Assembly: GCA_040752595.1 (NCBI GenBank)
Contig: JBFMGX010000004.1
Coordinates: forward strand, 429,346 to 493,345
Direction: 5' to 3'
DNA length: 64,000 bases
Origin: Candidatus Zixiibacteriota bacterium
GTDB lineage: Bacteria > Zixibacteria > MSB-5A5 > WJJR01
Shown: piece after piece, positions 1-64,000 of the stretch
Layout of the letters: each line of letters starts with the position of its first letter
Numbering within the stretch: the first letter of the stretch is position 1
The notes under the pieces: generated by a model
What the model saw: the letters and a program-made list of their open reading frames with translations, nothing else
What the model was told of the DNA's origin: nothing
The model's database searches: none
Translations under genes and position numbers: made by a program

Positions 1-1
1 T

Positions 2-280
2 GTGATGACCGGATACCCGACGATCGATTCCTCGATTGAGGCGATCCGCAAGGGGGCGTACGACTACATCATCAAGCCCTTCAAGCTGCAGGAACTGAAG
101 GAACTGATCGACCGGGCGGTGCGTGAACAGACGCTGTCTCGTGAAATCGAGGATCTGCGCCAGCGCCTCAGTCATGTCGAGTCCGAGCTACGGGAGTACC
201 GTGCGCGACCCGGGCACAGCGTCACTCCGGCCGTCACCGCTACGGTGAGCGGGCAACTGTGGCATGACATCGCGCCGTGA
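2..280 (+). CDS. Response regulator, C-terminal fragment (5' end outside window)
   Basis: Open reading frame running in from the left edge, so the true start is not visible. The first ~28 residues are the end of a CheY-like receiver domain: an MTGYPT strand, then an alanine/glycine helix and the conserved lysine of the IIKPF motif. The phospho-acceptor aspartate lies off the window. About 60 residues follow; they are predicted helical/coiled-coil (heptad-like L/E/R spacing around QTLSREIEDLRQRLSHVESEL) and end in a short loose tail. No DNA-binding domain follows the receiver, so this is either a single-domain regulator or the end of a larger signalling protein. A histidine kinase and an NtrC-type regulator follow on the same strand, so it probably belongs to the same phosphorelay cluster. 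Confidence 0.8.
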   Translation: MMTGYPTIDSSIEAIRKGAYDYIIKPFKLQELKELIDRAVREQTLSREIEDLRQRLSHVESELREYRARPGHSVTPAVTATVSGQLWHDIAP

Positions 281-328
281 AGCAGCAAGCGATCTCTTCA
301 TGACATCATCTTATCTATCCAACCGACT

Positions 329-353
329 GTAGGGGCGACCCGTTGGGTCGCCC
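329..353. repeat. GTAGGGGCG-type palindrome
   Basis: Nine-base perfect inverted repeat (GGGCGACCC / GGGTCGCCC) around a 3-base loop, preceded by the GTAGG end common to many elements in this window. It sits in the gap between the response-regulator fragment and the histidine kinase. Related copies lie at 6381, 32271, 33942, 38257 and 39504. Confidence 0.8.
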
Positions 354-451
354 AAGGGCCCGGCAACGCCTCGCCCCCAGGCGCGATGCCGACCGTGTGA
401 GTCCCGTGGTTTGATGTTGCGCCCCCGGAGAGCGCCGGTATATTGGCCGCG

Positions 452-1759
452 ATGAAGACCAAGAGGAGCGAGCGCGTCCAATCGAACGATCAGGGCCCGG
501 CGACCGGCACGATGCCGGAGGATTCCCTGGTCGGCTTGACACGTTCGGTCGATGCCTTCGGGCGCACGATCGACCAGCTCCAGGCCGAATACACGGCCCT
601 GGAGCAGGAACACGCGGCGCTCAATGCCCGGTTGTCGGAGATCAATGTACAACTCGAGTCCGCGCTGGCGGCGAATCGCCGACTGGCGGCCTACCTCGAT
701 CGCGTCCTCGGCGAAGTTCCCGCCGGGATCATCGCGGTCGACAAGGACGGGGTGATCCGGCTCGTCAATCGGACCGCCGCGATGCTCCTCAATGTCACGG
801 TGGATGAAGTTCTGAACCGGCGCTACGAGGACGTCTGGCCCGGACGAGCCGATGGCGGTGCCACGGCGGCGGGATGTGCGGCGGGGCATGCTCCGGTCAC
901 ACAGTGGCGGCGCGAAGTTCCCCGTCCGGGGCAGGCGCCGCTCGTTCTCTCCGTCTCCACTGTGCCGCTGGTCGATGGTGACGGTATGGGTGAAACGCAC
1001 GGCGCTCTGGAAGTCTTCACCGATCAATCCGTCTTCGAATCGATGCATGCCGAAGTCATCCGCCTGCGGGCGCTCGCTTCGCTGGGCGAGATGGCGGCCA
1101 CCGTGGCCCATGAGATCCGCAACCCGCTGGGCGGGATGCTGGGATTCGCCGAACTCTTGGCCCGGCATGTTCCGGAGGACAGCGAACAGCAGGACATGGC
1201 ACAGAAGATTGTGACCGGCGCGCGGCAACTGAGTCAGCTCGTACAACGATTGTTGGAATTCGCCCGCGATCCGAAGTTGGCGTTGAAGACAATCGAATGG
1301 CCGCGGTTTCTGGAATCCGCCGTGGGGCAGTATGAGGAGAATGCCCGTCAGCGCGGCCGGACGATACGCTTCGTTCGCCGCTGGCCGGAGCGGCTGCCTC
1401 CTGGACGGGCCGATGCGCTCAGTCTGCGCCAGGCGATCTGGAATGTCCTAGAGAATGCCGAGCAGGCGGCCGACGGAGACAGTGCCATCGAGGTCAGCGC
1501 GTCGCCGCGCGAGGACGGCGGCGTATGCGTGCGTGTGGCGGACCGCGGGTGCGGGATTGAGCCGCACATACTGGAACGGGCGTTCATGCCCTTCGTGACC
1601 ACGCGCGAGAAGGGGACGGGGCTGGGGCTGGCGGCAGCCCGGAAGCTCGTGGAAGCGCATGGAGGGCGCATCTCGCTGCAAAACCGTGAGGGCGGCGGGG
1701 CGGAGGTGGACATTGAGTTGCCGCCGGTCCAGGGAATCGCGGCAGTCGACCGGCGTTGA
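452..1759 (+). CDS. PAS-domain sensor histidine kinase
   Basis: Soluble sensor kinase of ~435 aa. Counted from this ATG: an N-terminal coiled-coil (residues ~35-85); a PAS domain (~88-192, beginning EVPAGIIAVDKDG); a HisKA dimerisation domain with the H-box VAHEIRNPLGG (His ~220); and an HATPase_c domain with N-box WNVLENAEQAAD, G1 DRGCGI and G2 GTGLGLAAARK. No membrane segments are visible, so it probably senses a cytoplasmic signal or a partner protein. The domain order and the downstream NtrC-type regulator suggest it phosphorylates that regulator. An in-frame TTG at 443 lies closer to a GGAGAG at 427-432 and is an alternative start. The specific stimulus is unknown. Confidence 0.88.
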   Translation: MKTKRSERVQSNDQGPATGTMPEDSLVGLTRSVDAFGRTIDQLQAEYTALEQEHAALNARLSEINVQLESALAANRRLAAYLDRVLGEVPAGIIAVDKDGVIRLVNRTAAMLLNVTVDEVLNRRYEDVWPGRADGGATAAGCAAGHAPVTQWRREVPRPGQAPLVLSVSTVPLVDGDGMGETHGALEVFTDQSVFESMHAEVIRLRALASLGEMAATVAHEIRNPLGGMLGFAELLARHVPEDSEQQDMAQKIVTGARQLSQLVQRLLEFARDPKLALKTIEWPRFLESAVGQYEENARQRGRTIRFVRRWPERLPPGRADALSLRQAIWNVLENAEQAADGDSAIEVSASPREDGGVCVRVADRGCGIEPHILERAFMPFVTTREKGTGLGLAAARKLVEAHGGRISLQNREGGGAEVDIELPPVQGIAAVDRR

Positions 1760-1777
1760 GCTCTGAGCGTTCGTAAC

Positions 1778-1797
1778 ATGAAACGAATCCGTTTCAT
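1778..1797. repeat. Short inverted repeat after the kinase gene
   Basis: Perfect 8-base arms ATGAAACG / CGTTTCAT around AATC, 18 bases after the kinase stop codon. There is no T-run, so a rho-independent terminator is not supported. It could be an operator or part of the larger element that follows at 1811. Confidence 0.45.
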
Positions 1798-1810
1798 AGC
1801 CTCCGCGGTT

Positions 1811-1866
1811 GTGCGGTCGGGTGCCCACACCCGACCGCAGCGCCGGCTGTGGGCACCCGGTGCCAC
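1811..1866. repeat. 56-bp dispersed palindromic element, copy 1
   Basis: Element with two nested palindromic parts (GTGCGGTCGGGTG...CACCCGACCGCA and GCCGG..GTGGGCACCCGG). A second copy lies at 16174-16229 and differs at only a few positions. Both lie in intergenic DNA. A related sequence, GGTTAxGxAACTGGTT, flanks both copies (on opposite sides), so the mobile or amplified unit may be longer than the palindromic core. Confidence 0.8.
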
Positions 1867-1932
1867 AAGGCGATTCAATTCGGCGACCCGGTTATGAAAC
1901 TGGTTCCAGACTGTGAGCATTAGGATTCATCC

Positions 1933-3345
<1,413 letters not shown>

Positions 3346-3352
3346 CGACGGT

Positions 3353-3778
3353 ATGTCAGATCAACGATTGCATCGGCGTCTTCAGCGCTATGTCTGGGCC
3401 GGACTGGTGCTGAGTCTTGTTGCCTCTGCGATCCCGTCGGTCCCCGGTGGGGCGGAGTCGGGCAAGACCTATACGCCACCCGAGATCGACCTTTACGTCT
3501 ATGTGGGATACCATACAATTTGGGCGGGGGATCGCTTCCGCTACACGGTCTATGACTCCACGAACGTGGAAGCACGCATCAACGGGATGACCGGGGAGCT
3601 GATATTGATCCTCCCGATTGGTCGCCAAGGGCCGGGGCAGTATACGCTTCCTTGGGACGGAACCATGCACGAAGGTACGGTCCCGTTTGCCGGCAAGTAC
3701 CAGCTGGAGCTCTTCTTCGGCGAAGAATACGCCGCCAAGTTCTGGTTCTTGTGTCGTCCGCGCGACATGGCTCCTTAA
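3353..3778 (+). CDS. Secreted protein with FlgD-like Ig fold
   Basis: 141 residues starting at an ATG seven bases after the regulator's stop, with GGAG overlapping that stop as ribosome site. An N-terminal signal peptide (basic MSDQRLHRRLQRY, then a hydrophobic stretch, cleavage near GGA-ES) indicates export. The remainder is one all-beta domain. Its strand pattern ending in GQYTLPWDGTMHEGTVPFAG.YQLEL.F resembles the FlgD-type Ig-like domain that caps many C-termini in FCB-group bacteria, where the WDG and G-x-Y positions are typical. The function is unknown. It is probably co-transcribed with the regulator. It is the only unexplained gene between the signalling genes and the heme cluster. 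Confidence 0.75.
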   Translation: MSDQRLHRRLQRYVWAGLVLSLVASAIPSVPGGAESGKTYTPPEIDLYVYVGYHTIWAGDRFRYTVYDSTNVEARINGMTGELILILPIGRQGPGQYTLPWDGTMHEGTVPFAGKYQLELFFGEEYAAKFWFLCRPRDMAP

Positions 3779-4013
3779 GCCGCTGTGACAAAATGGCTTG
3801 GCTTGTCCGTCGTCGGCTTCTGCAGACGCGACGACGGCCCTCCTGTCAAATTCTGTGACTCGGGCACGGAGAATGCGACAATAATTGTATAAGTTGCGGG
3901 CCGCGCTGCCGTCACCGGTGGGAACCCGGCCCGACAGACGTGCGTTTGTGACATGAGGCTCCACGACGCCGGGAAGGGTGCCGTTCGGGCGCCAGGGAGG
4001 AACAAAAAACCTC

Positions 4014-4043
4014 TTGTTTTTGGGGTGGAATTCGTGATATAAG
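4014..4043 (+). promoter_or_regulatory. Putative sigma-70 promoter for the heme cluster
   Basis: TTGTTT (4014-4019) and TATAAG (4038-4043) are separated by 18 bases and lie ~53 bases before the hemA start, in an AT-rich pocket of an otherwise GC-rich region. The rest of the 3779-4095 gap holds no gene. A second TATAAG at 3888-3893 lacks a good -35 partner. This is read from sequence only. Confidence 0.45.
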
Positions 4044-4095
4044 TAACGAGATTCGGCCGGAAACCCGCCGGGAACAGGGCCGAACAAAAGGATGC

Positions 4096-5481
4096 ATGAT
4101 GTTGCGCTTTGGTGTCATCGGGGTGTCGGTGCGATCGGGCGGCAACATCCCGCTGTTGGAGGCGTTGACGGTTCCCGAAGCGGAGAAGCGTGAACGGCTG
4201 GCGGCGTTGAAGGAGTCCTGTGGGTTCCGCGAAGTGGTGCCGCTGTACACCTGCAACCGATCCGAATTCTACTACATCGCGGACAGTGGTGCCGGGATTG
4301 CGTACCGCAACCGCCTGCTCGATTTCTTCCTGAGTGGGCGTGAACGGGTGGCATTCGAGCCCGCCGAGATCAGTTCCCTGACGGCATTCCGCGCGTTGCG
4401 CCATCTCTACCGGGTCACATCCTCTTTGGATTCGATGGTGGTGGGGGAGGCGCAGATTCTCGGCCAGGTCAAGGAGGCGGTCGCTTTCGCGGAAGAAGCG
4501 GGGCTGTCCGGGCCGGAGTTGAGTGCGGTGTTCGCCGACGCCTTCCGGGTCGCCAGGAAGATTCGCCGCGAGACACCGATCGGCCAGTATGCCGTGTCGA
4601 TGGTGAATCTGCTGCTGGACACGATTTCGGGCCGGGTGTCACAGCGTCCGCATCCCCGTGTGGTCATCGTCGGCGTCGGGCCGATGAGCATCAAGTTGGG
4701 GGCGCACCTGCGCGATGCCGGCGCGACGACGATGCTCTTCGTGAATCGCACCAAGGCGCGGGCGGATGAACTGGCCGCGCGTTTCGGCGGCGCTTCGCTC
4801 TCGCTGGAGGAGTTTCTGGCGGCGCCTCCTGCACATGACGTTCTGTTCACATCGACCGGCTCGGAGCGGCCGATCTTCACGCGTGCCTTCGGTGAACGGC
4901 TGATCGGGCTTCGTGGGAGCGTCGACCCTGGCGTTCTGATCATCGACTTGGCTGTCCCGCGGGACGTCGATCCCGTCATCGGCGACTTGGCAGGTATCAC
5001 CTATCTGGACATCCCACATTTCCGCTCCATCGCCGACCACAATCGCCGCGAGCGCTTTCACGCCGTCGACGCCGCCGAACGCATGATTGATCAGGCCATC
5101 GGCCGCGCCCACAAGCTGAACGCCCAACGTGAATTCAAACCGGTGTTGTCGTCCTCCCTCAATGAGTCGCTGGCCTTCGCGGAATCCGGCATGCGACGCC
5201 TGTTTGCCAGTCGCCTGGCGCACCTACCCGACACCGACCGCGATGCCATTGCCCACTGGGTCCGGCAGTTGGTGCAGTATAGCAACCAACTGCCCCTTGC
5301 CGCCCTGGCCGAACAGGCGGATATTGCCCGATCGGAGTGCGCGCTTCTGGCCGGATACGACTGTGTCGAGGAGCGGGCCGACGAGGACGGCGATCCCGAT
5401 CATTCCGTCGCCCACCGTTGCGCCGTGCGCGAAGGTGGCACCTGCTTGGGATTGATCGGCGATCCACTGAACAACACATGA
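4096..5481 (+). CDS. hemA: Glutamyl-tRNA reductase
   Basis: 461 residues. Catalyses the NADPH-dependent reduction of glutamyl-tRNA(Glu) to glutamate-1-semialdehyde, the first committed step of C5-pathway heme synthesis. Visible signatures are the catalytic cysteine in YTCNRSEFY (Cys53), the conserved block LDSMVVGEAQILGQVK (~111-126, with the upstream RHLYRVTSS), a Rossmann nucleotide-binding segment (VVIVGVGPMSIK, ~189-200), and the IIDLAVPRDVDP segment. The Rossmann turn reads GVGPMS instead of the usual GxGxMG, a mild deviation. The start is the first of two adjacent ATGs after an AAAGG. The stop codon overlaps the hemCD start in an ATGA arrangement, indicating translational coupling. First gene of the tetrapyrrole cluster. 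Confidence 0.97.
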   Translation: MMLRFGVIGVSVRSGGNIPLLEALTVPEAEKRERLAALKESCGFREVVPLYTCNRSEFYYIADSGAGIAYRNRLLDFFLSGRERVAFEPAEISSLTAFRALRHLYRVTSSLDSMVVGEAQILGQVKEAVAFAEEAGLSGPELSAVFADAFRVARKIRRETPIGQYAVSMVNLLLDTISGRVSQRPHPRVVIVGVGPMSIKLGAHLRDAGATTMLFVNRTKARADELAARFGGASLSLEEFLAAPPAHDVLFTSTGSERPIFTRAFGERLIGLRGSVDPGVLIIDLAVPRDVDPVIGDLAGITYLDIPHFRSIADHNRRERFHAVDAAERMIDQAIGRAHKLNAQREFKPVLSSSLNESLAFAESGMRRLFASRLAHLPDTDRDAIAHWVRQLVQYSNQLPLAALAEQADIARSECALLAGYDCVEERADEDGDPDHSVAHRCAVREGGTCLGLIGDPLNNT

Positions 5482-7190
5482 AGATCGGAACGCGGGGAAG
5501 CGACCTCGCCCTCTGGCAGGCGCGCCACGTGCAGGGCCTGATCCGTGACGCGGCCGGCCTCGACGCCGAGATCGTGGTGATCAGGACCGCCGGAGATCGC
5601 GATCATCAAACTGCGTTCGCCGCCATGCCCGGCAAAGGGTTCTTCACCAAGGAAATCGAAGAGGCGCTGCGCGCCGGAACCGTCGATATTGCCGTCCACT
5701 CGCTGAAGGACCTCCAGACCGTCATGCCGGACGGTCTCGTTCTGGGTGCCATACCGGAACGGGCCGACCGCCGCGATGTTCTTCTGACCGCCCCGTCTGC
5801 CGTCGATCGTTCACGGCCCCTGCGCCTGCATGAAGGCGCGCGCGTCGGGACATCCTCCGCGCGACGCATTGCGCAGTTGCGCTTCCTGCGTCCTGATCTG
5901 GCCGTCGAGAATCTGCGTGGGAATGTCCCGACGCGTCTGCGGAAACTGCGGGACGGCCGCTATGATGCCATCCTGGTCGCCGCCGCCGGGCTCGACCGTC
6001 TCGGTCTCGATCTGGAAGGCCTGGTTGCATTTCGCCTCCCGGAGGTGCTCTTTGTTCCGGCACCGGGGCAGGGGGCACTCGCCGTGCAGATACGGGATCT
6101 CGACGCGCGCGCGCATGCCATCGTCGGTCGCCTCGACAGGCTCCCGTTACGTCGCACCGTATGGGCGGAACGGGAGGTTCTGCGGCGTTTGGAAGGTGGG
6201 TGCCAGCTTGCGCTCGGGGCGTTCTCGGAGACAACCGGCAACGGCCTTCGGTTGGGTGCATTCCTGGGGACCGATGAGCCGGCGAAGCCGTGTCGGATCA
6301 TCATCACGGGTGGCGACGACGAATCGGTCGTTGCCGCGGTTGTCTCCTATCTCAAATGCCAAACACAAGCAGGCGCCGCTGTAGGGGCGGTTCGCGAACC
6401 GCCCGAAGATCGGGCCGCCACCGGCGTCCAGAGCCCCGTCCGCGTGTGGATCACGCGCGACGCGCGGCGCGCCGAGCCGTTTCGTCGCCGACTCAACTCA
6501 AGCGCCTTCGACATCGCCGCCATTCCCGTCTTCGTTGCCGTTGAAGCGGGCGATCGGGAAGTCAAGCGCCGGACGATGCTGGAACTTGGTTCTTACGATT
6601 GGATTTTCTTCACGAGCCAGATCACGGTTGATGAGATGGCGCATTTGATGCACGAGCACGGTGCCCGGTTCGGCGCGCAGACTCGCCTGGCGGCTGTCGG
6701 GGTCAAGACCAAGGCGGCAATCGAACGGCATGGTTGGCGCGTGGATTTCACGGCCGACGTGGCCGACGCCGAGGCGATGGGGGAGCAGTTCCTGCACGAC
6801 GTCGGGACGCGTATCGGACGGGTTCTCTTTCCCTGCGGACAGGCGGCGGCCGCCGATCTTGAAATGACCCTGGCCGAGGGGTGCACGGGATTTGATCGTC
6901 TGGTCTGCTATGACATAGCCGAGAGCCCGGCATTGGCGCAGACCCTCCCCGCGCTTCCCGATCCCCACGCTGTTGTCTTCACAAGCCCCCAAGCGGCCCG
7001 GATACTTCTGGCGCGAAGATCACTGCCATTGACGACCACTGCTGTCTCCATCGGACCGGCGACGACGGAAGCGTTGCGTCAGGCCGGATTCCCGATTGTA
7101 TATGAACCCTTCGAGCGTTCGCTCGAAGGCACTGCCGAGGTGATTCATGGATTATTCCCTGACCCGTCGTCCCCGTCGACTCCGTCGTAA
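5478..7190 (+). CDS. hemCD: Porphobilinogen deaminase / uroporphyrinogen-III synthase fusion
   Basis: 570-residue two-domain protein. The N-terminal HemC domain (1-~297) begins KIGTRGSDLALWQARH and carries the dipyrromethane-cofactor cysteine in LEGGCQLALG (Cys242). It polymerises four porphobilinogens to hydroxymethylbilane. The C-terminal HemD domain (~318-565, starting VWITRDARRAEPFRRRL) closes and isomerises the product to uroporphyrinogen III. A fusion lets the unstable intermediate pass between domains. The linker (~298-317) contains a perfect 20-base palindromic repeat element (6385-6404) read in frame as GAVREPPE, a member of the dispersed GTAGGGGCG family. The start ATG overlaps the hemA stop by four bases, and the 3' end overlaps hemB by 44 bases. 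Confidence 0.96.
   Translation: MKIGTRGSDLALWQARHVQGLIRDAAGLDAEIVVIRTAGDRDHQTAFAAMPGKGFFTKEIEEALRAGTVDIAVHSLKDLQTVMPDGLVLGAIPERADRRDVLLTAPSAVDRSRPLRLHEGARVGTSSARRIAQLRFLRPDLAVENLRGNVPTRLRKLRDGRYDAILVAAAGLDRLGLDLEGLVAFRLPEVLFVPAPGQGALAVQIRDLDARAHAIVGRLDRLPLRRTVWAEREVLRRLEGGCQLALGAFSETTGNGLRLGAFLGTDEPAKPCRIIITGGDDESVVAAVVSYLKCQTQAGAAVGAVREPPEDRAATGVQSPVRVWITRDARRAEPFRRRLNSSAFDIAAIPVFVAVEAGDREVKRRTMLELGSYDWIFFTSQITVDEMAHLMHEHGARFGAQTRLAAVGVKTKAAIERHGWRVDFTADVADAEAMGEQFLHDVGTRIGRVLFPCGQAAAADLEMTLAEGCTGFDRLVCYDIAESPALAQTLPALPDPHAVVFTSPQAARILLARRSLPLTTTAVSIGPATTEALRQAGFPIVYEPFERSLEGTAEVIHGLFPDPSSPSTPS
6381..6404. repeat. GTAGGGGCG palindrome inside the hemCD coding sequence
   Basis: GTAGGGGCGG followed by a perfect palindrome of 20 bases, 6385-6404 (arms GGGCGGTTCG / CGAACCGCCC). 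It is translated without breaking the frame and lies exactly in the linker between the HemC and HemD domains. Confidence 0.85.
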
Positions 7191-8130
7191 CCCGCTCATT
7201 CGCGATCTGGTCGCCGAGACCCGCCTGTCGACCGCGCCGATGATCCAGCCGTACTTCGTCGGCGAGGATGCGACCGGACGCATGCCGATTCCCAGCATGC
7301 CGGGGATCAACCGCGAGTCGGTCGACAAACTCACGGAATCGATCGCCGCCGATCTCAAGCTGGGGATCAAACGCATCATGCTCTTCGGCGTCACCGAGCA
7401 CAAGTCGTCGGACGCGGCCTCGGCGTATGCCGACAACAATCCCGTTGTGCGGGCGGTGGAGCGTTTACACCGCGAGTTCGGCGAGGACTTGTTCATCTCC
7501 GCCGACGTCTGCTTGTGCGCCTACACGTCGAGCGGGCATTGCGGCCTGCTGGACGGTGACGACATCGACAACGATTCCTCGCTCGATGTGCTGGCGCGCA
7601 TGGCGGTGCGTCTGGCGCAGGCGGGTGTCGATTGGGTTGGTCCATCGGACATGATGGATGGCCGCATCGGCGCGATCCGCGAGGCGCTCGATCACGCCGG
7701 ATATGCAAAGACCGGGATTCTGGCGTACACCGCCAAGTATGCGTCGTCGTATTATGGCCCCTTCCGCGAGGCCGCCGAATCGGCGCCCCAGAAGGGTGAT
7801 CGCAAATCGTACCAAATGGACTGGCGCAATGGCCGCGAGGCGCGTGTCGAGGCGATGCTCGACATCGAAGAAGGCGCCGACGTCGTCATGGTCAAACCGG
7901 CGCTGGCGTATCTGGATGTGATTGCCGACCTGGCCGGTTCGATCGACATTCCCATCGCCGCCTACAATGTCTCCGGCGAATACTCGGCGGCGAAGTTGCT
8001 CGTCCGTGAGGGATTGGCCAAGGAACCCGATCTCGTGCTGGAGAACCTGACCGCGATCACCCGTGCGGGAGCGTCGATCATATTGACGTACCATTTGCGG
8101 GATATCCTAAAGGGGAAGTGGTTGGGGTAG
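7147..8130 (+). CDS. hemB: Delta-aminolevulinic acid dehydratase (porphobilinogen synthase)
   Basis: 327 residues. Condenses two 5-aminolevulinates to porphobilinogen. The two active-site lysines are visible: Lys197 in AYTAKYASSYYGPFRE and the Schiff-base Lys250 in VVMVKPALAYLDV. A three-cysteine metal site is present (DVCLCAYTSSGHCG; Cys122, 124, 132), which marks a zinc-dependent enzyme rather than the Mg-only type. The start ATG lies inside the 3' end of hemCD. The stop TAG coincides with the GTAGG end of a palindromic element at 8127-8161. Confidence 0.97.
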   Translation: MDYSLTRRPRRLRRNPLIRDLVAETRLSTAPMIQPYFVGEDATGRMPIPSMPGINRESVDKLTESIAADLKLGIKRIMLFGVTEHKSSDAASAYADNNPVVRAVERLHREFGEDLFISADVCLCAYTSSGHCGLLDGDDIDNDSSLDVLARMAVRLAQAGVDWVGPSDMMDGRIGAIREALDHAGYAKTGILAYTAKYASSYYGPFREAAESAPQKGDRKSYQMDWRNGREARVEAMLDIEEGADVVMVKPALAYLDVIADLAGSIDIPIAAYNVSGEYSAAKLLVREGLAKEPDLVLENLTAITRAGASIILTYHLRDILKGKWLG

Positions 8131-8161
8131 GTGGACGGTGGGTACGGAGCACCCACCCTAC
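8127..8161. repeat. GTAGG...CCTAC palindrome at the hemB stop codon
   Basis: Element of the GTGGGTG / CACCCAC type. Its outer end GTAGGTGG includes the hemB stop TAG, and its other end reads CCACCCTAC. Related copies lie at 33723-33802 and 38321-38345. Confidence 0.75.
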
Positions 8162-8211
8162 GAGAATGCGTGCTCTGCCTGTGGCGAGCGAAATCGAGCC
8201 GCACGCACCGT

Positions 8212-8277
8212 CAGGGGGCTGAAAGCCCCCTGTCCGCAGCCGGTGGCGGCATGACAAGGAGGTGGGCAGAGCCCACC
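8212..8277. repeat. Two small palindromes before hemL
   Basis: CAGGGGGCTGAAAGCCCCCTG at 8212-8232 is related to the GGGGCTTAAGCCCC family. GGTGGGC-AGA-GCCCACC lies at 8261-8277. The second ends ten bases before the hemL ATG and would put a hairpin next to its ribosome site, so it could affect translation. Confidence 0.7.
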
Positions 8278-8287
8278 CTTCAATGAA

Positions 8288-9571
8288 ATGATCGAGCGGT
8301 CGGACCAACTCTTCACCCGTGCGCAGCGCGTCATCCCCGGCGGCGTGAATTCGCCGGTGCGCGCCTTTGGCGCGGTCGGCGGGACACCGCGATTCATCGC
8401 CTCGGCAGAAGGATGCCATCTGACCGACGCCGACGGAAACTCGTATATCGATTTCTGCATGTCGTGGGGACCATTGATCCTCGGCCATGCGCATCCGCAG
8501 GTCATCGCGGCCATCGACCGGGCCATGCGGAAAGGGACCAGCTACGGCGCGCCGACCGAAGAAGAAGTGTTGTTGGCGGAGAAGGTCTGTGAATGGGTCA
8601 AGCCCGTCGAACAAGTGCGCTTCGTCTCATCGGGGACCGAGGCGACGATGTCGGCGATCCGTCTGGCGCGCGGCTTCACCGGACGCGACCTGATCATCAA
8701 GTTTGCCGGGTGCTATCACGGCCACGCCGACTTCCTCTTGGTGCAGGGGGGATCGGGATTGGCGACCTTCGGGACGCCATCGTCGGCGGGGGTGCCATCG
8801 TCATTCGCGGCGGCGACGCTGGTTGCGACCTACAACGATCTGGCCTCTGCTGAATCGCTGTTTCGTCAGCACCGCGACAAGGTCGCGGCCGTGATCTTCG
8901 AGCCGGTAGCGGCGAACAATGGCCTGATCCTGCCCGCGGATGGATTCTGGCAGTCGGTCACGGACCTTGCGCACAAGCGTGGGGCGCTCGTGATTTCCGA
9001 TGAGGTGATCACCGGTTTTCGTCTCGGCAAAGGCGGCGCGGCCGAACGCTTGGGGTTCGCGCCCGACCTGATGACATTCGGGAAGATCATCGGCGGCGGA
9101 CTTCCGGTCGGCGCATTCGGCGGGCGCAAGGAGATCATGCAGAAGCTGGCGCCGCTGGGACCGGTCTATCAGGCGGGAACGCTCTCCGGCAATCCGGTCG
9201 CGATGGCCGCGGGTCTGGTGACGTTGAATGTGATTGCGGGTGATGGCGTCTACGCGCAGTTGGAAGTTAAGGGTCGTCAATTCGAAGAGATGCTGCGGGC
9301 GCGGATCAATCTCTCCGCACACGATGCCTGCCTGGTGCGGATCGGATCGATCTTCTGGCTGTACCTCGGCGGGACCGAACCGCCGCGCAATCCAACGGAG
9401 ATCGAACCCGGGGCGGCCGAACGGTACAAACGAGTGTTCCACCATTGCCTGGAACATGGTGTCTATCTGGCGCCATCGGCATACGAGGTCGGATTCCTCT
9501 CGACGGCACATGATCAGGCATCGTTGCGACAGGCGATCGACGTGATCACCGCTGGAATCGAGGCATTGTAG
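8288..9571 (+). CDS. hemL: Glutamate-1-semialdehyde 2,1-aminomutase
   Basis: 427 residues, class-III aminotransferase fold. Converts glutamate-1-semialdehyde (product of HemA) to 5-aminolevulinate (substrate of HemB) using PLP/PMP. Diagnostic segments are the N-terminal PGGVNSPVRAFGAVGGTPRF, SSGTEATMSAIRLAR, the loop FAGCYHGHADFLLVQGGSG, the ISDEVITGFR PLP-binding aspartate region, and the PLP lysine in DLMTFGKIIGGGLPVGAFGG (Lys266). The length is normal for the family. The start is the ATG at 8288; an upstream ATG at 8283 opens a two-codon frame only. The stop TAG is immediately part of a TAGGGCGGGC repeat. Confidence 0.97.
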   Translation: MIERSDQLFTRAQRVIPGGVNSPVRAFGAVGGTPRFIASAEGCHLTDADGNSYIDFCMSWGPLILGHAHPQVIAAIDRAMRKGTSYGAPTEEEVLLAEKVCEWVKPVEQVRFVSSGTEATMSAIRLARGFTGRDLIIKFAGCYHGHADFLLVQGGSGLATFGTPSSAGVPSSFAAATLVATYNDLASAESLFRQHRDKVAAVIFEPVAANNGLILPADGFWQSVTDLAHKRGALVISDEVITGFRLGKGGAAERLGFAPDLMTFGKIIGGGLPVGAFGGRKEIMQKLAPLGPVYQAGTLSGNPVAMAAGLVTLNVIAGDGVYAQLEVKGRQFEEMLRARINLSAHDACLVRIGSIFWLYLGGTEPPRNPTEIEPGAAERYKRVFHHCLEHGVYLAPSAYEVGFLSTAHDQASLRQAIDVITAGIEAL

Positions 9572-9684
9572 GGCGGGCTTCGCTCCCCGCTCTTTGAGCA
9601 CTGGGGACGTAGAAGACGGCGGGCAGCCCGTCCCGAGCGACTTGTCCCGAACGAAGCCGAGGGAGGTCGAGGGAAGCCCGCCTC
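9568..9684. repeat. Composite repeats between hemL and hemE
   Basis: A GTAGGGCGGGCTTCG element begins at the hemL stop codon. It is followed by GGCGGGCAGCCCG and by a GTCCCGAGCG..CGAACGAAG..GAGGG segment related to the CCTGAGCGAAGCGAAGG family (copies at 12356, 13891, 27357, 38159, 61567). No gene fits in this gap. Confidence 0.75.
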
Positions 9685-9705
9685 ACGGATTCTGAAGGAC
9701 ACGAC

Positions 9706-10800
9706 ATGTCGTTATCATCGAATAGCGCACAAACCACGCATGCGATGTCCCACCCTTCGGGTGGGGCATCGAAGCGTGATTTCATCGAGGTATGCTATGG
9801 TCGTCCGGTCACGCGTCGGCCGATCTGGATCATGCGTCAGGCGGGGCGCTATCAGGCCTCGTACCGTGCCGTGCGCGAGCGCCATACCTTCGAAGAGGTC
9901 TGCCGGACACCGGAGTTGGCCTGCCAGGTCACATTGCAGCCGGTGCGCGAGTTCGATCTCGATGCGGCGATCCTCTTTTCCGACATCCTGGTGCTCCTGC
10001 CGCCGTTGGGGTTGCCGGTGCGTTTCGAGGAAGGCGGGCCGACCATCACGAATCCCATCGCCGATGTCGGGCAAGTCGATCGGCTACGTCGTTTTGATCC
10101 GGGGCGCGATGTCGACTTCGTCCCGGCGGCGGTGCGTCGGATCCGTGCTGCCTTGCCGCCGTCGGTACCGCTTATCGGCTTCTCCGGGGCGCCGTTCACG
10201 CTCGCCTGCTATGCCATCGAAGGAACGACCTCGCGCGACTTCACGGTGGCGCGGCGATTCTTCCATGAACGACCGGTGGCCGCCCAGCGTCTGATGACGC
10301 ACTTGGCCGATGCGATCGCCGATTATCTGTCGGCGCAGATCGCCGCCGGAGCCGATGCCGTGCAGATGTTCGATTCGTGGGGTGGCTTGCTGTCGCCGGA
10401 GGACTATCGGGAGATCGTCGTACCGCACTACCTTACTATCCTGGAACGAATCAGAAAGCCGGGAGTGCCGGTGATTCTCTATGCCGGCGGCACATCGCAT
10501 CTATTGCAGCCGCTGGTCGATGTCCCTTTCGATGTCATCAGCGTCGACTGGCGCACGCGTCTCCGTACCGCCGCCACCATGTGCCGCGAGGCGACCGCGC
10601 TGCAGGGGAACCTCGACCCGACGGCTTTGTTTGCCTCTCGGGAGGAAATCGCCCGCCGCGCCACGGCGATCATGAACGAGATGGACACCACCGACAAGGG
10701 GCACATCTTCAATCTTGGGCACGGCATTCTGCCGGACACGCCGGAGGAGCACCTGCGCGCGTTGGTGGAAGTCGTACACGGCACGCCGCCGAAGAGGTAG
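9706..10800 (+). CDS. hemE: Uroporphyrinogen decarboxylase
   Basis: 364 residues as called. Removes four carboxyl groups from uroporphyrinogen III to give coproporphyrinogen III, without a cofactor. Family signatures are PIWIMRQAGRYQASYR (substrate-binding arginines), the FSDILVL segment (conserved aspartate), IGFSGAPFTLACY, and GNLDPTALFAS with a C-terminal FNLGHGILPDTP. The ATG at 9706 is preceded by GAAGGA. An in-frame ATG at 9745 (Met14) is an alternative. The first ~22 residues are not part of the conserved fold and are encoded partly by a palindrome (9744-9770), so the N-terminus may be an element-derived extension. Confidence 0.95.
   Translation: MSLSSNSAQTTHAMSHPSGGASKRDFIEVCYGRPVTRRPIWIMRQAGRYQASYRAVRERHTFEEVCRTPELACQVTLQPVREFDLDAAILFSDILVLLPPLGLPVRFEEGGPTITNPIADVGQVDRLRRFDPGRDVDFVPAAVRRIRAALPPSVPLIGFSGAPFTLACYAIEGTTSRDFTVARRFFHERPVAAQRLMTHLADAIADYLSAQIAAGADAVQMFDSWGGLLSPEDYREIVVPHYLTILERIRKPGVPVILYAGGTSHLLQPLVDVPFDVISVDWRTRLRTAATMCREATALQGNLDPTALFASREEIARRATAIMNEMDTTDKGHIFNLGHGILPDTPEEHLRALVEVVHGTPPKR
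9744..9770. repeat. Palindrome inside the 5' end of hemE
   Basis: GATGTCCCACC / GGTGGGGCATC arms (11 pairs, one G-T) flank a short loop. The element is translated as residues ~13-22 (MSHPSGGAS). The in-frame ATG at 9745 sits inside the left arm. Confidence 0.7.
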
Positions 10801-10813
10801 ATGGAAGGCGAGA

Positions 10814-12289
10814 ATGGAGGACAAGGGGCTTAAGCCCCTTGTTTGCCAGACTCGGATGCCGATGCGTGCATTAGGAACCACCGAATCCGCTGCCACGGAC
10901 GCCTACTGGTCGGTGCCGACCGGGCTGCTGCGTAAGTACGACCGTCCGGGACCGCGATATACATCATATCCCACCGTGCCGGTCTGGACGGCGGATTTCG
11001 GCGCGGCGCAGTATGATGAGCACCTGAGGCGCTTCGCCGCCACCGACCGGCCGCTGTCGCTGTATGTACATCTGCCGTTCTGTCATGAGCGTTGCACCTT
11101 CTGCGGCTGCAATGTTGTCATCGCGCAACGGCAGGAGACAGTCGAACGGTACCTCGCGTATCTGTTTCGCGAGATCGATCACGTCGTTGATGTCATTGGG
11201 ACAGGGCGTCCCGTCCTGCAATTGAGCTGGGGCGGCGGTACGCCGACATTTCTGACGATTCCCCAGATCGACCGCCTCTGGCACACGCTGAATGATGCCT
11301 TCGCACTCGCTGCCGATGCTGAGGTGGCGATCGAAGTCGATCCACGCGTGACGACGCCGGAGCAGATGCGCCATCTGCGCGCGCTCGGTTTCAATCGTCT
11401 GTCGATGGGTGTGCAGGACCTCGATCCCGACGTGCAGACCGCGATCGGCCGGGGGCAGACGTTCGCACAGACGGAAACCACGCACGAACTTGGGCGCGCG
11501 CTGGGATTCACCGGGATCAACATGGATTTGATCTACGGCCTGCCGCGTCAGACGGTCGCCGAATTCCGCGCGACCATCGCGGCGGTGGCACGCTGGCGTC
11601 CCGACCGTTTGGCGGTCTACTCGTATGCGCATGTACCCTGGGGGCGGCCGCAGCAGATGCAGATCAATGAAGCGGAACTCCCGGCGGGACCGGAGAAATT
11701 CGCGCTCTTCGCGGTCGCGGTGCAGGGACTCTTGGCGGCGGGATACGATCCGATCGGCATGGATCACTTCGCGCTGTCGACCGACGAATTGGCCCAGGGA
11801 CTGACCAACGGGCGTTTGCATCGGAATTTCATGGGGTACACCGTGTCCGCATCACGCGACATTATCGGGCTGGGTGTCTCGGCCATCGGCGAGATAGCCG
11901 GCTGCTTCGCGCAGAACGACTCGCGTCTCGGTGCCTACTATCGACTCATAGACACAACCGGGAGTGGAATTCACCGGGGTTGGACATTGACGCGCGACGA
12001 TGAGATTCGCCGCGCGGCGATCCTGTCGATCATGTGCCGACTACGTTTGAGCTTCGACGGTATCAGCGAGCAGTTCGGCATCGATGCCGCGGAGTATTTC
12101 TCTTCCGAGATGGCACGACTGGAGGAGCTCACCGACGACGGCCTCGTACAGATCAATGCCGATGGCTTTGTCGTAACGTCGACCGGGCGGCATTTTGTGC
12201 GCAACATCGCGATGGTCTTCGATGCCTATCTGCCGCGTCTGACCGGGCAGGCAACGGCGAAGAAACCGATCTTCTCGCGGACGGTGTAA
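10814..12289 (+). CDS. hemN: Oxygen-independent coproporphyrinogen III oxidase (radical SAM)
   Basis: 491 residues. Oxidatively decarboxylates coproporphyrinogen III to protoporphyrinogen IX using S-adenosylmethionine. The radical-SAM cluster motif is visible as LPFCHERCTFCGCN (Cys90, 94, 97, plus 99), preceded by YVHLPF. The family-specific LSWGGGTPTFL, the FNRLSMGVQDLD segment and a C-terminal HemN winged-helix-like domain (MCRLRLSFDGI...) follow, which separates true HemN from HemW. The ATG at 10814 has GGAAGG five bases upstream, but residues 2-10 come from a 22-base palindrome. The in-frame ATGs at 10856/10862 are alternatives close to where the conserved region begins. Confidence 0.93.
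   Translation: MEDKGLKPLVCQTRMPMRALGTTESAATDAYWSVPTGLLRKYDRPGPRYTSYPTVPVWTADFGAAQYDEHLRRFAATDRPLSLYVHLPFCHERCTFCGCNVVIAQRQETVERYLAYLFREIDHVVDVIGTGRPVLQLSWGGGTPTFLTIPQIDRLWHTLNDAFALAADAEVAIEVDPRVTTPEQMRHLRALGFNRLSMGVQDLDPDVQTAIGRGQTFAQTETTHELGRALGFTGINMDLIYGLPRQTVAEFRATIAAVARWRPDRLAVYSYAHVPWGRPQQMQINEAELPAGPEKFALFAVAVQGLLAAGYDPIGMDHFALSTDELAQGLTNGRLHRNFMGYTVSASRDIIGLGVSAIGEIAGCFAQNDSRLGAYYRLIDTTGSGIHRGWTLTRDDEIRRAAILSIMCRLRLSFDGISEQFGIDAAEYFSSEMARLEELTDDGLVQINADGFVVTSTGRHFVRNIAMVFDAYLPRLTGQATAKKPIFSRTV
10821..10842. repeat. ACAAGGGGCT palindrome (22 bp) at the hemN 5' end
   Basis: Perfect self-complementary sequence of 22 bases (ACAAGGGGCTT / AAGCCCCTTGT), followed by TTGCC. The same core occurs at 12307, 16098, 34022 and 35843. 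If translation starts at 10814, this copy encodes DKGLKPLVC. Confidence 0.85.
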
Positions 12290-12306
12290 CCAAGACGGGA
12301 TCGTGG

Positions 12307-12416
12307 ACAAGGGGCTGAAGCCCCTTGGTTGCCAATAATGCCGAATTGCTCCCCATGTCATCCTGAGCGACTTGTCCCGAGCGAAAGCGAGGGAAGCGAA
12401 GGATCTGCTGTTCTCT
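12307..12416. repeat. Repeats between hemN and hemG
   Basis: ACAAGGGGCTGAAGCCCCTTGG (12307-12328, then TTGCC) is a copy of the 10821 element. Next, 12356-12416 carries TGTCATCCTGAGCGA..GAGCGAAAGCGAGGGAAGCGAAGGATCTGCTGTTCTC, the fullest single-arm copy of the TGAGCGAAGCGAAGG family. No gene lies here. Confidence 0.8.
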
Positions 12417-12432
12417 CACTGCACGGTTCAGC

Positions 12433-13833
12433 ATGACGCCTCTCGACGGTCTGATCATCGGCGGCGGCATCTCCGGATTGGCGGTGGCGCATTGGCTCGG
12501 CCTGCACGAACGCCCCGGTGGCTGGGAGCTGTGGGAAGCGACCGACCGTCTCGGCGGTACGATCGGCACGGACCGTATCGATGGGTATTCGGTCGACTGG
12601 GGCCCGAACGGCTTCCTCGATCGCGAGCCGTTGACATTGCGGCTTGTCAACGAGATCGGCCTGCGCGATCGACTGGAACCGGCCAATGAGAAGAGCGAAA
12701 AACGCTTTATCGTCAAGAATGGTCATCTGCACCCGGTGCCGTTTTCTCCGGTCAGGATTCTCACGACCGGGCTTCTGAATCCCATCGAGAAACTGCGACT
12801 TTTCGGCGAGCCGTTTGTTCCCAGACGTGCGGATGATTCCGATGAATCGGTCTATGACTTCGCGGCGCGACGGATCGGCCATGGGGCGGCGCGGATGTTT
12901 GTCGATCCAATGGTCTCGGGTGTGTTCGGAGGTCTGGCGAAGGAGCTGTCGCTGCCGTCGTGTTTTCCGATCATGCGCGACATGGAAATGCAATATGGCA
13001 GTCTCGTGCGCGCGCTGATCGCGAAGATGCGCGAGAAACGCCGCGCCCGGCGCGCGAATCCTGACGCTCCCAAGAAACGCGGCGGCCCGGCTGGTCCCGG
13101 CGGGCATCTGACATCGTTCCGCGGCGGCCTTGATGTCGTCGTGACGCGCCTCGGTGATCGACTTCAGCCAATCATCCGGACCGGACAGGCGGTGAAGCGG
13201 ATCACATATGATGATGGCGCCTGGTTAATCACAGACGGCCATGGCGGACAGGTTCAGGCGCGGCGCGTCGTTCTCACATGCCCCGCCTATGCCGCCGCCG
13301 AGATGCTCAACGGCCTGGACCAGACACTGGCGGCGGCGCTCAATGAGATCCCCTATGCTGCAATCGTAGTCGTCGCTACCGGGCACCGACGCGAGGACAT
13401 TGTGCATCCCCTCGACGGCTTCGGTTTCCTGATTCCTCGAAATCAAGGGTTGCGCACGCTGGGGTCGATCTGGACCTCGTCAATTTTCGCCGACCGCGCT
13501 CCCGCCGGTCACGTTCAGTTCCGCACCATGCTCGGCGGGGCAGGGGATCCGTCGGTTGTGAATCTCAACGACGACGAATTGTGGCAGATCGTCCGCCGGG
13601 AACTGAATCCCGTGATCGGCATCAAGACCGATCCCTCCTTCCTGCGCGTCTATCGCTGGGAACGCGGCATCCCGCAGTTCACGCTCGGGCACCGCGAGCG
13701 ACGTGCAAAGATCGAGTCTCTGGCTTCACGGCATCCCGGTCTGCATTTCGTCGGCAACGCCTTCTACGGTGTCGGCCTCAACGATTGCGTGAAGATGGCG
13801 CACCGTGTGGCCGGGCAGATTCTCACAATGTAG
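12433..13833 (+). CDS. hemG: Protoporphyrinogen oxidase, FAD-dependent (HemG/HemY type)
   Basis: 466 residues. Oxidises protoporphyrinogen IX to protoporphyrin IX. The N-terminal FAD dinucleotide-binding fold is LDGLIIGGGISGLAVAHWL (~5-22). It is followed by the WELWEATDRLGGTI segment, the IDGYSVDWGPNGFLDREP block typical of HemY, and the C-terminal FAD segment LHFVGNAFYGVGLNDCVKMA. The fold is the flavin monoamine-oxidase type, whose members usually pass electrons to oxygen. Together with HemN this suggests the organism makes heme in both oxic and anoxic states, or uses this enzyme with another acceptor. The stop TAG is the start of a TAGGGCGGGC element. Last enzyme of the cluster; no ferrochelatase follows. 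Confidence 0.93.
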   Translation: MTPLDGLIIGGGISGLAVAHWLGLHERPGGWELWEATDRLGGTIGTDRIDGYSVDWGPNGFLDREPLTLRLVNEIGLRDRLEPANEKSEKRFIVKNGHLHPVPFSPVRILTTGLLNPIEKLRLFGEPFVPRRADDSDESVYDFAARRIGHGAARMFVDPMVSGVFGGLAKELSLPSCFPIMRDMEMQYGSLVRALIAKMREKRRARRANPDAPKKRGGPAGPGGHLTSFRGGLDVVVTRLGDRLQPIIRTGQAVKRITYDDGAWLITDGHGGQVQARRVVLTCPAYAAAEMLNGLDQTLAAALNEIPYAAIVVVATGHRREDIVHPLDGFGFLIPRNQGLRTLGSIWTSSIFADRAPAGHVQFRTMLGGAGDPSVVNLNDDELWQIVRRELNPVIGIKTDPSFLRVYRWERGIPQFTLGHRERRAKIESLASRHPGLHFVGNAFYGVGLNDCVKMAHRVAGQILTM

Positions 13834-13850
13834 GGCGGGCTTTGCCCGCC
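13830..13850. repeat. GTAGGGCGGGC element at the hemG stop codon
   Basis: GTAGGGCGGGCTTTGCCCGCC: perfect GGCGGGC / GCCCGCC-type hairpin whose TAG is the hemG stop. Confidence 0.85.
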
Positions 13851-13890
13851 GATCCCGTGCCCTGACAGGCCGCTGAAAAGAGGCGACTCT

Positions 13891-13986
13891 TGTCATTCCG
13901 AGTCCCGCCGCTCTTTGGCGGGGCGAGGAATCTGCTGTCCTGCCACCGGAGAAACAGCAGATCCCTCGCTTCGCTCGGGATGACAA
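13891..13986. repeat. Paired TGAGCGAAGCGAAGG-family element
   Basis: Two inverted arms: TGTCATTCCGAGTCCCG..GGCGAGGAATCTGCTGT on the left and ACAGCAGATCCCTCGCTTCG..GGGATGACA on the right. They would form a hairpin of nearly 100 bases. Similar paired copies occur at 38159-38246 and 61567-61648. Confidence 0.8.
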
Positions 13987-14040
13987 ATGGGCGCAAAGCA
14001 CCACTCCCATGGGTTTTCCAGCATGCCTCGCATGCCATGC

Positions 14041-15174
14041 TCAATCCTCCGGCGTGTACCGGGGGACCTCGCCGCGATTGTGCTGGTACTTGGGGTTGTT
14101 GATCTCGGGGATGCGACGGGCGTATTCGTCGGATGTGATTGTGTTCTGCCAGTGACCGGTCACCATCGCCAGGCCGATCCCGGTGACGAAGATCGCCGTG
14201 ACGGCGATCCATGTGGCGCGTCGCGACAGGCGGGCGCGGGTCTTCGGCAATGACAGATGTAGCGCTTCGGTGCTGGGGCAGACATCGACACAGGCGAGGC
14301 AGGCGTTGCATTCATCCGATCGCACCCGGTGCAACCGCGCCACCGGGATGTGCGCCGGGCAGGCGATGTTGCACTTGTCGCAGTCGATGCACGCCGAGAC
14401 CTTGCGGGTGATCTTCCACGGCGACAGGAGACTGACCAAACCGGTCAGCGCCCCATAGGGACACAGGAACCGACACCAGAAGCCGCTGATGATGAAACCA
14501 AGACCAAACAACACGCCCAGAGTCCACAGTGTTGTGGAATCGATCTCGGTGAAGAACTTCAGCATCTTGATGTCGGCGACTTTGTTGTAGGGCGAGTGGA
14601 TGAAGGCGTTCAGGCCCTGCCGCGACATCTGAAAGAGGATCGCCCAGACGAAAAAGAGCAGAAGAAGGTACTTCAGGGAGCGCAGGGGAATGTCGAGCGC
14701 GCGCGGCAGCTTCCCTTTCCAGCGATGGATCTTGCGCCCCGCACTCCCGACCGCCTCGGAGATCAAGCCGACCGGGCAGACCCAGCCGCAAAACGACTTC
14801 TTCAGCAGGATCGAGGAGATCAACGCCAGCAGGATCACGACGGTCGCCGCCGGGTGAATATGATTGAGAATCCCGGTGGCGATCCAGTCGCGCAGTCCCA
14901 TCAGTCCGGAGATCGGCAGGAAGGACTCGGCCCCCGGCGGACGGGTCGGCGGTGCTCCCGCGGCACCGGTCTCGTAGTAGCGCACAAACCGGTAGAACTC
15001 CCAGCCGATCCAGAGCGTAATCACGGTCCAGAAGCTCTGCGACCAGAACCGCCAGTCGATGCCGGAAGCCCGTCGGCGGCGGATGGTCGGCCTCCTGCGG
15101 GGAGGCGCCGGCGATGCCAAGACTGAGGTGTCCGGTGCGTCGTCGGTCGGATGAAGAGACATTGGCGAATCCAT
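14041..15174 (-). CDS. Membrane-bound 4Fe-4S polyferredoxin (NapH/CcoG-like)
   Basis: 377 residues from this ATG; a second start is possible at 15162. Inner-membrane electron-transfer protein. Visible hydrophobic segments lie at ~44-64, 105-125, 166-184, 215-233 and 320-340. Two CxxxCP motifs lie at membrane ends (CGWVCPVG 129-136 and CRFLCPYG 234-241), followed by two classical 4Fe-4S ferredoxin sites (CIDCDKCNIACP and CNACLACVDVCP, ~262-300). The N-terminus is basic and proline-rich. The family includes NapH, NosR C-terminal modules and CcoG; the substrate cannot be assigned from sequence. It is convergent with the heme cluster, consistent with a respiratory role (inference). Confidence 0.85.
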   Translation of the reverse strand: MDSPMSLHPTDDAPDTSVLASPAPPRRRPTIRRRRASGIDWRFWSQSFWTVITLWIGWEFYRFVRYYETGAAGAPPTRPPGAESFLPISGLMGLRDWIATGILNHIHPAATVVILLALISSILLKKSFCGWVCPVGLISEAVGSAGRKIHRWKGKLPRALDIPLRSLKYLLLLFFVWAILFQMSRQGLNAFIHSPYNKVADIKMLKFFTEIDSTTLWTLGVLFGLGFIISGFWCRFLCPYGALTGLVSLLSPWKITRKVSACIDCDKCNIACPAHIPVARLHRVRSDECNACLACVDVCPSTEALHLSLPKTRARLSRRATWIAVTAIFVTGIGLAMVTGHWQNTITSDEYARRIPEINNPKYQHNRGEVPRYTPED

Positions 15175-15360
15175 ACGATAACTGTGTCGATTGCTATACG
15201 TCAACGCCGCATGTGCGCGCCAGAAAAAAGAGGCGACCCGGACCGGTTTTGCCAGGCCAATCCCGGCCGTCCGAACCTGAACGACAGCCATCCTTGTGGC
15301 AATAAACACTTGGCGGGACAGCGGCGCCCCGTACCTTCGGTGCGTCGTGCGGGAGGGCAC

Positions 15361-15801
15361 ATGAAAACACGCTTCGACTGGAAGGCCGCATACTTCCATG
15401 TGGTCGGTCTGGTGGCCATCATCACCCTGCTGATCGCCGTGATCGCCGCCGGCCATGCGGCGCTCCGGTTGGCATTCCCCACGCTGTCTCTGGACTCGTA
15501 CCAATGGCAGCAGGTCCGCTCGTTTGCGGCCTACAAGCGTGCCACAGTGGGTCCTGGTCCGAAGGGGCGGGCACCCATTGAAGCGACCGGGGAGAGGGAG
15601 ACTGGTGCCGCCACCATGTCCGAGGACGAACTGCGGCAGGCGTGGGAGGAGTATCGTTCACTGGTGGTCGAGGGGGAGCGACATGACGGGCTGTGGCAAT
15701 TGATGCAGTCGTTCATTACGGTTGTCATCACCCTGCCGATCTTCTGGTGGCACAGGAGGGCGGCCAAGCGGTTGAGGCCGGTTGACGAGGGTGACGATTA
15801 G
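15361..15801 (+). CDS. Small membrane protein with two TM segments
   Basis: 146 residues, divergent from the polyferredoxin. An N-terminal transmembrane helix (AAYFHVVGLVAIITLLIAVIAAG) and a C-terminal one (LMQSFITVVITLPIFWWHRR) flank a soluble region with a short acidic helix (SEDELRQAWEEYRSLVVEGER). The C-terminus is basic, so both ends are probably cytoplasmic. I do not recognise a named family. The opposite orientation and shared upstream region with the polyferredoxin suggest joint regulation, which is inference. Confidence 0.65.
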   Translation: MKTRFDWKAAYFHVVGLVAIITLLIAVIAAGHAALRLAFPTLSLDSYQWQQVRSFAAYKRATVGPGPKGRAPIEATGERETGAATMSEDELRQAWEEYRSLVVEGERHDGLWQLMQSFITVVITLPIFWWHRRAAKRLRPVDEGDD

Positions 15802-16023
15802 CCGTCCCGGCGATTGCGGATCGGCGTGAAAGAAATCCGGGGAAACCAGGGAATAAACGCCGTCGTATGGAGGTATGTGAGGTGCGGGTGACAGGGGAGG
15901 TCCCCCGGACGCCACGCGCGAGCACCAAACAAGCTGCCAGGCCTGTTTGCAGGATGCGTTCAACTCGGTGACATCAGGCTCTTGACCCAGGGAGGGGAAT
16001 GGGGCCTCGGGCTGACGGGGGAG

Positions 16024-16049
16024 ACGGCCTTCCGGCAACGGAAGGCCGT
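16024..16049 (+). terminator. Hairpin after the small membrane protein gene
   Basis: Perfect ten-pair stem ACGGCCTTCC / GGAAGGCCGT with a six-base loop. It is followed only by GGTATTTG, so as a rho-independent terminator it is weak. Confidence 0.4.
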
Positions 16050-16097
16050 CGGTATTTGCGGGACGACGCGATGAGTCATCGTGGCAGCCGTGGGCAA

Positions 16098-16229
16098 ACA
16101 AGGGGCTTCAGCCCCTTGGCCATCACTCCCACTGTTACACTTCTTCTACAACCAGTTGCGTAACCCGATTCCTGTGCGGTCGGGTGCCCACACCCGACCG
16201 CAGCGCCGGGTGTGGGCACCCGGCGCCGC
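16098..16229. repeat. Repeats in the 15802-16264 gap
   Basis: This gap has no gene. It holds ACAAGGGGCTTCAGCCCC (16098-16115) and copy 2 of the 56-bp element (16174-16229), almost identical to 1811-1866. The sequence CTACAACCAGTTGCGTAACCC just before copy 2 recurs at ~35802-35822 (CTACAATCAGTTGCACAACCC), and in inverted form after copy 1. Confidence 0.8.
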
Positions 16230-16264
16230 GAAGCTTGAGAGTGATTGAGTGCATGCAACTGATT

Positions 16265-17200
16265 TTAGATCACATACGACGGAATGTCCCGGTCCAGCCC
16301 GAATATCTGGCGCGCATTGCCGCCGAAGATCGCCTCGCGGGCGCGGTCGCCCACTTGCAGCGCGTCCAGGATGGCATTCTGCTCGGTGAAAATGGGGCGT
16401 CGCCAGCCGCGCGGAAATATCCCGGAGTCGGTGCCGAAGAGAACGCGTCGCGGCCCGAACACATCGAGGGCGCGCTCGAAGACGTGCGTCAACCCGGAGT
16501 ACTCCGACTGGTCTTCGAGCCAGTTGTTGGAGGACGACGTGTCGAGGTAGACGTTGGGGCACTGGACCCCCAGGCGGAGGAGTTGCGATAAGGTGCCGGC
16601 CCCGAATGACGGGACGACGAAGTTGACACCGGGGAAGTCCGATGCCACTCTGTGCAGATCGGCCGGGTCGGCATAGCCGGAGTCGTACACGTCCGGCAGC
16701 CCCCACCAGCGGCGCGTCACGATGCGCAGGCGACCGAAGTAAACGTAAACGACGAGCCGGTAACGGCGCGCGAGTCGATAGATCGGATAGGCAGATTCGG
16801 CATGCGCCGCAAAGCGATGGAGCGTGGGATACAAGGCCACACCGCGGAATCCCCATTCGCGGGCGGCGTGCTCTACCAGGTCCTCGGCGACCGCCAGATA
16901 GGGACTGACCGCCGCCACACCGATGAAGCGGTCGGGGAAGACGCGTAAAGCGTGGCTGAGCGAGACCTCATCCCCGGTCACACCGGAGATAATGACGGCG
17001 CGTCCGATACCGTGATGGTCCAACTCCGTCACCCAGCGATCGGCCAGTCGAACCGGGTCGAGCGGCGGGGCTTCGAAATGATGCCGGCGCGCTTGGTCGT
17101 CGATGAACTTGTCGATGTCGGCGGGGTGCTGCCGCTGTTGCGTCAACAGCCGGAAGTAATTGTAGGAAAAGAAGTGAACATGGGCGTCGATGACTTCCAC
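16265..17200 (-). CDS. Amidohydrolase-2 family metal-dependent hydrolase
   Basis: 311 residues from a GTG that begins (V/M)EVIDAHVHFF, the usual start of the family; the frame stays open to 17344 and ATG/GTG codons at 17287 and 17344 are alternatives. TIM-barrel hydrolase/decarboxylase of the Amidohydro_2 type. The HxH metal motif is in DAHVHFF, a strand near VSPYLAV and FRGVALYP is followed by VYVYFG, and the C-terminal aspartate lies in RVLFGTDSG with NARQIFGL helices. Members act on carboxylated or lactone substrates; the specific substrate is not predictable here. It stands alone between intergenic regions rich in repeats. Confidence 0.78.
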   Translation of the reverse strand: MEVIDAHVHFFSYNYFRLLTQQRQHPADIDKFIDDQARRHHFEAPPLDPVRLADRWVTELDHHGIGRAVIISGVTGDEVSLSHALRVFPDRFIGVAAVSPYLAVAEDLVEHAAREWGFRGVALYPTLHRFAAHAESAYPIYRLARRYRLVVYVYFGRLRIVTRRWWGLPDVYDSGYADPADLHRVASDFPGVNFVVPSFGAGTLSQLLRLGVQCPNVYLDTSSSNNWLEDQSEYSGLTHVFERALDVFGPRRVLFGTDSGIFPRGWRRPIFTEQNAILDALQVGDRAREAIFGGNARQIFGLDRDIPSYVI

Positions 17201-17344
17201 GGCAATGTCTTGTCTTATCGTCGTGACGGCCCGTGATGGGGGCCGGAAGATGCGGCTCTCCGAATGAATCCTCACGGCAACCGGCATGCAAGGGAAAAGG
17301 GTGAGGCGATCGAGGGCACAGGAAGCTGGATGGGTGCGGCGCAC

Positions 17345-17785
17345 GGGAGGCGGAACGTGACATAACGTCTATTATCCGCCCTTATGGCCTATGGCGCAGG
17401 GGGGCAATCCCTGATGCTGAGGCACTGGAGCCACACCTCTTCCCCGCCTCGAACGGCCCAAAATCCATCCAAAGAAACTCCATGCGAATGCCGGCACGGT
17501 AATGCCCTGTGTATCAATGTCCTTAGCGCGCATCTCTCGGCCATCACTTAAATGGGCCGTGCGGCCTCATTCTTGCTCAATCGAAATCGCGGAAACGACG
17601 GCGCGTTGACGGTGGCGAGCACTGCATCGATCACGGTTGGCGCATGGGGGCGGGCCCGCCAAGGGCCGAGAGACAAAGACCTCCCTCTCCGGGTGGTGGT
17701 TGGCACCGGACGACTGCGGGGGCGGCATGAAGCCGCCCCCGTGGGCTTTTTGGGAACGACGCCACCGGATTGACCCAAATAGGAA
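17345..17785. other. Gene-poor structured gap
   Basis: About 440 bases without a convincing gene. 17345-17550 is featureless to my eye. 17560-17760 is GC-rich and ends in a perfect ten-pair hairpin, CGGGGGCGGC (17717-17726) / GCCGCCCCCG (17732-17741), followed by TGGGCTTTTTGGG, which looks like a + strand rho-independent terminator although no + gene precedes it. A small RNA transcribed on + from within 17560-17700 would explain it; this is inference. Confidence 0.5.
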
Positions 17786-17811
17786 ACCGCCGCGGCAGAC
17801 GCCGCGGCGGT
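17786..17811 (-). terminator. Rho-independent terminator of the pseudopilin gene
   Basis: Perfect eleven-pair stem ACCGCCGCGGC / GCCGCGGCGGT with a four-base loop. On the - strand it is followed by TTCCTATTTGG. It lies 22 bases after the stop of the pseudopilin gene. Confidence 0.75.
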
Positions 17812-17833
17812 CTGGGACCAATGAACGATGGAC

Positions 17834-18346
17834 TCAGTTGCTGGGTCCTGGGCTCTCGGTCATGCGGATCCGGCCAGTCGAGGCCAATACGTCGATCGTG
17901 AATACCACGCAGGAATCCTTGGCGATCAGATTGACGACTCCCGAGCTCGACGCCGATCCGTCGGGGTTAAATACGACCGCGGAAGTTGGGAAGGTCTGCG
18001 ACGCTATCTTGGCGTCTTGATAGACAAGCATGCTGTCGACCAGGGAATCGCCGGGTGTGTAGGTCGCCGCCGCCGGATTGTTCCGATTGATGAAGGTCTC
18101 ATAGACGTTGTTGGAGACATCGAAGTTGATGCCGAACGGCTCCTTGCGCGCGATCGACTCCGACCGGGCGATGCGCAGCGCCGAAACGACTTCGCGGGCG
18201 GCGGACTGGGCCCGCATGCGCGGCAGCGCCTTCAGCCATTGTGGGACGGCCATGGCCGACATCACGCCGATGATCACGGTGATAATCATCATTTCCATCA
18301 GGCTGACGCCCCGGCAGTCTCGCACACGATGAACGATACGGTTCAT
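17834..18346 (-). CDS. GspH/FimT-type pseudopilin
   Basis: 170 residues. Short positively charged leader MNRIVHRVRDCRG, then the prepilin cleavage site G/VSLMEMMIITVIIGVMSAM with the conserved glutamate at mature position 5. A single hydrophobic N-terminal helix and a C-terminal beta-rich domain follow. The ARSESIARKEP segment after the helix matches GspH/FimT minor pilins. By family it is a minor subunit of a type II secretion pseudopilus or type IV pilus, processed by prepilin peptidase (PilD), which is not in this window. It is an orphan here with its own terminator. The C-terminus ends RIRMTESPGPSN. Confidence 0.85.
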   Translation of the reverse strand: MNRIVHRVRDCRGVSLMEMMIITVIIGVMSAMAVPQWLKALPRMRAQSAAREVVSALRIARSESIARKEPFGINFDVSNNVYETFINRNNPAAATYTPGDSLVDSMLVYQDAKIASQTFPTSAVVFNPDGSASSSGVVNLIAKDSCVVFTIDVLASTGRIRMTESPGPSN

Positions 18347-18823
18347 ATGACACTCCTTGCCTTAGGCACTCGGCCGACGGCAATCGTCTCCAAAGCAACC
18401 GATCTGCCATGAATGGCGCCGTTGGGTCGTTCCCGCCCTCAACCTCTATCTGATGGGAATACAATACCTTGCGATGGCTTTTCGGCTTCCGGCCGGCCAC
18501 CGGCATTCGCCGGCGACACCGATTGATCTGGCGACGCCCCCCATGTGTGGGAACCTACCCATAGTGCAACCTCATCGCCGCAATGTCGTACTCGACGAAG
18601 AGGAGGGGGTGAGTCGCTCCCCCTCCCCTGGCCGGTCATGAGTAACTCGAGGGGCCTGTGCCGCGTTCATATGACGCGACCGGACGTCGCCAACCTAACC
18701 GACATTCCGGTTCGGCGTCCAAAGTGATGAAGCGGCCGATCATGTTCAGCATCTTCGGCCGTATGCGTCGAGTCGCTCAATGTCCATCCTTGTGGCCATA
18801 GGAATGGCTGTCTGGGGGAAGAA
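18347..18823. other. 477-base gap upstream of the pseudopilin and DUF5916 genes
   Basis: Shared upstream region of two divergent genes; no ORF with family features. Several small inverted repeats occur around 18481-18530 (GGCTTCCGGCCGGCC, GCCGGCATTCGCCGGCG-like). GGGGGAAG lies directly before the + gene. The length is compatible with long leaders for the pseudopilin transcript; I recognise no known riboswitch. Confidence 0.4.
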
Positions 18824-21295
18824 ATGCAGTTGAGACTGGGAAAATCATGGGCCGCTGTGGCGGTGCTGTTGGGAACCGTCGGCTCGGGATCGCCGGCGTA
18901 TGCGATCGACACGCCGGTACCGGAGACGGCCAGTCAGATCATTTTCGCCGATCCGCCCAAGGAACTCAAAGCGATTCGCAAGGCCGGGGAGTTTCGGCTG
19001 GATGGCCGGCTGGAGGAGAAATTCTGGCAGGAAGCGCCATTGGCACGCGGTTTTCGCCAAACATGGCCCAAAGAGGGTGAAGCCGCCAGTGAGTCGACGT
19101 GGATCAAGGTTGCCTATGATGACGAAGCCCTCTATGTGGGGATCATCTGCTTCGACTCACATCCCGACCGGATTCGCCGCCAGTTGACCCGGCGGGACCG
19201 GTCCAACGAGGCGGATTATGTTCAGGTGGCGATCGACTCCTACCACGACCGCCAGACCGCGTACACGTTTGTGGTCAATGCCTCCGGTGTGGAGCGGGAC
19301 TGGTACGTCTACAACGACAACTGGACGGACGACACTTGGGATGGAGTCTGGGAGGCGAAGGTCGCCCATGAACCGGTGGGATGGACGGTGGAAATGCGCA
19401 TCCCCTACCATTGCCTGCGGTTCCCGCAGCGCCCCAGCCATGAATGGGGGATCGACTTCGTCCGCTACATCTCACGCAACGATGAAACATGCCGCTGGCA
19501 GTTTGTCCCGCGTCGGGAGGCCTCCGGTGTCTCCCGCTATGGTGTGCTCGATGGTCTCGAAGGGATCTCGCCGCCGCGTCATCTGCAAGTGCTTCCCTAT
19601 ACGGTCGGCAAGTTCAAGACGGAGCCAACGCGTCTGGGCAATCCCGACGGTCGAATGTGGAGAAGCGACGTCGGCGCCGACATAAAATGGGCTCTCTCAC
19701 CGAATTCGATTCTCGATGCCACCGTGAACCCCGACTTTGGCCAGGTCGAAGCCGACGCCACAGTGCTGAACCTCTCCAACTTCGAGTTTCGTTACCCCGA
19801 GAAACGGCCTTTCTTCCTCGAAGGGTTGCAGTTGTTCGATACGCCGTTCAGTCTGTTCTATTCCCGCCGCATCGGCGCCGCTCCCGACCATCCCGACGCC
19901 GAGTCCGACGACTACATCATCGATCTGCCGGAGGCCGCCACGATTCTCTATGCGGGGAAACTGTCGGGAAAGACCCACAAGGGACTTTCCTACGCCATGC
20001 TGAATGCGGTCACCACCGATGAGTACGCGAAGTACCATCAGATCGACGGCGCCGACACCGCCGTTGTCCGGGAGCGCGTGGCGAATCGCGGCACGGCCAA
20101 CATCGCCCGCGTCCGTCAGGACATCTGGGGGAATTCGACCGTCGGTCTGATGATGACGGCGTTGAACCGGGACCGCAAGGCGCCGTCGTACAGCGGCGGC
20201 GTCGACTGGAATCTGCGCACGAAGAGCAATGTCTGGGAGCTGCGGGGGCAGTCGGTCGTTGCCTCTCCCTCATCCGGAGCTACCGGATGGGGCGCCACCG
20301 CGACCATCGAGAAGCGTTCGGGAAAGCACATTCGCGGCCAGATGGGGTTCGAGTATGACGATCCCAATCTGGACGTGAACGACCTCGGATTCATTCAACG
20401 CAACGATTACATCGGCGGCTGGGGCTGGTGGCAGTACCGGACCGAGAAGACCTTCGGTCCGATCCGCCGCACGTGGAACAACGTCAACTGGTGGGAAGGT
20501 TGGAACAGCGACGGCCGGCGCCTGCAACTGGGGGGAAACTACAACTTCAACTGGGAATTCTTGAATCGCTGGCAGGTTGGCGGCGGTCATGCGCGCGATG
20601 CCTCCCGTTATGATGACTATGAAATCGACGGCGGCCCTGCCGTGAGGCTTCCCTCCGGGTACGACTACTGGATGTGGGGCGGCACGGATTCCCGTCGGCC
20701 GGTCTACTTCGAGGTCAATTACAGTTGGGGGACGAATCGCGATGGCGGCTACAATGACTATTATGTTGTCACGCAGGTGCGCCCCGCCACCAATCTGGAA
20801 TTGTCGATCGCTCCCAGCTACAACATCGGATACAGTGTCTCCCGTTACGTCGGCGACATCGAGCCGACGGTGAGCGAACCAGCGGGATACCTGTTTGCGG
20901 AGCAGAATTCGCAGCGGTTCTCGATCACGTCACGGGGCACGGCGACCTTCACGACCAATCTGTCGGTGCAGTTCTACGGCGAGGTCTTCGTCGCCAATGT
21001 CCACTACGACCACTACAAGCGGCTGGTCGGAGTTGGCTCCTTCACCCCCGCGCCGGACTTGTCGCGGGACGAGACAGACGACGATCCCGACTATTCGATC
21101 TTGAGTTTCAATGCCAACGTGGTGTTGCGCTGGGAATACCGGCCCGGCTCAACCATCTACCTGGTTTGGACGCAGGCCCGGGACGACTACGACGAGGTCC
21201 CTTCCTTCACGATTCGCCGTGGGATGAACCGTCTCTTTGATCTGGGTTCGAACAATGTGTTCATGGTGAAGCTGAACTACTGGTGGAATCTGTAG
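18824..21295 (+). CDS. DUF5916 outer-membrane barrel protein with CBM9-like domain (paralogue 1)
   Basis: 823 residues. Signal peptide cleaved near SPAYA-ID (residue 27). A CBM9-like beta-sandwich (~45-230) begins with a GEFRLDGRLEEKFWQEA strand and contains VAYDDEALYVGIICFDS, VQVAIDSYHD and WTVEMRIPYHCLRFP. The DUF5916 region follows, with TVNPDFGQVEAD and RPFFLEG (~300-340), then amphipathic strands typical of an outer-membrane beta-barrel ending in an aromatic C-terminus (KLNYWWNL). In this family the CBM9 part is thought to bind carbohydrate and the barrel to act at the cell surface; the ligand is unknown. GGGGGAAG precedes the ATG. It is followed by a paralogue after 223 bases, suggesting tandem duplication. 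Confidence 0.88.
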   Translation: MQLRLGKSWAAVAVLLGTVGSGSPAYAIDTPVPETASQIIFADPPKELKAIRKAGEFRLDGRLEEKFWQEAPLARGFRQTWPKEGEAASESTWIKVAYDDEALYVGIICFDSHPDRIRRQLTRRDRSNEADYVQVAIDSYHDRQTAYTFVVNASGVERDWYVYNDNWTDDTWDGVWEAKVAHEPVGWTVEMRIPYHCLRFPQRPSHEWGIDFVRYISRNDETCRWQFVPRREASGVSRYGVLDGLEGISPPRHLQVLPYTVGKFKTEPTRLGNPDGRMWRSDVGADIKWALSPNSILDATVNPDFGQVEADATVLNLSNFEFRYPEKRPFFLEGLQLFDTPFSLFYSRRIGAAPDHPDAESDDYIIDLPEAATILYAGKLSGKTHKGLSYAMLNAVTTDEYAKYHQIDGADTAVVRERVANRGTANIARVRQDIWGNSTVGLMMTALNRDRKAPSYSGGVDWNLRTKSNVWELRGQSVVASPSSGATGWGATATIEKRSGKHIRGQMGFEYDDPNLDVNDLGFIQRNDYIGGWGWWQYRTEKTFGPIRRTWNNVNWWEGWNSDGRRLQLGGNYNFNWEFLNRWQVGGGHARDASRYDDYEIDGGPAVRLPSGYDYWMWGGTDSRRPVYFEVNYSWGTNRDGGYNDYYVVTQVRPATNLELSIAPSYNIGYSVSRYVGDIEPTVSEPAGYLFAEQNSQRFSITSRGTATFTTNLSVQFYGEVFVANVHYDHYKRLVGVGSFTPAPDLSRDETDDDPDYSILSFNANVVLRWEYRPGSTIYLVWTQARDDYDEVPSFTIRRGMNRLFDLGSNNVFMVKLNYWWNL

Positions 21296-21518
21296 CGCGC
21301 GCGTGTACCACTGAGCGCGTTTCGTATCGCGAGCGGTTCAGGAACCGCCCCCACAGTGAACGTCGGCAGTGCCTCGTGCAATTGTCCTGTCACAAAGCGG
21401 TGTCCCCACGGCCGGGGTCCTTGCCGTGCCGGGACGGGACCGGTACCATACGGTGTCACGATCGCCGGAATGTCCTCTGACGATCCGGCGAGCCACATCG
21501 AACCCCGGGAGAGGCACC

Positions 21519-24164
21519 GTGGATCATGGGAGAACGATATCAGGGGGGAGAATCCTCGCAGCGACTGCCGTCGGCGTGTGCGCAGTCGGACTGAGTGTCC
21601 CCGTCGGCCGTGCGCAGGATCCTACGCCGCACAAGTCGCTGACGGCGGTCCGCATCAATGGCCATGCACCCGACGTCGACGGGCGCCTGGACGAGGCGTC
21701 CTGGCAGCAGGCGATCATGGTCGCCGATTTCCTGCAGAAGGAGCCCGACGAAGGGGCCGTGCCGCGCGAGCGCACCGAGGTCGGATTCCTGTACGACGAC
21801 GAGGCGTTGTACGTCGGCGCCCGGATGTACAGCGACGATCCGGTCGGGCTGCGTCTCCACTGCAATCGTCGCGACCAACCGGGCGGCTCTGAACAGATGA
21901 TCGTCTCGTTGGACACCTACCGCGACCGCCGCACCTGCTATGACTTCGGCGTCAGCGTGGCCGGTGTCCGCACCGATCGCTACCACTCCGTGGACGAGGA
22001 AAACGACCGCGATCCGTCGTTCAATCCGGTCTGGTCCGCCCGCACCGCCGTCGAACCGTGGGGCTGGTCGGCGGAGATGCGGATTCCCTTCTCTCAACTG
22101 CGCTTCAACAAAGGGGACGAACAAGTCTGGGGCGTGAATCTCAACCGCTGGATTCCGGCACGCAACGAGGACGACTTCTGGATCTACGTGCCGCGCAATT
22201 GTACCGGCTGGTCGTCGCGGTTCGGTGAGTTGATCGGGATTCGGGGGATCAAACCGTCGTCGCGGCTGGAGCTTCTCCCCTACACGGCCGGCGATGGCCT
22301 GTTCACCGGGAATCGCGACGCCGGCGACCCTCTCCACGACGGGAGCGATTTTGACGGCCGTCTCGGCGGCGATCTGAAGATGGGTCTGGGGCCAAACCTG
22401 ACACTGGAGGCAACCGTCAATCCCGATTTCGGCCAGGTGGAGGCGGACCCGGCAGTCATCAACCTGACGGCGTTCGAAACGATCTTCACCGAGCGACGCC
22501 CCTTCTTTGTCGAGGGCAATCCCCTCTTTGAGACCGAGGGGCCGACCTATTTCTATTCACGGCGCATCGGGGCCACTCCGCACGGGGAAGCAGACGGCGA
22601 TTTCGTGGATCAACCGACCGCGACGACGATCCTCGGAGCGGGAAAGATCACCGGACGCCTGGCGTCCGGCCTGTCCTTGGGCGTGTTGAGCGCCCTGACC
22701 GGTCGCGAATACGCTCGTGTCTACAGAGATGGCGTCAAGTCGCGGCTCCGGGTTGAGCCCCTAACGGGGTACAGCGTCGCCCGGCTACAGCAAGAATTCG
22801 GCGAGGACAAATCGACGGTGGGTTTGATTCTCACCGGCGTGGGGCGCGATCTGCCGGCGGACGATCCTTTGGCCTCTTCCCTGCGTCGTGACGCCGTCAC
22901 CGGCGGCACCGACTGGAATCTGCGCTTCCAGGGCGGCGCCTATCAACTGTCGGGGTATGCCGGATTCAGTCGTGTCGGGGGCAGCCGCGACGCGATCCTG
23001 GGCACGCAGACTGCAAGCACTCACTACTTCCAGCGTCCCGATGCCGGACATGTGGACGTTGATTCGACACGCACCGCGCTGTGGGGATACACCGGCCTGA
23101 TGAAGTTTGAGAAAGAAGCAGGACGTCACTGGCTCTGGGGCGTGGGCTCGTTTGTCGAGTCGCCGGGGTTTGAGCTCAACGACGCCGGGGTCCTTCGGTC
23201 GGCCGACAACATATGGAGCGGTGCGGAGGTGGTCTACCGTGAAACCACGCCGGGCCGCCTCTGGCGCAGCTACAGATTCGTGTTCTCACCGTCCACCGAG
23301 TGGAACTTCGACGGCATCCGCAAGGCAAGCGATTTCTCACTGGAAGCCAGCGCGACGTGGAAGAACTACCTGTCGACCTACCTGATCGGCGGAGTCACGA
23401 CGCACGGATTGAGCGACGACGCCACCCGGGGCGGTCCGTTGATGGCAACGCCGCTGAACAGTTATCTGGCGCTGGAAGCACACAGCAACTACGCGGCCAC
23501 GACCCAGTATGGCGGCGGCGTCAGTCTGGGTCGGAGCGAAACCAACGGTTGGGAATGTGTGCCATGGGCGCAGTGGTCAACGCGCGTCGGGGATCGTCTG
23601 TCGTTGTCTCTCACACCCAGCTTCATGCGCGGTGAGAGCTCGCGGCAGTATGTCGGGACATTTGACGGCGGACCGGCCGCCACCTACGGCCAGCGCTACG
23701 TCTTTGCCCGCATCGAGCAGAGCGAGTTGTCGGCATCCATGCGGGTGAACTACTACTTCACGCCGGATTTGAGTCTGGAGGTCTATGCGCGTCCCTTCGC
23801 CGCCAGCGGCCGCTACCATGGTTTCGGGGAATTGGCCGCCGCTCGCAGCTATGAGTTGCGGTTGTACGGTGAGCATGGCACGACGATCACCGAAACGGGA
23901 GACGGTGTCTATCAGGTCGTGGACGGGGCCGACACGCTTCAGATCGAGCAGCCCGACTACGGCGAGCGTTCCTTTTCCAGCAATGTGGTCCTGCGTTGGG
24001 AGTTCCGACCCGGAAGCACACTCTATCTGGTCTGGCAGCAGAACCGCGATGGCGAAGAGAGACTGGGGCGTGCCGTCGGGCCTCGTTCACTCTGGCGCAC
24101 CTTCCGTCCCGCCGGCGACAACTTCTTCGCGATCAAGATCAGCTACTGGATTCCGGTATCCTGA
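21519..24164 (+). CDS. DUF5916 outer-membrane barrel protein with CBM9-like domain (paralogue 2)
   Basis: 881 residues from a GTG preceded by GGGAGAGG. The reading frame stays open upstream to 21369, but that part lacks a signal peptide. The signal peptide spans MDHGRTISGGRILAATAVGV... with cleavage near GRA-QD (32). The layout is as in paralogue 1: CBM9-like domain (INGHAPDVDGRLDEASWQQA, FLYDDEALYVGARMY), TVNPDFGQVEADPAV, RRPFFVEG, FYSRRIG, and a barrel ending FFAIKISYWIPVS. Shared blocks (NPDFGQVEAD, FYSRRIG, RPGSTxYLVWxQxRD) show common descent, but the two sequences differ widely, so the duplication is old or the two came separately. Probable surface-exposed binding or transport role; unproven. 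Confidence 0.88.
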   Translation: MDHGRTISGGRILAATAVGVCAVGLSVPVGRAQDPTPHKSLTAVRINGHAPDVDGRLDEASWQQAIMVADFLQKEPDEGAVPRERTEVGFLYDDEALYVGARMYSDDPVGLRLHCNRRDQPGGSEQMIVSLDTYRDRRTCYDFGVSVAGVRTDRYHSVDEENDRDPSFNPVWSARTAVEPWGWSAEMRIPFSQLRFNKGDEQVWGVNLNRWIPARNEDDFWIYVPRNCTGWSSRFGELIGIRGIKPSSRLELLPYTAGDGLFTGNRDAGDPLHDGSDFDGRLGGDLKMGLGPNLTLEATVNPDFGQVEADPAVINLTAFETIFTERRPFFVEGNPLFETEGPTYFYSRRIGATPHGEADGDFVDQPTATTILGAGKITGRLASGLSLGVLSALTGREYARVYRDGVKSRLRVEPLTGYSVARLQQEFGEDKSTVGLILTGVGRDLPADDPLASSLRRDAVTGGTDWNLRFQGGAYQLSGYAGFSRVGGSRDAILGTQTASTHYFQRPDAGHVDVDSTRTALWGYTGLMKFEKEAGRHWLWGVGSFVESPGFELNDAGVLRSADNIWSGAEVVYRETTPGRLWRSYRFVFSPSTEWNFDGIRKASDFSLEASATWKNYLSTYLIGGVTTHGLSDDATRGGPLMATPLNSYLALEAHSNYAATTQYGGGVSLGRSETNGWECVPWAQWSTRVGDRLSLSLTPSFMRGESSRQYVGTFDGGPAATYGQRYVFARIEQSELSASMRVNYYFTPDLSLEVYARPFAASGRYHGFGELAAARSYELRLYGEHGTTITETGDGVYQVVDGADTLQIEQPDYGERSFSSNVVLRWEFRPGSTLYLVWQQNRDGEERLGRAVGPRSLWRTFRPAGDNFFAIKISYWIPVS

Positions 24165-24202
24165 CTCGAATTGGGCGCCGTGTCTGGGCCGCGGTTCCCG
24201 GC

Positions 24203-24826
24203 TCACAGTGGAAGAGCCCGTAGCGCCACGTGCACGGCCAGCCCCGCCACGAGCGGCACCGTCAGATTGTCGTCGACCCGACGCGACAGACCCTCGACCA
24301 CTGCGGCGAGTAGCGCCACGGGAATGCCGATCGATAAGGGGACGCTGGGAATGGCGAAGGCGGCGATCAAGCCGCCGCCAAAGAAGGCCGCCGAGCCCTC
24401 CCACGAGCGGTTCCCCGCGTAGCGATGCCTCCCCCACCGGCGTCCGATCAACGCCGCGGCGATGTCGCCGAGGATGATCGTGGTCATGGCGAAGGCGGCC
24501 GCCGGGCGAGTGAACAACAATGGGCAGAGCCACCCGGACAACAGAATGTGTGTGGCACCCGTGAAGTTGTCTGACTCCTTCGGCCGCACGATCGGACTCA
24601 CGACCCGCTGCCAGGTGCGCTGGATCGGCCAGTCACGGAAACGGCTGATGTCGATCAGCAGAGAGACTACAAAGCAAGACGCGACGATGCCGATGCCGAC
24701 GGGACGGGCGACGAAATAGTAGCCGACAGGAATGATGAGCGCCACCAGGTGGAGCAATTTGCGCCAGACCTCACCGGAATACGCGAGTTCCGGCGCGGAT
24801 CGAATCGGCGTGTGGGGGTGATTCAT
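24203..24826 (-). CDS. Dolichol/diacylglycerol kinase or CdsA-like membrane enzyme
   Basis: 208 residues from an ATG that overlaps the stop of the upstream PPIase gene (ATGA). Integral membrane protein with ~6 hydrophobic helices (LLHLVALIIPVGYYF, VGIGIVASCFVVSLLI, and others). The signature ILGDIAAALIGRRWGRHR...KxxEGSAAFF-like block (GNRSWEGSAAFFGGG) matches the CTP-dependent lipid kinase group (SEC59/DGK1/VTE5) and more distantly CdsA. The invariant aspartate and the WEG segment form its nucleotide site. The likely product is a phosphorylated polyprenol, diacylglycerol or phytol-type lipid; the substrate is not decidable from sequence. The linkage to a periplasmic chaperone gene suggests an envelope function. 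Confidence 0.75.
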   Translation of the reverse strand: MNHPHTPIRSAPELAYSGEVWRKLLHLVALIIPVGYYFVARPVGIGIVASCFVVSLLIDISRFRDWPIQRTWQRVVSPIVRPKESDNFTGATHILLSGWLCPLLFTRPAAAFAMTTIILGDIAAALIGRRWGRHRYAGNRSWEGSAAFFGGGLIAAFAIPSVPLSIGIPVALLAAVVEGLSRRVDDNLTVPLVAGLAVHVALRALPL

Positions 24827-26334
24827 CGTGAGGGGAGCGTGATGGCGGCCAGTCGCTCGTCGAAGCGCTGGACGCCATGCCGGGCCGAGGCGCGGCGTAT
24901 CCATTCCCGGCGCACCTGCTCATGGCGTTCGGCTTTCAGCCGCCCGCGGATGCTGTTGCGAACCTGGTCCAATGGCGCCGGTGGACGGCCAAACTCGTCT
25001 GTGTGCGACCGGTAGTAGTTCTGGATTGCGGTCTCGGTGGGATCATACCCCGCCGCGGTCAACTGCAGACGCACGATGTTCACGCGTTCCGCCTCCAGCG
25101 CGTTGGCGCGGACGCCTCTGATCTGCCCGCGATCGAGATATCCGAGCTCACGCAGCATGTTGTACCAGCACAGGTGCTTGTAGTATTCGGAGCGAATCAC
25201 GTTCCGCTTCTCATCCGGTCCGAGCGCCCGGCCCTGATTCTCTCGGATCCATTTGAGGCGGTCCATCAGGTACTCGCAGGCCCAGATCGTGTCGCGGCCA
25301 TTGGCGACGGCCAACGGCATGTCGGGACGAAGTTGGTCATCAGACCGCGCGATGTTGGCCGATACGAACGACAGTGTGCCGGCCGCCATCAGGGAATCGG
25401 AGATGCGTTGGGCGATCTGCTTGCTCTGCATTTCGGCCAGTTGTGACGCGATGTCGGTGCTGACCTCACGGTCGAGCGGTATTGGCCCGGCCGGGCGGAC
25501 ACCGGTCACTTGGACAATATGCCAACCCAGTCTGCTTTGGAAGGGGCGGCTGATCAGATTCAGCGGTTGGGAAAAGACGTGTTGTGAGAATTCCCCGTCG
25601 GCCAGCGTCTGCGGCGAGATCCAGCCCATGTCGCCGCCGGTGTTGCGTGTGTGCGGGTCATCGGAGTGCGCACGCACCACGGCGGCGAAATCTTCGCCCG
25701 CGGCCAGCCGCTGGTACAAGGTATCGATCTTGCGCTGTGGGTCCCACCCCTCGTAGAGAGAGTCAACAAAGGTGGTCGCATTGCGGGATACTTGCCGCTC
25801 CGGATGGAAAGCGGTGATGTGGCGTACACGCCTCTGTGCGTGCGCCGCGGTGTAGCGCGAAATGTGCGCCTGATAGAACGTGTCAATCGTGAACGAGTCG
25901 AGCTTGTACTGGGGGAGGATGTGCTCGATTCCATAGAGCTCGCCGGCGATACCGATCTCGGCCTGGCGGATGTGGACGCGGGCATCCGGATGATCGTCGA
26001 GGCCAACCCGTTGCGCCTCCAGCGTGATCAATCGATCCTCGATCAGTTGGTCCAGCAGCGCCTCAAGCTCCTGGCGGTCGGCGGCGGGATTGCTGGACAC
26101 GAGCCGGCGCTGTGCCGCGAGGTCGCTGACCTCGGTTCCATAGACTGGCACGGAGCCAACACGCGCGACCACATCCGTTCCCGCCGCGTGGGCGGCAGTC
26201 GCAGCATAGACGGCAAGGACCAGCGCCGGTAGCAGAAGTCGCCCGCACCGGCGTGGACATCGATTCCCATTTTGAGTCGCGGGCGATCCGGGTCTGTCTG
26301 ATGTTCGCATTCGCATCATAGCGTCATCGATCAC
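24823..26334 (-). CDS. Parvulin-type peptidyl-prolyl isomerase (SurA-like)
   Basis: 503 residues at the longest frame; the GTG at 26334 or ATGs at 26319/26310 may be used, all giving a long basic n-region before the hydrophobic segment RLLLPALVLAVYAATAAHA. An N-terminal SurA-like helical region (RVGSVPVYGTEVSDLAAQRR..LEALLDQLIEDRLITLEA) is followed by a parvulin rotamase domain (~200-290: LYQRLAAGEDFAAVVRAHSDD....GGDMGWISPQTLADGEF, FQSRLGWHIVQVTGV) and a long helical C-terminal half. Periplasmic or outer-membrane-tethered chaperone for barrel proteins. It is next to a PorV-like barrel gene, a plausible client. Confidence 0.88.
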   Translation of the reverse strand: MIDDAMMRMRTSDRPGSPATQNGNRCPRRCGRLLLPALVLAVYAATAAHAAGTDVVARVGSVPVYGTEVSDLAAQRRLVSSNPAADRQELEALLDQLIEDRLITLEAQRVGLDDHPDARVHIRQAEIGIAGELYGIEHILPQYKLDSFTIDTFYQAHISRYTAAHAQRRVRHITAFHPERQVSRNATTFVDSLYEGWDPQRKIDTLYQRLAAGEDFAAVVRAHSDDPHTRNTGGDMGWISPQTLADGEFSQHVFSQPLNLISRPFQSRLGWHIVQVTGVRPAGPIPLDREVSTDIASQLAEMQSKQIAQRISDSLMAAGTLSFVSANIARSDDQLRPDMPLAVANGRDTIWACEYLMDRLKWIRENQGRALGPDEKRNVIRSEYYKHLCWYNMLRELGYLDRGQIRGVRANALEAERVNIVRLQLTAAGYDPTETAIQNYYRSHTDEFGRPPAPLDQVRNSIRGRLKAERHEQVRREWIRRASARHGVQRFDERLAAITLPSR

Positions 26335-26431
26335 GCCGTTGGGCCGGCGATGGTCCTGTGTCCGCCGTCATTATACAACAACACCGCACGTGCCGGCCAT
26401 CGTCGCTTTGGTCGTCACCGGGGTCCGTCGC

Positions 26432-27418
26432 TCACCGGAGCAGGAATCGCAGTGACACGCGATAGGTGGTGTCGAGAAATTCGTGATCGGTGAGGGCGCC
26501 GTCGACCGCCCACCGCCCGAGGGCGAAGCCGGCACCCAGTGCCAGTCGCCCGGCATCGGCGCCCACGCGCGCCGACAGTTGCTCCCGCCAGGCGATTTCC
26601 AGCCCCAGATGGAGATTCGTCGACAACGAGCCGCTCCAATACTGATCGGCGGCGCGGCGATCTTCAAAGTACGTCTCTGCTTCGCCGATCAGCGTGGCAC
26701 GGAGATCCGCCGAGACGGGTGGAAGGTCGAGCTCGCCGCCGCAGTTGATGTGCGGGAATATCGTCTCCTTGCGACCAGAGTCGTATGACAGGAAGGTCGT
26801 CGTCGCATCGGCCACCTTGGCTCCCGCCCGCACCCGTCGCCATTGATTCCACCAGGACAGATCCACACCCAGCCCCCAAGCGGAATTGCCCGGCAGATCG
26901 CGGGCGACGATCTTGGGGGTCACCCCGATCGATCCCCATCGGGCGGTGCGACGCGCCAGCCCAAACGCAAGCGCCCAGTCGGCATGACGAGCGGTGCGGT
27001 CGACACGCGGGCGCCCGGTTGTCGAATCGAACACGGTCAGTTGGATGCCGCTGCCGCCCAGATAGTAGATCGAGGCCCCCCACGCCCACCCCGAGGTTCC
27101 GGGGGGCATGGCCACGGCGACGAAGTCGTGATTCAGAAGTGACCCGAATGCCTCGGCGTGTTGGGCCAGAATCTCCGGTCGGGAGAGGATGGCGGCCGCG
27201 GCGAAATTCCAGTACAGCACCGAGGCGTCGGGACGCGAGGCAACGAAGGCCCCGCCCCGCCCCAGCGCACGCCCGCCGACACCCAGGTAGTAGGGCTCTC
27301 CGGCGAACTTGGTTGCACGGGCGTCGGTGCAGTGACCGAGAAGCAGCAACACCGCTGAGAAACAGCAGATCCCTCGCTTCGCTCGGGATGGCAAGTGCCT
27401 GTGCGCCGACGTTCGCAT
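26432..27418 (-). CDS. PorV/PorQ-like outer-membrane protein
   Basis: 328 residues from the ATG at 27418. The conserved opening GVGGRALGRGGAFVASRPDASVLYWN (~38-63) is the hallmark of the PorV/PorQ (UPF0164-like) beta-barrel family. The rest shows alternating hydrophobic strands ending in VSLRFLLR. In Bacteroidetes PorV serves type IX secretion; no other T9SS component is visible here, so this may be one of the non-T9SS relatives common in FCB phyla. Its signal peptide is odd: residues ~8-20 (HLPSRAKRGICCF) are encoded by a copy of the dispersed GCAGATCCCTCGCTTCGCTC element at 27357-27393. An ORF extends in frame further upstream, to 27577. Confidence 0.82.
   Translation of the reverse strand: MRTSAHRHLPSRAKRGICCFSAVLLLLGHCTDARATKFAGEPYYLGVGGRALGRGGAFVASRPDASVLYWNFAAAAILSRPEILAQHAEAFGSLLNHDFVAVAMPPGTSGWAWGASIYYLGGSGIQLTVFDSTTGRPRVDRTARHADWALAFGLARRTARWGSIGVTPKIVARDLPGNSAWGLGVDLSWWNQWRRVRAGAKVADATTTFLSYDSGRKETIFPHINCGGELDLPPVSADLRATLIGEAETYFEDRRAADQYWSGSLSTNLHLGLEIAWREQLSARVGADAGRLALGAGFALGRWAVDGALTDHEFLDTTYRVSLRFLLR
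27357..27393. repeat. TGAGCGAAGCGAAGG-family element inside a signal peptide
   Basis: GAGAAACAGCAGATCCCTCG followed by CTTCGCTCGGGATGGCA matches the right arm of the element at 13891-13986 almost base for base. Here it lies within the coding sequence of the PorV-like protein. Confidence 0.85.
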
Positions 27419-27671
27419 ACGTCCCGCTACGATCGCCCAATCTGCCCCGGGCGGATTCCCTTCGGGCCTGTCGCCGGGGCAAACGGCGCCAAGATATGGA
27501 GTCGAGCGTGACTCACGAACCGAAAAGTCGGGGGATCGCATAGGGTCATTGCTCGAGGACGTCGAGCACAGATCCAACCCGGCCCGTTACCCATTCACGC
27601 AGGAATGAGAGATGGTCGTCGTGGCCGCTGAATCCCTTGCCGCGATCGTCTCCCCAAGGGAAATGGCGAAG

Positions 27672-27729
27672 ATAACCTCTCCCTCCGGGAGAGGTCGGTC
27701 CATCCGAAGGATGGACCGGGTGAGGGAGT
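27672..27729. repeat. Copy of the ACCTCTCCCTCCGGGAGAGGT element
   Basis: Two hairpins, ACCTCTCCCTCCGGGAGAGGT and GGTCCATCCGAAGGATGGACC, followed by GGGTGAGGGAG. The family also occurs at 32131, 48742, 61679 and 63948. Confidence 0.85.
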
Positions 27730-27785
27730 CTTCTCGTTCTCACCCTGGCGAATTCCGAAGACGACCCCTGCCGACGGACAAAAAA

Positions 27786-27857
27786 AGCTACCGTTGTTCA
27801 AATTTATCCGAGAGGGGGGCAGGGAAACTCGGATAAAGTGCGGAAACAACGGTAGCT
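27786..27857 (-). terminator. Long hairpin terminator downstream of the thioredoxin-like gene
   Basis: Two-part stem: outer arms of 13 bases (AGCTACCGTTGTT 27786-27798 / AACAACGGTAGCT 27845-27857) and inner arms of nine (TTATCCGAG 27804-27812 / CTCGGATAA 27828-27836). On the - strand the hairpin ends AGCTTTTTTTGTC, a classic T-run. It lies 167 bases after the stop of the thioredoxin-like gene. It is much longer than a minimal terminator and could be a processed 3' UTR structure or small RNA. Confidence 0.8.
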
Positions 27858-27944
27858 ATTGTATTCTCTTGTCGGCTCAGTCGCCCCGATCCCAATTGCA
27901 ATTAACAGGCCAGTGCCCCGAAGTCAAACGAAATCTCCCACCTC

Positions 27945-27969
27945 CACCATAAAGTAGTACTTTAAGGTG
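27945..27969. promoter_or_regulatory. Inverted repeat in the AT-rich 3' region of the thioredoxin-like gene
   Basis: CACC-A-TAAAGTA-G-TACTTTA-A-GGTG: twelve-base arms with one A-A mismatch around a single central base. Found between the long hairpin and the gene's stop codon, in DNA much richer in A+T than its surroundings. It may be an operator, an RNA stem or a mobile-element end; undetermined. Confidence 0.45.
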
Positions 27970-28024
27970 AGTCTGAGACTTCCGTCAGTAACTGTGTCGG
28001 TGCGAATGGAACGGAGTTTACTTT

Positions 28025-28573
28025 TTAGCCCTTGCCGTTGCGTTTCTGCACGAAGCTGTCGTAACTCATTGTCTTGTAGTGGCTGCCGCCCACGTATTCG
28101 ATCAGTGGTAGGAATTGGTTGGGGCTGCGGTACCCTGATTGCGGACCGATACGCCCGCCTTGTGAATCCAGAAACCAGAATGTCGGATAGCCGCGCACGC
28201 CGTAGACGGCTCCGGATAGCCTCTGCTGGGTCATGCGCTCGCCGTTGTGCGAGACCATCGCCGCTTTGGTGGTGTCGTCGCCCCATACCTTGATCGGGAC
28301 GTATGTGTCGCGCATGTACTTGATGACCTTGGGATCGGAGAAAGTCTCCCGCTCCATCTTCTTGCACCAGCCGCACCACGAGGCGGTGAAGTCGATGATG
28401 ATCGGTTTGTTTTCGGCCTTGGCCTTGGCCAACCCGGCGTCATAGGTCAGCCATTCGATCTTCTCTTGCTTGGTGGCTGCGGGCTTGGCCTGGGGCGTCT
28501 GCGCCGAAGACTGCCCAACGGAAAGCGATGTAATCGCGAGCGAGACCCCCGCCATGATGATGAGCTGCTTCAT
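28025..28573 (-). CDS. Exported thioredoxin-fold protein
   Basis: 182 residues from an ATG preceded by GGGGA. Signal peptide MKQLIIMAGVSLAITSLSVGQSSA, then a linker and a thioredoxin fold of the Thioredoxin_7/DUF255-like type. Redox motif WCGWCKKME (CGWC), preceded by PIIIDFTASW and followed by VRGYPTFWFLD with the cis-proline. Probable periplasmic thiol-disulfide oxidoreductase; the lysines after the active site resemble DsbD/TlpA-type thioredoxins. A dedicated long 3' UTR and terminator follow. Codon use and local A+T content look higher than in neighbours, which could mean recent acquisition (inference). Confidence 0.87.
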   Translation of the reverse strand: MKQLIIMAGVSLAITSLSVGQSSAQTPQAKPAATKQEKIEWLTYDAGLAKAKAENKPIIIDFTASWCGWCKKMERETFSDPKVIKYMRDTYVPIKVWGDDTTKAAMVSHNGERMTQQRLSGAVYGVRGYPTFWFLDSQGGRIGPQSGYRSPNQFLPLIEYVGGSHYKTMSYDSFVQKRNGKG

Positions 28574-28642
28574 TCGATTCCCCGTATCCCAAGTCGCCAT
28601 GTGCAGTTACGCCAGATGCGGTGGCCCTGTTTGTCCGGCCCC

Positions 28643-31600
28643 CTACCCTCTTGTACAAAATACCGCCTCTTCGCCCAAGAGTTCCCTCAGTGAATCGACC
28701 AGTTCCCGGCCTCCCTCAAGGCGGATTCGACGCGCCCGGATCTTCACCATCTCGTCGCCGACGGGGACATGCAGGTAGAGAAACCCGTTCCCCCGGTCGT
28801 ACCGGCCCAAAATAGCATCCAATTCATCAAGAATACCATCGTTGATTTGCTCCGGGGTCAGATGGGCATGGACATCAAGCACCGCGCTCTGTCGCGCCTG
28901 GGACAGCAAGACCGCGGTCTGGACAACGATCTTGGGCTGTTCCCCCTCGCGTGTCGAGAGACGTCCCCCGAGAATCACGAGGGCGTCGTTGGTCAGGATC
29001 GACCCATAGCGGCGATAGGGATCGGCAAAACAGATCGCCTCGATCGAGCCGCCGAAATCCTCCAGCGTAAGAAAGGCCATCAATTGGCCCTTGCGGTCGG
29101 TCTGAGTCCTGACCTGCGTGACCACGCCGGCGATCTGGACGTCGGATTCGTCGGGAAGTTCACCCGCCTGGTCGGTGGTCGCGGTCGCGAACAACTTAAG
29201 GTCGTCGGCATAGGCCTGCAACGGGTGGCCGGAGACATAGAAGCCCAGAACCTCTTTTTCCTTGGCCCAGAGTTGCTCCTTCGTCCAGCGCGGCACGTCC
29301 GGAAGCGCGGGCGCGGTCGACTCCTGTTCGCCGGCGGCGAAGAGCGATGCCTGTCCGACCCGTCGGTCGGCGGCGCTCTGTGCCCCCCAGGACATGGCAT
29401 CCTCTACCACGGCCAGGATCTGGGCGCGATGGCCGGGAACACGGTCGAATGCTCCGGAGCAGACCAAGGCCTCGAGGGCGCGGCGGTTCACGGCCCGGCC
29501 GTCAACTCTGGCGGTGAAATCAAACAGCGACGTGTACGGTCCCCCCTCTTGGCGCGACCGGACCACCGACAGCACGGCGCTCTCGCCGACGTTCTTCACG
29601 GCGGACAGACCGAAGAGGATGCGATCACCGAGGGCGGTGAAGGCGGCCCCCGAGGCATTGATGTCGGGCGGGTCGACACTCAGACCCAAGCGTCGGCACT
29701 CGCGCATCAGCACCCGGATGCGGTCGGTGTCCCCCGTCTCCGACGACATCGTCGCCGCCATAAACTCGACCGGATGGTGGGCTTTCAGGTAGGCGCAACG
29801 GTACGCCAGAAGCGCATAGGCGGCGGCATGAGAGCGGTTGAATCCATACCGGGCGAAGGTCTCGCAGAACTCGAAGATCTTCTCCGCGGTTGCTTCTTCC
29901 ACGCCGCGGGTCACCGCGCCGCCGATGAACTCGCCCTTCATGCGGGCCATGATCTCGGCGTTCTTCTTGCCCATCGCCGCCCGCAACGTGTCGGCCTTGG
30001 CCATGGAGAAACCGGCCAACTCGGCGGCGACCTGCATCACCTGATCCTGGTAGACGATGACGCCATAGGTGTCCTTCAGCACCGGCTCGATGCGCGGGTG
30101 GAGATGGACGATCTCCTTGTGGCCGTGTTTGCGGGCGATGTACTCATCGATCATGTTGGCGTCGAGCGGCCCCGGACGATAGAGGGCGTTCATGGCGATG
30201 AGGTCTTCGAATTCGGTCGGGCGCAACTTGCGCAGGTAATCGCGCATCCCCGAGGATTCGAACTGAAAGATGCCGATCGTCTCGCCGGAGGCGAACAGGT
30301 CATAGACCGCCGAATCGGCCAGCCCCAGCGCCTCCCAGTCGATCGTCACGCCGCGATTGGCCGCCACCGCGCGGAGGGCGTCATCGATGACCGTCAGCGT
30401 GCGCAGACCGAGGAAGTCCATCTTCAGAAGACCGATCTTCTCCACGCACTTCATGTCGTACTGGGTCGTGATTTCGCCCTTGTTCCCCTTGTAGAGCGGC
30501 ACGAACTCGGTGAGCGCATCCGGCGCGATCACGACCCCGGCCGCATGCGTCGAGGCATGACGGGTCAGTCCCTCCAGCGTGCGGGAGAAATCCAACAGCG
30601 TCGCCACGCGCGGATCGTCCTCGGCCATCTGGTTCAACTCCGGACGTAAACGCAACGCCTTCTCCAGCGTCATGTCGATCTCGAAGGGGATGATCTTGGC
30701 GATGCGGTCGACCTCACCGTAGGATATCCCGAGCACGCGGCCGACGTCGCGGACGACGCCGCGTGCCGCCATCGTGCCGAAGGTGATGATCTGGCAGACG
30801 TTGTCCTTGCCGTACTTGTCGATCACATAGCGGATGACCTCATCGCGCCCGCGATCGGAGAAGTCGATATCGATGTCCGGCATCGAAATTCGTTCCGGAT
30901 TGAGGAAGCGCTCGAAGAGCAAACCGAAGCGGATCGGATCGATGTCCGTGATCTGGAGACAGTACGACACCAGCGATCCGGCGGCGGAGCCGCGACCCGG
31001 ACCGACCGGAATGTCGTGCATCTTGGCATAGTGCACGAGGTCGGCCACCACCAGGAAGTACCCGGCGAACCCGGTGGCGCGGATGACACTCAGCTCATAC
31101 TCGAGGCGTTGTTCCAGGCCGGGCGTGGCATGACGGTAGCGCCGGGCCAGTCCCTCCCGCGCCAAGTGTGAGAGGTAGCCGTCCTTGGAGTCGAAGCCGC
31201 GCGGTAGGGGAAAATCCGGCAGATGCAGACGGTCGAGTTCCAGCTCCAGACGGCACCCCTCGGCGATCTTCATCGTGTTGTCGATCGCCTCCGGGACATC
31301 GGCAAAGAGCTCCTTCATCTCCTCCGGCGACTTGAAGTACAGTTGGTCGGTGTTGTAGCGCATGCGGTCGGCATCGGCCAGTGTCTTGCCGGTCTGGATG
31401 CAGAGAAGCGCATCGTGTGCCCGGGCGTGTCCCTGTTCCAAGTAGTGGCAGTCGTTGGTCGCGACCAGACCGACTCCCAACCGTCGCGAAAGCGCGATCA
31501 CCGCCGGACGGACACGGTCCTCCACGTCGATGCGGTGGTCCTGGATCTCCAGGAAATACCCTTCGGAACCGAACAGATCGAGGTAGCGGCGGGCCGTTTC

Positions 31601-32080
31601 TTCCGCGCCGGTGTCGCGTCCGGCGAGGATATTCTGAGCCACTTCACCTTGGGCGCAGGCGGAGGTGACGGTCAGCCCCTCAGCGTGCTGCTTGAGCAGG
31701 TCGAAATCGATGCGCGGCCGGTGATAGAATCCCTCCAGAGAGGCGGCGCTGACCAGCTTGACGAGGTTCTTGTACCCGGTCAGATTGCGCGCCAGCAAGA
31801 GGAGGTGATATCCGCCATCGGGGGCGCCGGGGACCGGTTGTTTGTGCTGCATGCCGCGCGGCGCGACATAGGTCTCGCAGCCGATGATCGGCACAATCCC
31901 GGCGGCGCGGCATTTGGTGTAGAATTCAATCGCCCCGAAGAGATTCCCGTGATCGGTTAGCGCCAAGGCCGGCATCTTCAGCGTCTTGGCCCGTTCCACC
32001 ATCTCGGGGATGCGCGTCGCCCCGTCCAAGAGCGAATACTGGCTGTGGTTATGCAGATGGACAAAGTCGGCGTGTTTCAT
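28643..32080 (-). CDS. dnaE: DNA polymerase III alpha subunit
   Basis: 1145 residues, the normal length of bacterial DnaE1-type replicative polymerase. N-terminal PHP domain beginning FVHLHNHSQYSLLDGAT, with ALTDHGNLFGAIEFY metal-binding motifs. Polymerase core with catalytic aspartates in PDIDIDFSDRGRDEV; the GRGSAAGSLVSYCLQITDIDP segment and the YQDQVMQVAAELAGF tau/finger region; then helix-hairpin-helix and the OB-fold DVQIAGVVTQVRTQTDRKG...TLEDFGGSIEAICF. Retained histidines and acidic PHP residues suggest an active or at least metal-binding PHP. The stop TAG is followed by GGGGGCCGG, possibly another element end. Confidence 0.98.
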   Translation of the reverse strand: MKHADFVHLHNHSQYSLLDGATRIPEMVERAKTLKMPALALTDHGNLFGAIEFYTKCRAAGIVPIIGCETYVAPRGMQHKQPVPGAPDGGYHLLLLARNLTGYKNLVKLVSAASLEGFYHRPRIDFDLLKQHAEGLTVTSACAQGEVAQNILAGRDTGAEETARRYLDLFGSEGYFLEIQDHRIDVEDRVRPAVIALSRRLGVGLVATNDCHYLEQGHARAHDALLCIQTGKTLADADRMRYNTDQLYFKSPEEMKELFADVPEAIDNTMKIAEGCRLELELDRLHLPDFPLPRGFDSKDGYLSHLAREGLARRYRHATPGLEQRLEYELSVIRATGFAGYFLVVADLVHYAKMHDIPVGPGRGSAAGSLVSYCLQITDIDPIRFGLLFERFLNPERISMPDIDIDFSDRGRDEVIRYVIDKYGKDNVCQIITFGTMAARGVVRDVGRVLGISYGEVDRIAKIIPFEIDMTLEKALRLRPELNQMAEDDPRVATLLDFSRTLEGLTRHASTHAAGVVIAPDALTEFVPLYKGNKGEITTQYDMKCVEKIGLLKMDFLGLRTLTVIDDALRAVAANRGVTIDWEALGLADSAVYDLFASGETIGIFQFESSGMRDYLRKLRPTEFEDLIAMNALYRPGPLDANMIDEYIARKHGHKEIVHLHPRIEPVLKDTYGVIVYQDQVMQVAAELAGFSMAKADTLRAAMGKKNAEIMARMKGEFIGGAVTRGVEEATAEKIFEFCETFARYGFNRSHAAAYALLAYRCAYLKAHHPVEFMAATMSSETGDTDRIRVLMRECRRLGLSVDPPDINASGAAFTALGDRILFGLSAVKNVGESAVLSVVRSRQEGGPYTSLFDFTARVDGRAVNRRALEALVCSGAFDRVPGHRAQILAVVEDAMSWGAQSAADRRVGQASLFAAGEQESTAPALPDVPRWTKEQLWAKEKEVLGFYVSGHPLQAYADDLKLFATATTDQAGELPDESDVQIAGVVTQVRTQTDRKGQLMAFLTLEDFGGSIEAICFADPYRRYGSILTNDALVILGGRLSTREGEQPKIVVQTAVLLSQARQSAVLDVHAHLTPEQINDGILDELDAILGRYDRGNGFLYLHVPVGDEMVKIRARRIRLEGGRELVDSLRELLGEEAVFCTRG

Positions 32081-32100
32081 TCAGGTACCTGTTGCGCGAT

Positions 32101-32342
32101 TCGGGGCACGGCGCGCCGTGCCCGATGAGCTCCCTCACCCGATCCGCCGGCGGCGCCGTGGCTGCCGGCAGGCAGGGATCGACCTCTCCCGGAGGGAGAG
32201 GTTATCCAGGGCAATCCGCCTCTCCCCTTGTTCGTACGATTCTGATCCGGAAGGCGCAGGTCATCTTTGTGTCGGGGCGAGGCGCTGCCTCGCCCAAGGG
32301 CGACCCGCGCCAGAGGCGCGCAGGCACCGAGTCGCCCCTACA
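32101..32342. repeat. Three elements between dnaE and the cpgS-like gene
   Basis: TCGGGGCACGGCGCGCCGTGCCCGA palindrome (32101-32125). CTCACCCGATCCGCC..GGATCGACCTCTCCCGGAGGGAGAGGTTA element (32131-32203) interrupted by a CGCCGTGGCTGCC insertion-like segment. GTCGGGGCGAGGC..CGAGTCGCCCCTAC element (32271-32342). No coding potential seen. Confidence 0.75.
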
Positions 32343-32366
32343 AACAAGCGCCGATCCGCAGATCCA

Positions 32367-33698
32367 TCAACGCCGCCGTTTGCGTAGCCGCAGCTTGGCG
32401 TCGATCACGCCGGCCAGATCGGGCTTGCCGATCTCGGCGAGATCATAGCGCACGCGCACGGTCGGGTGTTTGATCTTGATCAAGCGCCGCAGATCGATCG
32501 GCGTGGCGATGATGACAGTGTCGACCCTGGCGGCATTGATCGTCGCCTGCATGTCGGCCACCTGCTTACTGCCGTACCCCATCGCCGGCAAGAGCGTGCC
32601 GATCCCCGGATAGGTCGCAAAGGTCTCCTTCAGCGTGCCGCGAATCCACGGGCGCGGGTCGACGATCTCGGCGGCGCCGTACTTGCGCGCCGCCACGATC
32701 CCGGCGCCGTATTTCATTTCCCCGTGTGTGAGGGTGGGGCCATCCTCGATCACCAAGACGCGCTGGCCGGTGATGCGCTCGGGGGCATCGACCGAGATCG
32801 GCGAGGCGGCGTCGATCACGACCGCCTTGGGGTTGTGCCGGGCGATGTTGGCCCGCACCCGTTCGACCCCCTCCGGTGGCGCGGTGCCGAGCTTGTTGAT
32901 GACAATGGCGTCGGCCATCATCAAATTGACCTCGCCGGGGTAGTACAGCAGTTCATGACCCGGACGATGCGGATCGGCCACGGTGATGTGCAAGTCGGGC
33001 CGGAAGAACGGCAGGTCGTTGTTGCCGCCGTCCCAGACGATGACGTCGGCCTCGGCTTCGGCCTCGTGCAAGATCTTCGCGTAGTCGACGCCGGCGTAGA
33101 TGATCGTTCCGGTGACGATGTGCGGCTCGTATTCCTCGCGTTCCTCGATCGTGCAGTGGTGTTTGTCGAGGTCCGACAGTTTCGCAAAGCGCTGACAGAC
33201 CTGCCTGGTAAGATCGCCATACGGCATCGGATGACGGATGGCGACAACGCGCAGGCCGCGTTCCTTTAGAAGGGCGCAGACACGCCGCGTCGTCTGGGAT
33301 TTTCCCGCGCCGGTGCGCACCGCGCAGACCGCGACCACCGGGGCCTTGGATTCAAGCATCGTCCGGGCCGGTCCCAAAAGCGTGAAGTCGGCGCCGGATG
33401 AGATGACCCGGGCCGCCTGATGCATTACATAGGTGTAGGGGACATCGGAATAGGAAAAGACGACCTCGTCGACTCTCAAATCGCGCACCAGCCGTTCGAG
33501 CGTCTGCTCCTTGTAGATCGGGATGCCCTTCGGATATCCCGGACCGGCCAGCTTGGCAGGATAACGGCGGCCGTCGATGTTGGGAATCTGGGCGGCGGTG
33601 AATCCGACCACCACATAGGATCGGTTGCCGCGAAACACCGTGTTGAAGTTGTGGAAGTCACGCCCGGCGGCGCCCTGGATCAGTATCCGTCGTGCCAT
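32367..33698 (-). CDS. Cyclic-2,3-diphosphoglycerate synthetase-like P-loop NTPase
   Basis: 443 residues; ATG preceded by AGGAGG. N-terminal Rossmann-like half (ILIQGAAGRDFHNFNTVFRG) and a P-loop nucleotide-binding half with Walker A AVRTGAGKSQTTR (~126-138), VWDGGNNDLPFFRPDLHI (Walker B-like) and INKLG guanine-type base-recognition motif. Homologous in overall layout to the cpgS enzyme that makes cyclic 2,3-diphosphoglycerate in thermophilic methanogens. Bacterial members are widespread in uncultured phyla but uncharacterised, so the product here may differ. It has no metabolic neighbour that decides the substrate; the gene sits between repeat-filled gaps. Confidence 0.82.
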   Translation of the reverse strand: MARRILIQGAAGRDFHNFNTVFRGNRSYVVVGFTAAQIPNIDGRRYPAKLAGPGYPKGIPIYKEQTLERLVRDLRVDEVVFSYSDVPYTYVMHQAARVISSGADFTLLGPARTMLESKAPVVAVCAVRTGAGKSQTTRRVCALLKERGLRVVAIRHPMPYGDLTRQVCQRFAKLSDLDKHHCTIEEREEYEPHIVTGTIIYAGVDYAKILHEAEAEADVIVWDGGNNDLPFFRPDLHITVADPHRPGHELLYYPGEVNLMMADAIVINKLGTAPPEGVERVRANIARHNPKAVVIDAASPISVDAPERITGQRVLVIEDGPTLTHGEMKYGAGIVAARKYGAAEIVDPRPWIRGTLKETFATYPGIGTLLPAMGYGSKQVADMQATINAARVDTVIIATPIDLRRLIKIKHPTVRVRYDLAEIGKPDLAGVIDAKLRLRKRRR

Positions 33699-33722
33699 GT
33701 CATCCTCCTGTCGCGTCTGTCC

Positions 33723-34065
33723 GGTGGGTGCTCCGCACCCACCGTGAAACGTGGTGGGTGCAGCTCGGCGTTGCTCGCCACAAGCAAAGCACCCACCCTA
33801 CATCACGTGGATCAAACGGCGGAGGCGAACCACAGGCATTCGATCAGGTAGTACCCGTGGATGAAGCGTATGGTGCGGTGGTTGGTCATACAATCATAGT
33901 GGGTGGAGCCCGCCCTACATTCGATTCATCTGCGATTTCGAGTAGGGGCGGGGTTTCCCCGCCCTGTCAGTGGGCGCGGAGACCGCGCCCCTACAATTCC
34001 AGCCGTACACGTCCCTCGCGGACAAGGGGCTTTCAGCCCCTTGATGGCGGGCGAAGCCCGCCCTA
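33723..34065. repeat. Repeat-packed intergenic region (33699-34062)
   Basis: 364 bases with no gene, almost wholly made of elements: GGTGGGTGCTCCGCACCCACC and its extension to ACCCACCCTAC (33723-33801); GTGGGTGGAGCCCGCCCTAC (33899-33918); GTAGGGGCGGGGTTTCCCCGCCC with a following GGGCGCGGAGACCGCGCCCCTAC (33942-33993); ACAAGGGGCTTTCAGCCCC (34022-34040); and GGCGGGCGAAGCCCGCCCTAC (34046-34066), whose end is the stop codon of the aldehyde dehydrogenase on the opposite strand. Confidence 0.85.
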
Positions 34066-35601
34066 CTCATCAATTTGCGCCTTCTGTAATGCGCCGGAGA
34101 AGTCGACATAGATCGCCTTCCACTCCGAAAAGACATCCAATGCCGCCTGCCCCGCTTCGCGGTGCCCATTGCCGGTGGCCTTGGTGCCGCCAAAGGGGAG
34201 GTGTACCTCGGCGCCGATCGTCGGGGCGTTGACATAGAATATTCCGGTGTAGACATCACGCATCGCGGCGAAGGCGCGGTTGACATCGCGGGTGTACAGC
34301 GACGCCGACAGCCCGTACGCGACATCATTGCAGACTTCGAGCGCCTGATCGAACGAGTCGACCGGGATGATCGAAACCACCGGGCCGAAGATCTCCTCCT
34401 GCGCCAGACGCATCTTGGGATCGACGTCGCCGAAGATTGTCGGTTCATGGAAGAAACCATGCTTGAAGTCGCCCTGAGTCAGACGGTGGCCGCCGCACAA
34501 CAGCGTGGCGCCATCCTCTTTCTTTCCGATCTCGACATAGCGCTCGACCGTGTGCAACTGCCCCTCGTTGATCGTCGGACCCATGTCGGTCTTCTCGTCG
34601 AGGCCGTTGCCGACCCGCAGCTTGCGGGCGCGCTCGACATACATCGTGATGAACTGCTTGTACACCTTCTTGTGCACGATCACGCGCGAGGTGGCGGTGC
34701 AGCGCTGCCCGGTGGTGCCGAAGCCGCCCCAGAGGGCGCCCTCGATGGCCAGATCGAGGTCGGCGTCATCCATCACCATTTGCGCGTTCTTCCCGCCCAT
34801 TTCGAGGCAGGTATGCTTGAATTCCGGACCACACAAGCTGGAGACATTGCGCCCGACCTCGGTCGAGCCGGTGAAGGAGACGAGCTTCACATCGGGATGA
34901 TTGATCAATGCCTCGCCGACATCGCGGCCGGAGCCGGTGACCATGTTGATGACGCCGGGCGGCACGCCACACTCGGTGAGAACGGACAGGAAGTTGACCA
35001 CCGACAACGGCGTGTCGGTCGCCGGCTTGATCACGATCGTGTTTCCCAGCACCAGCGCGGGCATGATCTTCCATGAGGGGATCGCCATCGGGAAGTTCCA
35101 CGGCGTGATCATGGCGCAGACGCCGAGCGGCTGGCGCACCGACATCTGGAATTTGTTGCGCAGTTCCGAGGGGGTGGTCTGGCCGAACTGACGTCTACCT
35201 TCTCCGGCCATGTAGTACGACATGTCGATCGCTTCTTGCACGTCGCCACGCGTCTCTTTGAGGATTTTCCCCATCTCGCGGGTCATGTCACGCGCGCAGT
35301 CCTCCTTCTTCTGCATCAGCCGCTCGCCGACCTTGTAGAGGATCTCAGCCCGTTTCGGCGCCGGGACCAGACGCCAGGAACGGAAGGCCTCAGCGGCGGC
35401 GGTGACCGCGGCATCGACGTCGCGATGGTCCGATTTCTGGAAGACGCCGACCAGTTCACGTTTGTCGGCCGGATTGCGATTCTCGAAGGTCTTGCCGGTT
35501 TTGGAAGCGACCCATCGGCCGCCGATCAGGTTCTTGTGCTCTTTCGCATCGCCACGAGCAGGCGCGGCCATCTTTTTCGTCGTCGTTGCGGTCCTCGGCA
35601 T
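34063..35601 (-). CDS. NAD(P)-dependent aldehyde dehydrogenase
   Basis: 512 residues; the ATG at 35601 is chosen because GGAG lies seven bases upstream, over the ATG at 35616. Complete ALDH-fold enzyme: PWNF (Asn169) oxyanion site, [10 protein letters not shown], catalytic glutamate in CLEMGGKN (Glu267), nucleophile in GQRCTATSR (Cys301), EEIFGPVV and LPFGG. Oxidises an aldehyde to the acid. The sequence type is close to the alpha-aminoadipic-semialdehyde/succinate-semialdehyde group, but the substrate cannot be fixed. The N-terminal ~20 residues are basic and loosely conserved. The stop TAG is part of a CCCGCCCTAC element on the other strand. Confidence 0.93.
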
Positions 35602-35740
35602 ACTCGAACTCCTCATCGTACTTGAACATCCACTCGCACAAGTTATAATTCTACAACATCCCCCTCGATCAGTAAAGAGGAATTGCCCCGCGCCGGCGCC
35701 AATACACTGCCGGACCGACGGTTACAATCGGCGATTATGC

Positions 35741-35866
35741 GTCGGGGCAGCATCGGGCGCACGCCGTGCGCCCCGACCGAACAAGACTGTTGCGGCCGCT
35801 ACAATCAGTTGCACAACCCCCCATGTTTCGCAACAACCGGCAAACAAGGGGCTTAAGCCCCTTGTT
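35741..35866. repeat. Elements in the gap between aldehyde dehydrogenase and MATE genes
   Basis: GTCGGGGCAGCATCGGGCGC..GTGCGCCCCGAC (35741-35777) and a perfect 24-base ACAAGGGGCTTAAGCCCCTTGT-type palindrome (35843-35866). Between them lies CTACAATCAGTTGCACAACCC, related to the flank of the 16174 element. The rest of 35602-35918 shows nothing coding. Confidence 0.8.
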
Positions 35867-35918
35867 CACCCATCCAATGCCGAGCTGCCACAGTCCTTGA
35901 GAGGTTATGCGATCGATT

Positions 35919-37322
35919 CTATACTTCTTGGTGCAGCCAGCGCTTGCGCGAGAACCACCAGCCGTAGACGATGGCGGTGATTCCCTCAGAGGCGACATAT
36001 CCCCACCAAACACCCTGCGGCCCCCCGCCGAGAACGTGCGAGAAGAGCCAGATCAACGGCACCTGCAGAACCCAGGCGTGGATCAAGCCGATGACCATGG
36101 TCGGCACTGTGTTGCCGGCACCCATGAACGTGCCCTCGAACAGGACGAAGGCACCGACGAACGGGAGTTGGAGCGCCATGACGCGGAAGAACACGGTGCC
36201 GATTTCACCGAATGACGGATCCGAGAAGAACACCCGGGTCAGCGGCGAGGCGCAGATTGCCATCACGGCACCAAATGCCGTCATCACGATCACGCCCAGG
36301 CCGATCGCTTTGCGGGCCGTGACCCAGGCCAGGAGTTTGTCCCTGGCGCCGAGCGCGTGGCCGATCATGGGTGAAAGGCCCAGTTCGAGTCCCACGGCCA
36401 GGATGATCCCCAATTCGATCACGCGACTCCCGGCGCCATAGACCGCCACGTAGGACGCGCCGTAGTGCGCGATCATCGGCGTGACCACCATCCGTGCCAA
36501 CGAGAAGGAGATTGAACTGATACCGGACGGGAGGCCGATCCGCATCATCTGACCCAGCGTGGAGACGTGCATCCGCCGCACCGCCGCCCAATCGAGACGA
36601 ATGCGGAAGGCGCCGCGAAAGAACATCGCCAGTCCGACCAAAACGGTCAGGGCAAAGCCGGCGTTCGACGCCCATGCCGCTCCGGCGACGCCCAGCTTCG
36701 GGAGTCCCGCCAGGCCGAAGATGAGGAATGGATCAAGAATGGCGTTGAAGATCATCGAGACGATCATGATCACCATCGCATAACGGGGATGATCGATGCC
36801 GCGCAACGAGGTGAACAACGTCCAGCATGGGAAGCTGAACACCAGGCCGAGGAACATCACCCGGCCATAGGCCACGGCATGGTCTGTGATTTCGCCTTCC
36901 GCTCCGAGGAGACGCACGATCCACGGCGTCAACAGGTAGCCCACGACGGCGCAGGCGGCGGCCGTCACGAACTTCAGGACGAAGGCCTCGACGATGGCGG
37001 TCTGTGTGCGCGCGATGTCCTTCTCGCCGTAGCGACGGGCGATGATCGCCACCGAACCGGCGCCGGCGATCTGATTGACCGAGGAGATCACCCAATAGAA
37101 GGCCCCGAAGATCGCCAATCCCGCGACCGGCTCCGGACCGAGACGACTGACCCAGAACATGTCGGTCAGACTATAGAGTTGTGTCGCGGCGTAGCCGATC
37201 ACCGATGGCAGTCCCGTGCGCAGCACCGCACGGTAGACATGCCGTGGGTCGATCGGTTTGCGCGCGGCGATTGTCGGGGTGTCCGGGACCGGCGCCTCGG
37301 ATGGCGTGCTCACCTTGTCCAT
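35919..37322 (-). CDS. MATE-family multidrug/metabolite efflux transporter
   Basis: 467 residues, twelve hydrophobic segments in two homologous halves, as in MATE exporters. Begins with a hydrophilic tail, then LRTGLPSVIGYAATQLYSLTDMFWVSRLGPEPVAGLA (conserved D in TM1-2), and repeats the pattern LGQMMRIGLPSGISSISFSLARMVVT in the second half. Cation-coupled antiporter by family; no substrate evidence. The start overlaps the preceding MBL hydrolase stop by thirteen bases, so the two are probably co-transcribed. Ends in a basic tail (FSRKRWLHQEV). Confidence 0.93.
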   Translation of the reverse strand: MDKVSTPSEAPVPDTPTIAARKPIDPRHVYRAVLRTGLPSVIGYAATQLYSLTDMFWVSRLGPEPVAGLAIFGAFYWVISSVNQIAGAGSVAIIARRYGEKDIARTQTAIVEAFVLKFVTAAACAVVGYLLTPWIVRLLGAEGEITDHAVAYGRVMFLGLVFSFPCWTLFTSLRGIDHPRYAMVIMIVSMIFNAILDPFLIFGLAGLPKLGVAGAAWASNAGFALTVLVGLAMFFRGAFRIRLDWAAVRRMHVSTLGQMMRIGLPSGISSISFSLARMVVTPMIAHYGASYVAVYGAGSRVIELGIILAVGLELGLSPMIGHALGARDKLLAWVTARKAIGLGVIVMTAFGAVMAICASPLTRVFFSDPSFGEIGTVFFRVMALQLPFVGAFVLFEGTFMGAGNTVPTMVIGLIHAWVLQVPLIWLFSHVLGGGPQGVWWGYVASEGITAIVYGWWFSRKRWLHQEV

Positions 37323-38110
37323 CGCGTGACTGCCCCGCCTGTGATGTCCAGTGTCATGCCGTCCTCGGCGATGAGCATCTCAGCGTCGCGATCAGACGCG
37401 GAGTTGAGCGCCGCATCGACGTCGAAATCGTCTGACAAGTGGGTGAGAATCACGCGATGAATACCGCGCTTCCTCGCCCAGGGCCAGAGTTCGTCGATCA
37501 CCACATGGCTGGTTTCGACCAACACCCAGTGGATCGGCGGCGGTACGGCATCCAGATCCGCCAGCGATCCCAGGTCCGAGGAGTAGAGGACGGTGCGCCC
37601 ACCGGTGGCGATGCCGATCGCGAAGCACTCGTCGTTGCCAATGAATCCATGCGCCTGCCGCCAAAGGCGTCCGGCGGCGAAGTGAGTCGTCGGATACGGC
37701 GTCAGGCGCGCACCGTTCACATTCACCGGGCGACCCGATTCCAGTGACTCAAACCGGAGCGGAAACGGCAGGCGTTCGATGTGCAGGTGGCCAAGGTCAA
37801 GGAGATCGATCAAAGGTGCGATGGCATCCTTAGGGCAGTAGATGACCATTGGTTGAGTTGTACCTGCCAGATAGCGCTGCTGGAGGAAGTAGGTTAGTCC
37901 GCAGACATGGTCGGCATGGGTGTGTGTGATGACGATAACATCAACCCATTCCGGCGCATACCCGGCCCGGAGGAAGTTGCGCGTGGCGCCGTCGCCGCAA
38001 TCGATGAGGACGCCATGCGTGCCGAGATCCAGCAAGTAGGATGATGATGCACGGTGGGCCGAGGCCTTGCCTGCTGAGGAGCCGAGGATGATGAGTCTTG
38101 GCGTGTTCAT
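37310..38110 (-). CDS. Metallo-beta-lactamase-fold hydrolase (RNase Z-like)
   Basis: 266 residues. Metal-binding HTHADH motif (63-68), preceded by VLIDCGDGATRNFLRAG, then a TPYPTTHF histidine, YSSDLGSLADLD and a last HLSDDFD histidine. The layout and DCGDGATRNFLRAG phrase resemble the RNase Z/ElaC and phosphodiesterase branch rather than true beta-lactamases. No exosite arm is obvious. It could process tRNA 3' ends or hydrolyse a small molecule. It lies upstream of and overlapping the MATE gene on the same strand. Confidence 0.85.
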   Translation of the reverse strand: MNTPRLIILGSSAGKASAHRASSSYLLDLGTHGVLIDCGDGATRNFLRAGYAPEWVDVIVITHTHADHVCGLTYFLQQRYLAGTTQPMVIYCPKDAIAPLIDLLDLGHLHIERLPFPLRFESLESGRPVNVNGARLTPYPTTHFAAGRLWRQAHGFIGNDECFAIGIATGGRTVLYSSDLGSLADLDAVPPPIHWVLVETSHVVIDELWPWARKRGIHRVILTHLSDDFDVDAALNSASDRDAEMLIAEDGMTLDITGGAVTRWTR

Positions 38111-38158
38111 GGCGATAGCAGGTACGCAGGGCCGTGCACGTTCATCGACGACGGAACA

Positions 38159-38345
38159 CTGTCACCCTGGGCGAAGCGAAGGGCCTCTATAGGATTCCAC
38201 AGAGAATCGATGCCTATAGAGATGCTTCGCTTCGCTGCATGACAGGGATGGGGCCAGCGGGGTATCCCCGCCCTCATAATATCCAAGAGGGCGCGGAGAC
38301 CGCGCCCCTGCATTATTGATGGTGCGTGCAGAGCACGCACCCTAC
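38159..38345. repeat. Elements between threonine aldolase and MBL genes
   Basis: CTGTCACCCTGGGCGAAGCGAAGGG...ATGCTTCGCTTCGCTGCATGACAG paired arms (38159-38246); GCGGGGTATCCCCGC..GGGCGCGGAGACCGCGCCCCTG (38257-38310), very like 33942-33993; and GGTGCGTGCAGAGCACGCACCCTAC (38321-38345), whose CTA is the threonine-aldolase stop. Confidence 0.85.
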
Positions 38346-39373
38346 GCGAGAACCTCACACAGCACGGCTCCCGCGGTGGCGATGTCGTCATCATCGACAT
38401 CGCGGTGCGTGACCGCGCGAATTCGCGTCGCGCCGAATCCCACCAGCAGCACTCCGCGGTTGGCCAGGCGACACAGCACGTCGTCCGGAGACCATCGGTC
38501 GGATTCCAGTTCGATGACGACGATATTGGTCGGCGGCGGGTCGGGAATGACGCGTACACCCGGGATGTCGTTGATCGCCGCGGCCAATTGGGCGGCGCGA
38601 CGGTGATCCTCACCCAACCGCGGCAGTTGATGTTCGATCGCCCAGAGTCCCGCGGCGGCCAGAATGCCGACCTGGCGCATACCGCCGCCGAACATCTTGC
38701 GCGTACGGCGCGCCCGCGCAATGAACCCGCGCGCACCGAGAATCAACGATCCGACCGGCGCTCCCAACCCCTTCGACAGGCAGACCGAGACCGAGTCGAA
38801 CCCCCGGACCCATTCGGGCAATGGAATTCCCGTGGCCGCGTACGCGTTCCAGATGCGCGCCCCGTCGAGATGGGTCCTGACGCCGCGTTCCTGCGCCAGC
38901 GCCACGATGCGGCGCATGACATCCAGCGGCACTACTGTCCCCCCCGCGCGGTTGTGCGTGTTCTCGACGGCGATGATCCCGGTGCGAGGGTGATGAATGT
39001 TCTCGGGGCGGATCGCCGCGGCGATACGGTCGGGGTCGGGAATCCCACCCGGCGCCGGGATCGGTCTGACCTGCAAACGCGCCAGCGCCGCCGGAGCGCC
39101 CACTTCATACCAATCGATGTGCGACTCATCGTCGCAGATCAACTCATCGCCGGGGGCGGCATGGGTGAACAGTGAGACCTCATTGCCCATCGTCCCCGAG
39201 GCGACAAACAGCGCCGCCTCCACGCCGAACAGCGCGGCGATCTTCGCCTCCAGCTCCTTGACGGTGGGATCATCTTCGAAGACATCATCGCCGACCGGTG
39301 CGGCCATCATGGCGGCGCGCATCTCCGGTGTCGGACGGGTGACGGTATCGGAGCGGAGATCGATCGTCTTCAT
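38342..39373 (-). CDS. ltaE: Low-specificity L-threonine aldolase
   Basis: 343 residues; the ATG has GGGAG upstream. Opens MKTIDLRSDTVTRPTPEMR, the family signature. PLP-binding lysine in SVSVCLSKGLGAPVGS (Lys201) and the THLDGARIWNA segment. Cleaves threonine/allo-threonine to glycine and acetaldehyde with PLP. A long frame extends upstream to 39427 but lacks this motif. A nearby aldehyde dehydrogenase could oxidise the acetaldehyde, but the genes are separated by the MATE/MBL pair, so that link is only suggestive. The stop codon coincides with a GTAGG element end. Confidence 0.93.
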   Translation of the reverse strand: MKTIDLRSDTVTRPTPEMRAAMMAAPVGDDVFEDDPTVKELEAKIAALFGVEAALFVASGTMGNEVSLFTHAAPGDELICDDESHIDWYEVGAPAALARLQVRPIPAPGGIPDPDRIAAAIRPENIHHPRTGIIAVENTHNRAGGTVVPLDVMRRIVALAQERGVRTHLDGARIWNAYAATGIPLPEWVRGFDSVSVCLSKGLGAPVGSLILGARGFIARARRTRKMFGGGMRQVGILAAAGLWAIEHQLPRLGEDHRRAAQLAAAINDIPGVRVIPDPPPTNIVVIELESDRWSPDDVLCRLANRGVLLVGFGATRIRAVTHRDVDDDDIATAGAVLCEVLA

Positions 39374-39503
39374 AGGGGCTCCCGGTGCCGAATGTACCAG
39401 TATATCATGGATGGGTGGCACGCACAAGCGCGCGGACGCGACTGCCTACGGACAGTCGGGGCGATCACAAGGATTGCCACTGCCGTTCAATCGCAGCAGG
39501 TCG

Positions 39504-39614
39504 GTAGGGGCGAGGCGTTGCCTCGCCCACTTGCCTGCCGGAGAAGGGCGACCCGGCGGGCCGCCCCGACGGAGAACCGGCGCGTGGCCGCGATCACAGA
39601 TCGCGGGCACACAT
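39504..39614. repeat. Elements between the DUF512 and threonine aldolase genes
   Basis: GTAGGGGCGAGGCGTTGCCTCGCCC with extension to GGGCCGCCCCGAC (39504-39570), and CCGCGATC-ACA-GATCGCGG followed by GCACACAT (39588-39614). A second copy of the latter, with GAG for ACA-side bases, lies at 55722-55748. Confidence 0.8.
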
Positions 39615-39637
39615 ACGGTGCGCGACGATCCCGTCGT

Positions 39638-40969
39638 CTATGTAACCGAGGGGGCCGATTGGGCCGAGCGGATGGCGGCGATCGAATTCAACACCGTGGC
39701 GACGAAGTCGTGCCCGGAGGTCAAGACCGGCAGACCCAGTTGATCCTGCAATTCGGGAATGGTCTCGTCGTCGAGGAACAGGCCATCGGTGTTCAGGCAC
39801 TCGGGGGGTACAACGAGCGCATCGACGTCGAGCGTTGCGGCGCGGAACTGCGTGGCGATGTCGGCGCCGGTGAGCAATCCGGCGACCGTCACCGTGTGCC
39901 CCCAGAAATCGTTGTTGACGATCAACGACATCACCTCGAGGTTCTTTACCTTGCGACTGACGCGCTCGCACAGATCGGCGATGAAGGGGCCGGCCGAATG
40001 TCCGGTGGCGAAGCACAGACGCAGCGGTCGGGCGAGTCGGCGCGGGATCTCCTTCTCGCGTTCGTCGTAGGTGTCCATCAGGCGACGGACCAGGCCGATG
40101 CCGTTCTCAATCTGGCAATAGTCGTCGTAGTAGGCGGCCGGGGGGATCGGTGCTTCAGCAACCAGGACCATCTCATCGGCGGCATAGATCACGCCTGTGC
40201 CGTGGCGTTTGCGCATGCGTGTGTGACGGCGCTCGACTTCATGAAGGATCTTGGTCGCCATTTCGGGAGTGACCAGCGACAGAGCGGGGAGGTCGTCGCG
40301 GTACTTGGTCAGACCGACCGGGACCACGCCGATCGAGAGCACGTTGGGATATAGCGCCAGAAGATCGTCGAACGAGCGCCAGAGGGTCTTGCCGTCGTTC
40401 AGTCCCGGTGTGACGACGATCTGCGTGTGCGTGCGGATGCCGTGGGCATGCAACTCCTGCAAGAGCGGCAGAATCGGCTCGGCGTCCGGTTTGCGCAGGA
40501 AGACGCGACGGACGTCATCATCGGTCGCGTGGGCCGAGACGTAGAGCGGCGACAGCCGCTGCTCGTAGATCCGGGCGTAGTCGTCGGCGGTCATGTTGGT
40601 CAGCGTGACAAAATTGCCGTGGAGGAACGAGAGGCGATAGTCATCGTCCTTGATGTGCAGCGTGCGGCGGAGGGTCTTCTTGGGCTGCTGGCGGACGAAG
40701 CAAAAATCGCAATTGGCCTTGCAGATCCGGATCTTGTCGGGTTCGTACTCGATGCCGAGCTCGGCGTCGATCGGTTTGCTGAGGCCGATCGTGGTCTCGC
40801 TCCCGTCGGCGCGACGGACCGTGAGCTCGACTGTCTCTTCGGCGGCATAGAACCGCGCGTCAATCACATCGCGCAGGGGATGGCCGTTGATGGCCACGAC
40901 TTCGTCGCCGGGAGCCAGCGCGCCCTGCGGAATCGGACCGGGATGATGTAACCGGCGTACAATCGGCAT
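39638..40969 (-). CDS. Radical-SAM-like FeS protein, DUF512/PDZ type
   Basis: 443 residues starting at an in-frame ATG that avoids the tRNA upstream. N-terminal PDZ-like module (GALAPGDEVVAINGHPLRDVIDARFYAAE), then the Cys motif KANCDFCFVRQQPKKTLRRT (Cys83-x3-Cys87-x2-Cys90) inside the radical-SAM-like fold, and the C-terminal DUF512 domain (FATGHSAGPFIADL, LIVNNDFWGHTVTVAGLLTG). The family is found across bacteria, often beside the GTPase gene der, but has no established reaction. Here it lies next to tRNA-Gly. The frame continues upstream to 41050 only because it crosses the tRNA gene. Confidence 0.85.
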   Translation of the reverse strand: MPIVRRLHHPGPIPQGALAPGDEVVAINGHPLRDVIDARFYAAEETVELTVRRADGSETTIGLSKPIDAELGIEYEPDKIRICKANCDFCFVRQQPKKTLRRTLHIKDDDYRLSFLHGNFVTLTNMTADDYARIYEQRLSPLYVSAHATDDDVRRVFLRKPDAEPILPLLQELHAHGIRTHTQIVVTPGLNDGKTLWRSFDDLLALYPNVLSIGVVPVGLTKYRDDLPALSLVTPEMATKILHEVERRHTRMRKRHGTGVIYAADEMVLVAEAPIPPAAYYDDYCQIENGIGLVRRLMDTYDEREKEIPRRLARPLRLCFATGHSAGPFIADLCERVSRKVKNLEVMSLIVNNDFWGHTVTVAGLLTGADIATQFRAATLDVDALVVPPECLNTDGLFLDDETIPELQDQLGLPVLTSGHDFVATVLNSIAAIRSAQSAPSVT

Positions 40970-41017
40970 GGGGACTTCTATGCGGCTGTCGCGAACAACG
41001 GCAATCTGCTCCGCTGG

Positions 41018-41089
41018 AGCGGGCGATGGGGGTCGAACCCACGACGTCAAGCTTGGGAAGCTTGCATTCTACCGCTGAATTACGCCCGC
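41018..41089 (-). tRNA. tRNA-Gly(CCC)
   Basis: On the - strand the sequence begins GCGGGCG and closes CGCCCGC. D-arm TTCAGCGGTAGAA, anticodon stem CAAGC/GCTTG around the seven-base loop TTCCCAA (anticodon CCC), T-arm GTGGGTTCGACCCCCAT with one mismatch-like pair. The discriminator is T, and the 3' CCA is encoded (TGG at 41015-41017). Matches the general pattern of glycine tRNAs. It sits between the M16 peptidase and DUF512 genes on the same strand. Confidence 0.93.
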
Positions 41090-41181
41090 TTCGCGCTGCG
41101 GCGTAATCTCCACCTCCGGCCGGTGCCGGTCAAGTGCAAATCCGACGCGATGTCCTGGCATTCACCGGGCGAGGGAGAGCT

Positions 41182-42480
41182 TCAACCGCGTCTACGGGCA
41201 CGGACACCGAGTTTGTTCCAGTCGATCTGATCGAGGACTGCCTCATCCACCGGCCCCAAGATCGAGAGCGCGACGCGGTCGGGTGTGAAGGCCTCGCGCG
41301 CCAGCGCGACCAACTCGGCGGCTCTAACGCCCTCGATGGCCTTCATGGTCGCGCGCGGCGGAATCTGGCGCCCCAGATACAATTCGTGTCGTGCCAGGCG
41401 ATGCATCCGGGCGGACGTCGATTCCAAGCCCAGCAGCAGATTGCCGCGCAGTTGCGATTTGGCATCGTGCAGCTCGACCGGCGGCACCGTTTGACGCGAC
41501 AGACGTCCCATCTCGGCCAGGACGAGATTGATCGCCTTGACGACCTGACGGGGATCGCAGGCAAAGTAAACGGCGAAGAACCCGGTGTCCTGGAATGAAT
41601 CGTGGAAGGCGGAGATGGTGTAGACCAGCCCGCGTCTTTCCCGCACCGTTTGAAACAGGCGCGATGACATGCCGCCGCCGAGCACGCTGTTGGTGACCAA
41701 CGTGGCGTATCGGCGCCGGTCGGCGAACGCCCAGGTCGGCACGCCGATGCAGACATGCGTCTGCTTGATGTCCCGCGCGTTCACTCCGCGTCGTGGGGCC
41801 AGACCATCGGGACTGGCCATCGGTCGGGCCGGGCTTGTGGGGCGGGGCAGGTGAAAGTGCCGCCGTACCAAGCGGGTGAGATGATCATGTGCCAGGCCGC
41901 CGGAGGCGGCGACGACGATGCGATCCGGGCGATAGAACGCCCGCCGGTGTGAACCGAGCGCGGCCCGCGTCGTCGCGGCGACTGTCTCCAGCGTCCCGGC
42001 CACGGGGCGGCCGATCGGATGCCCCGGCCACACCTGCTCGGCAAAGAGATCGTGGATGTGCTCATGCGCGGTGTCCTGAACGTCCTTGATCTCCTCGGCG
42101 ATCACTTTGCGCTCCTTGCGAACCTCCGCGGCCGGGAGCCTGGCACGCGTGGCCAGGTCGGCCAGGACATCGACCGCTTGCGGGAGATTCTCCCCCAGAA
42201 TCCGGGCATGGTAGCAGGTGTGCTCCCGCGTGGTGAAGGCGTTGAGCATGCCGCCCAGGCGTTCCAGTGACAGCGCAATCTCCCGCGCAGAACGCGTCTG
42301 GGTCCCCTTGAAGACCATGTGTTCGAGGAAATGTGACACACCGGCGACATCCGGCTCCTCGTGACGCGAACCGACCTCAACCCAGACACCGATCGCAACC
42401 GAATCGCGGTCGAGGAGCGTTTCACTGACGATTCGAAGACCGTTTACGAACACGGTCTTTGCCACACGGCCTTTGGTCAT
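41182..42480 (-). CDS. M16-family zinc metallopeptidase
   Basis: 432 residues; the ATG with GAAGG upstream was preferred to the longer frame to 42618. Inverzincin motif HFLEH (50-54, VSHFLEHMVFKGT) with the third ligand in VIAEEIKDVQD (Glu130), then a second homologous half carrying LTRLVRRHFHLP, SVLGGGMSSRLFQTVRERRGLVY and the C-terminal RLARHELYLGR. Same type as mitochondrial processing peptidase beta, PqqL and the ymxG/mlpA protein that follows pnp in many Gram-positive genomes. Its position directly after pnp therefore matches the conserved gene order. Probably degrades or processes peptides; cytoplasmic or periplasmic location is not clear. Confidence 0.92.
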   Translation of the reverse strand: MTKGRVAKTVFVNGLRIVSETLLDRDSVAIGVWVEVGSRHEEPDVAGVSHFLEHMVFKGTQTRSAREIALSLERLGGMLNAFTTREHTCYHARILGENLPQAVDVLADLATRARLPAAEVRKERKVIAEEIKDVQDTAHEHIHDLFAEQVWPGHPIGRPVAGTLETVAATTRAALGSHRRAFYRPDRIVVAASGGLAHDHLTRLVRRHFHLPRPTSPARPMASPDGLAPRRGVNARDIKQTHVCIGVPTWAFADRRRYATLVTNSVLGGGMSSRLFQTVRERRGLVYTISAFHDSFQDTGFFAVYFACDPRQVVKAINLVLAEMGRLSRQTVPPVELHDAKSQLRGNLLLGLESTSARMHRLARHELYLGRQIPPRATMKAIEGVRAAELVALAREAFTPDRVALSILGPVDEAVLDQIDWNKLGVRARRRG

Positions 42481-42510
42481 CTCATCGCCTTCGTCGCAGG
42501 TTTGCAGTCT

Positions 42511-42630
42511 TCTCCCCCACCCTTGCACTCCCCCCGTTGACAGGGGGAGTTGGAGGGGGGGCTTTCTTACCCCCACCCCTTCGACTTCGCTCAGGACAAG
42601 CCCGGCCCTCCCCGTCAACGGGGAGGGAAC
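42511..42630. repeat. Composite repeat between pnp and M16 genes
   Basis: CTCCCCCCGTTGACAGGGGGAG hairpin, TTGGAGGGGGGGC, CCTTCGACTTCGCTCAGGAC (variant of the TGAGCGAAGCGAAGG family), and CCTCCCCGTCAACGGGGAGGG. A different member mix from the ACCTCTCCC elements but with the same inverted-repeat plan. Confidence 0.75.
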
Positions 42631-42647
42631 AGGGTTGAGCGGAGAGG

Positions 42648-44825
42648 TCAGCCGCGCCGTCTCTCGGGACGGCGATCGCGTCCGCCGCCGGACGGTCCAC
42701 GCCGGGGTGGACGGCCATCGCCGGAGCGCTCCGGTTCGACATACCCTTCGGGCTTGGGCAGAAGCGCCCGCCGCGACAGACGGACCTTGCCCTCAGGGTC
42801 GATTTCGATCACTTTGACCTGCACGGTGTCGCCGACCTTTAGAATGTCCTCGACCCGCTCGGTCCGACCGTGATCGAGCTCGGAGATGTGCACCAGCCCA
42901 TCGGTCCCGGGGAGAATCTCCACGAACGCCCCGAACGTTGTGATCCGGCGCACCTTGCCTTCGTAGACCTTGTCCAGTTCCGGCTCCTCGACGAGGGCCA
43001 TGATCATCCGTTTGGCGGTCTCGGCGGCATTCATGTCCACCGAGGCGACGATCACCGTGCCGTCGTCACCAATGTCGACCTTCGCGCCGGTCTGCTCGGT
43101 GATGCCGCGGATGTGCTTCCCGCCGGGGCCGATCACATCGCCGATGCGGTCGACCTTGATCTGGAAGATCAGGATGCGCGGCGCATACGGCGACAACTCC
43201 GGCCGGGGCCGTTCGAGCGTGGTGGCCATGCGGTCGAGCACGTGCAGCCGCGCCTGGCGCGCCTTCTCCAGGGCCTCGCGCAGGATTCCGAACGGCAACC
43301 CTTCGATCTTGAGGTCCATTTGGAAGGCGGTGATTCCCGTGGCGGTGCCGGTCACTTTGAAGTCCATGTCGCCGAGGTGATCCTCAACACCGAGGATGTC
43401 GGTGAGCACGGCATACCGGTCGCCATCCTTGATCAAGCCCATGGCGATCCCCGCCACCGGTGTCTTGATCGGCACGCCGGCATCCATGAGCGCCAGCGAT
43501 CCGGAGCACACCGTGGCCATCGACGAGGAGCCGTTCGATTCGAGCACGTCGGCGACGATGCGAATCGTGTACGGGAAGATATCCTCATTGGGGATCACCG
43601 GCTGGATGGCGCGCTCGGCCAGCGCCCCGTGACCGATCTCGCGCCGTCCCGGTCCGCGGATCGGACGGACTTCACCCACCGAGTAGGACGGGAAGTTGTA
43701 ATGCAACATGTAACTCTTCGTTGTGTCGCCCATCAGATTGTCGATGCGCTGCTCGTCGACCTTGGTCCCCAGCGTGACCACCGCCAACGCCTGTGTCTGG
43801 CCGCGCGTGAACAACGCCGACCCGTGGGTTCGCGGCAGGAAGCTGACCTCGGCGCTGATGGCGCGGATCTCATCCGGACTGCGTCCATCGGCGCGGCGCC
43901 CTTCGCGCAGGACCCGCTCCCGCAAGTCCTCGCGCTCAATCTCGCCGAATACCGCGGCAATTGCCTTCTCGCCATCCGGGAACTGTTCTTTCAGTGCGGC
44001 AGTGATCTCCTGCTTGACCAGTGCGAGGGTGTCCTCGCGCGATGTCTTCTCCGTGACCTGGTTGGCCTCACGGATGCGAGAGGTCGCCCGCTCGCGCACT
44101 TGACGGGTCAACTCCGAATCGATCGTCACCGGAGTGAACGGGCGTTTCGGCTTGCTGACTTTGGCCTTCAACTCGGAGACGGCGCCAATCAGCGTGCGCA
44201 CTTCGCGCAACCCGAACTCGAGTGCGGCGGTCAACTCGGTCTCCGTAACTTCCTGGCAGCCGCCTTCGACCATGAGGATATCGTCTGCGGTGCCGGCGAT
44301 CACCAGGTTCATGTCCGAGCTCTCGAGTTGGGAGTACGTCGGATTGATGACAAACTCCCCGTCGACCCTTCCGACTCTGGCGCCGGCAATGATATGGTCG
44401 AACGGCACGTCCGAGACCGCCAGCGCTGCGGCGGCGGCACAGATGCCGAGAACGTCGGCGTCGTTCTGCTGATCCGAGGAGAGGACATTGATGAAAATCT
44501 GGACCTCGTTGGTGAATCCCTCAGGGAACAATGGGCGGATCGGCCTGTCGATCATGCGTGCCGAGAGCGTTTCTTTCTCCGAAGGACGCCCCTCCCGTTT
44601 GAAGAACCCGCCGGGGATCTTGCCGGCCGCATAGGCCTTCTCCCTGTAGTCGACCTGCAGAGGGAAGAAGTCACGGTCGGAGATGGCTTCCTTACCGGCC
44701 ACAATGGCAGCCAAGACGACCGTATCGCCATGGCGTGCCATGACGGCGCCGTTGGCTTGCTTGGCGACATGTCCGGTCTCGAACGAGAACGGCCGTCCGC
44801 CAAAGTCAAACTGTACACGTTCCAT
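42648..44825 (-). CDS. pnp: Polyribonucleotide nucleotidyltransferase (PNPase)
   Basis: 725 residues, normal length. Two RNase-PH-like cores: QFDFGGRPFSFETGHVAKQANGAV..., RPIRPLFPEGF, and FLPRTHGSALFTRGQTQALA, SYSVGEVRPIRGPGRREIGHGALAERA; then a KH domain (VDRIGDVIGPGGKHIRGI) and an S1 domain (YEGKVRRITTFGAFVEILPG). Ends in a basic arginine/glycine-rich tail. 3'-to-5' phosphorolytic RNase of the degradosome. ATG at 44825 used; a GTG lies 12 bases further upstream. It follows rpsO, the universal order, and a leader hairpin lies just before the start. Confidence 0.97.
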   Translation of the reverse strand: MERVQFDFGGRPFSFETGHVAKQANGAVMARHGDTVVLAAIVAGKEAISDRDFFPLQVDYREKAYAAGKIPGGFFKREGRPSEKETLSARMIDRPIRPLFPEGFTNEVQIFINVLSSDQQNDADVLGICAAAAALAVSDVPFDHIIAGARVGRVDGEFVINPTYSQLESSDMNLVIAGTADDILMVEGGCQEVTETELTAALEFGLREVRTLIGAVSELKAKVSKPKRPFTPVTIDSELTRQVRERATSRIREANQVTEKTSREDTLALVKQEITAALKEQFPDGEKAIAAVFGEIEREDLRERVLREGRRADGRSPDEIRAISAEVSFLPRTHGSALFTRGQTQALAVVTLGTKVDEQRIDNLMGDTTKSYMLHYNFPSYSVGEVRPIRGPGRREIGHGALAERAIQPVIPNEDIFPYTIRIVADVLESNGSSSMATVCSGSLALMDAGVPIKTPVAGIAMGLIKDGDRYAVLTDILGVEDHLGDMDFKVTGTATGITAFQMDLKIEGLPFGILREALEKARQARLHVLDRMATTLERPRPELSPYAPRILIFQIKVDRIGDVIGPGGKHIRGITEQTGAKVDIGDDGTVIVASVDMNAAETAKRMIMALVEEPELDKVYEGKVRRITTFGAFVEILPGTDGLVHISELDHGRTERVEDILKVGDTVQVKVIEIDPEGKVRLSRRALLPKPEGYVEPERSGDGRPPRRGPSGGGRDRRPERRRG

Positions 44826-44840
44826 ACGTGATACCACACC

Positions 44841-44862
44841 CGTGACCGCTCAGGCGGTCACG
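44841..44862 (-). promoter_or_regulatory. Hairpin in the pnp leader
   Basis: Nine-pair perfect stem CGTGACCGC / GCGGTCACG with a four-base loop, ending 15 bases before the pnp ATG. Placed where rpsO-pnp transcripts of enterobacteria carry the RNase III site used in PNPase autoregulation; the same function here is inference. Confidence 0.5.
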
Positions 44863-45007
44863 GCCTTTCTGGGAATCACCGGGAAGGGTATCCCCTCTGC
44901 CGTGCAGAGGGACCGTGGGGTGGACGGCTCGCCCCGGGGCCGAGGTGTCTTTGCTGTTCCCAGGTCCCGCCGCGAGACGATCCCCCGCCCCGCCCGATGG
45001 CGCAAGG

Positions 45008-45277
45008 TTACTTGCGCAGGTTGAGATTGTCCAACAACTGCCGGTAGGCGGCGATGTCGCTCCGGCGCAGGTAGTTCAGCAGCCGGCGACGTTTCCCCAC
45101 CATCTTCAGCAATCCCCGACGGGACGAGAAGTCCTTCGGGTTCTTCTCCAAATGCTCAGTCAGCCCGGCGATATGCGACGACAACAAGGCCACCTGCACC
45201 TCCGGTGAACCGGTGTCGGTGTCATGCAGCCGGTACGCCGCCACGATCGCCTGGGTCTTCTGTGTGTCAGCCTGCAC
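45008..45277 (-). CDS. rpsO: 30S ribosomal protein S15
   Basis: 89 residues with the family hallmarks: [54 protein letters not shown] and a terminal [15 protein letters not shown] start with AAGGAG upstream. Binds 16S rRNA and nucleates platform assembly. Directly upstream of pnp on the same strand. Confidence 0.98.
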
Positions 45278-45329
45278 TGGCTTTGGTTCTCCTTTCAGGT
45301 AACGCAGGAGCCCTGTGCTCCCGCGATCT

Positions 45330-45356
45330 GTCAGGTGCGCGGGGCACCTGACCTAC
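45330..45356. repeat. GTCAGGTGC palindrome at the ribF stop codon
   Basis: GTCAGGTGC-GCGGG-GCACCTGAC followed by CTAC, whose CTA is the ribF stop on the - strand. Same GTAGG/CCTAC end structure as the other stop-codon elements. Confidence 0.75.
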
Positions 45357-46339
45357 GATTTGTGTCTATTGGCCCACGCACGAACCGTGCGTTCATCCTC
45401 GCTCAATTGCTGCCGCAAGTCCTCCGAGCCGGCGAAGCGGACATCGGGGCGGATGAACTCCGCCAGCCAGATCATCTCCACGTCCTGCGGCGTGCGCTCG
45501 TCTTCGTCCCCTTCCAGCACGTGAACCTCAAGGCGCACCGTTTGTTCCGCGAAGGTTGGGGCAACGCCATAGTACGCCATTGCCGGACGGGGTATTGGCC
45601 GCCCGGTCCAGCCGGCATATATGCCGACCGGGGGAGCCAATTTAACATCAGATAGGGCAAGATTCCAAGTAGGATATCCCAGTTGTTTGCCGCGGCCAGC
45701 CCCGGCCCTGACAGGTCCACTGGCGGGATACGGGTGGCCCAACAGGCGTACCGCCCGGTCGAAATCCCCCGCTTCCAGGCATCGCCGAATCACGCTGGAG
45801 CTGACCGCTTCGCCCGCCCGGTCGCTGGGCACCATGCCTACAACCTCCACGGGACAGCCGCGTTCCCGCCCCCAAGCGCGCAAGAACTCCGCATTCCCCT
45901 GGCGATCGTGCCCGAAGCCGAAGTCGGCACCGACGACGACGGCGGCGGCCTGAAGGTATCGGGCCAGCACCGTGTCCGCGAAGTCCCGCGCCGTGGTTTG
46001 GGCCAACTGATGGTCAAAACGCAGCATGATGACGCAGTCAGTGCCATAGGCGGCGAACAGGGCCACTCTCTCATCGGGTTCCGTCAGCAGGTGCGGGGCA
46101 CGTTCGGGGTGGACGATGGTCTTGGGATGGGGATGGAAACTGAGCGCCACCATCGGGAGATGCATCTCATCCGCCAACGCTCTCCCGCGTCGCAGAATCG
46201 CCTGATGACCGAGGTGGACGCCATCAAATGTCCCAACGCAGGTGACTGTTGTGTCCTGCAGATGCGCCGCCGCATCTGCCCCATTATCGAAACACGGCAA
46301 TGGGTGCCCAAGTCGAGGTGGTGGCAGCAGAGGGTTCAT
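45353..46339 (-). CDS. ribF: Bifunctional riboflavin kinase / FAD synthetase
   Basis: 328 residues. N-terminal FMN adenylyltransferase domain with the nucleotidyl-transferase motif VGTFDGVHLGHQ (35-46) and SFHPHPKTIVHP, then SSSVIRRCLEAGDFDRA; C-terminal flavokinase domain with GRGKQLGYPTWNLAL and PPVGIYAGW...YYGVAPTF. Makes FMN and FAD. The ATG overlaps the truB stop (ATGA). The position after truB is the usual one in this superoperon. Confidence 0.96.
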   Translation of the reverse strand: MNPLLPPPRLGHPLPCFDNGADAAAHLQDTTVTCVGTFDGVHLGHQAILRRGRALADEMHLPMVALSFHPHPKTIVHPERAPHLLTEPDERVALFAAYGTDCVIMLRFDHQLAQTTARDFADTVLARYLQAAAVVVGADFGFGHDRQGNAEFLRAWGRERGCPVEVVGMVPSDRAGEAVSSSVIRRCLEAGDFDRAVRLLGHPYPASGPVRAGAGRGKQLGYPTWNLALSDVKLAPPVGIYAGWTGRPIPRPAMAYYGVAPTFAEQTVRLEVHVLEGDEDERTPQDVEMIWLAEFIRPDVRFAGSEDLRQQLSEDERTVRAWANRHKS

Positions 46340-47358
46340 GTGATCGACGGGATGAGTACCCTTTTGTAGCGGAACAGCATCGCTCCGGGTTCGAGGGCAT
46401 CGGGCCAGCGGGCACTGTCGAAGAGGGACGATCCCAAGGCGATAATTCGTTCCTCCGAATCACACAAGGCGATCGTGTCGCCGTCCGCGAATCGGCCTTG
46501 GACAGATTCGATGTCCTCCGGGCGGATCCCCTGCCCGTGAGCCACGCGCTTATATCCTGTCGCCGTGACGATTATCTCCGGCAGATCAAGAAACTCTTCA
46601 ACTGGACGCGGCTGCGGCAGAGTCTGTCCTTCTATGGCAAGTCTCTCGATCGTCTCCAGCGTGAAGGCCCCGCGCACATGGCAGTGGCCAATCTCCTCCC
46701 GACGCAGTGCCGTCAGATAACCGCCGCACCCGGCCTTCTCACCCACTGCCGCTGCCAGTGAACGGACATACGTTCCGGCCGAGCATCGCACCCGGACTTG
46801 CACGTCGGGGGCGACATACGAGAGCAGTTGCAGACTGTAGACATTGATCATTCGTGTCGCCGATGGAACCGCCTCTCCCCTGCGGGCAAGTTCATAGCGG
46901 CGACGTCCTCCTGATCGAACAGCAGCATATGACGGTATCGTCAATGAGATCGGGCCGACGAAGCCCAAGAGCAGACTCTCAAGCCGCTGCAAGTCGGGCA
47001 GGACCGCATCAGCGACGGGCGTAATGTCTCCGTCGGCGTCGCCGGTGTCGGAGACGGCGCCGAATCGGATCGTGGCCGCGTATGTCTTCGGCTGCGCCGA
47101 GATGTAGGCGGCAACGCGCGTGGCGCTCCCCAGGGTAATCAACAGCAGCCCGGATGCCGCCGGGTCGAGAGTCCCTGTGTGCCCGATGCGCCGGATGCCG
47201 TACAACCGCCGAAGCGCGTCGACGACATCATGGGACGTGATCCCGGACGGTTTGTCGACGGGAAGGACGCCACTGGGCCCGGCTACTTGCTCCTGCTCGG
47301 AGGCACGGATGGCCATGGCCGTTTCGCGCCGTTGCGGTGAGAGGATGGTGAGACTCAC
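46336..47358 (-). CDS. truB: tRNA pseudouridine-55 synthase
   Basis: 340 residues from the GTG that overlaps the nrnA stop (GTGA). The frame stays open upstream without family signal, and ATG 47316 is an alternative. Core begins GPSGVLPVDKPSGITSHDVV; catalytic aspartate in GHTGTLDPAASGLL (Asp65); CSAGTYVRSLAAAVGEKAG and a C-terminal PUA domain (KRVAHGQGIRPEDIES...FADGDTIALCDS...). Isomerises U55 in the T-loop of tRNAs. Translationally coupled on both sides. Confidence 0.95.
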   Translation of the reverse strand: MSLTILSPQRRETAMAIRASEQEQVAGPSGVLPVDKPSGITSHDVVDALRRLYGIRRIGHTGTLDPAASGLLLITLGSATRVAAYISAQPKTYAATIRFGAVSDTGDADGDITPVADAVLPDLQRLESLLLGFVGPISLTIPSYAAVRSGGRRRYELARRGEAVPSATRMINVYSLQLLSYVAPDVQVRVRCSAGTYVRSLAAAVGEKAGCGGYLTALRREEIGHCHVRGAFTLETIERLAIEGQTLPQPRPVEEFLDLPEIIVTATGYKRVAHGQGIRPEDIESVQGRFADGDTIALCDSEERIIALGSSLFDSARWPDALEPGAMLFRYKRVLIPSIT

Positions 47359-48359
47359 GCCTTGCGGTTCCCGACAGCGCGGCGGTTGGACAAGACTGAC
47401 CGGATGGCGTCTTCCAGCGCGTCCGCGGTCGCGCGAACGGGAAGCTCGATCATGCACCCGGCGGCGTTCTTGTGTCCCCCGCCGCCGAAGCGACGGGCCA
47501 ACGCGGCCACGTTCACCGATCCCGGCGAGCGCAGACTGACCTTCGTCCGCCGGGGGCCCAACTCCTTCAGGAGCGCCCCCACCATGACCCCTTTGAGAGA
47601 CAGGGAATGGTCCACCAGTCCCTCGGTCTCCTGCAGGGAAACGCCGTATCGTCGTCGGTCCCGGATGCGCAAGGTGAGCAGACAGATCCGGCCCCCGGCG
47701 CGCAATTCCGCCTGTCCCAACACATGGTGAACGAGCTGGAAGTGCGGCAACGGGAGTTCGAAGTAGATGCGGTCGGTCAACTGGGTGATGTCGGCGCCCA
47801 GACGGAGCAGTGCGGCGGTGTTTTCGAATGTCGCGACGTTCGTGCTGGGGTGATGGAACCGTCCGGTGTCGGTCAGGATGCCGGCGGCCAGCAGTTGGGC
47901 CATGCGCGGTGTGATCCGGGCCCGCCAGTGCTTCAACAGCTCGTACACCAGCTCCGTGCACGACGAACGGGAGGGGTCGACCACGTTGATCGTCCCGAAG
48001 CGGTCGCTGCCCTGATGGTGGTCGATGTTGATGATCGGCAGCCCGGGCGGCAGCAACGGCTCGACTGAGCCAACGCGGTCCAGCGATGAACACTCGAACA
48101 CGATGGCGGCATCCCAATTGCGCCGCGCCCGTGACGATGGCGCACGGATGATCCGTCGCGGATCGAGGCAGCGATAGCGGGCCGGCAGCGGACCGTCATT
48201 GAGCACGTCCGCCCGGCGGCGCCTCTGACGGGTCCAGAACTCATGGAACGCCAGTTGCGAGCCGACCGAGTCGCCATCGGGATCGCGGTGCGATGTGATG
48301 AGAATCCGATCCGCGTTTTGTAGTTGTCGGATGATCCGGGTGGCGGCGGCTTTGTTCAC
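47355..48359 (-). CDS. nrnA: DHH-DHHA1 phosphoesterase (NrnA-type oligoribonuclease)
   Basis: 334 residues; GTG start overlapping the rbfA stop (GTGA). DHH motifs SHRDPDGDSVGSQLA (24-38), FECSSLDRVG (~88), NIDHHQGSD (DHH at 113-115), then GILTDTGRFHHPSTN and the DHHA1 motif RFGGGGHKNAAGCMIE at the end. Hydrolyses short RNAs and/or 3'-phosphoadenosine phosphate. The motif-II acidic residue is a glutamate here (FEC). Gene order rbfA-nrnA-truB is common in several phyla. Confidence 0.94.
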   Translation of the reverse strand: MNKAAATRIIRQLQNADRILITSHRDPDGDSVGSQLAFHEFWTRQRRRRADVLNDGPLPARYRCLDPRRIIRAPSSRARRNWDAAIVFECSSLDRVGSVEPLLPPGLPIINIDHHQGSDRFGTINVVDPSRSSCTELVYELLKHWRARITPRMAQLLAAGILTDTGRFHHPSTNVATFENTAALLRLGADITQLTDRIYFELPLPHFQLVHHVLGQAELRAGGRICLLTLRIRDRRRYGVSLQETEGLVDHSLSLKGVMVGALLKELGPRRTKVSLRSPGSVNVAALARRFGGGGHKNAAGCMIELPVRATADALEDAIRSVLSNRRAVGNRKA

Positions 48360-48721
48360 TGCTGATCGTCCCGGCGTTCGCGCGCGATGCGGTTGAAGAG
48401 TTGCTCCAGTTTCATGCTGTCGTCGAGCGAAGGGTCGAATTCGAACCGCAGGCGCGGCACACGGTACAGCTTGATTTCTCCGGCCACGCGTTTTTGCACA
48501 AAGCCGGCGATCTTGGCCAGGTGCGCCGCGCAGGTCGTGCGCGCCGGTTCGTCGCCGAGAACGGAATATCGAATGGTCGCTTCCGAGTAGTCCCGCGCGA
48601 GGTCGCAGCGCGTGACGGTGACCATGGACAGGTCATAGTCCTTGATCTCGCGGTTCAGCACCTCGGCCACGACCCGCTGGATTTCCTCGGCCACGCGCTG
48701 ATGGCGGTCGGCAGGTTTCAT
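48356..48721 (-). CDS. rbfA: Ribosome-binding factor A
   Basis: 121 residues, KH-like fold: RVAEEIQRVVAEVLNREIKDYDLSMVTVTRCDLARDYSEATIRYSVLG, then LAKIAGFVQKRVAGEIKLYRVPRLRFEFDPSLDDSMKLEQLF. Acts in 16S rRNA 5' end maturation and cold adaptation. It lies downstream of infB as usual, but the gap to the DUF503 gene is enlarged by a repeat. Confidence 0.95.
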   Translation of the reverse strand: MKPADRHQRVAEEIQRVVAEVLNREIKDYDLSMVTVTRCDLARDYSEATIRYSVLGDEPARTTCAAHLAKIAGFVQKRVAGEIKLYRVPRLRFEFDPSLDDSMKLEQLFNRIARERRDDQQ

Positions 48722-48741
48722 GTTGTCAGCGCCTCACGAGC

Positions 48742-48793
48742 ACCCTCACTCGATCCGCCGTAGGCGGATCGACCTCTCCCTCCGGGAAAGGGC
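48742..48793. repeat. CTCACTCGATCCGCC...GGATCGACCTCTCCC element inside the superoperon
   Basis: Contains CGATCCGCCGTAGGCGGATCG and ACCTCTCCCTCCGGG, the same composition as 61679-61778 and 32131-32203. It lies between the DUF503 and rbfA genes. Confidence 0.85.
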
Positions 48794-48856
48794 GGCCTCC
48801 GTCAGCTTGGGCCGAGGCAGGTGCGGGAGTCTCGCACATTTCGAACGACAAACGGC

Positions 48857-49174
48857 TCACACGCTCATCTCACAATCGACCAGGTTCATCTCTCCGGGGC
48901 GATCGGCGTCCTGGACGACGTGGGTCAGTACGCTGTGGAGGTGCGCCCGTTCATTGGCAACCGCGGCGGCTTCGATGACGGCCCGCTGCCATTCGTCCTG
49001 AGCGTCGATTTCGGCGATCGCGACGCCGTAACTCCGTCTTGTTCCCTCCAAGAAACGTCGAAGGATGCCGCGCTTTTCCTTCAGACTGCGGCACCCCGGC
49101 AATCGCAGGACCATTCGCACGCTGCCGATCACGGGCCGCTCCGAGAGTGTCTGCCCCCGGTGCGGCGTCCGCAT
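48857..49174 (-). CDS. DUF503 family protein
   Basis: 105 residues. Conserved core MVLRLPGCRSLKEKRGILRRFLEGTRRSYGVAIAEIDAQDEWQRAVIEAAAVA. The family is a small ferredoxin-like protein found beside infB/rbfA in many genomes, with no proven role; a link to ribosome assembly is suggested only by this constant position. The ATG lies six bases after the infB stop. Confidence 0.88.
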   Translation of the reverse strand: MRTPHRGQTLSERPVIGSVRMVLRLPGCRSLKEKRGILRRFLEGTRRSYGVAIAEIDAQDEWQRAVIEAAAVANERAHLHSVLTHVVQDADRPGEMNLVDCEMSV

Positions 49175-49180
49175 CCCCGC

Positions 49181-51757
49181 TTACGCCAGCTTGCGCTCAT
49201 GCTCCGTGACACGGTAGAGCTCGAAGACATCGCCAACCTTGATATCGTTGTAGTTCTCGATTTTGATGCCGCACTCCAGTCCCGCGCCCACTTCCTTGAC
49301 GTCATCGCTGAAGCGGCGAACCGTCTGCAGCACGCCCGTGTACACGGTGATGCCGTCACGCACGACGCGCAACTGATCGCGGGGACGCGCCACGCCCTCG
49401 GTCACTTCACACCCGGCGACGACGCCGACCTTGGAGATCTTGAAGGTATTCTTGACCTTCGCTTCGCCGGTCCGCTCTTCGACCACGACCGGTGAGAGCA
49501 TTCCTTCGAGCGCCGAGCGGATGTCGGCCTCCGCCTCATAGATGATGTCATAGAAGCGGATGTCGACACCTTCGCGTCCCGCCAGTTCCCGGGCGCGGGC
49601 GTCAGGGCGCACGTGGAAACCGATCACCACCGCATCCGAGGCCGCCGCGAGGAGCACGTCGGACTCGCTGATCGCCCCCACGCCGCGGTGGATGACATTG
49701 ACTTGAATCTCCTCGGACTTGATCTTCGCGAGCGTGTCGGCCAACACCTCCACGGAGCCGTCGACGTCGCCCTTGATGATGACCTTCAGGTCTTTGACCG
49801 CGCCTTCCTTGATGCGGTCATAGAGAGTGGACAGACTCGCCTTGGCCAGCCGGTGGTACGATTGCTCGCGTCGCACCCGCTCGCGCATCTGCGAGATCTG
49901 ACGGGCTTGTTGCTCCTCGACACAGACGGCGAATGTGTCCCCCGCCTGCGGCACTGCGGTGGAACCGGTCACCTGAACCGGCGACGACGGTCCGGCCATC
50001 ATCACCGGACGGCCGCGCTCGTCGACCATGTTGCGAACCCGCCCGTGATGCGGGCCGGTGATGAAGAAGTCGCCCACGTGCAGGGTCCCGTTCTGGACGA
50101 GGATCGTGGCGACCGGTCCGCGACCCTTGTCGAGCTCGGCCTCGATGACGACGCCACGCGCACGTCGTTCGGGCTGCCCTTTCAACTCGAGCAACTCTGC
50201 CTGCAGGAGGACCATCTCCAACAGTCGATCGACTCCCGTACCCGTGCGCGCCGAGACGGGCACGACGATCGTCGAGCCGCCCCACTCCTCGGGGATCAGG
50301 CCGCGATCCGCCAATTGGCTCTTGACGCGTTCCGGGTCGGCGCCGGGCAGGTCCATCTTGTTGACGGCGACGACGATCGGGACACCGGCGGCCTGAGCGT
50401 GGTCGATGGCCTCGATGGTCTGTGGCATCACGGCATCATCCACGGCGACGACGAGAATGACGATGTCGGTCGCTTGCGCACCACGCGCCCGCATGGCCGT
50501 GAACGCCTCGTGGCCGGGTGTGTCCAAAAACGTCAAACGGCCGCGCGGCGTCTCCACGGAATAGGCGCCGATATGTTGGGTGATGCCGCCCTTCTCCCCC
50601 GCCACGACATTGGAGGTCCGGATGAAGTCGAGCAGGGACGTCTTGCCGTGGTCGACGTGCCCCATAATCGTGACCACCGGCGGACGCGGCACCGTGGGAC
50701 GCTCATCCTCAACGTCCTCGGCGAGGGTCTCCTCGCCGATTTCCTCGACCTGCTTGATACTGTAGTCAAATTCCAGGGCGACCGTTTCAATGGTATCGAG
50801 ATCGAGGCGTTGGTTCATGGTGGCCAGCATCCCCAGTTCGAGGCACTTGGCCACGACTTCGGTGGGACTGACACTCATCTTCTGTGCGAGTTCAGCCACC
50901 GACATGAACTCATTGACCTCGATGGTCCGAGTCGGTTCGACGAAGTCCGTTCCCCCCTCGTCGCGGTGTTGACGCTTGCGCGTCTTGGCGCGTGTGCCGA
51001 GCTCGGCAATCGTCCGGCGGAAGCTGGCGGCGACTTCCTGTTGATCGACCCGCGAACCCCTCTTCTTGGGTCCGCGACGGCGCCGACGCCTGGCGGCATC
51101 GGCCCCGGAGATCGCGGGCCCGCGACCGGGTGCGGGACCACTCCTTGCTGATGCCGGGACTACGGCTCCCGCCGGTCTTCCCGCAATGGCGGCAGCACCG
51201 GGTCGTGGTCGCGGCCGGGCTCCCGGTAGGACTACAGGCGGGACGAAGGACTGTCGAGGCGCTGCTGCCGGCGGAGTCACTTTCTTGGGACGCGGAGCGG
51301 CTGGGCTCGGAGTCGGAGGCGGTGGCGCTGTCGGCTTGGGCGGTGCCGGCTTGACTCTTGCGGCGGCCGCTGCCGCTGCTGCCTTCGCAGCTGCCTCAGC
51401 GGCCGCTTTGGCTGCGGCCGCGGCCGCGGCCTTGGCGTCCGCTTCCGCCGCCTCGCGGACTCGACGCTCTTCCTCTTCCTTTTGTGCCTTCTCGGCAGCG
51501 GCTTTTTGGGCCTCCAGTTCCGCGGACTCACGCGCCTTGGCCTTGCGCTCCCGCGTCTTGCGTTCGCGCAGAGCGATCTCGGCTTTCAACGCGTCCTTTT
51601 GCTTCGCAAACTCGGACTCAATGGCCTCCAAGAGTTCATCGGAAGCGACGCTCATGTGGCTGCGCACGTCGAAGCCGAGGCGATTGACCATCGCCATCAG
51701 GGCGTCGCTGGACAAATTGTGATCCCGTGCGACCTCGTAGAGCCGTTTGCTCGCCAT
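49181..51757 (-). CDS. infB: Translation initiation factor IF-2
   Basis: 858 residues. Begins with the IF2_N helical motif ([25 protein letters not shown]), then a long low-complexity Glu/Lys/Ala/Pro region (~60-200) rich in alanine, a second IF2_N module, and the G domain with Walker [16 protein letters not shown] (~365-380), G3 [10 protein letters not shown] and G4 VNKMD. The barrel domains follow, ending in [18 protein letters not shown]. Delivers fMet-tRNA to the 30S subunit. Low-complexity DNA in the linker makes assembly of this region error-prone. Confidence 0.98.
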
Positions 51758-51819
51758 GCGCGTTCCGATTCCTATCGAGTCCAGTACCGGATTTCTTTCC
51801 GGTCAATCGGGTTTGAGGC

Positions 51820-53226
51820 CTATCGTCCGCCTTTGGGCTTGCCTGCCTCGTCCTCGTCGGTCTCCTCCCCTTCGTCCTCTTCTTCGGGAGGATCCGCACC
51901 CAACGTTTCATGGAACAACTCATCGCCCCGGCTGGGACGCCGCGACGGTGTCGGCACGGAAATCGTGTAACCGACCTGCTGCGCCACGAATTCCTGCGCC
52001 CCCTCCACCAGTTTGGCGGCGGTCTTGGGGCCGATTCCCTCCACGGTCAGCAGGTCCTCGGGGGTCTTTGTCGCCAATGTCTCGATCGAGTCGATCCCGC
52101 TGGCTTCCAGGCGTCCCTTCGTGACCTCACCGATACCCGGCAGTTCCTCCAACGAGGTGACCGTGTCGAGGGCGCGGGAGCGCTGCGCCAGGTACTGCGA
52201 TTCGGAGCGGATCGTGATCTTCCATCCGGTCAGTTTGGCCGCCAAGCGGGCGTTCTGCCCGTTGCGTCCGATTGCCAGCGACAGTTTCTCATCGTCGACG
52301 ATCACCGTCATCTCCTTGGCATCGGGCGCCGTCTTGACCTGCACGACGCGGGCCGGGGCCAGAGCGCGGGCGACGAAGACCTCGGGATCGGAATCCCATT
52401 GCACGATGTCGATCCGTTCATTGGCCAATTCGCGGACGATCGATTGCACACGTACGCCCTTGACGCCGACGCAGGCGCCGACCGGATCGACGCGGTCATC
52501 GATGGAGATGACCGCCACCTTGGAGCGCTCGCCGGGCTCACGCGCCACGGCGCGAATCTCGACGATCTTTTCGAAGATCTCCGGGACCTCCAGCTCGAAG
52601 AGCCGGATCAAGAGCCCCGGGTGCGCACGCGACAACACGATTTGCGGCCCCTTCATGTTGGGCTGCACATCGGCGATATAGGCGCGAATCCGATCCCCCT
52701 GGCGGAAGCGTTCGCGGGGAATCTGCTCCTTATGGGGCACCACGGCCTCGGCGCCGGACAGATTGCAGATGATCGTCCCCTTGTCGATGTGCTGCACGAT
52801 GCCGGTGACCACCTCGCCGACGCGGTCCTTGTACTCGGCGTAAACCTGCTCGCGCTCGCGCTCACGGATGCGCTGGACGAGAATCTGCTTGGTGGCGGCG
52901 ATGGCATTGCGCCCGAACTCCTCGAAGGGGAGCTCGATTTCCATCTCGTCGCCGATCTCCGTTTCCTCGTCGATCTCCTGCGCGTCGACCAGGGAAATCT
53001 CGTGCTGGTTGTCCTGGACGAAGGCGACGACGGTCTTGATGGCGACCATGTAGATTTCGCCCTCGCGGCGGTCGATGTGGACGCGGATGTTGTCGGCGTC
53101 GCCAAACTTCTTCTTGGCCGCCATCATCAGCCCTTCCTTGATCGTCTCGAGCACGTACTCCTGATCAAGGTTCTTGGACTTGGTGATCTGGTGGACCACC
53201 TCCATGACATCAAAATCAATCGGCAT
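51820..53226 (-). CDS. nusA: Transcription termination/antitermination factor NusA
   Basis: 468 residues. N-terminal RNA-polymerase-binding domain (VETIKEGLMMAAKKKFGDADNIRVHI), an S1 domain (~130-200), two KH domains (DRVDPVGACVGVKGVRVQSIVREL, KLSLAIGRNGQNARLAAKLTGW), then two HhH motifs (LPGIGEVTKGRLEASGI, VEGIGPKTAAKLVEGA) and a highly acidic tail (EEEDEGEETDEDE). Pauses and terminates RNA polymerase. First large gene after rimP in the superoperon. Confidence 0.98.
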   Translation of the reverse strand: MPIDFDVMEVVHQITKSKNLDQEYVLETIKEGLMMAAKKKFGDADNIRVHIDRREGEIYMVAIKTVVAFVQDNQHEISLVDAQEIDEETEIGDEMEIELPFEEFGRNAIAATKQILVQRIREREREQVYAEYKDRVGEVVTGIVQHIDKGTIICNLSGAEAVVPHKEQIPRERFRQGDRIRAYIADVQPNMKGPQIVLSRAHPGLLIRLFELEVPEIFEKIVEIRAVAREPGERSKVAVISIDDRVDPVGACVGVKGVRVQSIVRELANERIDIVQWDSDPEVFVARALAPARVVQVKTAPDAKEMTVIVDDEKLSLAIGRNGQNARLAAKLTGWKITIRSESQYLAQRSRALDTVTSLEELPGIGEVTKGRLEASGIDSIETLATKTPEDLLTVEGIGPKTAAKLVEGAQEFVAQQVGYTISVPTPSRRPSRGDELFHETLGADPPEEEDEGEETDEDEAGKPKGGR

Positions 53227-53274
53227 TGTCGTCCTTCGTCCGTCCCGCCGCCGGTGCGGCGTTCTCGCCCGGTG

Positions 53275-53730
53275 TCAGATCACCAGCTTTCCCTCTACCA
53301 CGTGGTCCCACGCGTAGTCCCTGCCGCCGACGGTCACGCCGGACTCATCAACAGCGTCGATCGTTCCAGTCGCCGTACGGCGTTTTCCCTCCGGATCGGT
53401 GTACCGCAGAGCCACTTCCTGTCCCGCCTTGCGACGGAAATCCGCCTCAGTGCGCAGGGGCCGATCCAGCCCCGGCGATGAGACTTCCAAGGTGTACCGC
53501 CCCGGCACGAAATCGGCAGCATCCAGATCGGCCGACAGCCGTCGCGACACGGCGGTGCAGTCGTCGATAGTCACGCCCCCGGCCTTGTCGACAAGGAGGC
53601 GTATCGTCTGGTGACGTCCGGGGTGGTACATCAGCTCAACCAACTCCACACCGTATCGGCCCAGCACCGGCAAGACGAGCGCTTCCAGACGCGCCACAAG
53701 AGAATGCTCCGCCTGACCGGTCAACACCAT
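53275..53730 (-). CDS. rimP: Ribosome maturation factor RimP
   Basis: 151 residues starting at the ATG that has GGAGGGA directly upstream. A GTG at 53787 would give 170 residues but lies almost on top of the transcription start. Two-domain RimP layout: VLGRYGVELVELMYHPGRHQTIRLLVDKAGGVTIDDCTAVSRRL, YTLEVSSPGLDRPLRTEADF, then an SH3-like C-terminal domain. Needed for 30S assembly. First gene of the transcription unit. Confidence 0.95.
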   Translation of the reverse strand: MVLTGQAEHSLVARLEALVLPVLGRYGVELVELMYHPGRHQTIRLLVDKAGGVTIDDCTAVSRRLSADLDAADFVPGRYTLEVSSPGLDRPLRTEADFRRKAGQEVALRYTDPEGKRRTATGTIDAVDESGVTVGGRDYAWDHVVEGKLVI

Positions 53731-53799
53731 TCCCTCCGGTGGGACCCGCTCCCTTTCGTCCACCTCGCTGTCGTCCGGGATCCGCACCGCAAACCGCTT

Positions 53800-53828
53800 A
53801 GTATATATTCGCTTAACCCGTCGCGCAA
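53800..53828 (-). promoter_or_regulatory. Sigma-70-like promoter for the rimP superoperon
   Basis: On the - strand TTGCGC (53828-53823) and TATACT (53805-53800) are separated by exactly 17 bases. A start near 53793 would leave a leader of ~63 bases before the rimP ATG. It lies in the gap after proS, so rimP and downstream genes can be expressed independently of proS. Confidence 0.6.
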
Positions 53829-53867
53829 GGGGAAAACTGGCGCTTTAGCCCCTCCTCCATTCCCATC

Positions 53868-55601
53868 TCAATGGGCCTTGTGCCCCTTGGCGACCTCCGC
53901 CACCATCCGTTCGGTGAGTGACGCGTACGGGACATCCTCGACCGCCTCACTGTCACGCCGTTTGATTTCCCACGCTCCACGCGACACGCCACGCTTGCCG
54001 ACCGTGATCCGCCACGGAATGCCGATCAGGTCGGCATCGGCGAATTTCACACCGGCGCGTTCCTCCCGATCGTCGTACAGGACGGCCAATCCCGCCGTCA
54101 CGAGGTCGCGATAGAGATCCTCCGCGGCCTTGACCAGCGCGGGATCATCGGAGTTGGCACAGATCAGATGGCAGTCAGCGGGGGCGATCGGCGCCGGCCA
54201 GATGATTCCCTTGTCGTCGTGATATCGCTCCACGGCGGCCTGCGCCGTCCGTGTGATCCCGATCCCGTATGAGCCCATGATCATCGGATGTTCATCGCCG
54301 GCATCGTCGGTGTAGAGCGCCGACAGGGCTGACGAGTACTTGGTCCCCAGCTTGAACGTGTTGCCGACTTCGATCCCGCGGCGCTCGATCAGGCGTCCCT
54401 GGTGGCAACGCGGGCAATGCTCGCCCGCTTCGGCGGCGCGGATGGTCGCCGTCCGGTCGATGCGGAAGTCGCTGCGGTTGACGTCGACGAGATGGCGGTC
54501 GGCCTGATTGGCGCCGACGATAAAGTTCACCATGTCGGTGATCTCATCATCGGCGATCACGAGAATGCCCGAGTCGAGCCCGACCGGCCCGGCGAACCCG
54601 ACCGGACAGCCGGTCAGCCGTTCCACGGTGGGGCCGTCGAGCATTTCCACGATCGGGGTTCCGGTCGCCTTGGCCAACTTCGTCTCATTGATCTGACGGT
54701 CGCCGCGGATCAGCGCCGCCACATAGCGATCACCGGCGCGATACAACAGCGTCTTGACCAGCCGGTGGGGGCGCACCTTGAGAAAGGCGGTCACCTCTTC
54801 GATGGTCCGGGCATTGGGTGTGTCGACCACATGACGCGGCCGCGGCGGACCATTGTGATCGGCGTGGCGCAATAATGGCAGCGACTCGGCGCGTTCCCGA
54901 TTGGCGGCATACCCGCACGCCGGGCACGACAGCACGATGACTTCGCCGCCTTCGGTGTCGACGATGACGACAAACTCGTGCGCCGACTTGCCGCCCATCG
55001 CGCCGGTGTCGGATTCGATCATCACGATGTCGAGTCCGCAACGCCGGAAGGCGGCGTGGTAGGCGTCGACCATCTTCTGATAGGAAACCCCCAGTCCCTC
55101 TTCGTCGACGTCGAACGAATAGGCGTCCTTCATGATGAACTCGCGCCCGCGCATCAGCCCGAAGCGGGGACGGATCTCATCGCGGAATTTGACTTGAATC
55201 TGATAGAGATTGAGCGGGAGTTTCTTGTAGGAGCGCAACTCACCGGCGACGAGGTTGGTCACCACTTCCTCGTGGGTGCCGCCCAGGACCATCGGCCGCT
55301 CGTGGCGGTCGGTCATGCGCATCAGCTCCGGGCCAACGTCGTCGTAGCGCCCGGTCTTCTGCCACAGCTCCGCGGGCGCGAGGACCGGCATCGTGATCTC
55401 GAAGGCCCCGGCGGCGTCCATCTCCTCGCGCACAATCTGTGAAATCCGGGCGAGGACCCGTTGCATCAACGGCAGGTAGATGTAGACACCGGCGGTCAGT
55501 TTGCGGATGTACCCCGCCCGCACCAGGAGTCGGTGACTGACCAACTCGGCCTCGGCGGGATCCTCCCGCAATGTCGGTATGAAGATCCGGCTCATGCGCA
55601 T
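53868..55601 (-). CDS. proS: Prolyl-tRNA synthetase (bacterial type with editing domain)
   Basis: 577 residues. Class-II core: SHRLLVRAGYIRKLTAGVYIYLPL (motif 1 region), RPMVLGGTHEEVVTNLV, FRDEIRPRFGLMRGREFIMKDAYSFD (motif 2), and the C-terminal motif 3 GSYGIGITRTAQAAVE. Between the halves is the INS editing domain (~215-400) with a MLDGPTVERLTGCPVGFAGPVGL core. Attaches proline to tRNA-Pro and clears mis-acylated Ala. ATG at 55601 with GGGGAACGC upstream; Met3 is a possible alternative. Confidence 0.97.
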   Translation of the reverse strand: MRMSRIFIPTLREDPAEAELVSHRLLVRAGYIRKLTAGVYIYLPLMQRVLARISQIVREEMDAAGAFEITMPVLAPAELWQKTGRYDDVGPELMRMTDRHERPMVLGGTHEEVVTNLVAGELRSYKKLPLNLYQIQVKFRDEIRPRFGLMRGREFIMKDAYSFDVDEEGLGVSYQKMVDAYHAAFRRCGLDIVMIESDTGAMGGKSAHEFVVIVDTEGGEVIVLSCPACGYAANRERAESLPLLRHADHNGPPRPRHVVDTPNARTIEEVTAFLKVRPHRLVKTLLYRAGDRYVAALIRGDRQINETKLAKATGTPIVEMLDGPTVERLTGCPVGFAGPVGLDSGILVIADDEITDMVNFIVGANQADRHLVDVNRSDFRIDRTATIRAAEAGEHCPRCHQGRLIERRGIEVGNTFKLGTKYSSALSALYTDDAGDEHPMIMGSYGIGITRTAQAAVERYHDDKGIIWPAPIAPADCHLICANSDDPALVKAAEDLYRDLVTAGLAVLYDDREERAGVKFADADLIGIPWRITVGKRGVSRGAWEIKRRDSEAVEDVPYASLTERMVAEVAKGHKAH

Positions 55602-55721
55602 GATGCGTTCCCCATGTATCCCAATGTGCCGCGCCGCCCCGATGTACCGGCGCGCCGCAAGCTATCAGTATACCGCAACTCCATACACGGCAAAAGGGCA
55701 AACATGTTCCCCGGGAGAGCG

Positions 55722-55748
55722 CCGCGATCCGAGATCGCGGGCACGCAT
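55722..55748. repeat. CCGCGATC..GATCGCGGGCAC repeat, copy 2
   Basis: CCGCGATC-CGA-GATCGCGG followed by GCACGCAT; the first copy (39588-39614) differs only at a few bases. It lies between proS and the following gene. Confidence 0.75.
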
Positions 55749-55787
55749 TGCGTTGGGGTGTTTGTGGGGATGAATGCCGCGCCGCCT

Positions 55788-56240
55788 CTACTTCGGCGGC
55801 GTCTTGCGGGTCGAGTCGGTGCGAGGCTTGCGCTTGGTGGTGGCTGGTTTCTTGGCCGTCGACTTGGTGGTCGGCGGTTTCTCGATTCTATCGTCGACAC
55901 CGTCGTTGTTGTCATCGATCAAATGGTCGTACTGCGGTTGGGTTTCCTTCTTTTGGGCCTCGCGCACCGTCCGTTTGAGCCGCTCAAGCAGGGTGTTTTT
56001 GGAGGAGCGCTCGCGAGAAGCTTCCTCCGTGGGCTTCGCCATCCCCTCCGGTGTCGAGGCACTCCCTGCCTGTCTCCCAGTGTCCTGCGGGCCCGGAACG
56101 ACCCCGCCCTGTGGGATGGTCCCACTCGAGTCGGCGACCGGTTTGGAGGCGGCCTTGGCTCTGACCTCGATGCCGTACGCCGACAGCGGGGTGAAGGTCG
56201 CCAGCAGCATCACAGAGACTATTGTGGAAGTTCTCTTCAT
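55788..56240 (-). CDS. Secreted protein with calcium-loop-like motif and Lys/Thr-rich tail
   Basis: 150 residues. Signal peptide MKRTSTIVSVMLLATFTPLSAYG. The middle is Gly/Pro/Ser-rich and low complexity, followed by a helix (LLERLKRTVREAQKKE). Then DDNNDGVDDRIE, with the Dx[DN]xDG pattern of EF-hand/dockerin-like calcium loops, and a C-terminal basic tail (TTKSTAKKPATTKRKPRT). I recognise no family. It is the last gene of the exported-protein block and lies 35 bases from the CPBP protease gene. The longer upstream frame lacks a signal peptide. Confidence 0.65.
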   Translation of the reverse strand: MKRTSTIVSVMLLATFTPLSAYGIEVRAKAASKPVADSSGTIPQGGVVPGPQDTGRQAGSASTPEGMAKPTEEASRERSSKNTLLERLKRTVREAQKKETQPQYDHLIDDNNDGVDDRIEKPPTTKSTAKKPATTKRKPRTDSTRKTPPK

Positions 56241-56275
56241 GATCCGTCGCCCGCAATGGGCGGCCTGTCTGCCGT

Positions 56276-57190
56276 CTACTGCAATACGGTGCCTGGCCGG
56301 ATGTCGACAGCCGGACCCTTCAGTCGATCTGTTGGGTGCCACACCAACGCTGCGGCCAGGAGCGCCATCATCAATCCAGTGACCAGCAATGAATCCTCGG
56401 GTCCGAATGCTGATCCCGTCAGCAAATTGGGCCGCTCCGCTTGCAGGTCAAGCAGGAAGTTCGGGTGTCGCGCACCGCTCACGGGGAAGTCAAAGATGTA
56501 CAACAACGCATTCCAGCCGAAATGAAGACCGATCGTCGGCCATAGACTCTTCGCCTTCAGGCAGACGAGCGCCAAGAACCCTCCCATGAGGGAGATGTTC
56601 AGAATTCCCAGCACGGACACGTGGGCCCTCGTCAGGTGGGCGAGCCCGAACAGCAATGCGGTCCCCACCACAGCAACCGGCGCATTCCCATACATGTCCA
56701 GGGTCCGGAGAACATAGCCACGAAAGATGATTTCTTCCTGCACGACCAGGCACAGACCGCCGATCAACATCAAGAGCAGGTACAGCACTCCTCGTGTCAG
56801 CGATGCGGAGGTCCCCGTCAGCGTGACGGCACCGGCGCCGATCGCGATGGCGACGATCAGGCCGACGGCGACGGTGGACACCAGGGTCCCCGCGCCGAAG
56901 AGCCTCAAGGCACGCCGGCGATGGAGTCCCACATGGGACCAGCCCCGCTTCTCGACGTACCGAAGGAACCCGAAGCAGACCAGCAGTACGACGGCGAGAC
57001 TTCCGATGCTGGAGGCAAGGAACCAGGGCTCATTCAACCCACGTCCATCATACCGGGACCAGTACCGCGCGGACACGGTACCGAGGCCGGTGAACACGAC
57101 CAACTGCAGCAAGGCATATGTCGCGATGACAAAGGCAAGGACCTTGCCGACGCCGACTGCCAATTTCAACTTGAAAATGTGGCCCGTCAT
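56276..57190 (-). CDS. CPBP-family intramembrane metalloprotease (CAAX-type)
   Basis: 304 residues, about eight hydrophobic helices. Signature EEIIFRGYVLRTL (EExxxR at 152-157), FGLAHL (His185) and LHFGWNALL (His223): the metal-ligand set of type II CAAX prenyl endopeptidase/bacteriocin self-immunity (Abi) proteins. GGGAGAG precedes the ATG. By family it cleaves membrane-embedded substrates or confers peptide immunity; neither is provable here. It shares its strand with a run of exported-protein genes. Confidence 0.88.
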   Translation of the reverse strand: MTGHIFKLKLAVGVGKVLAFVIATYALLQLVVFTGLGTVSARYWSRYDGRGLNEPWFLASSIGSLAVVLLVCFGFLRYVEKRGWSHVGLHRRRALRLFGAGTLVSTVAVGLIVAIAIGAGAVTLTGTSASLTRGVLYLLLMLIGGLCLVVQEEIIFRGYVLRTLDMYGNAPVAVVGTALLFGLAHLTRAHVSVLGILNISLMGGFLALVCLKAKSLWPTIGLHFGWNALLYIFDFPVSGARHPNFLLDLQAERPNLLTGSAFGPEDSLLVTGLMMALLAAALVWHPTDRLKGPAVDIRPGTVLQ

Positions 57191-57243
57191 CGCGTTCTCT
57201 CCCTTGGCGCATGGTACGCTGAACCGTTACTGGCTCTTGTTGT

Positions 57244-58641
57244 TCAGTCACGTTCCCGTCGTTTCGGTTTTTCGCCTTTGTCGGTGGAGCGTGTCTCCGG
57301 GCGGGATTTCGTCTTGGTGATGTTCCCCGGTTTCGCGTCGCCTTTGGCGTGTGCGTTCTTCACTGCCGCGCCGCGTGATGTGGCATGCCGATCCCGATCC
57401 GCCGCCCCGGCTGAGGCGGCCAGATCGCGCGCGGCGCCCTTGACCGCTTGGGTTACAGATCCCCACCACCCTTGCCGCTTCTCCTTGAATGCTCCCTTGG
57501 CGGAGGGCGGTGGGTCATTCCTCTTGACCTCGGCGTCGCGATTTCTCTCCTGGCGAACATCTCCGGTTCGAATCATCAGGTCGCGTCCCGGTGGCACGCT
57601 CGATCGGCGTTCGGCTTTCTCACGCCCGACATGGACCGGCTCCCTGGTAATTTGGCGCTGGTCGCGTCGCTCTCGTGTCACTGTTCCAGTTTGGAGTCCA
57701 TGGCTGCGATCCCGCTCAATGATGACCGAGGGAGGTGTCCCGCGCCGGGCGACCTTGGTGTGATTGCCGCGGGCGCGCTCATACCCGCCATCTGACCCGA
57801 TGGGCCCACGGTACTCACGCTTGGGGCGGAACTCGATGCGATGCCGACGCACCAGCCGTGAACCGGAATAGCAGGTGATCACGTGCCGGCCATAGTGGTG
57901 GCGGGGGATCCACAACGGCGCGATGCCGATGTAGATGCCGTCGATGTAGATCCGTCCGCCAATAGGCCAGCCGATGTAGATCTGGCCGTAGAACACATCC
58001 GGCCACGGGTCCCAGACGACCGAGACGTGATGGATACGGCGCGGCCGGACCTCGAAGGTGGCCAGGTCGGCGGCACACCAATCCCAATAGCGCCCGGCGA
58101 TCTTGTGATTGACGATGTCCATGTACCCCAGTCGGTCGTCACCGCAGCGGAAGTCGCGCAATTCGGGGTCGGCGCAAACACCGTCGCCGCCGTTGACGGA
58201 ACGCAGATAGACCGGCCAATCGGGGAGCGGGATCGGAAACTCGGAGGCAATCGCCTGCACGTACTCGGTCCCCGCCGGACCATCGACGCGCCAATCGTAA
58301 CCGTCCTGGGGACGCGGGAAGCGGATCGATTCCCCGGCGGTGATGAAGTTGTCGTCCCACGGATCGGCGGGAAACAACATCTGAAGCCGACCGCGCGTGT
58401 CGATGTCATAGAGGATCAGGAAGCAATCGCGCGTGGCCTCGACATAGAACGCAATCGGGTCGCCCTCGCGGTAGGTTGCTCCCTCGCCGCGATCGGGCCA
58501 GATCCAGACTTGCAGGTCCTCGTTCGGAACCGGGACGATCTGGATCTTCTCCGCCGGTCCCTTCTGAGCCGTTGCCGTCCCCACCATGAGCATCAGTGTG
58601 CCCACACCGGCGGCCATTCGGATGATCGGCTGTGCCTTCAT
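57244..58641 (-). CDS. Exported DUF4384 protein with PEGA-like and basic repeat tail
   Basis: 465 residues; AGGAGAG precedes the ATG. Signal peptide MKAQPIIRMAAGVGTLMLMVGTATAQ, then a DUF4384-like domain (~50-150: LQVWIWPDRGEGATYREGDPIAFYVEATRDCFLILYDIDTRGR) and a central tryptophan/tyrosine-rich region (WDPWPDVFYGQIYIGWPIGGRIYIDGIYIGIAPLWIP) containing a PEGA-like segment. A C-terminal third (~300-465) is highly charged and low in complexity, rich in R/K/E/D. DUF4384 modules are common in regulated secreted proteins, but no function is established. The charged tail may bind cell-wall or nucleic-acid polymers (inference). Confidence 0.8.
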   Translation of the reverse strand: MKAQPIIRMAAGVGTLMLMVGTATAQKGPAEKIQIVPVPNEDLQVWIWPDRGEGATYREGDPIAFYVEATRDCFLILYDIDTRGRLQMLFPADPWDDNFITAGESIRFPRPQDGYDWRVDGPAGTEYVQAIASEFPIPLPDWPVYLRSVNGGDGVCADPELRDFRCGDDRLGYMDIVNHKIAGRYWDWCAADLATFEVRPRRIHHVSVVWDPWPDVFYGQIYIGWPIGGRIYIDGIYIGIAPLWIPRHHYGRHVITCYSGSRLVRRHRIEFRPKREYRGPIGSDGGYERARGNHTKVARRGTPPSVIIERDRSHGLQTGTVTRERRDQRQITREPVHVGREKAERRSSVPPGRDLMIRTGDVRQERNRDAEVKRNDPPPSAKGAFKEKRQGWWGSVTQAVKGAARDLAASAGAADRDRHATSRGAAVKNAHAKGDAKPGNITKTKSRPETRSTDKGEKPKRRERD

Positions 58642-58652
58642 GACCCACTCTC

Positions 58653-58895
58653 CTATCGTGTAGCCGTACACTCCCGCGCGACGACCGTCGAATCCGACAC
58701 CACCGTGACGCTGGAATCGGGCGCGGACTTGTAGTCCACAATCACCACCGTGGTGTGACAGTCCTCACAGTCGTAGTCGTCGTACCGGCTGCGGTGCGCC
58801 GCATCCGACGTGATGATCAAAGCGCATCCGGCGCTTCCCATGGCGAGCGCGATCACCGTCGCCAGCGCCAGTCTCCTGATCGTTGTGTCCTTCAT
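58653..58895 (-). CDS. Small lipoprotein
   Basis: 80 residues. AAGGAGG precedes the ATG. Lipobox AMGSAGC with cysteine 24 as the lipidation site. The mature part carries an acidic Asp/Tyr/Cys cluster (SRYDDYDCEDCHTTV) and a beta-rich VVIVDYKSAPDSSVTVV segment. I recognise no family. It lies between the DUF4384-type and FN3-type genes on the same strand; probable co-expression in the exported block. Confidence 0.7.
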   Translation of the reverse strand: MKDTTIRRLALATVIALAMGSAGCALIITSDAAHRSRYDDYDCEDCHTTVVIVDYKSAPDSSVTVVSDSTVVARECTATR

Positions 58896-58957
58896 CGCTT
58901 GCCCCTCCTTCTGACCTCGAATCCCATTCTCTCCAGGCACATCGTCATGCGACCGCT

Positions 58958-59830
58958 TCACCGTCCGGCGTCCACCGCCGTGGAGTCCGAGTGCCGGACC
59001 GCCCGCTTCAGTTCGGGATTGCCGGGGTCGATCTGGTATGCCCAGTCGATCCGCATCCAGGTCGTGCCGACGCTGGTCACGCGGAACTTTGCGTAGTTGG
59101 CCAACTCCGAGCCGGGACTACGGAAGACCTCGACCACATACGAGTGGCCGCGGATCACTTCGGCCCGGTGCAGCGCCGAGTAGCCGTCCTGGGGCGCCCA
59201 GTCGACGTCGTCCAGCGATTCGGTGAATCCAAAGTCCTGCAGGTAGGTGTCATCATGGATCGCTTCGATGTAGAGGATGTCCTGCTCAGAGTCATAGACG
59301 AGCGCGATGTCGCCACGATCATCGCCGGGCGAGACCGGCGACTCCGCTTCGAAGGAGAAGGCCGCGATGGAGGTCCGGTCAGCGTCAAGCAACACATTGG
59401 TCCCGGCCGGGCGCGGCGTGTCGAAGACGTCCTCGTAGGACAGTTCACTCTCGTTGCCGTCGAAGTCGAAGGCGCTGACGGCATAGTAGTAGGTCTGTCC
59501 ATTCACGATCTTGTAGGTGTCGTCGTACTGCCAGTCGATCGGCGGGTCGCCCGGCTTACGTGGGTCGAGGTCGATGCGCTCGATTGCCGTGTACAGACCG
59601 TCCGGTGTGTTGGCGCGCCAAACGTGATAACCGGCCAGATCGTCCTCGGTGCCGCCATACCAGAAGATGGAGACCATCCCATCGCCGGTGACAGAATACA
59701 CGCCGCGCGGCACCGATGGTGGCGTCCGGTCCTCGGGTGAGACATACACGGTCTTGGTCCTCTCGCATCCTGTCAGCAACCCCACGGCGAGCAACGCAGC
59801 CAGTAATACCACCTTGCTTTTCGTTCTCAT
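58958..59830 (-). CDS. Lipoprotein with fibronectin type III-like domain
   Basis: 290 residues. GGAGGT lies upstream of the ATG. Signal peptide MRTKSKVVLLAALLAVGLLTGC with lipobox LLTGC. A fibronectin type III-like domain (PSVPRGVYSVTGDGMVSIFWYGGTEDDLAGYHVWRANTPDGLYTAI...NGQTYYYAVSAFDFDGNESELS) is followed by a C-terminal beta-rich region. Outer-membrane surface attachment is likely; binding partner unknown. Confidence 0.75.
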   Translation of the reverse strand: MRTKSKVVLLAALLAVGLLTGCERTKTVYVSPEDRTPPSVPRGVYSVTGDGMVSIFWYGGTEDDLAGYHVWRANTPDGLYTAIERIDLDPRKPGDPPIDWQYDDTYKIVNGQTYYYAVSAFDFDGNESELSYEDVFDTPRPAGTNVLLDADRTSIAAFSFEAESPVSPGDDRGDIALVYDSEQDILYIEAIHDDTYLQDFGFTESLDDVDWAPQDGYSALHRAEVIRGHSYVVEVFRSPGSELANYAKFRVTSVGTTWMRIDWAYQIDPGNPELKRAVRHSDSTAVDAGR

Positions 59831-60080
59831 GTCAACCTCCAATAGATTCCATCCGACGGCCGTGAAAGCAACGGCCGTGCCAGCGCCAGGCACATGCGCT
59901 ATCCTATTGGGGTTCAGCGTGATGCGAGCTGTCGATATCGTTGTACTTTAGCGGGTCGGCGGTGCGGCTCGGTGCACTCGCTTCGGAAGATGCACCGTTT
60001 TCGGGCAGGCACATCCTAGGCATGCGGCGTATCGGGAAATCGAAGCGACCGCCCCGCTCAGTCGTTCAGGAAGCGCCTCT

Positions 60081-61445
60081 TCACGTTCGCTCCAAGCCAT
60101 ACTCCTTCATCTTCAACCGCAGCGTGTTGCGGTGGATCCCGAGCGACTCGGCGGTCTGGGCGATTGCCCATTGGTGGAATTCGAGGGCGCGGAGGATGTG
60201 ACGCCGCTCGACCTCGGCCAGTGGCAGTGTTGGCGTCTCCGTGACTACGGAGGTATCAGACGATGGCGTTGACCGCTGGATGTGGAGCGGCAGGTCCTTC
60301 AGTTCGAGCACATCGCCCCGCGCCAAGACACAGGCGCGTTCGACGGCATTGAGCAACTCGCGCGCATTGCCCGGCCAACGGTACGACAGGAGAGCATCCT
60401 TGGCTTCGGGTGTGATTCCCGTGATCGGATGTTTGCGGCCGACATTCTGCCGGTCGATGAATGATTTTACGAGAGGCAGGATGTCTTCCATCCGGTCGCG
60501 CAACGGCGGGATGGCGATCTGGATGACGTTGAGGCGGTAATACAGGTCGTCGCGGAAGCGCCCACCCTGCACCATCTCTTCCAGGTTCTGGTGCGTCGCG
60601 GCAACAATGCGGCAATCCGAGGAAATCGTCTCCGTGCCTCCCAGGCGCTCGAAGGTCTTCTGTTCGAGGACGCGCAAGAGCTTGGCCTGGATCGAGGCGG
60701 GGACATCGCCGATTTCATCGAGAAAGAGCGTTCCGCTGGAGGCCAGCTCGAAGCGTCCGAGACGCCGCGCCACCGCGCCGGTGTAAGCGCCGCGCTCCGC
60801 GCCGAACAACTCCGCTTCCAAGAGCGTCTCCGGCAGCGCGGCACAATTCACAGCGATGAAGTTCCTCTGCGCCCGGTGCGACGCCCGATGCAGCGCCCGC
60901 GCCACCAACTCCTTCCCGGTGCCTGATTCGCCGCGGATCAGCACGGTGGCATCGGAGTCGGCGACACGCGCCACGGTCGAAAAAACCTCACGCAACGCGG
61001 TCGATACCATCACCGGGCTTTCGGCGGTGTACGGCTCGTCGAGCTTCTCGCGCAGATAGCGGTTCTCGGCCAACAGCCAATGCCGCTCGCCTGCCTCTTC
61101 AATGACTTTGAATAACTCCGGCAAATCGACCGGCTTCTTGAGAAAGTGGAAGGCCCCCTTCTTCATCGCTTCCATGCCGCTGTCGAAGTCGGCATGGGCG
61201 GAAATCATGATTGCCTGCAGGTCGGGATTGGTGGTCTTCAATTCGCCGAGCAATTCGAGACCGGAGCGCCCCGGCATACGGATGTCGAGCAACGCGATCT
61301 CATAGAACGTCCGCTCGGCGGCGGCGATCGCCTCATCGGCCGAACCGGCCTCAGTAATCGCATACCCCTTCTTGCGCAAAGCCCCGCCGACCAGTTCGCG
61401 CTGGGCTTTTTCATCATCGACGACCAGGACACGCAGCTTGGGCAT
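60081..61445 (-). CDS. NtrC-family sigma-54-dependent response regulator (second)
   Basis: 454 residues. Receiver domain with Asp54 (LLDIRMPGRSG) and FLKKPVD; AAA+ domain with Walker A GESGTGKE (172-179), GAYTGA instead of GAFTGA (219-224) and Walker B SGTLFLDEIGD; Fis-type HTH at the end (ILRALEFHQWAIAQTAESLGIHRNTLRLKMKEYGL). The Phe-to-Tyr change is found in other active members. No kinase gene is adjacent, so the partner is elsewhere. On the - strand; the gap upstream (61446-61890) is filled with repeats. Confidence 0.94.
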   Translation of the reverse strand: MPKLRVLVVDDEKAQRELVGGALRKKGYAITEAGSADEAIAAAERTFYEIALLDIRMPGRSGLELLGELKTTNPDLQAIMISAHADFDSGMEAMKKGAFHFLKKPVDLPELFKVIEEAGERHWLLAENRYLREKLDEPYTAESPVMVSTALREVFSTVARVADSDATVLIRGESGTGKELVARALHRASHRAQRNFIAVNCAALPETLLEAELFGAERGAYTGAVARRLGRFELASSGTLFLDEIGDVPASIQAKLLRVLEQKTFERLGGTETISSDCRIVAATHQNLEEMVQGGRFRDDLYYRLNVIQIAIPPLRDRMEDILPLVKSFIDRQNVGRKHPITGITPEAKDALLSYRWPGNARELLNAVERACVLARGDVLELKDLPLHIQRSTPSSDTSVVTETPTLPLAEVERRHILRALEFHQWAIAQTAESLGIHRNTLRLKMKEYGLERT

Positions 61446-61566
61446 ATCTTCTTCCTCACTTCCTCCGGCGGCAAAGTACGAAACGGCGGGGATGGGTCAA
61501 CCGGGTTCCTGCGCCGCATGACCACATGTCGCTTTACGACTCGGAATCGCCGTTACCACGAGTCCC

Positions 61567-61778
61567 TGTCACCCTGAGCGAAGCGAAGGGTCTGCTTTCC
61601 CCTTCTTGGAGAGAACAGCAGATGCTTCGCTTCGCTCAGCATGACAATCCCCCGTTTCTGTCTTTGATCCAGGGAGAATCCCTCACCCGATCCGCCTGCG
61701 GCGGATCGACCTCTCCCGGAGGGAGAGGTTAACTTTCCCCCTCTCCCTCCGGGAGAGGGCCGGGGTGAGGGGCGGAGC
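61567..61778. repeat. Paired TGAGCGAAGCGAAGG element and ACCTCTCCC element
   Basis: 61567-61648: CTGTCACCCTGAGCGAAGCG..AGAACAGCAGATGCTTCGCTTCGCTCAGCATGACA, a near-100-base hairpin. 61679-61778: CCTCACCCGATCCGCCTGCGGCGGATCGACCTCTCCCGGAGGGAGAGGTT and CCCTCTCCCTCCGGGAGAGGGCCGGGGTGAGGGG, two inverted halves. No gene lies in 61446-61890. Confidence 0.85.
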
Positions 61779-61890
61779 GTTCAATGGTCCTAATGGACGC
61801 GGGAATACAACAATGCCTGAACGGTAGTGGATTCAGGACTGCATCTTGCGCCTGGCTGCTGGCAGCGCCGTGGCGGGAGCGGAGGTGGCA

Positions 61891-63054
61891 ATGAACAGGA
61901 TCCGTCGTCTTTCTCTGGGCACAGTCGCCATTCTCTGCCTCGGCTGCGCCGAGGAATGCCCCTTGGAGCCGCCGCCGGTGACCAAGCTGCCGGCGATGAG
62001 CGTGATGGAGAATCCTATCGCGGCCATTTCCGATGGATTCAGGTGGAAGGATACAATCATCTTCGGGCCGGTTGAGTATGTAATCGACATCCCGAGGTCG
62101 GTGCTGACCGACATCCGCCCTGACGATATGCAACTCGTCTATGAGGCTCCCGACGGATGTGGCAGTGACGCGTTCATCTGGAGACAGGACGTACACGGGT
62201 GGTTCACGGTCTCACGGCGAATGTATCCCGGGTATTGTCCTGACGTCATATCCAGGTATTCGTGGCTCCTGTCCGTGCTGGATCCCAGGCCGGTGCAGGC
62301 CTTCATTGACTCCCAGGGTGCGGTTCGGCTCAAGGGTGACCGTCTCGGGCGACCGGTCATCCGTGTCGTTCGGTACCACGACAACTACGAGTTCTTGACG
62401 ATCAATCAGTCCGCGCCATCAGCAACGATTGCATCCGATGGAAGAACGATCTGGGTGTGCTTCCGCCCTTGGAACGGCGTTGACCGGGTTCGAGGCGATT
62501 CCGTCTTGGTCACTGATTTGGCAGGTGTGCGTCTGCGGTGCTTCCTGCTGGCCGACAGGCACCTTGACGCGATGGCCTGGAGTGACCGTGACCTTTGGGT
62601 CGTTGACGGAAGTCAACCGATGGTATTCTCGAGGATGGACAGCGAGGGCAACCTAACGCCGGCGTTCACTCTGCCCCGGCATCACGACGCCCTTATGACA
62701 GCCATGACCTGGGCCGACGGTCACCTCTGGATCGTCCAGGCACCCGCGCCGCGGCTATTGGGGATCAACCTGCAGCAATCGCAGGATTCGGGGTATGCCG
62801 TACTTGACCGGGAAATCTCTCTGCCGCCGCGTCTGGGCTACTCCAGCGGTATTGCCTCAGATGGAGAGCATCTGTACATCGCCGCGTATGACCTGTACAA
62901 GCTGCGCCTGACGGGGGAAATCATCGACTCTCTGCCGCTTCCGGTGCGTGTCGGCGGTCTCGCTTGGGACGGCGACTCCATGTGGATGCTGCACATGGGC
63001 CCCAGGGAAGCGATAACGTACGCGCTGCTCCTATCGCGCTTCACGCTACCGTGA
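61891..63054 (+). CDS. Lipoprotein of beta-propeller type
   Basis: 387 residues from an ATG preceded by GGAGGTGGC. Lipobox AILCLGC, so the mature protein starts at Cys. The mature region has a head (~30-150) and then repeated blade-like units with DGRTIWVCFRPWNG, DRDLWVVDGSQ, DGHLWIVQAPAP, DGEHLYIAAYD and DGDSMWMLHMG, an NHL/SMP-30/YncE-like beta-propeller rhythm. The frame extends in frame to 61846, but that part lacks the leader. Function unknown; likely a surface binding protein. Same strand as the next hydrolase. Confidence 0.68.
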   Translation: MNRIRRLSLGTVAILCLGCAEECPLEPPPVTKLPAMSVMENPIAAISDGFRWKDTIIFGPVEYVIDIPRSVLTDIRPDDMQLVYEAPDGCGSDAFIWRQDVHGWFTVSRRMYPGYCPDVISRYSWLLSVLDPRPVQAFIDSQGAVRLKGDRLGRPVIRVVRYHDNYEFLTINQSAPSATIASDGRTIWVCFRPWNGVDRVRGDSVLVTDLAGVRLRCFLLADRHLDAMAWSDRDLWVVDGSQPMVFSRMDSEGNLTPAFTLPRHHDALMTAMTWADGHLWIVQAPAPRLLGINLQQSQDSGYAVLDREISLPPRLGYSSGIASDGEHLYIAAYDLYKLRLTGEIIDSLPLPVRVGGLAWDGDSMWMLHMGPREAITYALLLSRFTLP

Positions 63055-63145
63055 CCATACCCGCCTCCGGTCGGAGTATTCTTGACAAAGTCGGTCCGGT
63101 TATCATTCTTGCCGCCATGGCGCCGGGGTGCGCAGGGAGGCCGTG

Positions 63146-63922
63146 GTGATAAGATCATTTATGCTGCTTGCGGCATTGCTGGTCAGTGCGAATGCCTTCG
63201 CTGCAGTCAAGACGCAAGTGGTCGAGTACAAAGAAGGCGAGACCGTCCTCGACGGGTATCTCGCCTATGACGATTCGGTGGCCGGGAAACGGCCCGGTAT
63301 CCTCGTTGTGCATGAGTGGACCGGGCTGGGGCCATATGTGAAGATGCGCTGTGAGAAGCTGGCACAGTTGGGGTATGTCGCTTTCGGCGCGGACATCTAC
63401 GGCAAGGGCGTCCGTCCGCAGACCACCGAGGAAGCGGCGGCGCAGGCGGGCAAGTATCGCAGCGATCGTCCGCTCTTGCGTGCACGTGCCCGTGCCGGGC
63501 TGGAAGTCTTACGGCATCAACCACTGGTCGATTCGCTCCGTGTGGCCGCCATTGGGTACTGCTTTGGCGGTGGAACGGTTCTTGAACTGGCCCGTTCCGG
63601 GGCGCCGCTGGCGGGTGTGGTCAGTTTCCATGGGAATCTCGACACACCGGATTCCACGCTGGCCCGCAACATCAAGGGGAAGGTCCTGGTCCTCCACGGC
63701 GGCGATGATCCCCATGTCACAGCGGAGCAGGTGGCGGCCTTCGAACGTGAGATGCGCGCCGCCGGTGTCGACTGGCAGGTTGTCATCTACGGCGGTGCGG
63801 TGCACAGCTTCACCAATCCCGACGCCGGAGATGACAAATCCCGCGGCGCGGCGTATAATGCGACCGCCGACCGCCGTTCCTGGGAGGCGATGCGGGGTTT
63901 CTTTGATGAGATTCTCAAGTGA
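63146..63922 (+). CDS. Exported dienelactone hydrolase family protein
   Basis: 258 residues from a GTG five bases after GGGAGG. Signal-like N-terminus VIRSFMLLAALLVSANAFA. Alpha/beta hydrolase with the DLH triad: nucleophile cysteine in IGYCFGGGTV, aspartate in LHGGDDPHVT and histidine in GAVHSFTN. GILVVHEWTGLGPYVKMRCEKLAQLGY is the typical oxyanion-loop region. Cysteine in place of serine is normal for this family. Substrate unknown. A DUF-free single gene downstream of the beta-propeller lipoprotein. Confidence 0.88.
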   Translation: MIRSFMLLAALLVSANAFAAVKTQVVEYKEGETVLDGYLAYDDSVAGKRPGILVVHEWTGLGPYVKMRCEKLAQLGYVAFGADIYGKGVRPQTTEEAAAQAGKYRSDRPLLRARARAGLEVLRHQPLVDSLRVAAIGYCFGGGTVLELARSGAPLAGVVSFHGNLDTPDSTLARNIKGKVLVLHGGDDPHVTAEQVAAFEREMRAAGVDWQVVIYGGAVHSFTNPDAGDDKSRGAAYNATADRRSWEAMRGFFDEILK

Positions 63923-63947
63923 AGGTGCCGTGGTTGGCGTGGCTTCT

Positions 63948-64000
63948 CCCTCACCCGCCTGGACCGTTGGTCCAGGCGACCTCTCCCGGAGGGAGAGGTT
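63948..64000. repeat. ACCTCTCCCGGAGGGAGAGGT element, continuing past the window
   Basis: CTCCCTCACCCGCCTGGACCGTTGGTCCAGGCGACCTCTCCCGGAGGGAGAGGTT, the fourth clear copy of the 27672/32131/48742/61679 family. The right boundary is not visible. Confidence 0.8.

Follow-up and report, generated by a model that had tools for sequence, protein, structure and literature searches.

Introduction

The GTAG and CGTC REPs described by Di Nocera et al. (2013; PMC3733652) are 20-40 bp hairpins with a four-base end tag. Like the Rickettsia palindromic elements (RPEs), they reach high copy number, are mostly intergenic and often form pairs in opposite orientation. Some are also read in frame within genes, N-termini included; most of the REPs reported at predicted N-termini were judged untranslated, and Rickettsia proteins carrying palindromic-element inserts are expressed (PMC3733652). 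A repeat within a predicted signal peptide has been described in YPO1552 of Yersinia pestis, where the repeat is RU-2, a 168-bp MITE-like unit (Delihas 2007, PMC2759123). In REPINs, two inverted arms form a larger unit (PMC3116915).

Here we describe a hairpin repeat that shares these general features of REPs and lies in the leader of a PorV-like gene of a Candidatus Zixiibacteriota bacterium (GCA_040752595.1). We analyzed a stretch of 64,000 nt, referred to as the window (contig JBFMGX010000004.1, positions 429,346-493,345, forward strand), from a multi-contig assembly of 2.94 Mb in 50 contigs; related records are metagenome-assembled. Our main reading, with a probability of roughly 0.7, is that a REP-like hairpin amplified in this lineage inserted at the 5' end of the porV-like gene and is translated as part of its signal peptide. 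In contrast with the RU-2 case, the repeat is a hairpin arm of 36-41 nt and the protein is a predicted barrel that we could compare with 79 orthologues. The porV case is of the same kind as the known intragenic REP and RPE repeats; it documents that kind well without establishing a new principle. It adds an orthologue comparison, a hybrid hydrophobic core and a repeat family that appears to stand outside the two described superfamilies.

Results

A repeat copy in the leader of the porV-like gene

The features at the locus are as follows.
26432..27418, minus strand: gene for a PorV-like outer-membrane beta-barrel protein from ATG 27418, mature part from T36 (27313), predicted from orthologues and AlphaFold2
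27314..27418, minus strand: predicted 35-residue signal peptide MRTSAHRHLPSRAKRGICCFSAVLLLLGHCTDARA, with an A-R-A cleavage motif before TKFAGEP, aligned with orthologues
27357..27397, minus strand: REP-like repeat copy in the porV leader, 41 nt (structural model match 27358-27393, 60.8 bits, E 4e-15)
27369..27389, minus strand: hairpin core ATCCC-GA-GC-GNA-GC-GA-GGGAT of this copy, 7 of 7 pairs intact

A blastn comparison within the window aligned 27357-27397 with 13949-13989 over 41 nt at 95% identity, with 34 consecutive identical bases (E 1.7e-14). Read on the minus strand in the frame of ATG 27418, these 41 nt encode H8-F20 (HLPSRAKRGICCF) and two bases of the Ser21 codon, and SAVLLLLG follows directly. 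The leader from this ATG is MRTSAHR-HLPSRAKRGICCF-SAVLLLLGHCTDARA and continues after the predicted cut as TKFAGEPYYLG, and the protein start reads MRTSAHRHLPSRAKRGICCFSAVLLLLGHCTDARATKFAGEPYYLG. An initial annotation made from the sequence had assigned residues ~8-20 of the protein to a repeat copy with a hydrophobic core immediately behind it, and had called the result basic and hydrophobic. Our analysis bears out each of these points, the last by simple composition measures and for a signal that is predicted only. It had also treated 13891-13986 as the element. The right arm of that stretch does match, but 13891-13942 turned out to be another copy, inverted and elaborated. The stretch thus consists of two inverted arms, whereas the porV copy has a single arm. 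The other copies in the window are listed below.

13950..13985, minus strand: reference copy, right arm of the pair, 65.1 bits
13891..13942, plus strand: inverted partner arm, loop replaced by a further hairpin, 36.9 bits
61567..61646: second paired copy of the family, from family membership and the structural model
12356..12415, plus strand: single diverged copy, 45.6 bits
38160..38244: decayed paired copy, 27.2 and 18.4 bits

The partner arm 13891-13942, with its extra hairpin in place of the triloop, possibly belongs to one subtype with 59-63-nt matches elsewhere in the genome (G000:C15:29354, C18:25471 and C18:27514). A mir-515 match over 61567-61646 fell far under its cut-off and reflects merely a long hairpin. 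The palindrome-like stretch 27416-27483, just upstream of the porV copy, was ruled out as a second repeat, being single-copy.

The repeat is REP-like and conserved through compensatory change

A 27-mer core of the repeat matched the 2.94-Mb genome 76 times at up to three mismatches, compared with 0 matches for the reversed control. A covariance model built on 30 sequences of the repeat family detected at least 150 copies in the genome of the window; the matches listed for each of six other genomes of the taxonomic family included 8-59 copies. In the rest of the class a 25-base core pattern was patchy and sparse, with any match in 17 of 58 genomes, the own family counted. Rfam held no family matching the element itself within 27300-27900, and literature searches for this hairpin motif or for Zixibacteria repeats returned nothing relevant.

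The repeat consensus is TGTCATCCCGAGCGNAGCGAGGGATCTGCTGTTTCT. In copies selected by a pattern without a pairing requirement, the stem pairs covary as ATCCC/GGGAT, ATTCC/GGAAT, ACCCC/GGGGT, ATGCC/GGCAT and ATCCT/AGGAT, and an inner pair swap from GC/GC to AC/GT is also seen. We counted 18 cells changed on both sides among 30 distinct rows; the mean of shuffled alignments was 2.7, none of 500 shuffles reached 18, and slid controls gave 0-4 cells. Seven genomes provided a larger set of 172 copies. These show next to no variation in the tandem G.A / A.G mismatches or in the GNA loop, where N alone varies freely, and G-T pairs are nearly absent from them (a handful of cells). Covariation in this larger set is partly built in, because its selection pattern demands at least 6 of 7 pairs with the outermost pair fixed. 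The oligonucleotide d(GCGNAGC) is an unusually stable DNA mini-hairpin, and the scarcity of G-T pairs would be easier to explain by a constraint on DNA hairpins than by one on RNA. The family, with its G.A mismatches and GNA loop, would be a good substrate for tests of single-stranded DNA recognition.

That the match is a coincidence, or a palindrome of low complexity that is neither mobile nor amplified, is an extremely remote possibility: it is refuted by copy number (76 against 0) and by the compensatory stem changes. Short, capable of forming a hairpin and conserved through compensatory change, the palindrome is present in high copy number and is mainly extragenic: gene calling by codon usage, trained on the window, put 71 of 75 copies between genes. 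Taking together the hairpin, compensatory change, copy number and facing arms, we conclude that the element is REP-like.

Within the REPs, the element differs from both described superfamilies. Its consensus tag is TGTC rather than GTAG or CGTC, though a single copy in the set has CGTC. CGTC REPs have a loop of 4-5 bases and a CCA tail, whereas this element has a GNA triloop and a CTGCTGTTTCT tail. Its stem carries the nearly invariant tandem G.A mismatches, unlike GTAG and CGTC REPs, and it nearly lacks the G-T pairing that is frequent in the REPs of PMC3733652. Because tag, loop and tail differ, the element is neither a GTAG nor a CGTC REP as defined there, and on sequence grounds the family looks like a REP class outside these superfamilies. 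Its resemblance to REPINs lies in the two inverted arms of a larger unit, a facing arm lying within 90 bases for about 60 of 91 copies in this genome; the porV copy differs in being a single arm, and we found no link to a RAYT transposase. RAYT-associated REPs flank a Y1 transposase gene, and a strict hairpin scan placed no copy within about 1.5 kb of the 7 Y1_Tnp matches in the genome. With no strict copy near any of them, the genome's Y1 transposases are only tentative candidates for its mobilization.

The gene encodes a predicted PorV-like barrel

The porV-like gene occupies the minus-strand open frame 26432-27577 and encodes a core of 302 residues, with orthologues throughout the 58 genomes searched at 34-70% identity, the highest value being to a genus relative. 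An AlphaFold2 model of the protein forms a barrel (pLDDT 87.9). Its best PDB matches, followed by FadL, are 8gl6_F (E 1e-13, TMq 0.75) and 6h3i_F, both from T9SS complexes; the structure table names the complexes only, and we take chain F of each to be PorV. The predicted fold thus resembles solved T9SS PorV. The score against NF033709 (NCBIfam PorV_fam, the PorV/PorQ family) was 74.1 bits, below the curated cut-off of 90, which seven further matches in this genome exceed, and formal membership does not apply. We conclude that PorV-like is a fair name for the protein, and its predicted outer-membrane location is well supported by the model.

Orthologous leaders lack the element

The initial annotation had proposed comparing the leaders of orthologues. 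In the GTDB genome collection, a query with one sequence gave no match and an alignment query gave 80. We ran this comparison on 79 Zixibacteria orthologues, most of them named Candidatus Zixiibacteriota, and found the element in the leader, up to 200 bases upstream, in 0 of 79. Since all 79 lack it, the insertion is specific to this lineage. We also searched the upstream alignment to relatives for an empty site and recovered none, no relative being close enough.

The cleavage motifs of the orthologues that align with A-R-A are ARA, ASA, AWG and ANA, before T-K/Q-Y/F-A-G. Read from ATG 27418, the leader has the predicted make-up of a Sec/signal peptidase I signal, with a basic n-region, an uncharged core and small residues at -3 and -1; its quality was judged by simple composition measures. 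Orthologue leaders are mostly 19-31 residues long, and 35 is at the long end. In six relatives of the same family, leaders span 19-30 residues with uncharged runs of 12-16 and net positive n-regions. The uncharged core has 13 residues, 5 from the element (GICCF) and the rest from the gene (SAVLLLLG); the element also contributes RAKR. Without the element the uncharged run shrinks from 13 residues to SAVLLLLG.

Choice of start codon and competing explanations

Two alternative starts were considered alongside ATG 27418.
27392..27394, minus strand: alternative start TTG at the element edge, MPSRAKRGICCF..., with a 27-residue leader, a length within the orthologue range
27350..27352, minus strand: alternative start GTG, chosen by the codon-usage caller, with the element untranslated and a 13-residue leader without an n-region

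The element could be an untranslated 5' leader whose hairpin acts, if at all, as RNA, with initiation at GTG 27352 or TTG 27349, the only starts that exclude it. The codon-usage caller does begin at 27352, the other copies are almost all intergenic and most published N-terminal REPs were judged non-coding (PMC3733652). The caller's choice arises because leaders have atypical codons. Moreover, these starts leave 12-13 residues (MLLLLGHCTDARA or less), with no charged n-region and just 5-6 uncharged residues in a row, compared with 19-30 and 12-16 in the relatives; no orthologue has a leader as short as that from GTG 27352, and barrel proteins of this family have to be exported. We therefore regard an untranslated element as unlikely. 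A gene in decay, its leader broken by the insertion and export lost, is less probable still. SAVLLLLG alone is shorter than the core of any family relative, and the upstream region is crowded by other repeats; against this, all 302 codons of the barrel remain in an open frame, with 70% identity to the genus relative.

In a variant of our main reading, the element also provides the start, at TTG 27394, giving MPSRAKRGICCFSAVLLLLGHCTDARA and the same outcome at the level of the protein. This variant is a possible but tentative choice. Its 27 residues match the orthologue lengths, and the repeat consensus in the porV frame opens TTG TCA TCC CGA, but TTG is a weak start, a Shine-Dalgarno sequence is absent and an in-frame ATG lies 8 codons upstream. 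Before ATG 27418 there is likewise no Shine-Dalgarno sequence, a signal present in only 10 of 36 strong window genes, and no sigma-70 match was found in 27340-28000. The region upstream has weak similarity to that of a relative, G002 (p about 0.04), which hints that ATG 27418 could lie in an old promoter, favoring TTG 27394. Provided that the protein is exported, translation very probably runs through the element, starting at ATG 27418 (35 residues) or at TTG 27394 (27 residues).

Returning to the main reading of a translated insertion, the claim that the element was captured into the leader of an outer-membrane protein gains support from the barrel fold, its absence from every orthologous leader and the usable starts, which translate through it. 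A REP-like repeat, amplified in a Zixibacteria lineage and normally intergenic, would have inserted 5' of the gene after the split from the nearest sampled relatives, presumably in a transposition-like event via a single-stranded hairpin. Its frame SRAKRGICCF would supply the basic n-region RAKR and the first five core residues, GICCF; the remainder of the core, SAVLLLLG, and the A-R-A cleavage site would come from the gene itself. The protein would then leave by the ordinary Sec route and be cut by signal peptidase I before TKFAG. The insertion may have entered a complete leader, or the start may have moved upstream afterwards. Translation of the element and export of the protein are what we infer from these data. 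At this locus one can test whether a selfish hairpin repeat has become working protein sequence, in a part of the protein, the signal peptide, for which almost any sequence both basic and hydrophobic suffices. Gene-start annotation near REP copies needs a comparison of orthologous leaders, because both "coding" and "untranslated" calls can be wrong.

Copies in putative leaders of other exported proteins

Frames that cross a copy into a gene mostly have an ATG downstream of the element. Such frames were rejected as leaders, for example that of HslV (L078), which has a proper ATG below the element. The notable in-gene exceptions in the window's genome are all exported proteins: the porV-like protein, a lipoprotein (L056) and a secreted protein (L057). 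In L056 (1623-2105; G000:C4:219022-219504) the same element is read in another frame (HPERSEGSA) to give MSEQPEARTCHPERSEGSAVHVGPITFIVLGIALCALGC. It sits between the sole upstream ATG and the lipobox, the remaining alternative start being a TTG within the core; relatives of L056 lack the element and have ordinary lipoprotein leaders at that place. In L057 (1687-1760; G000:C4, about 228683-228756) the element abuts a hydrophobic core in the porV frame, giving SRAKRGICCLWKVLLSPMLICIAACP. No close upstream ATG is present, and a GTG within the core might serve as start.

A broader view treats the repeat as a portable half signal peptide that has supplied export leaders more than once. One of its open frames would give a TTG start, the basic SRAKR and a core beginning GICCF, and the leaders supplied would be that of porV and possibly that of L057, in the same frame; L056 uses another frame. 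We consider this view doubtful.

The upstream region and other repeats in the window

In several family orthologues (L015-L019), a TATATT or TATCTT box lies 6-8 bases before the ATG, without a Shine-Dalgarno sequence, an arrangement that suggests leaderless transcripts. On the minus strand, a long stem-loop followed by T's (27787-27870) ends the upstream thioredoxin-like gene and is nearly identical in the genus relative (L018:2456-2535). The distance from this stem-loop to the porV start is short in the relative and about 370 bases in the window.

An interspersed repeat at 27673-27727 and 61679-61731 resembles Rfam whalefall-1 at scores of 27.1 and 29.5 bits, which do not reach the cut-off of 37, and has further copies near 32131-32204, 48742-48793 and 63977-64000. 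Judging from these matches, all or part of the whalefall-1 RNA family may represent a dispersed repeat of this phylum. A 62-nt palindromic repeat built around GGTCGGGTGCCCACACCCGACC occurs at 1810-1871 and 16173-16234, the two copies sharing 92% identity. Finally, a short palindromic repeat, ACAAGGGGCTTAAGCCCCTTG, has at least four copies in the window, at 10814-10848, 12300-12334, 16091-16125 and 35837-35871.
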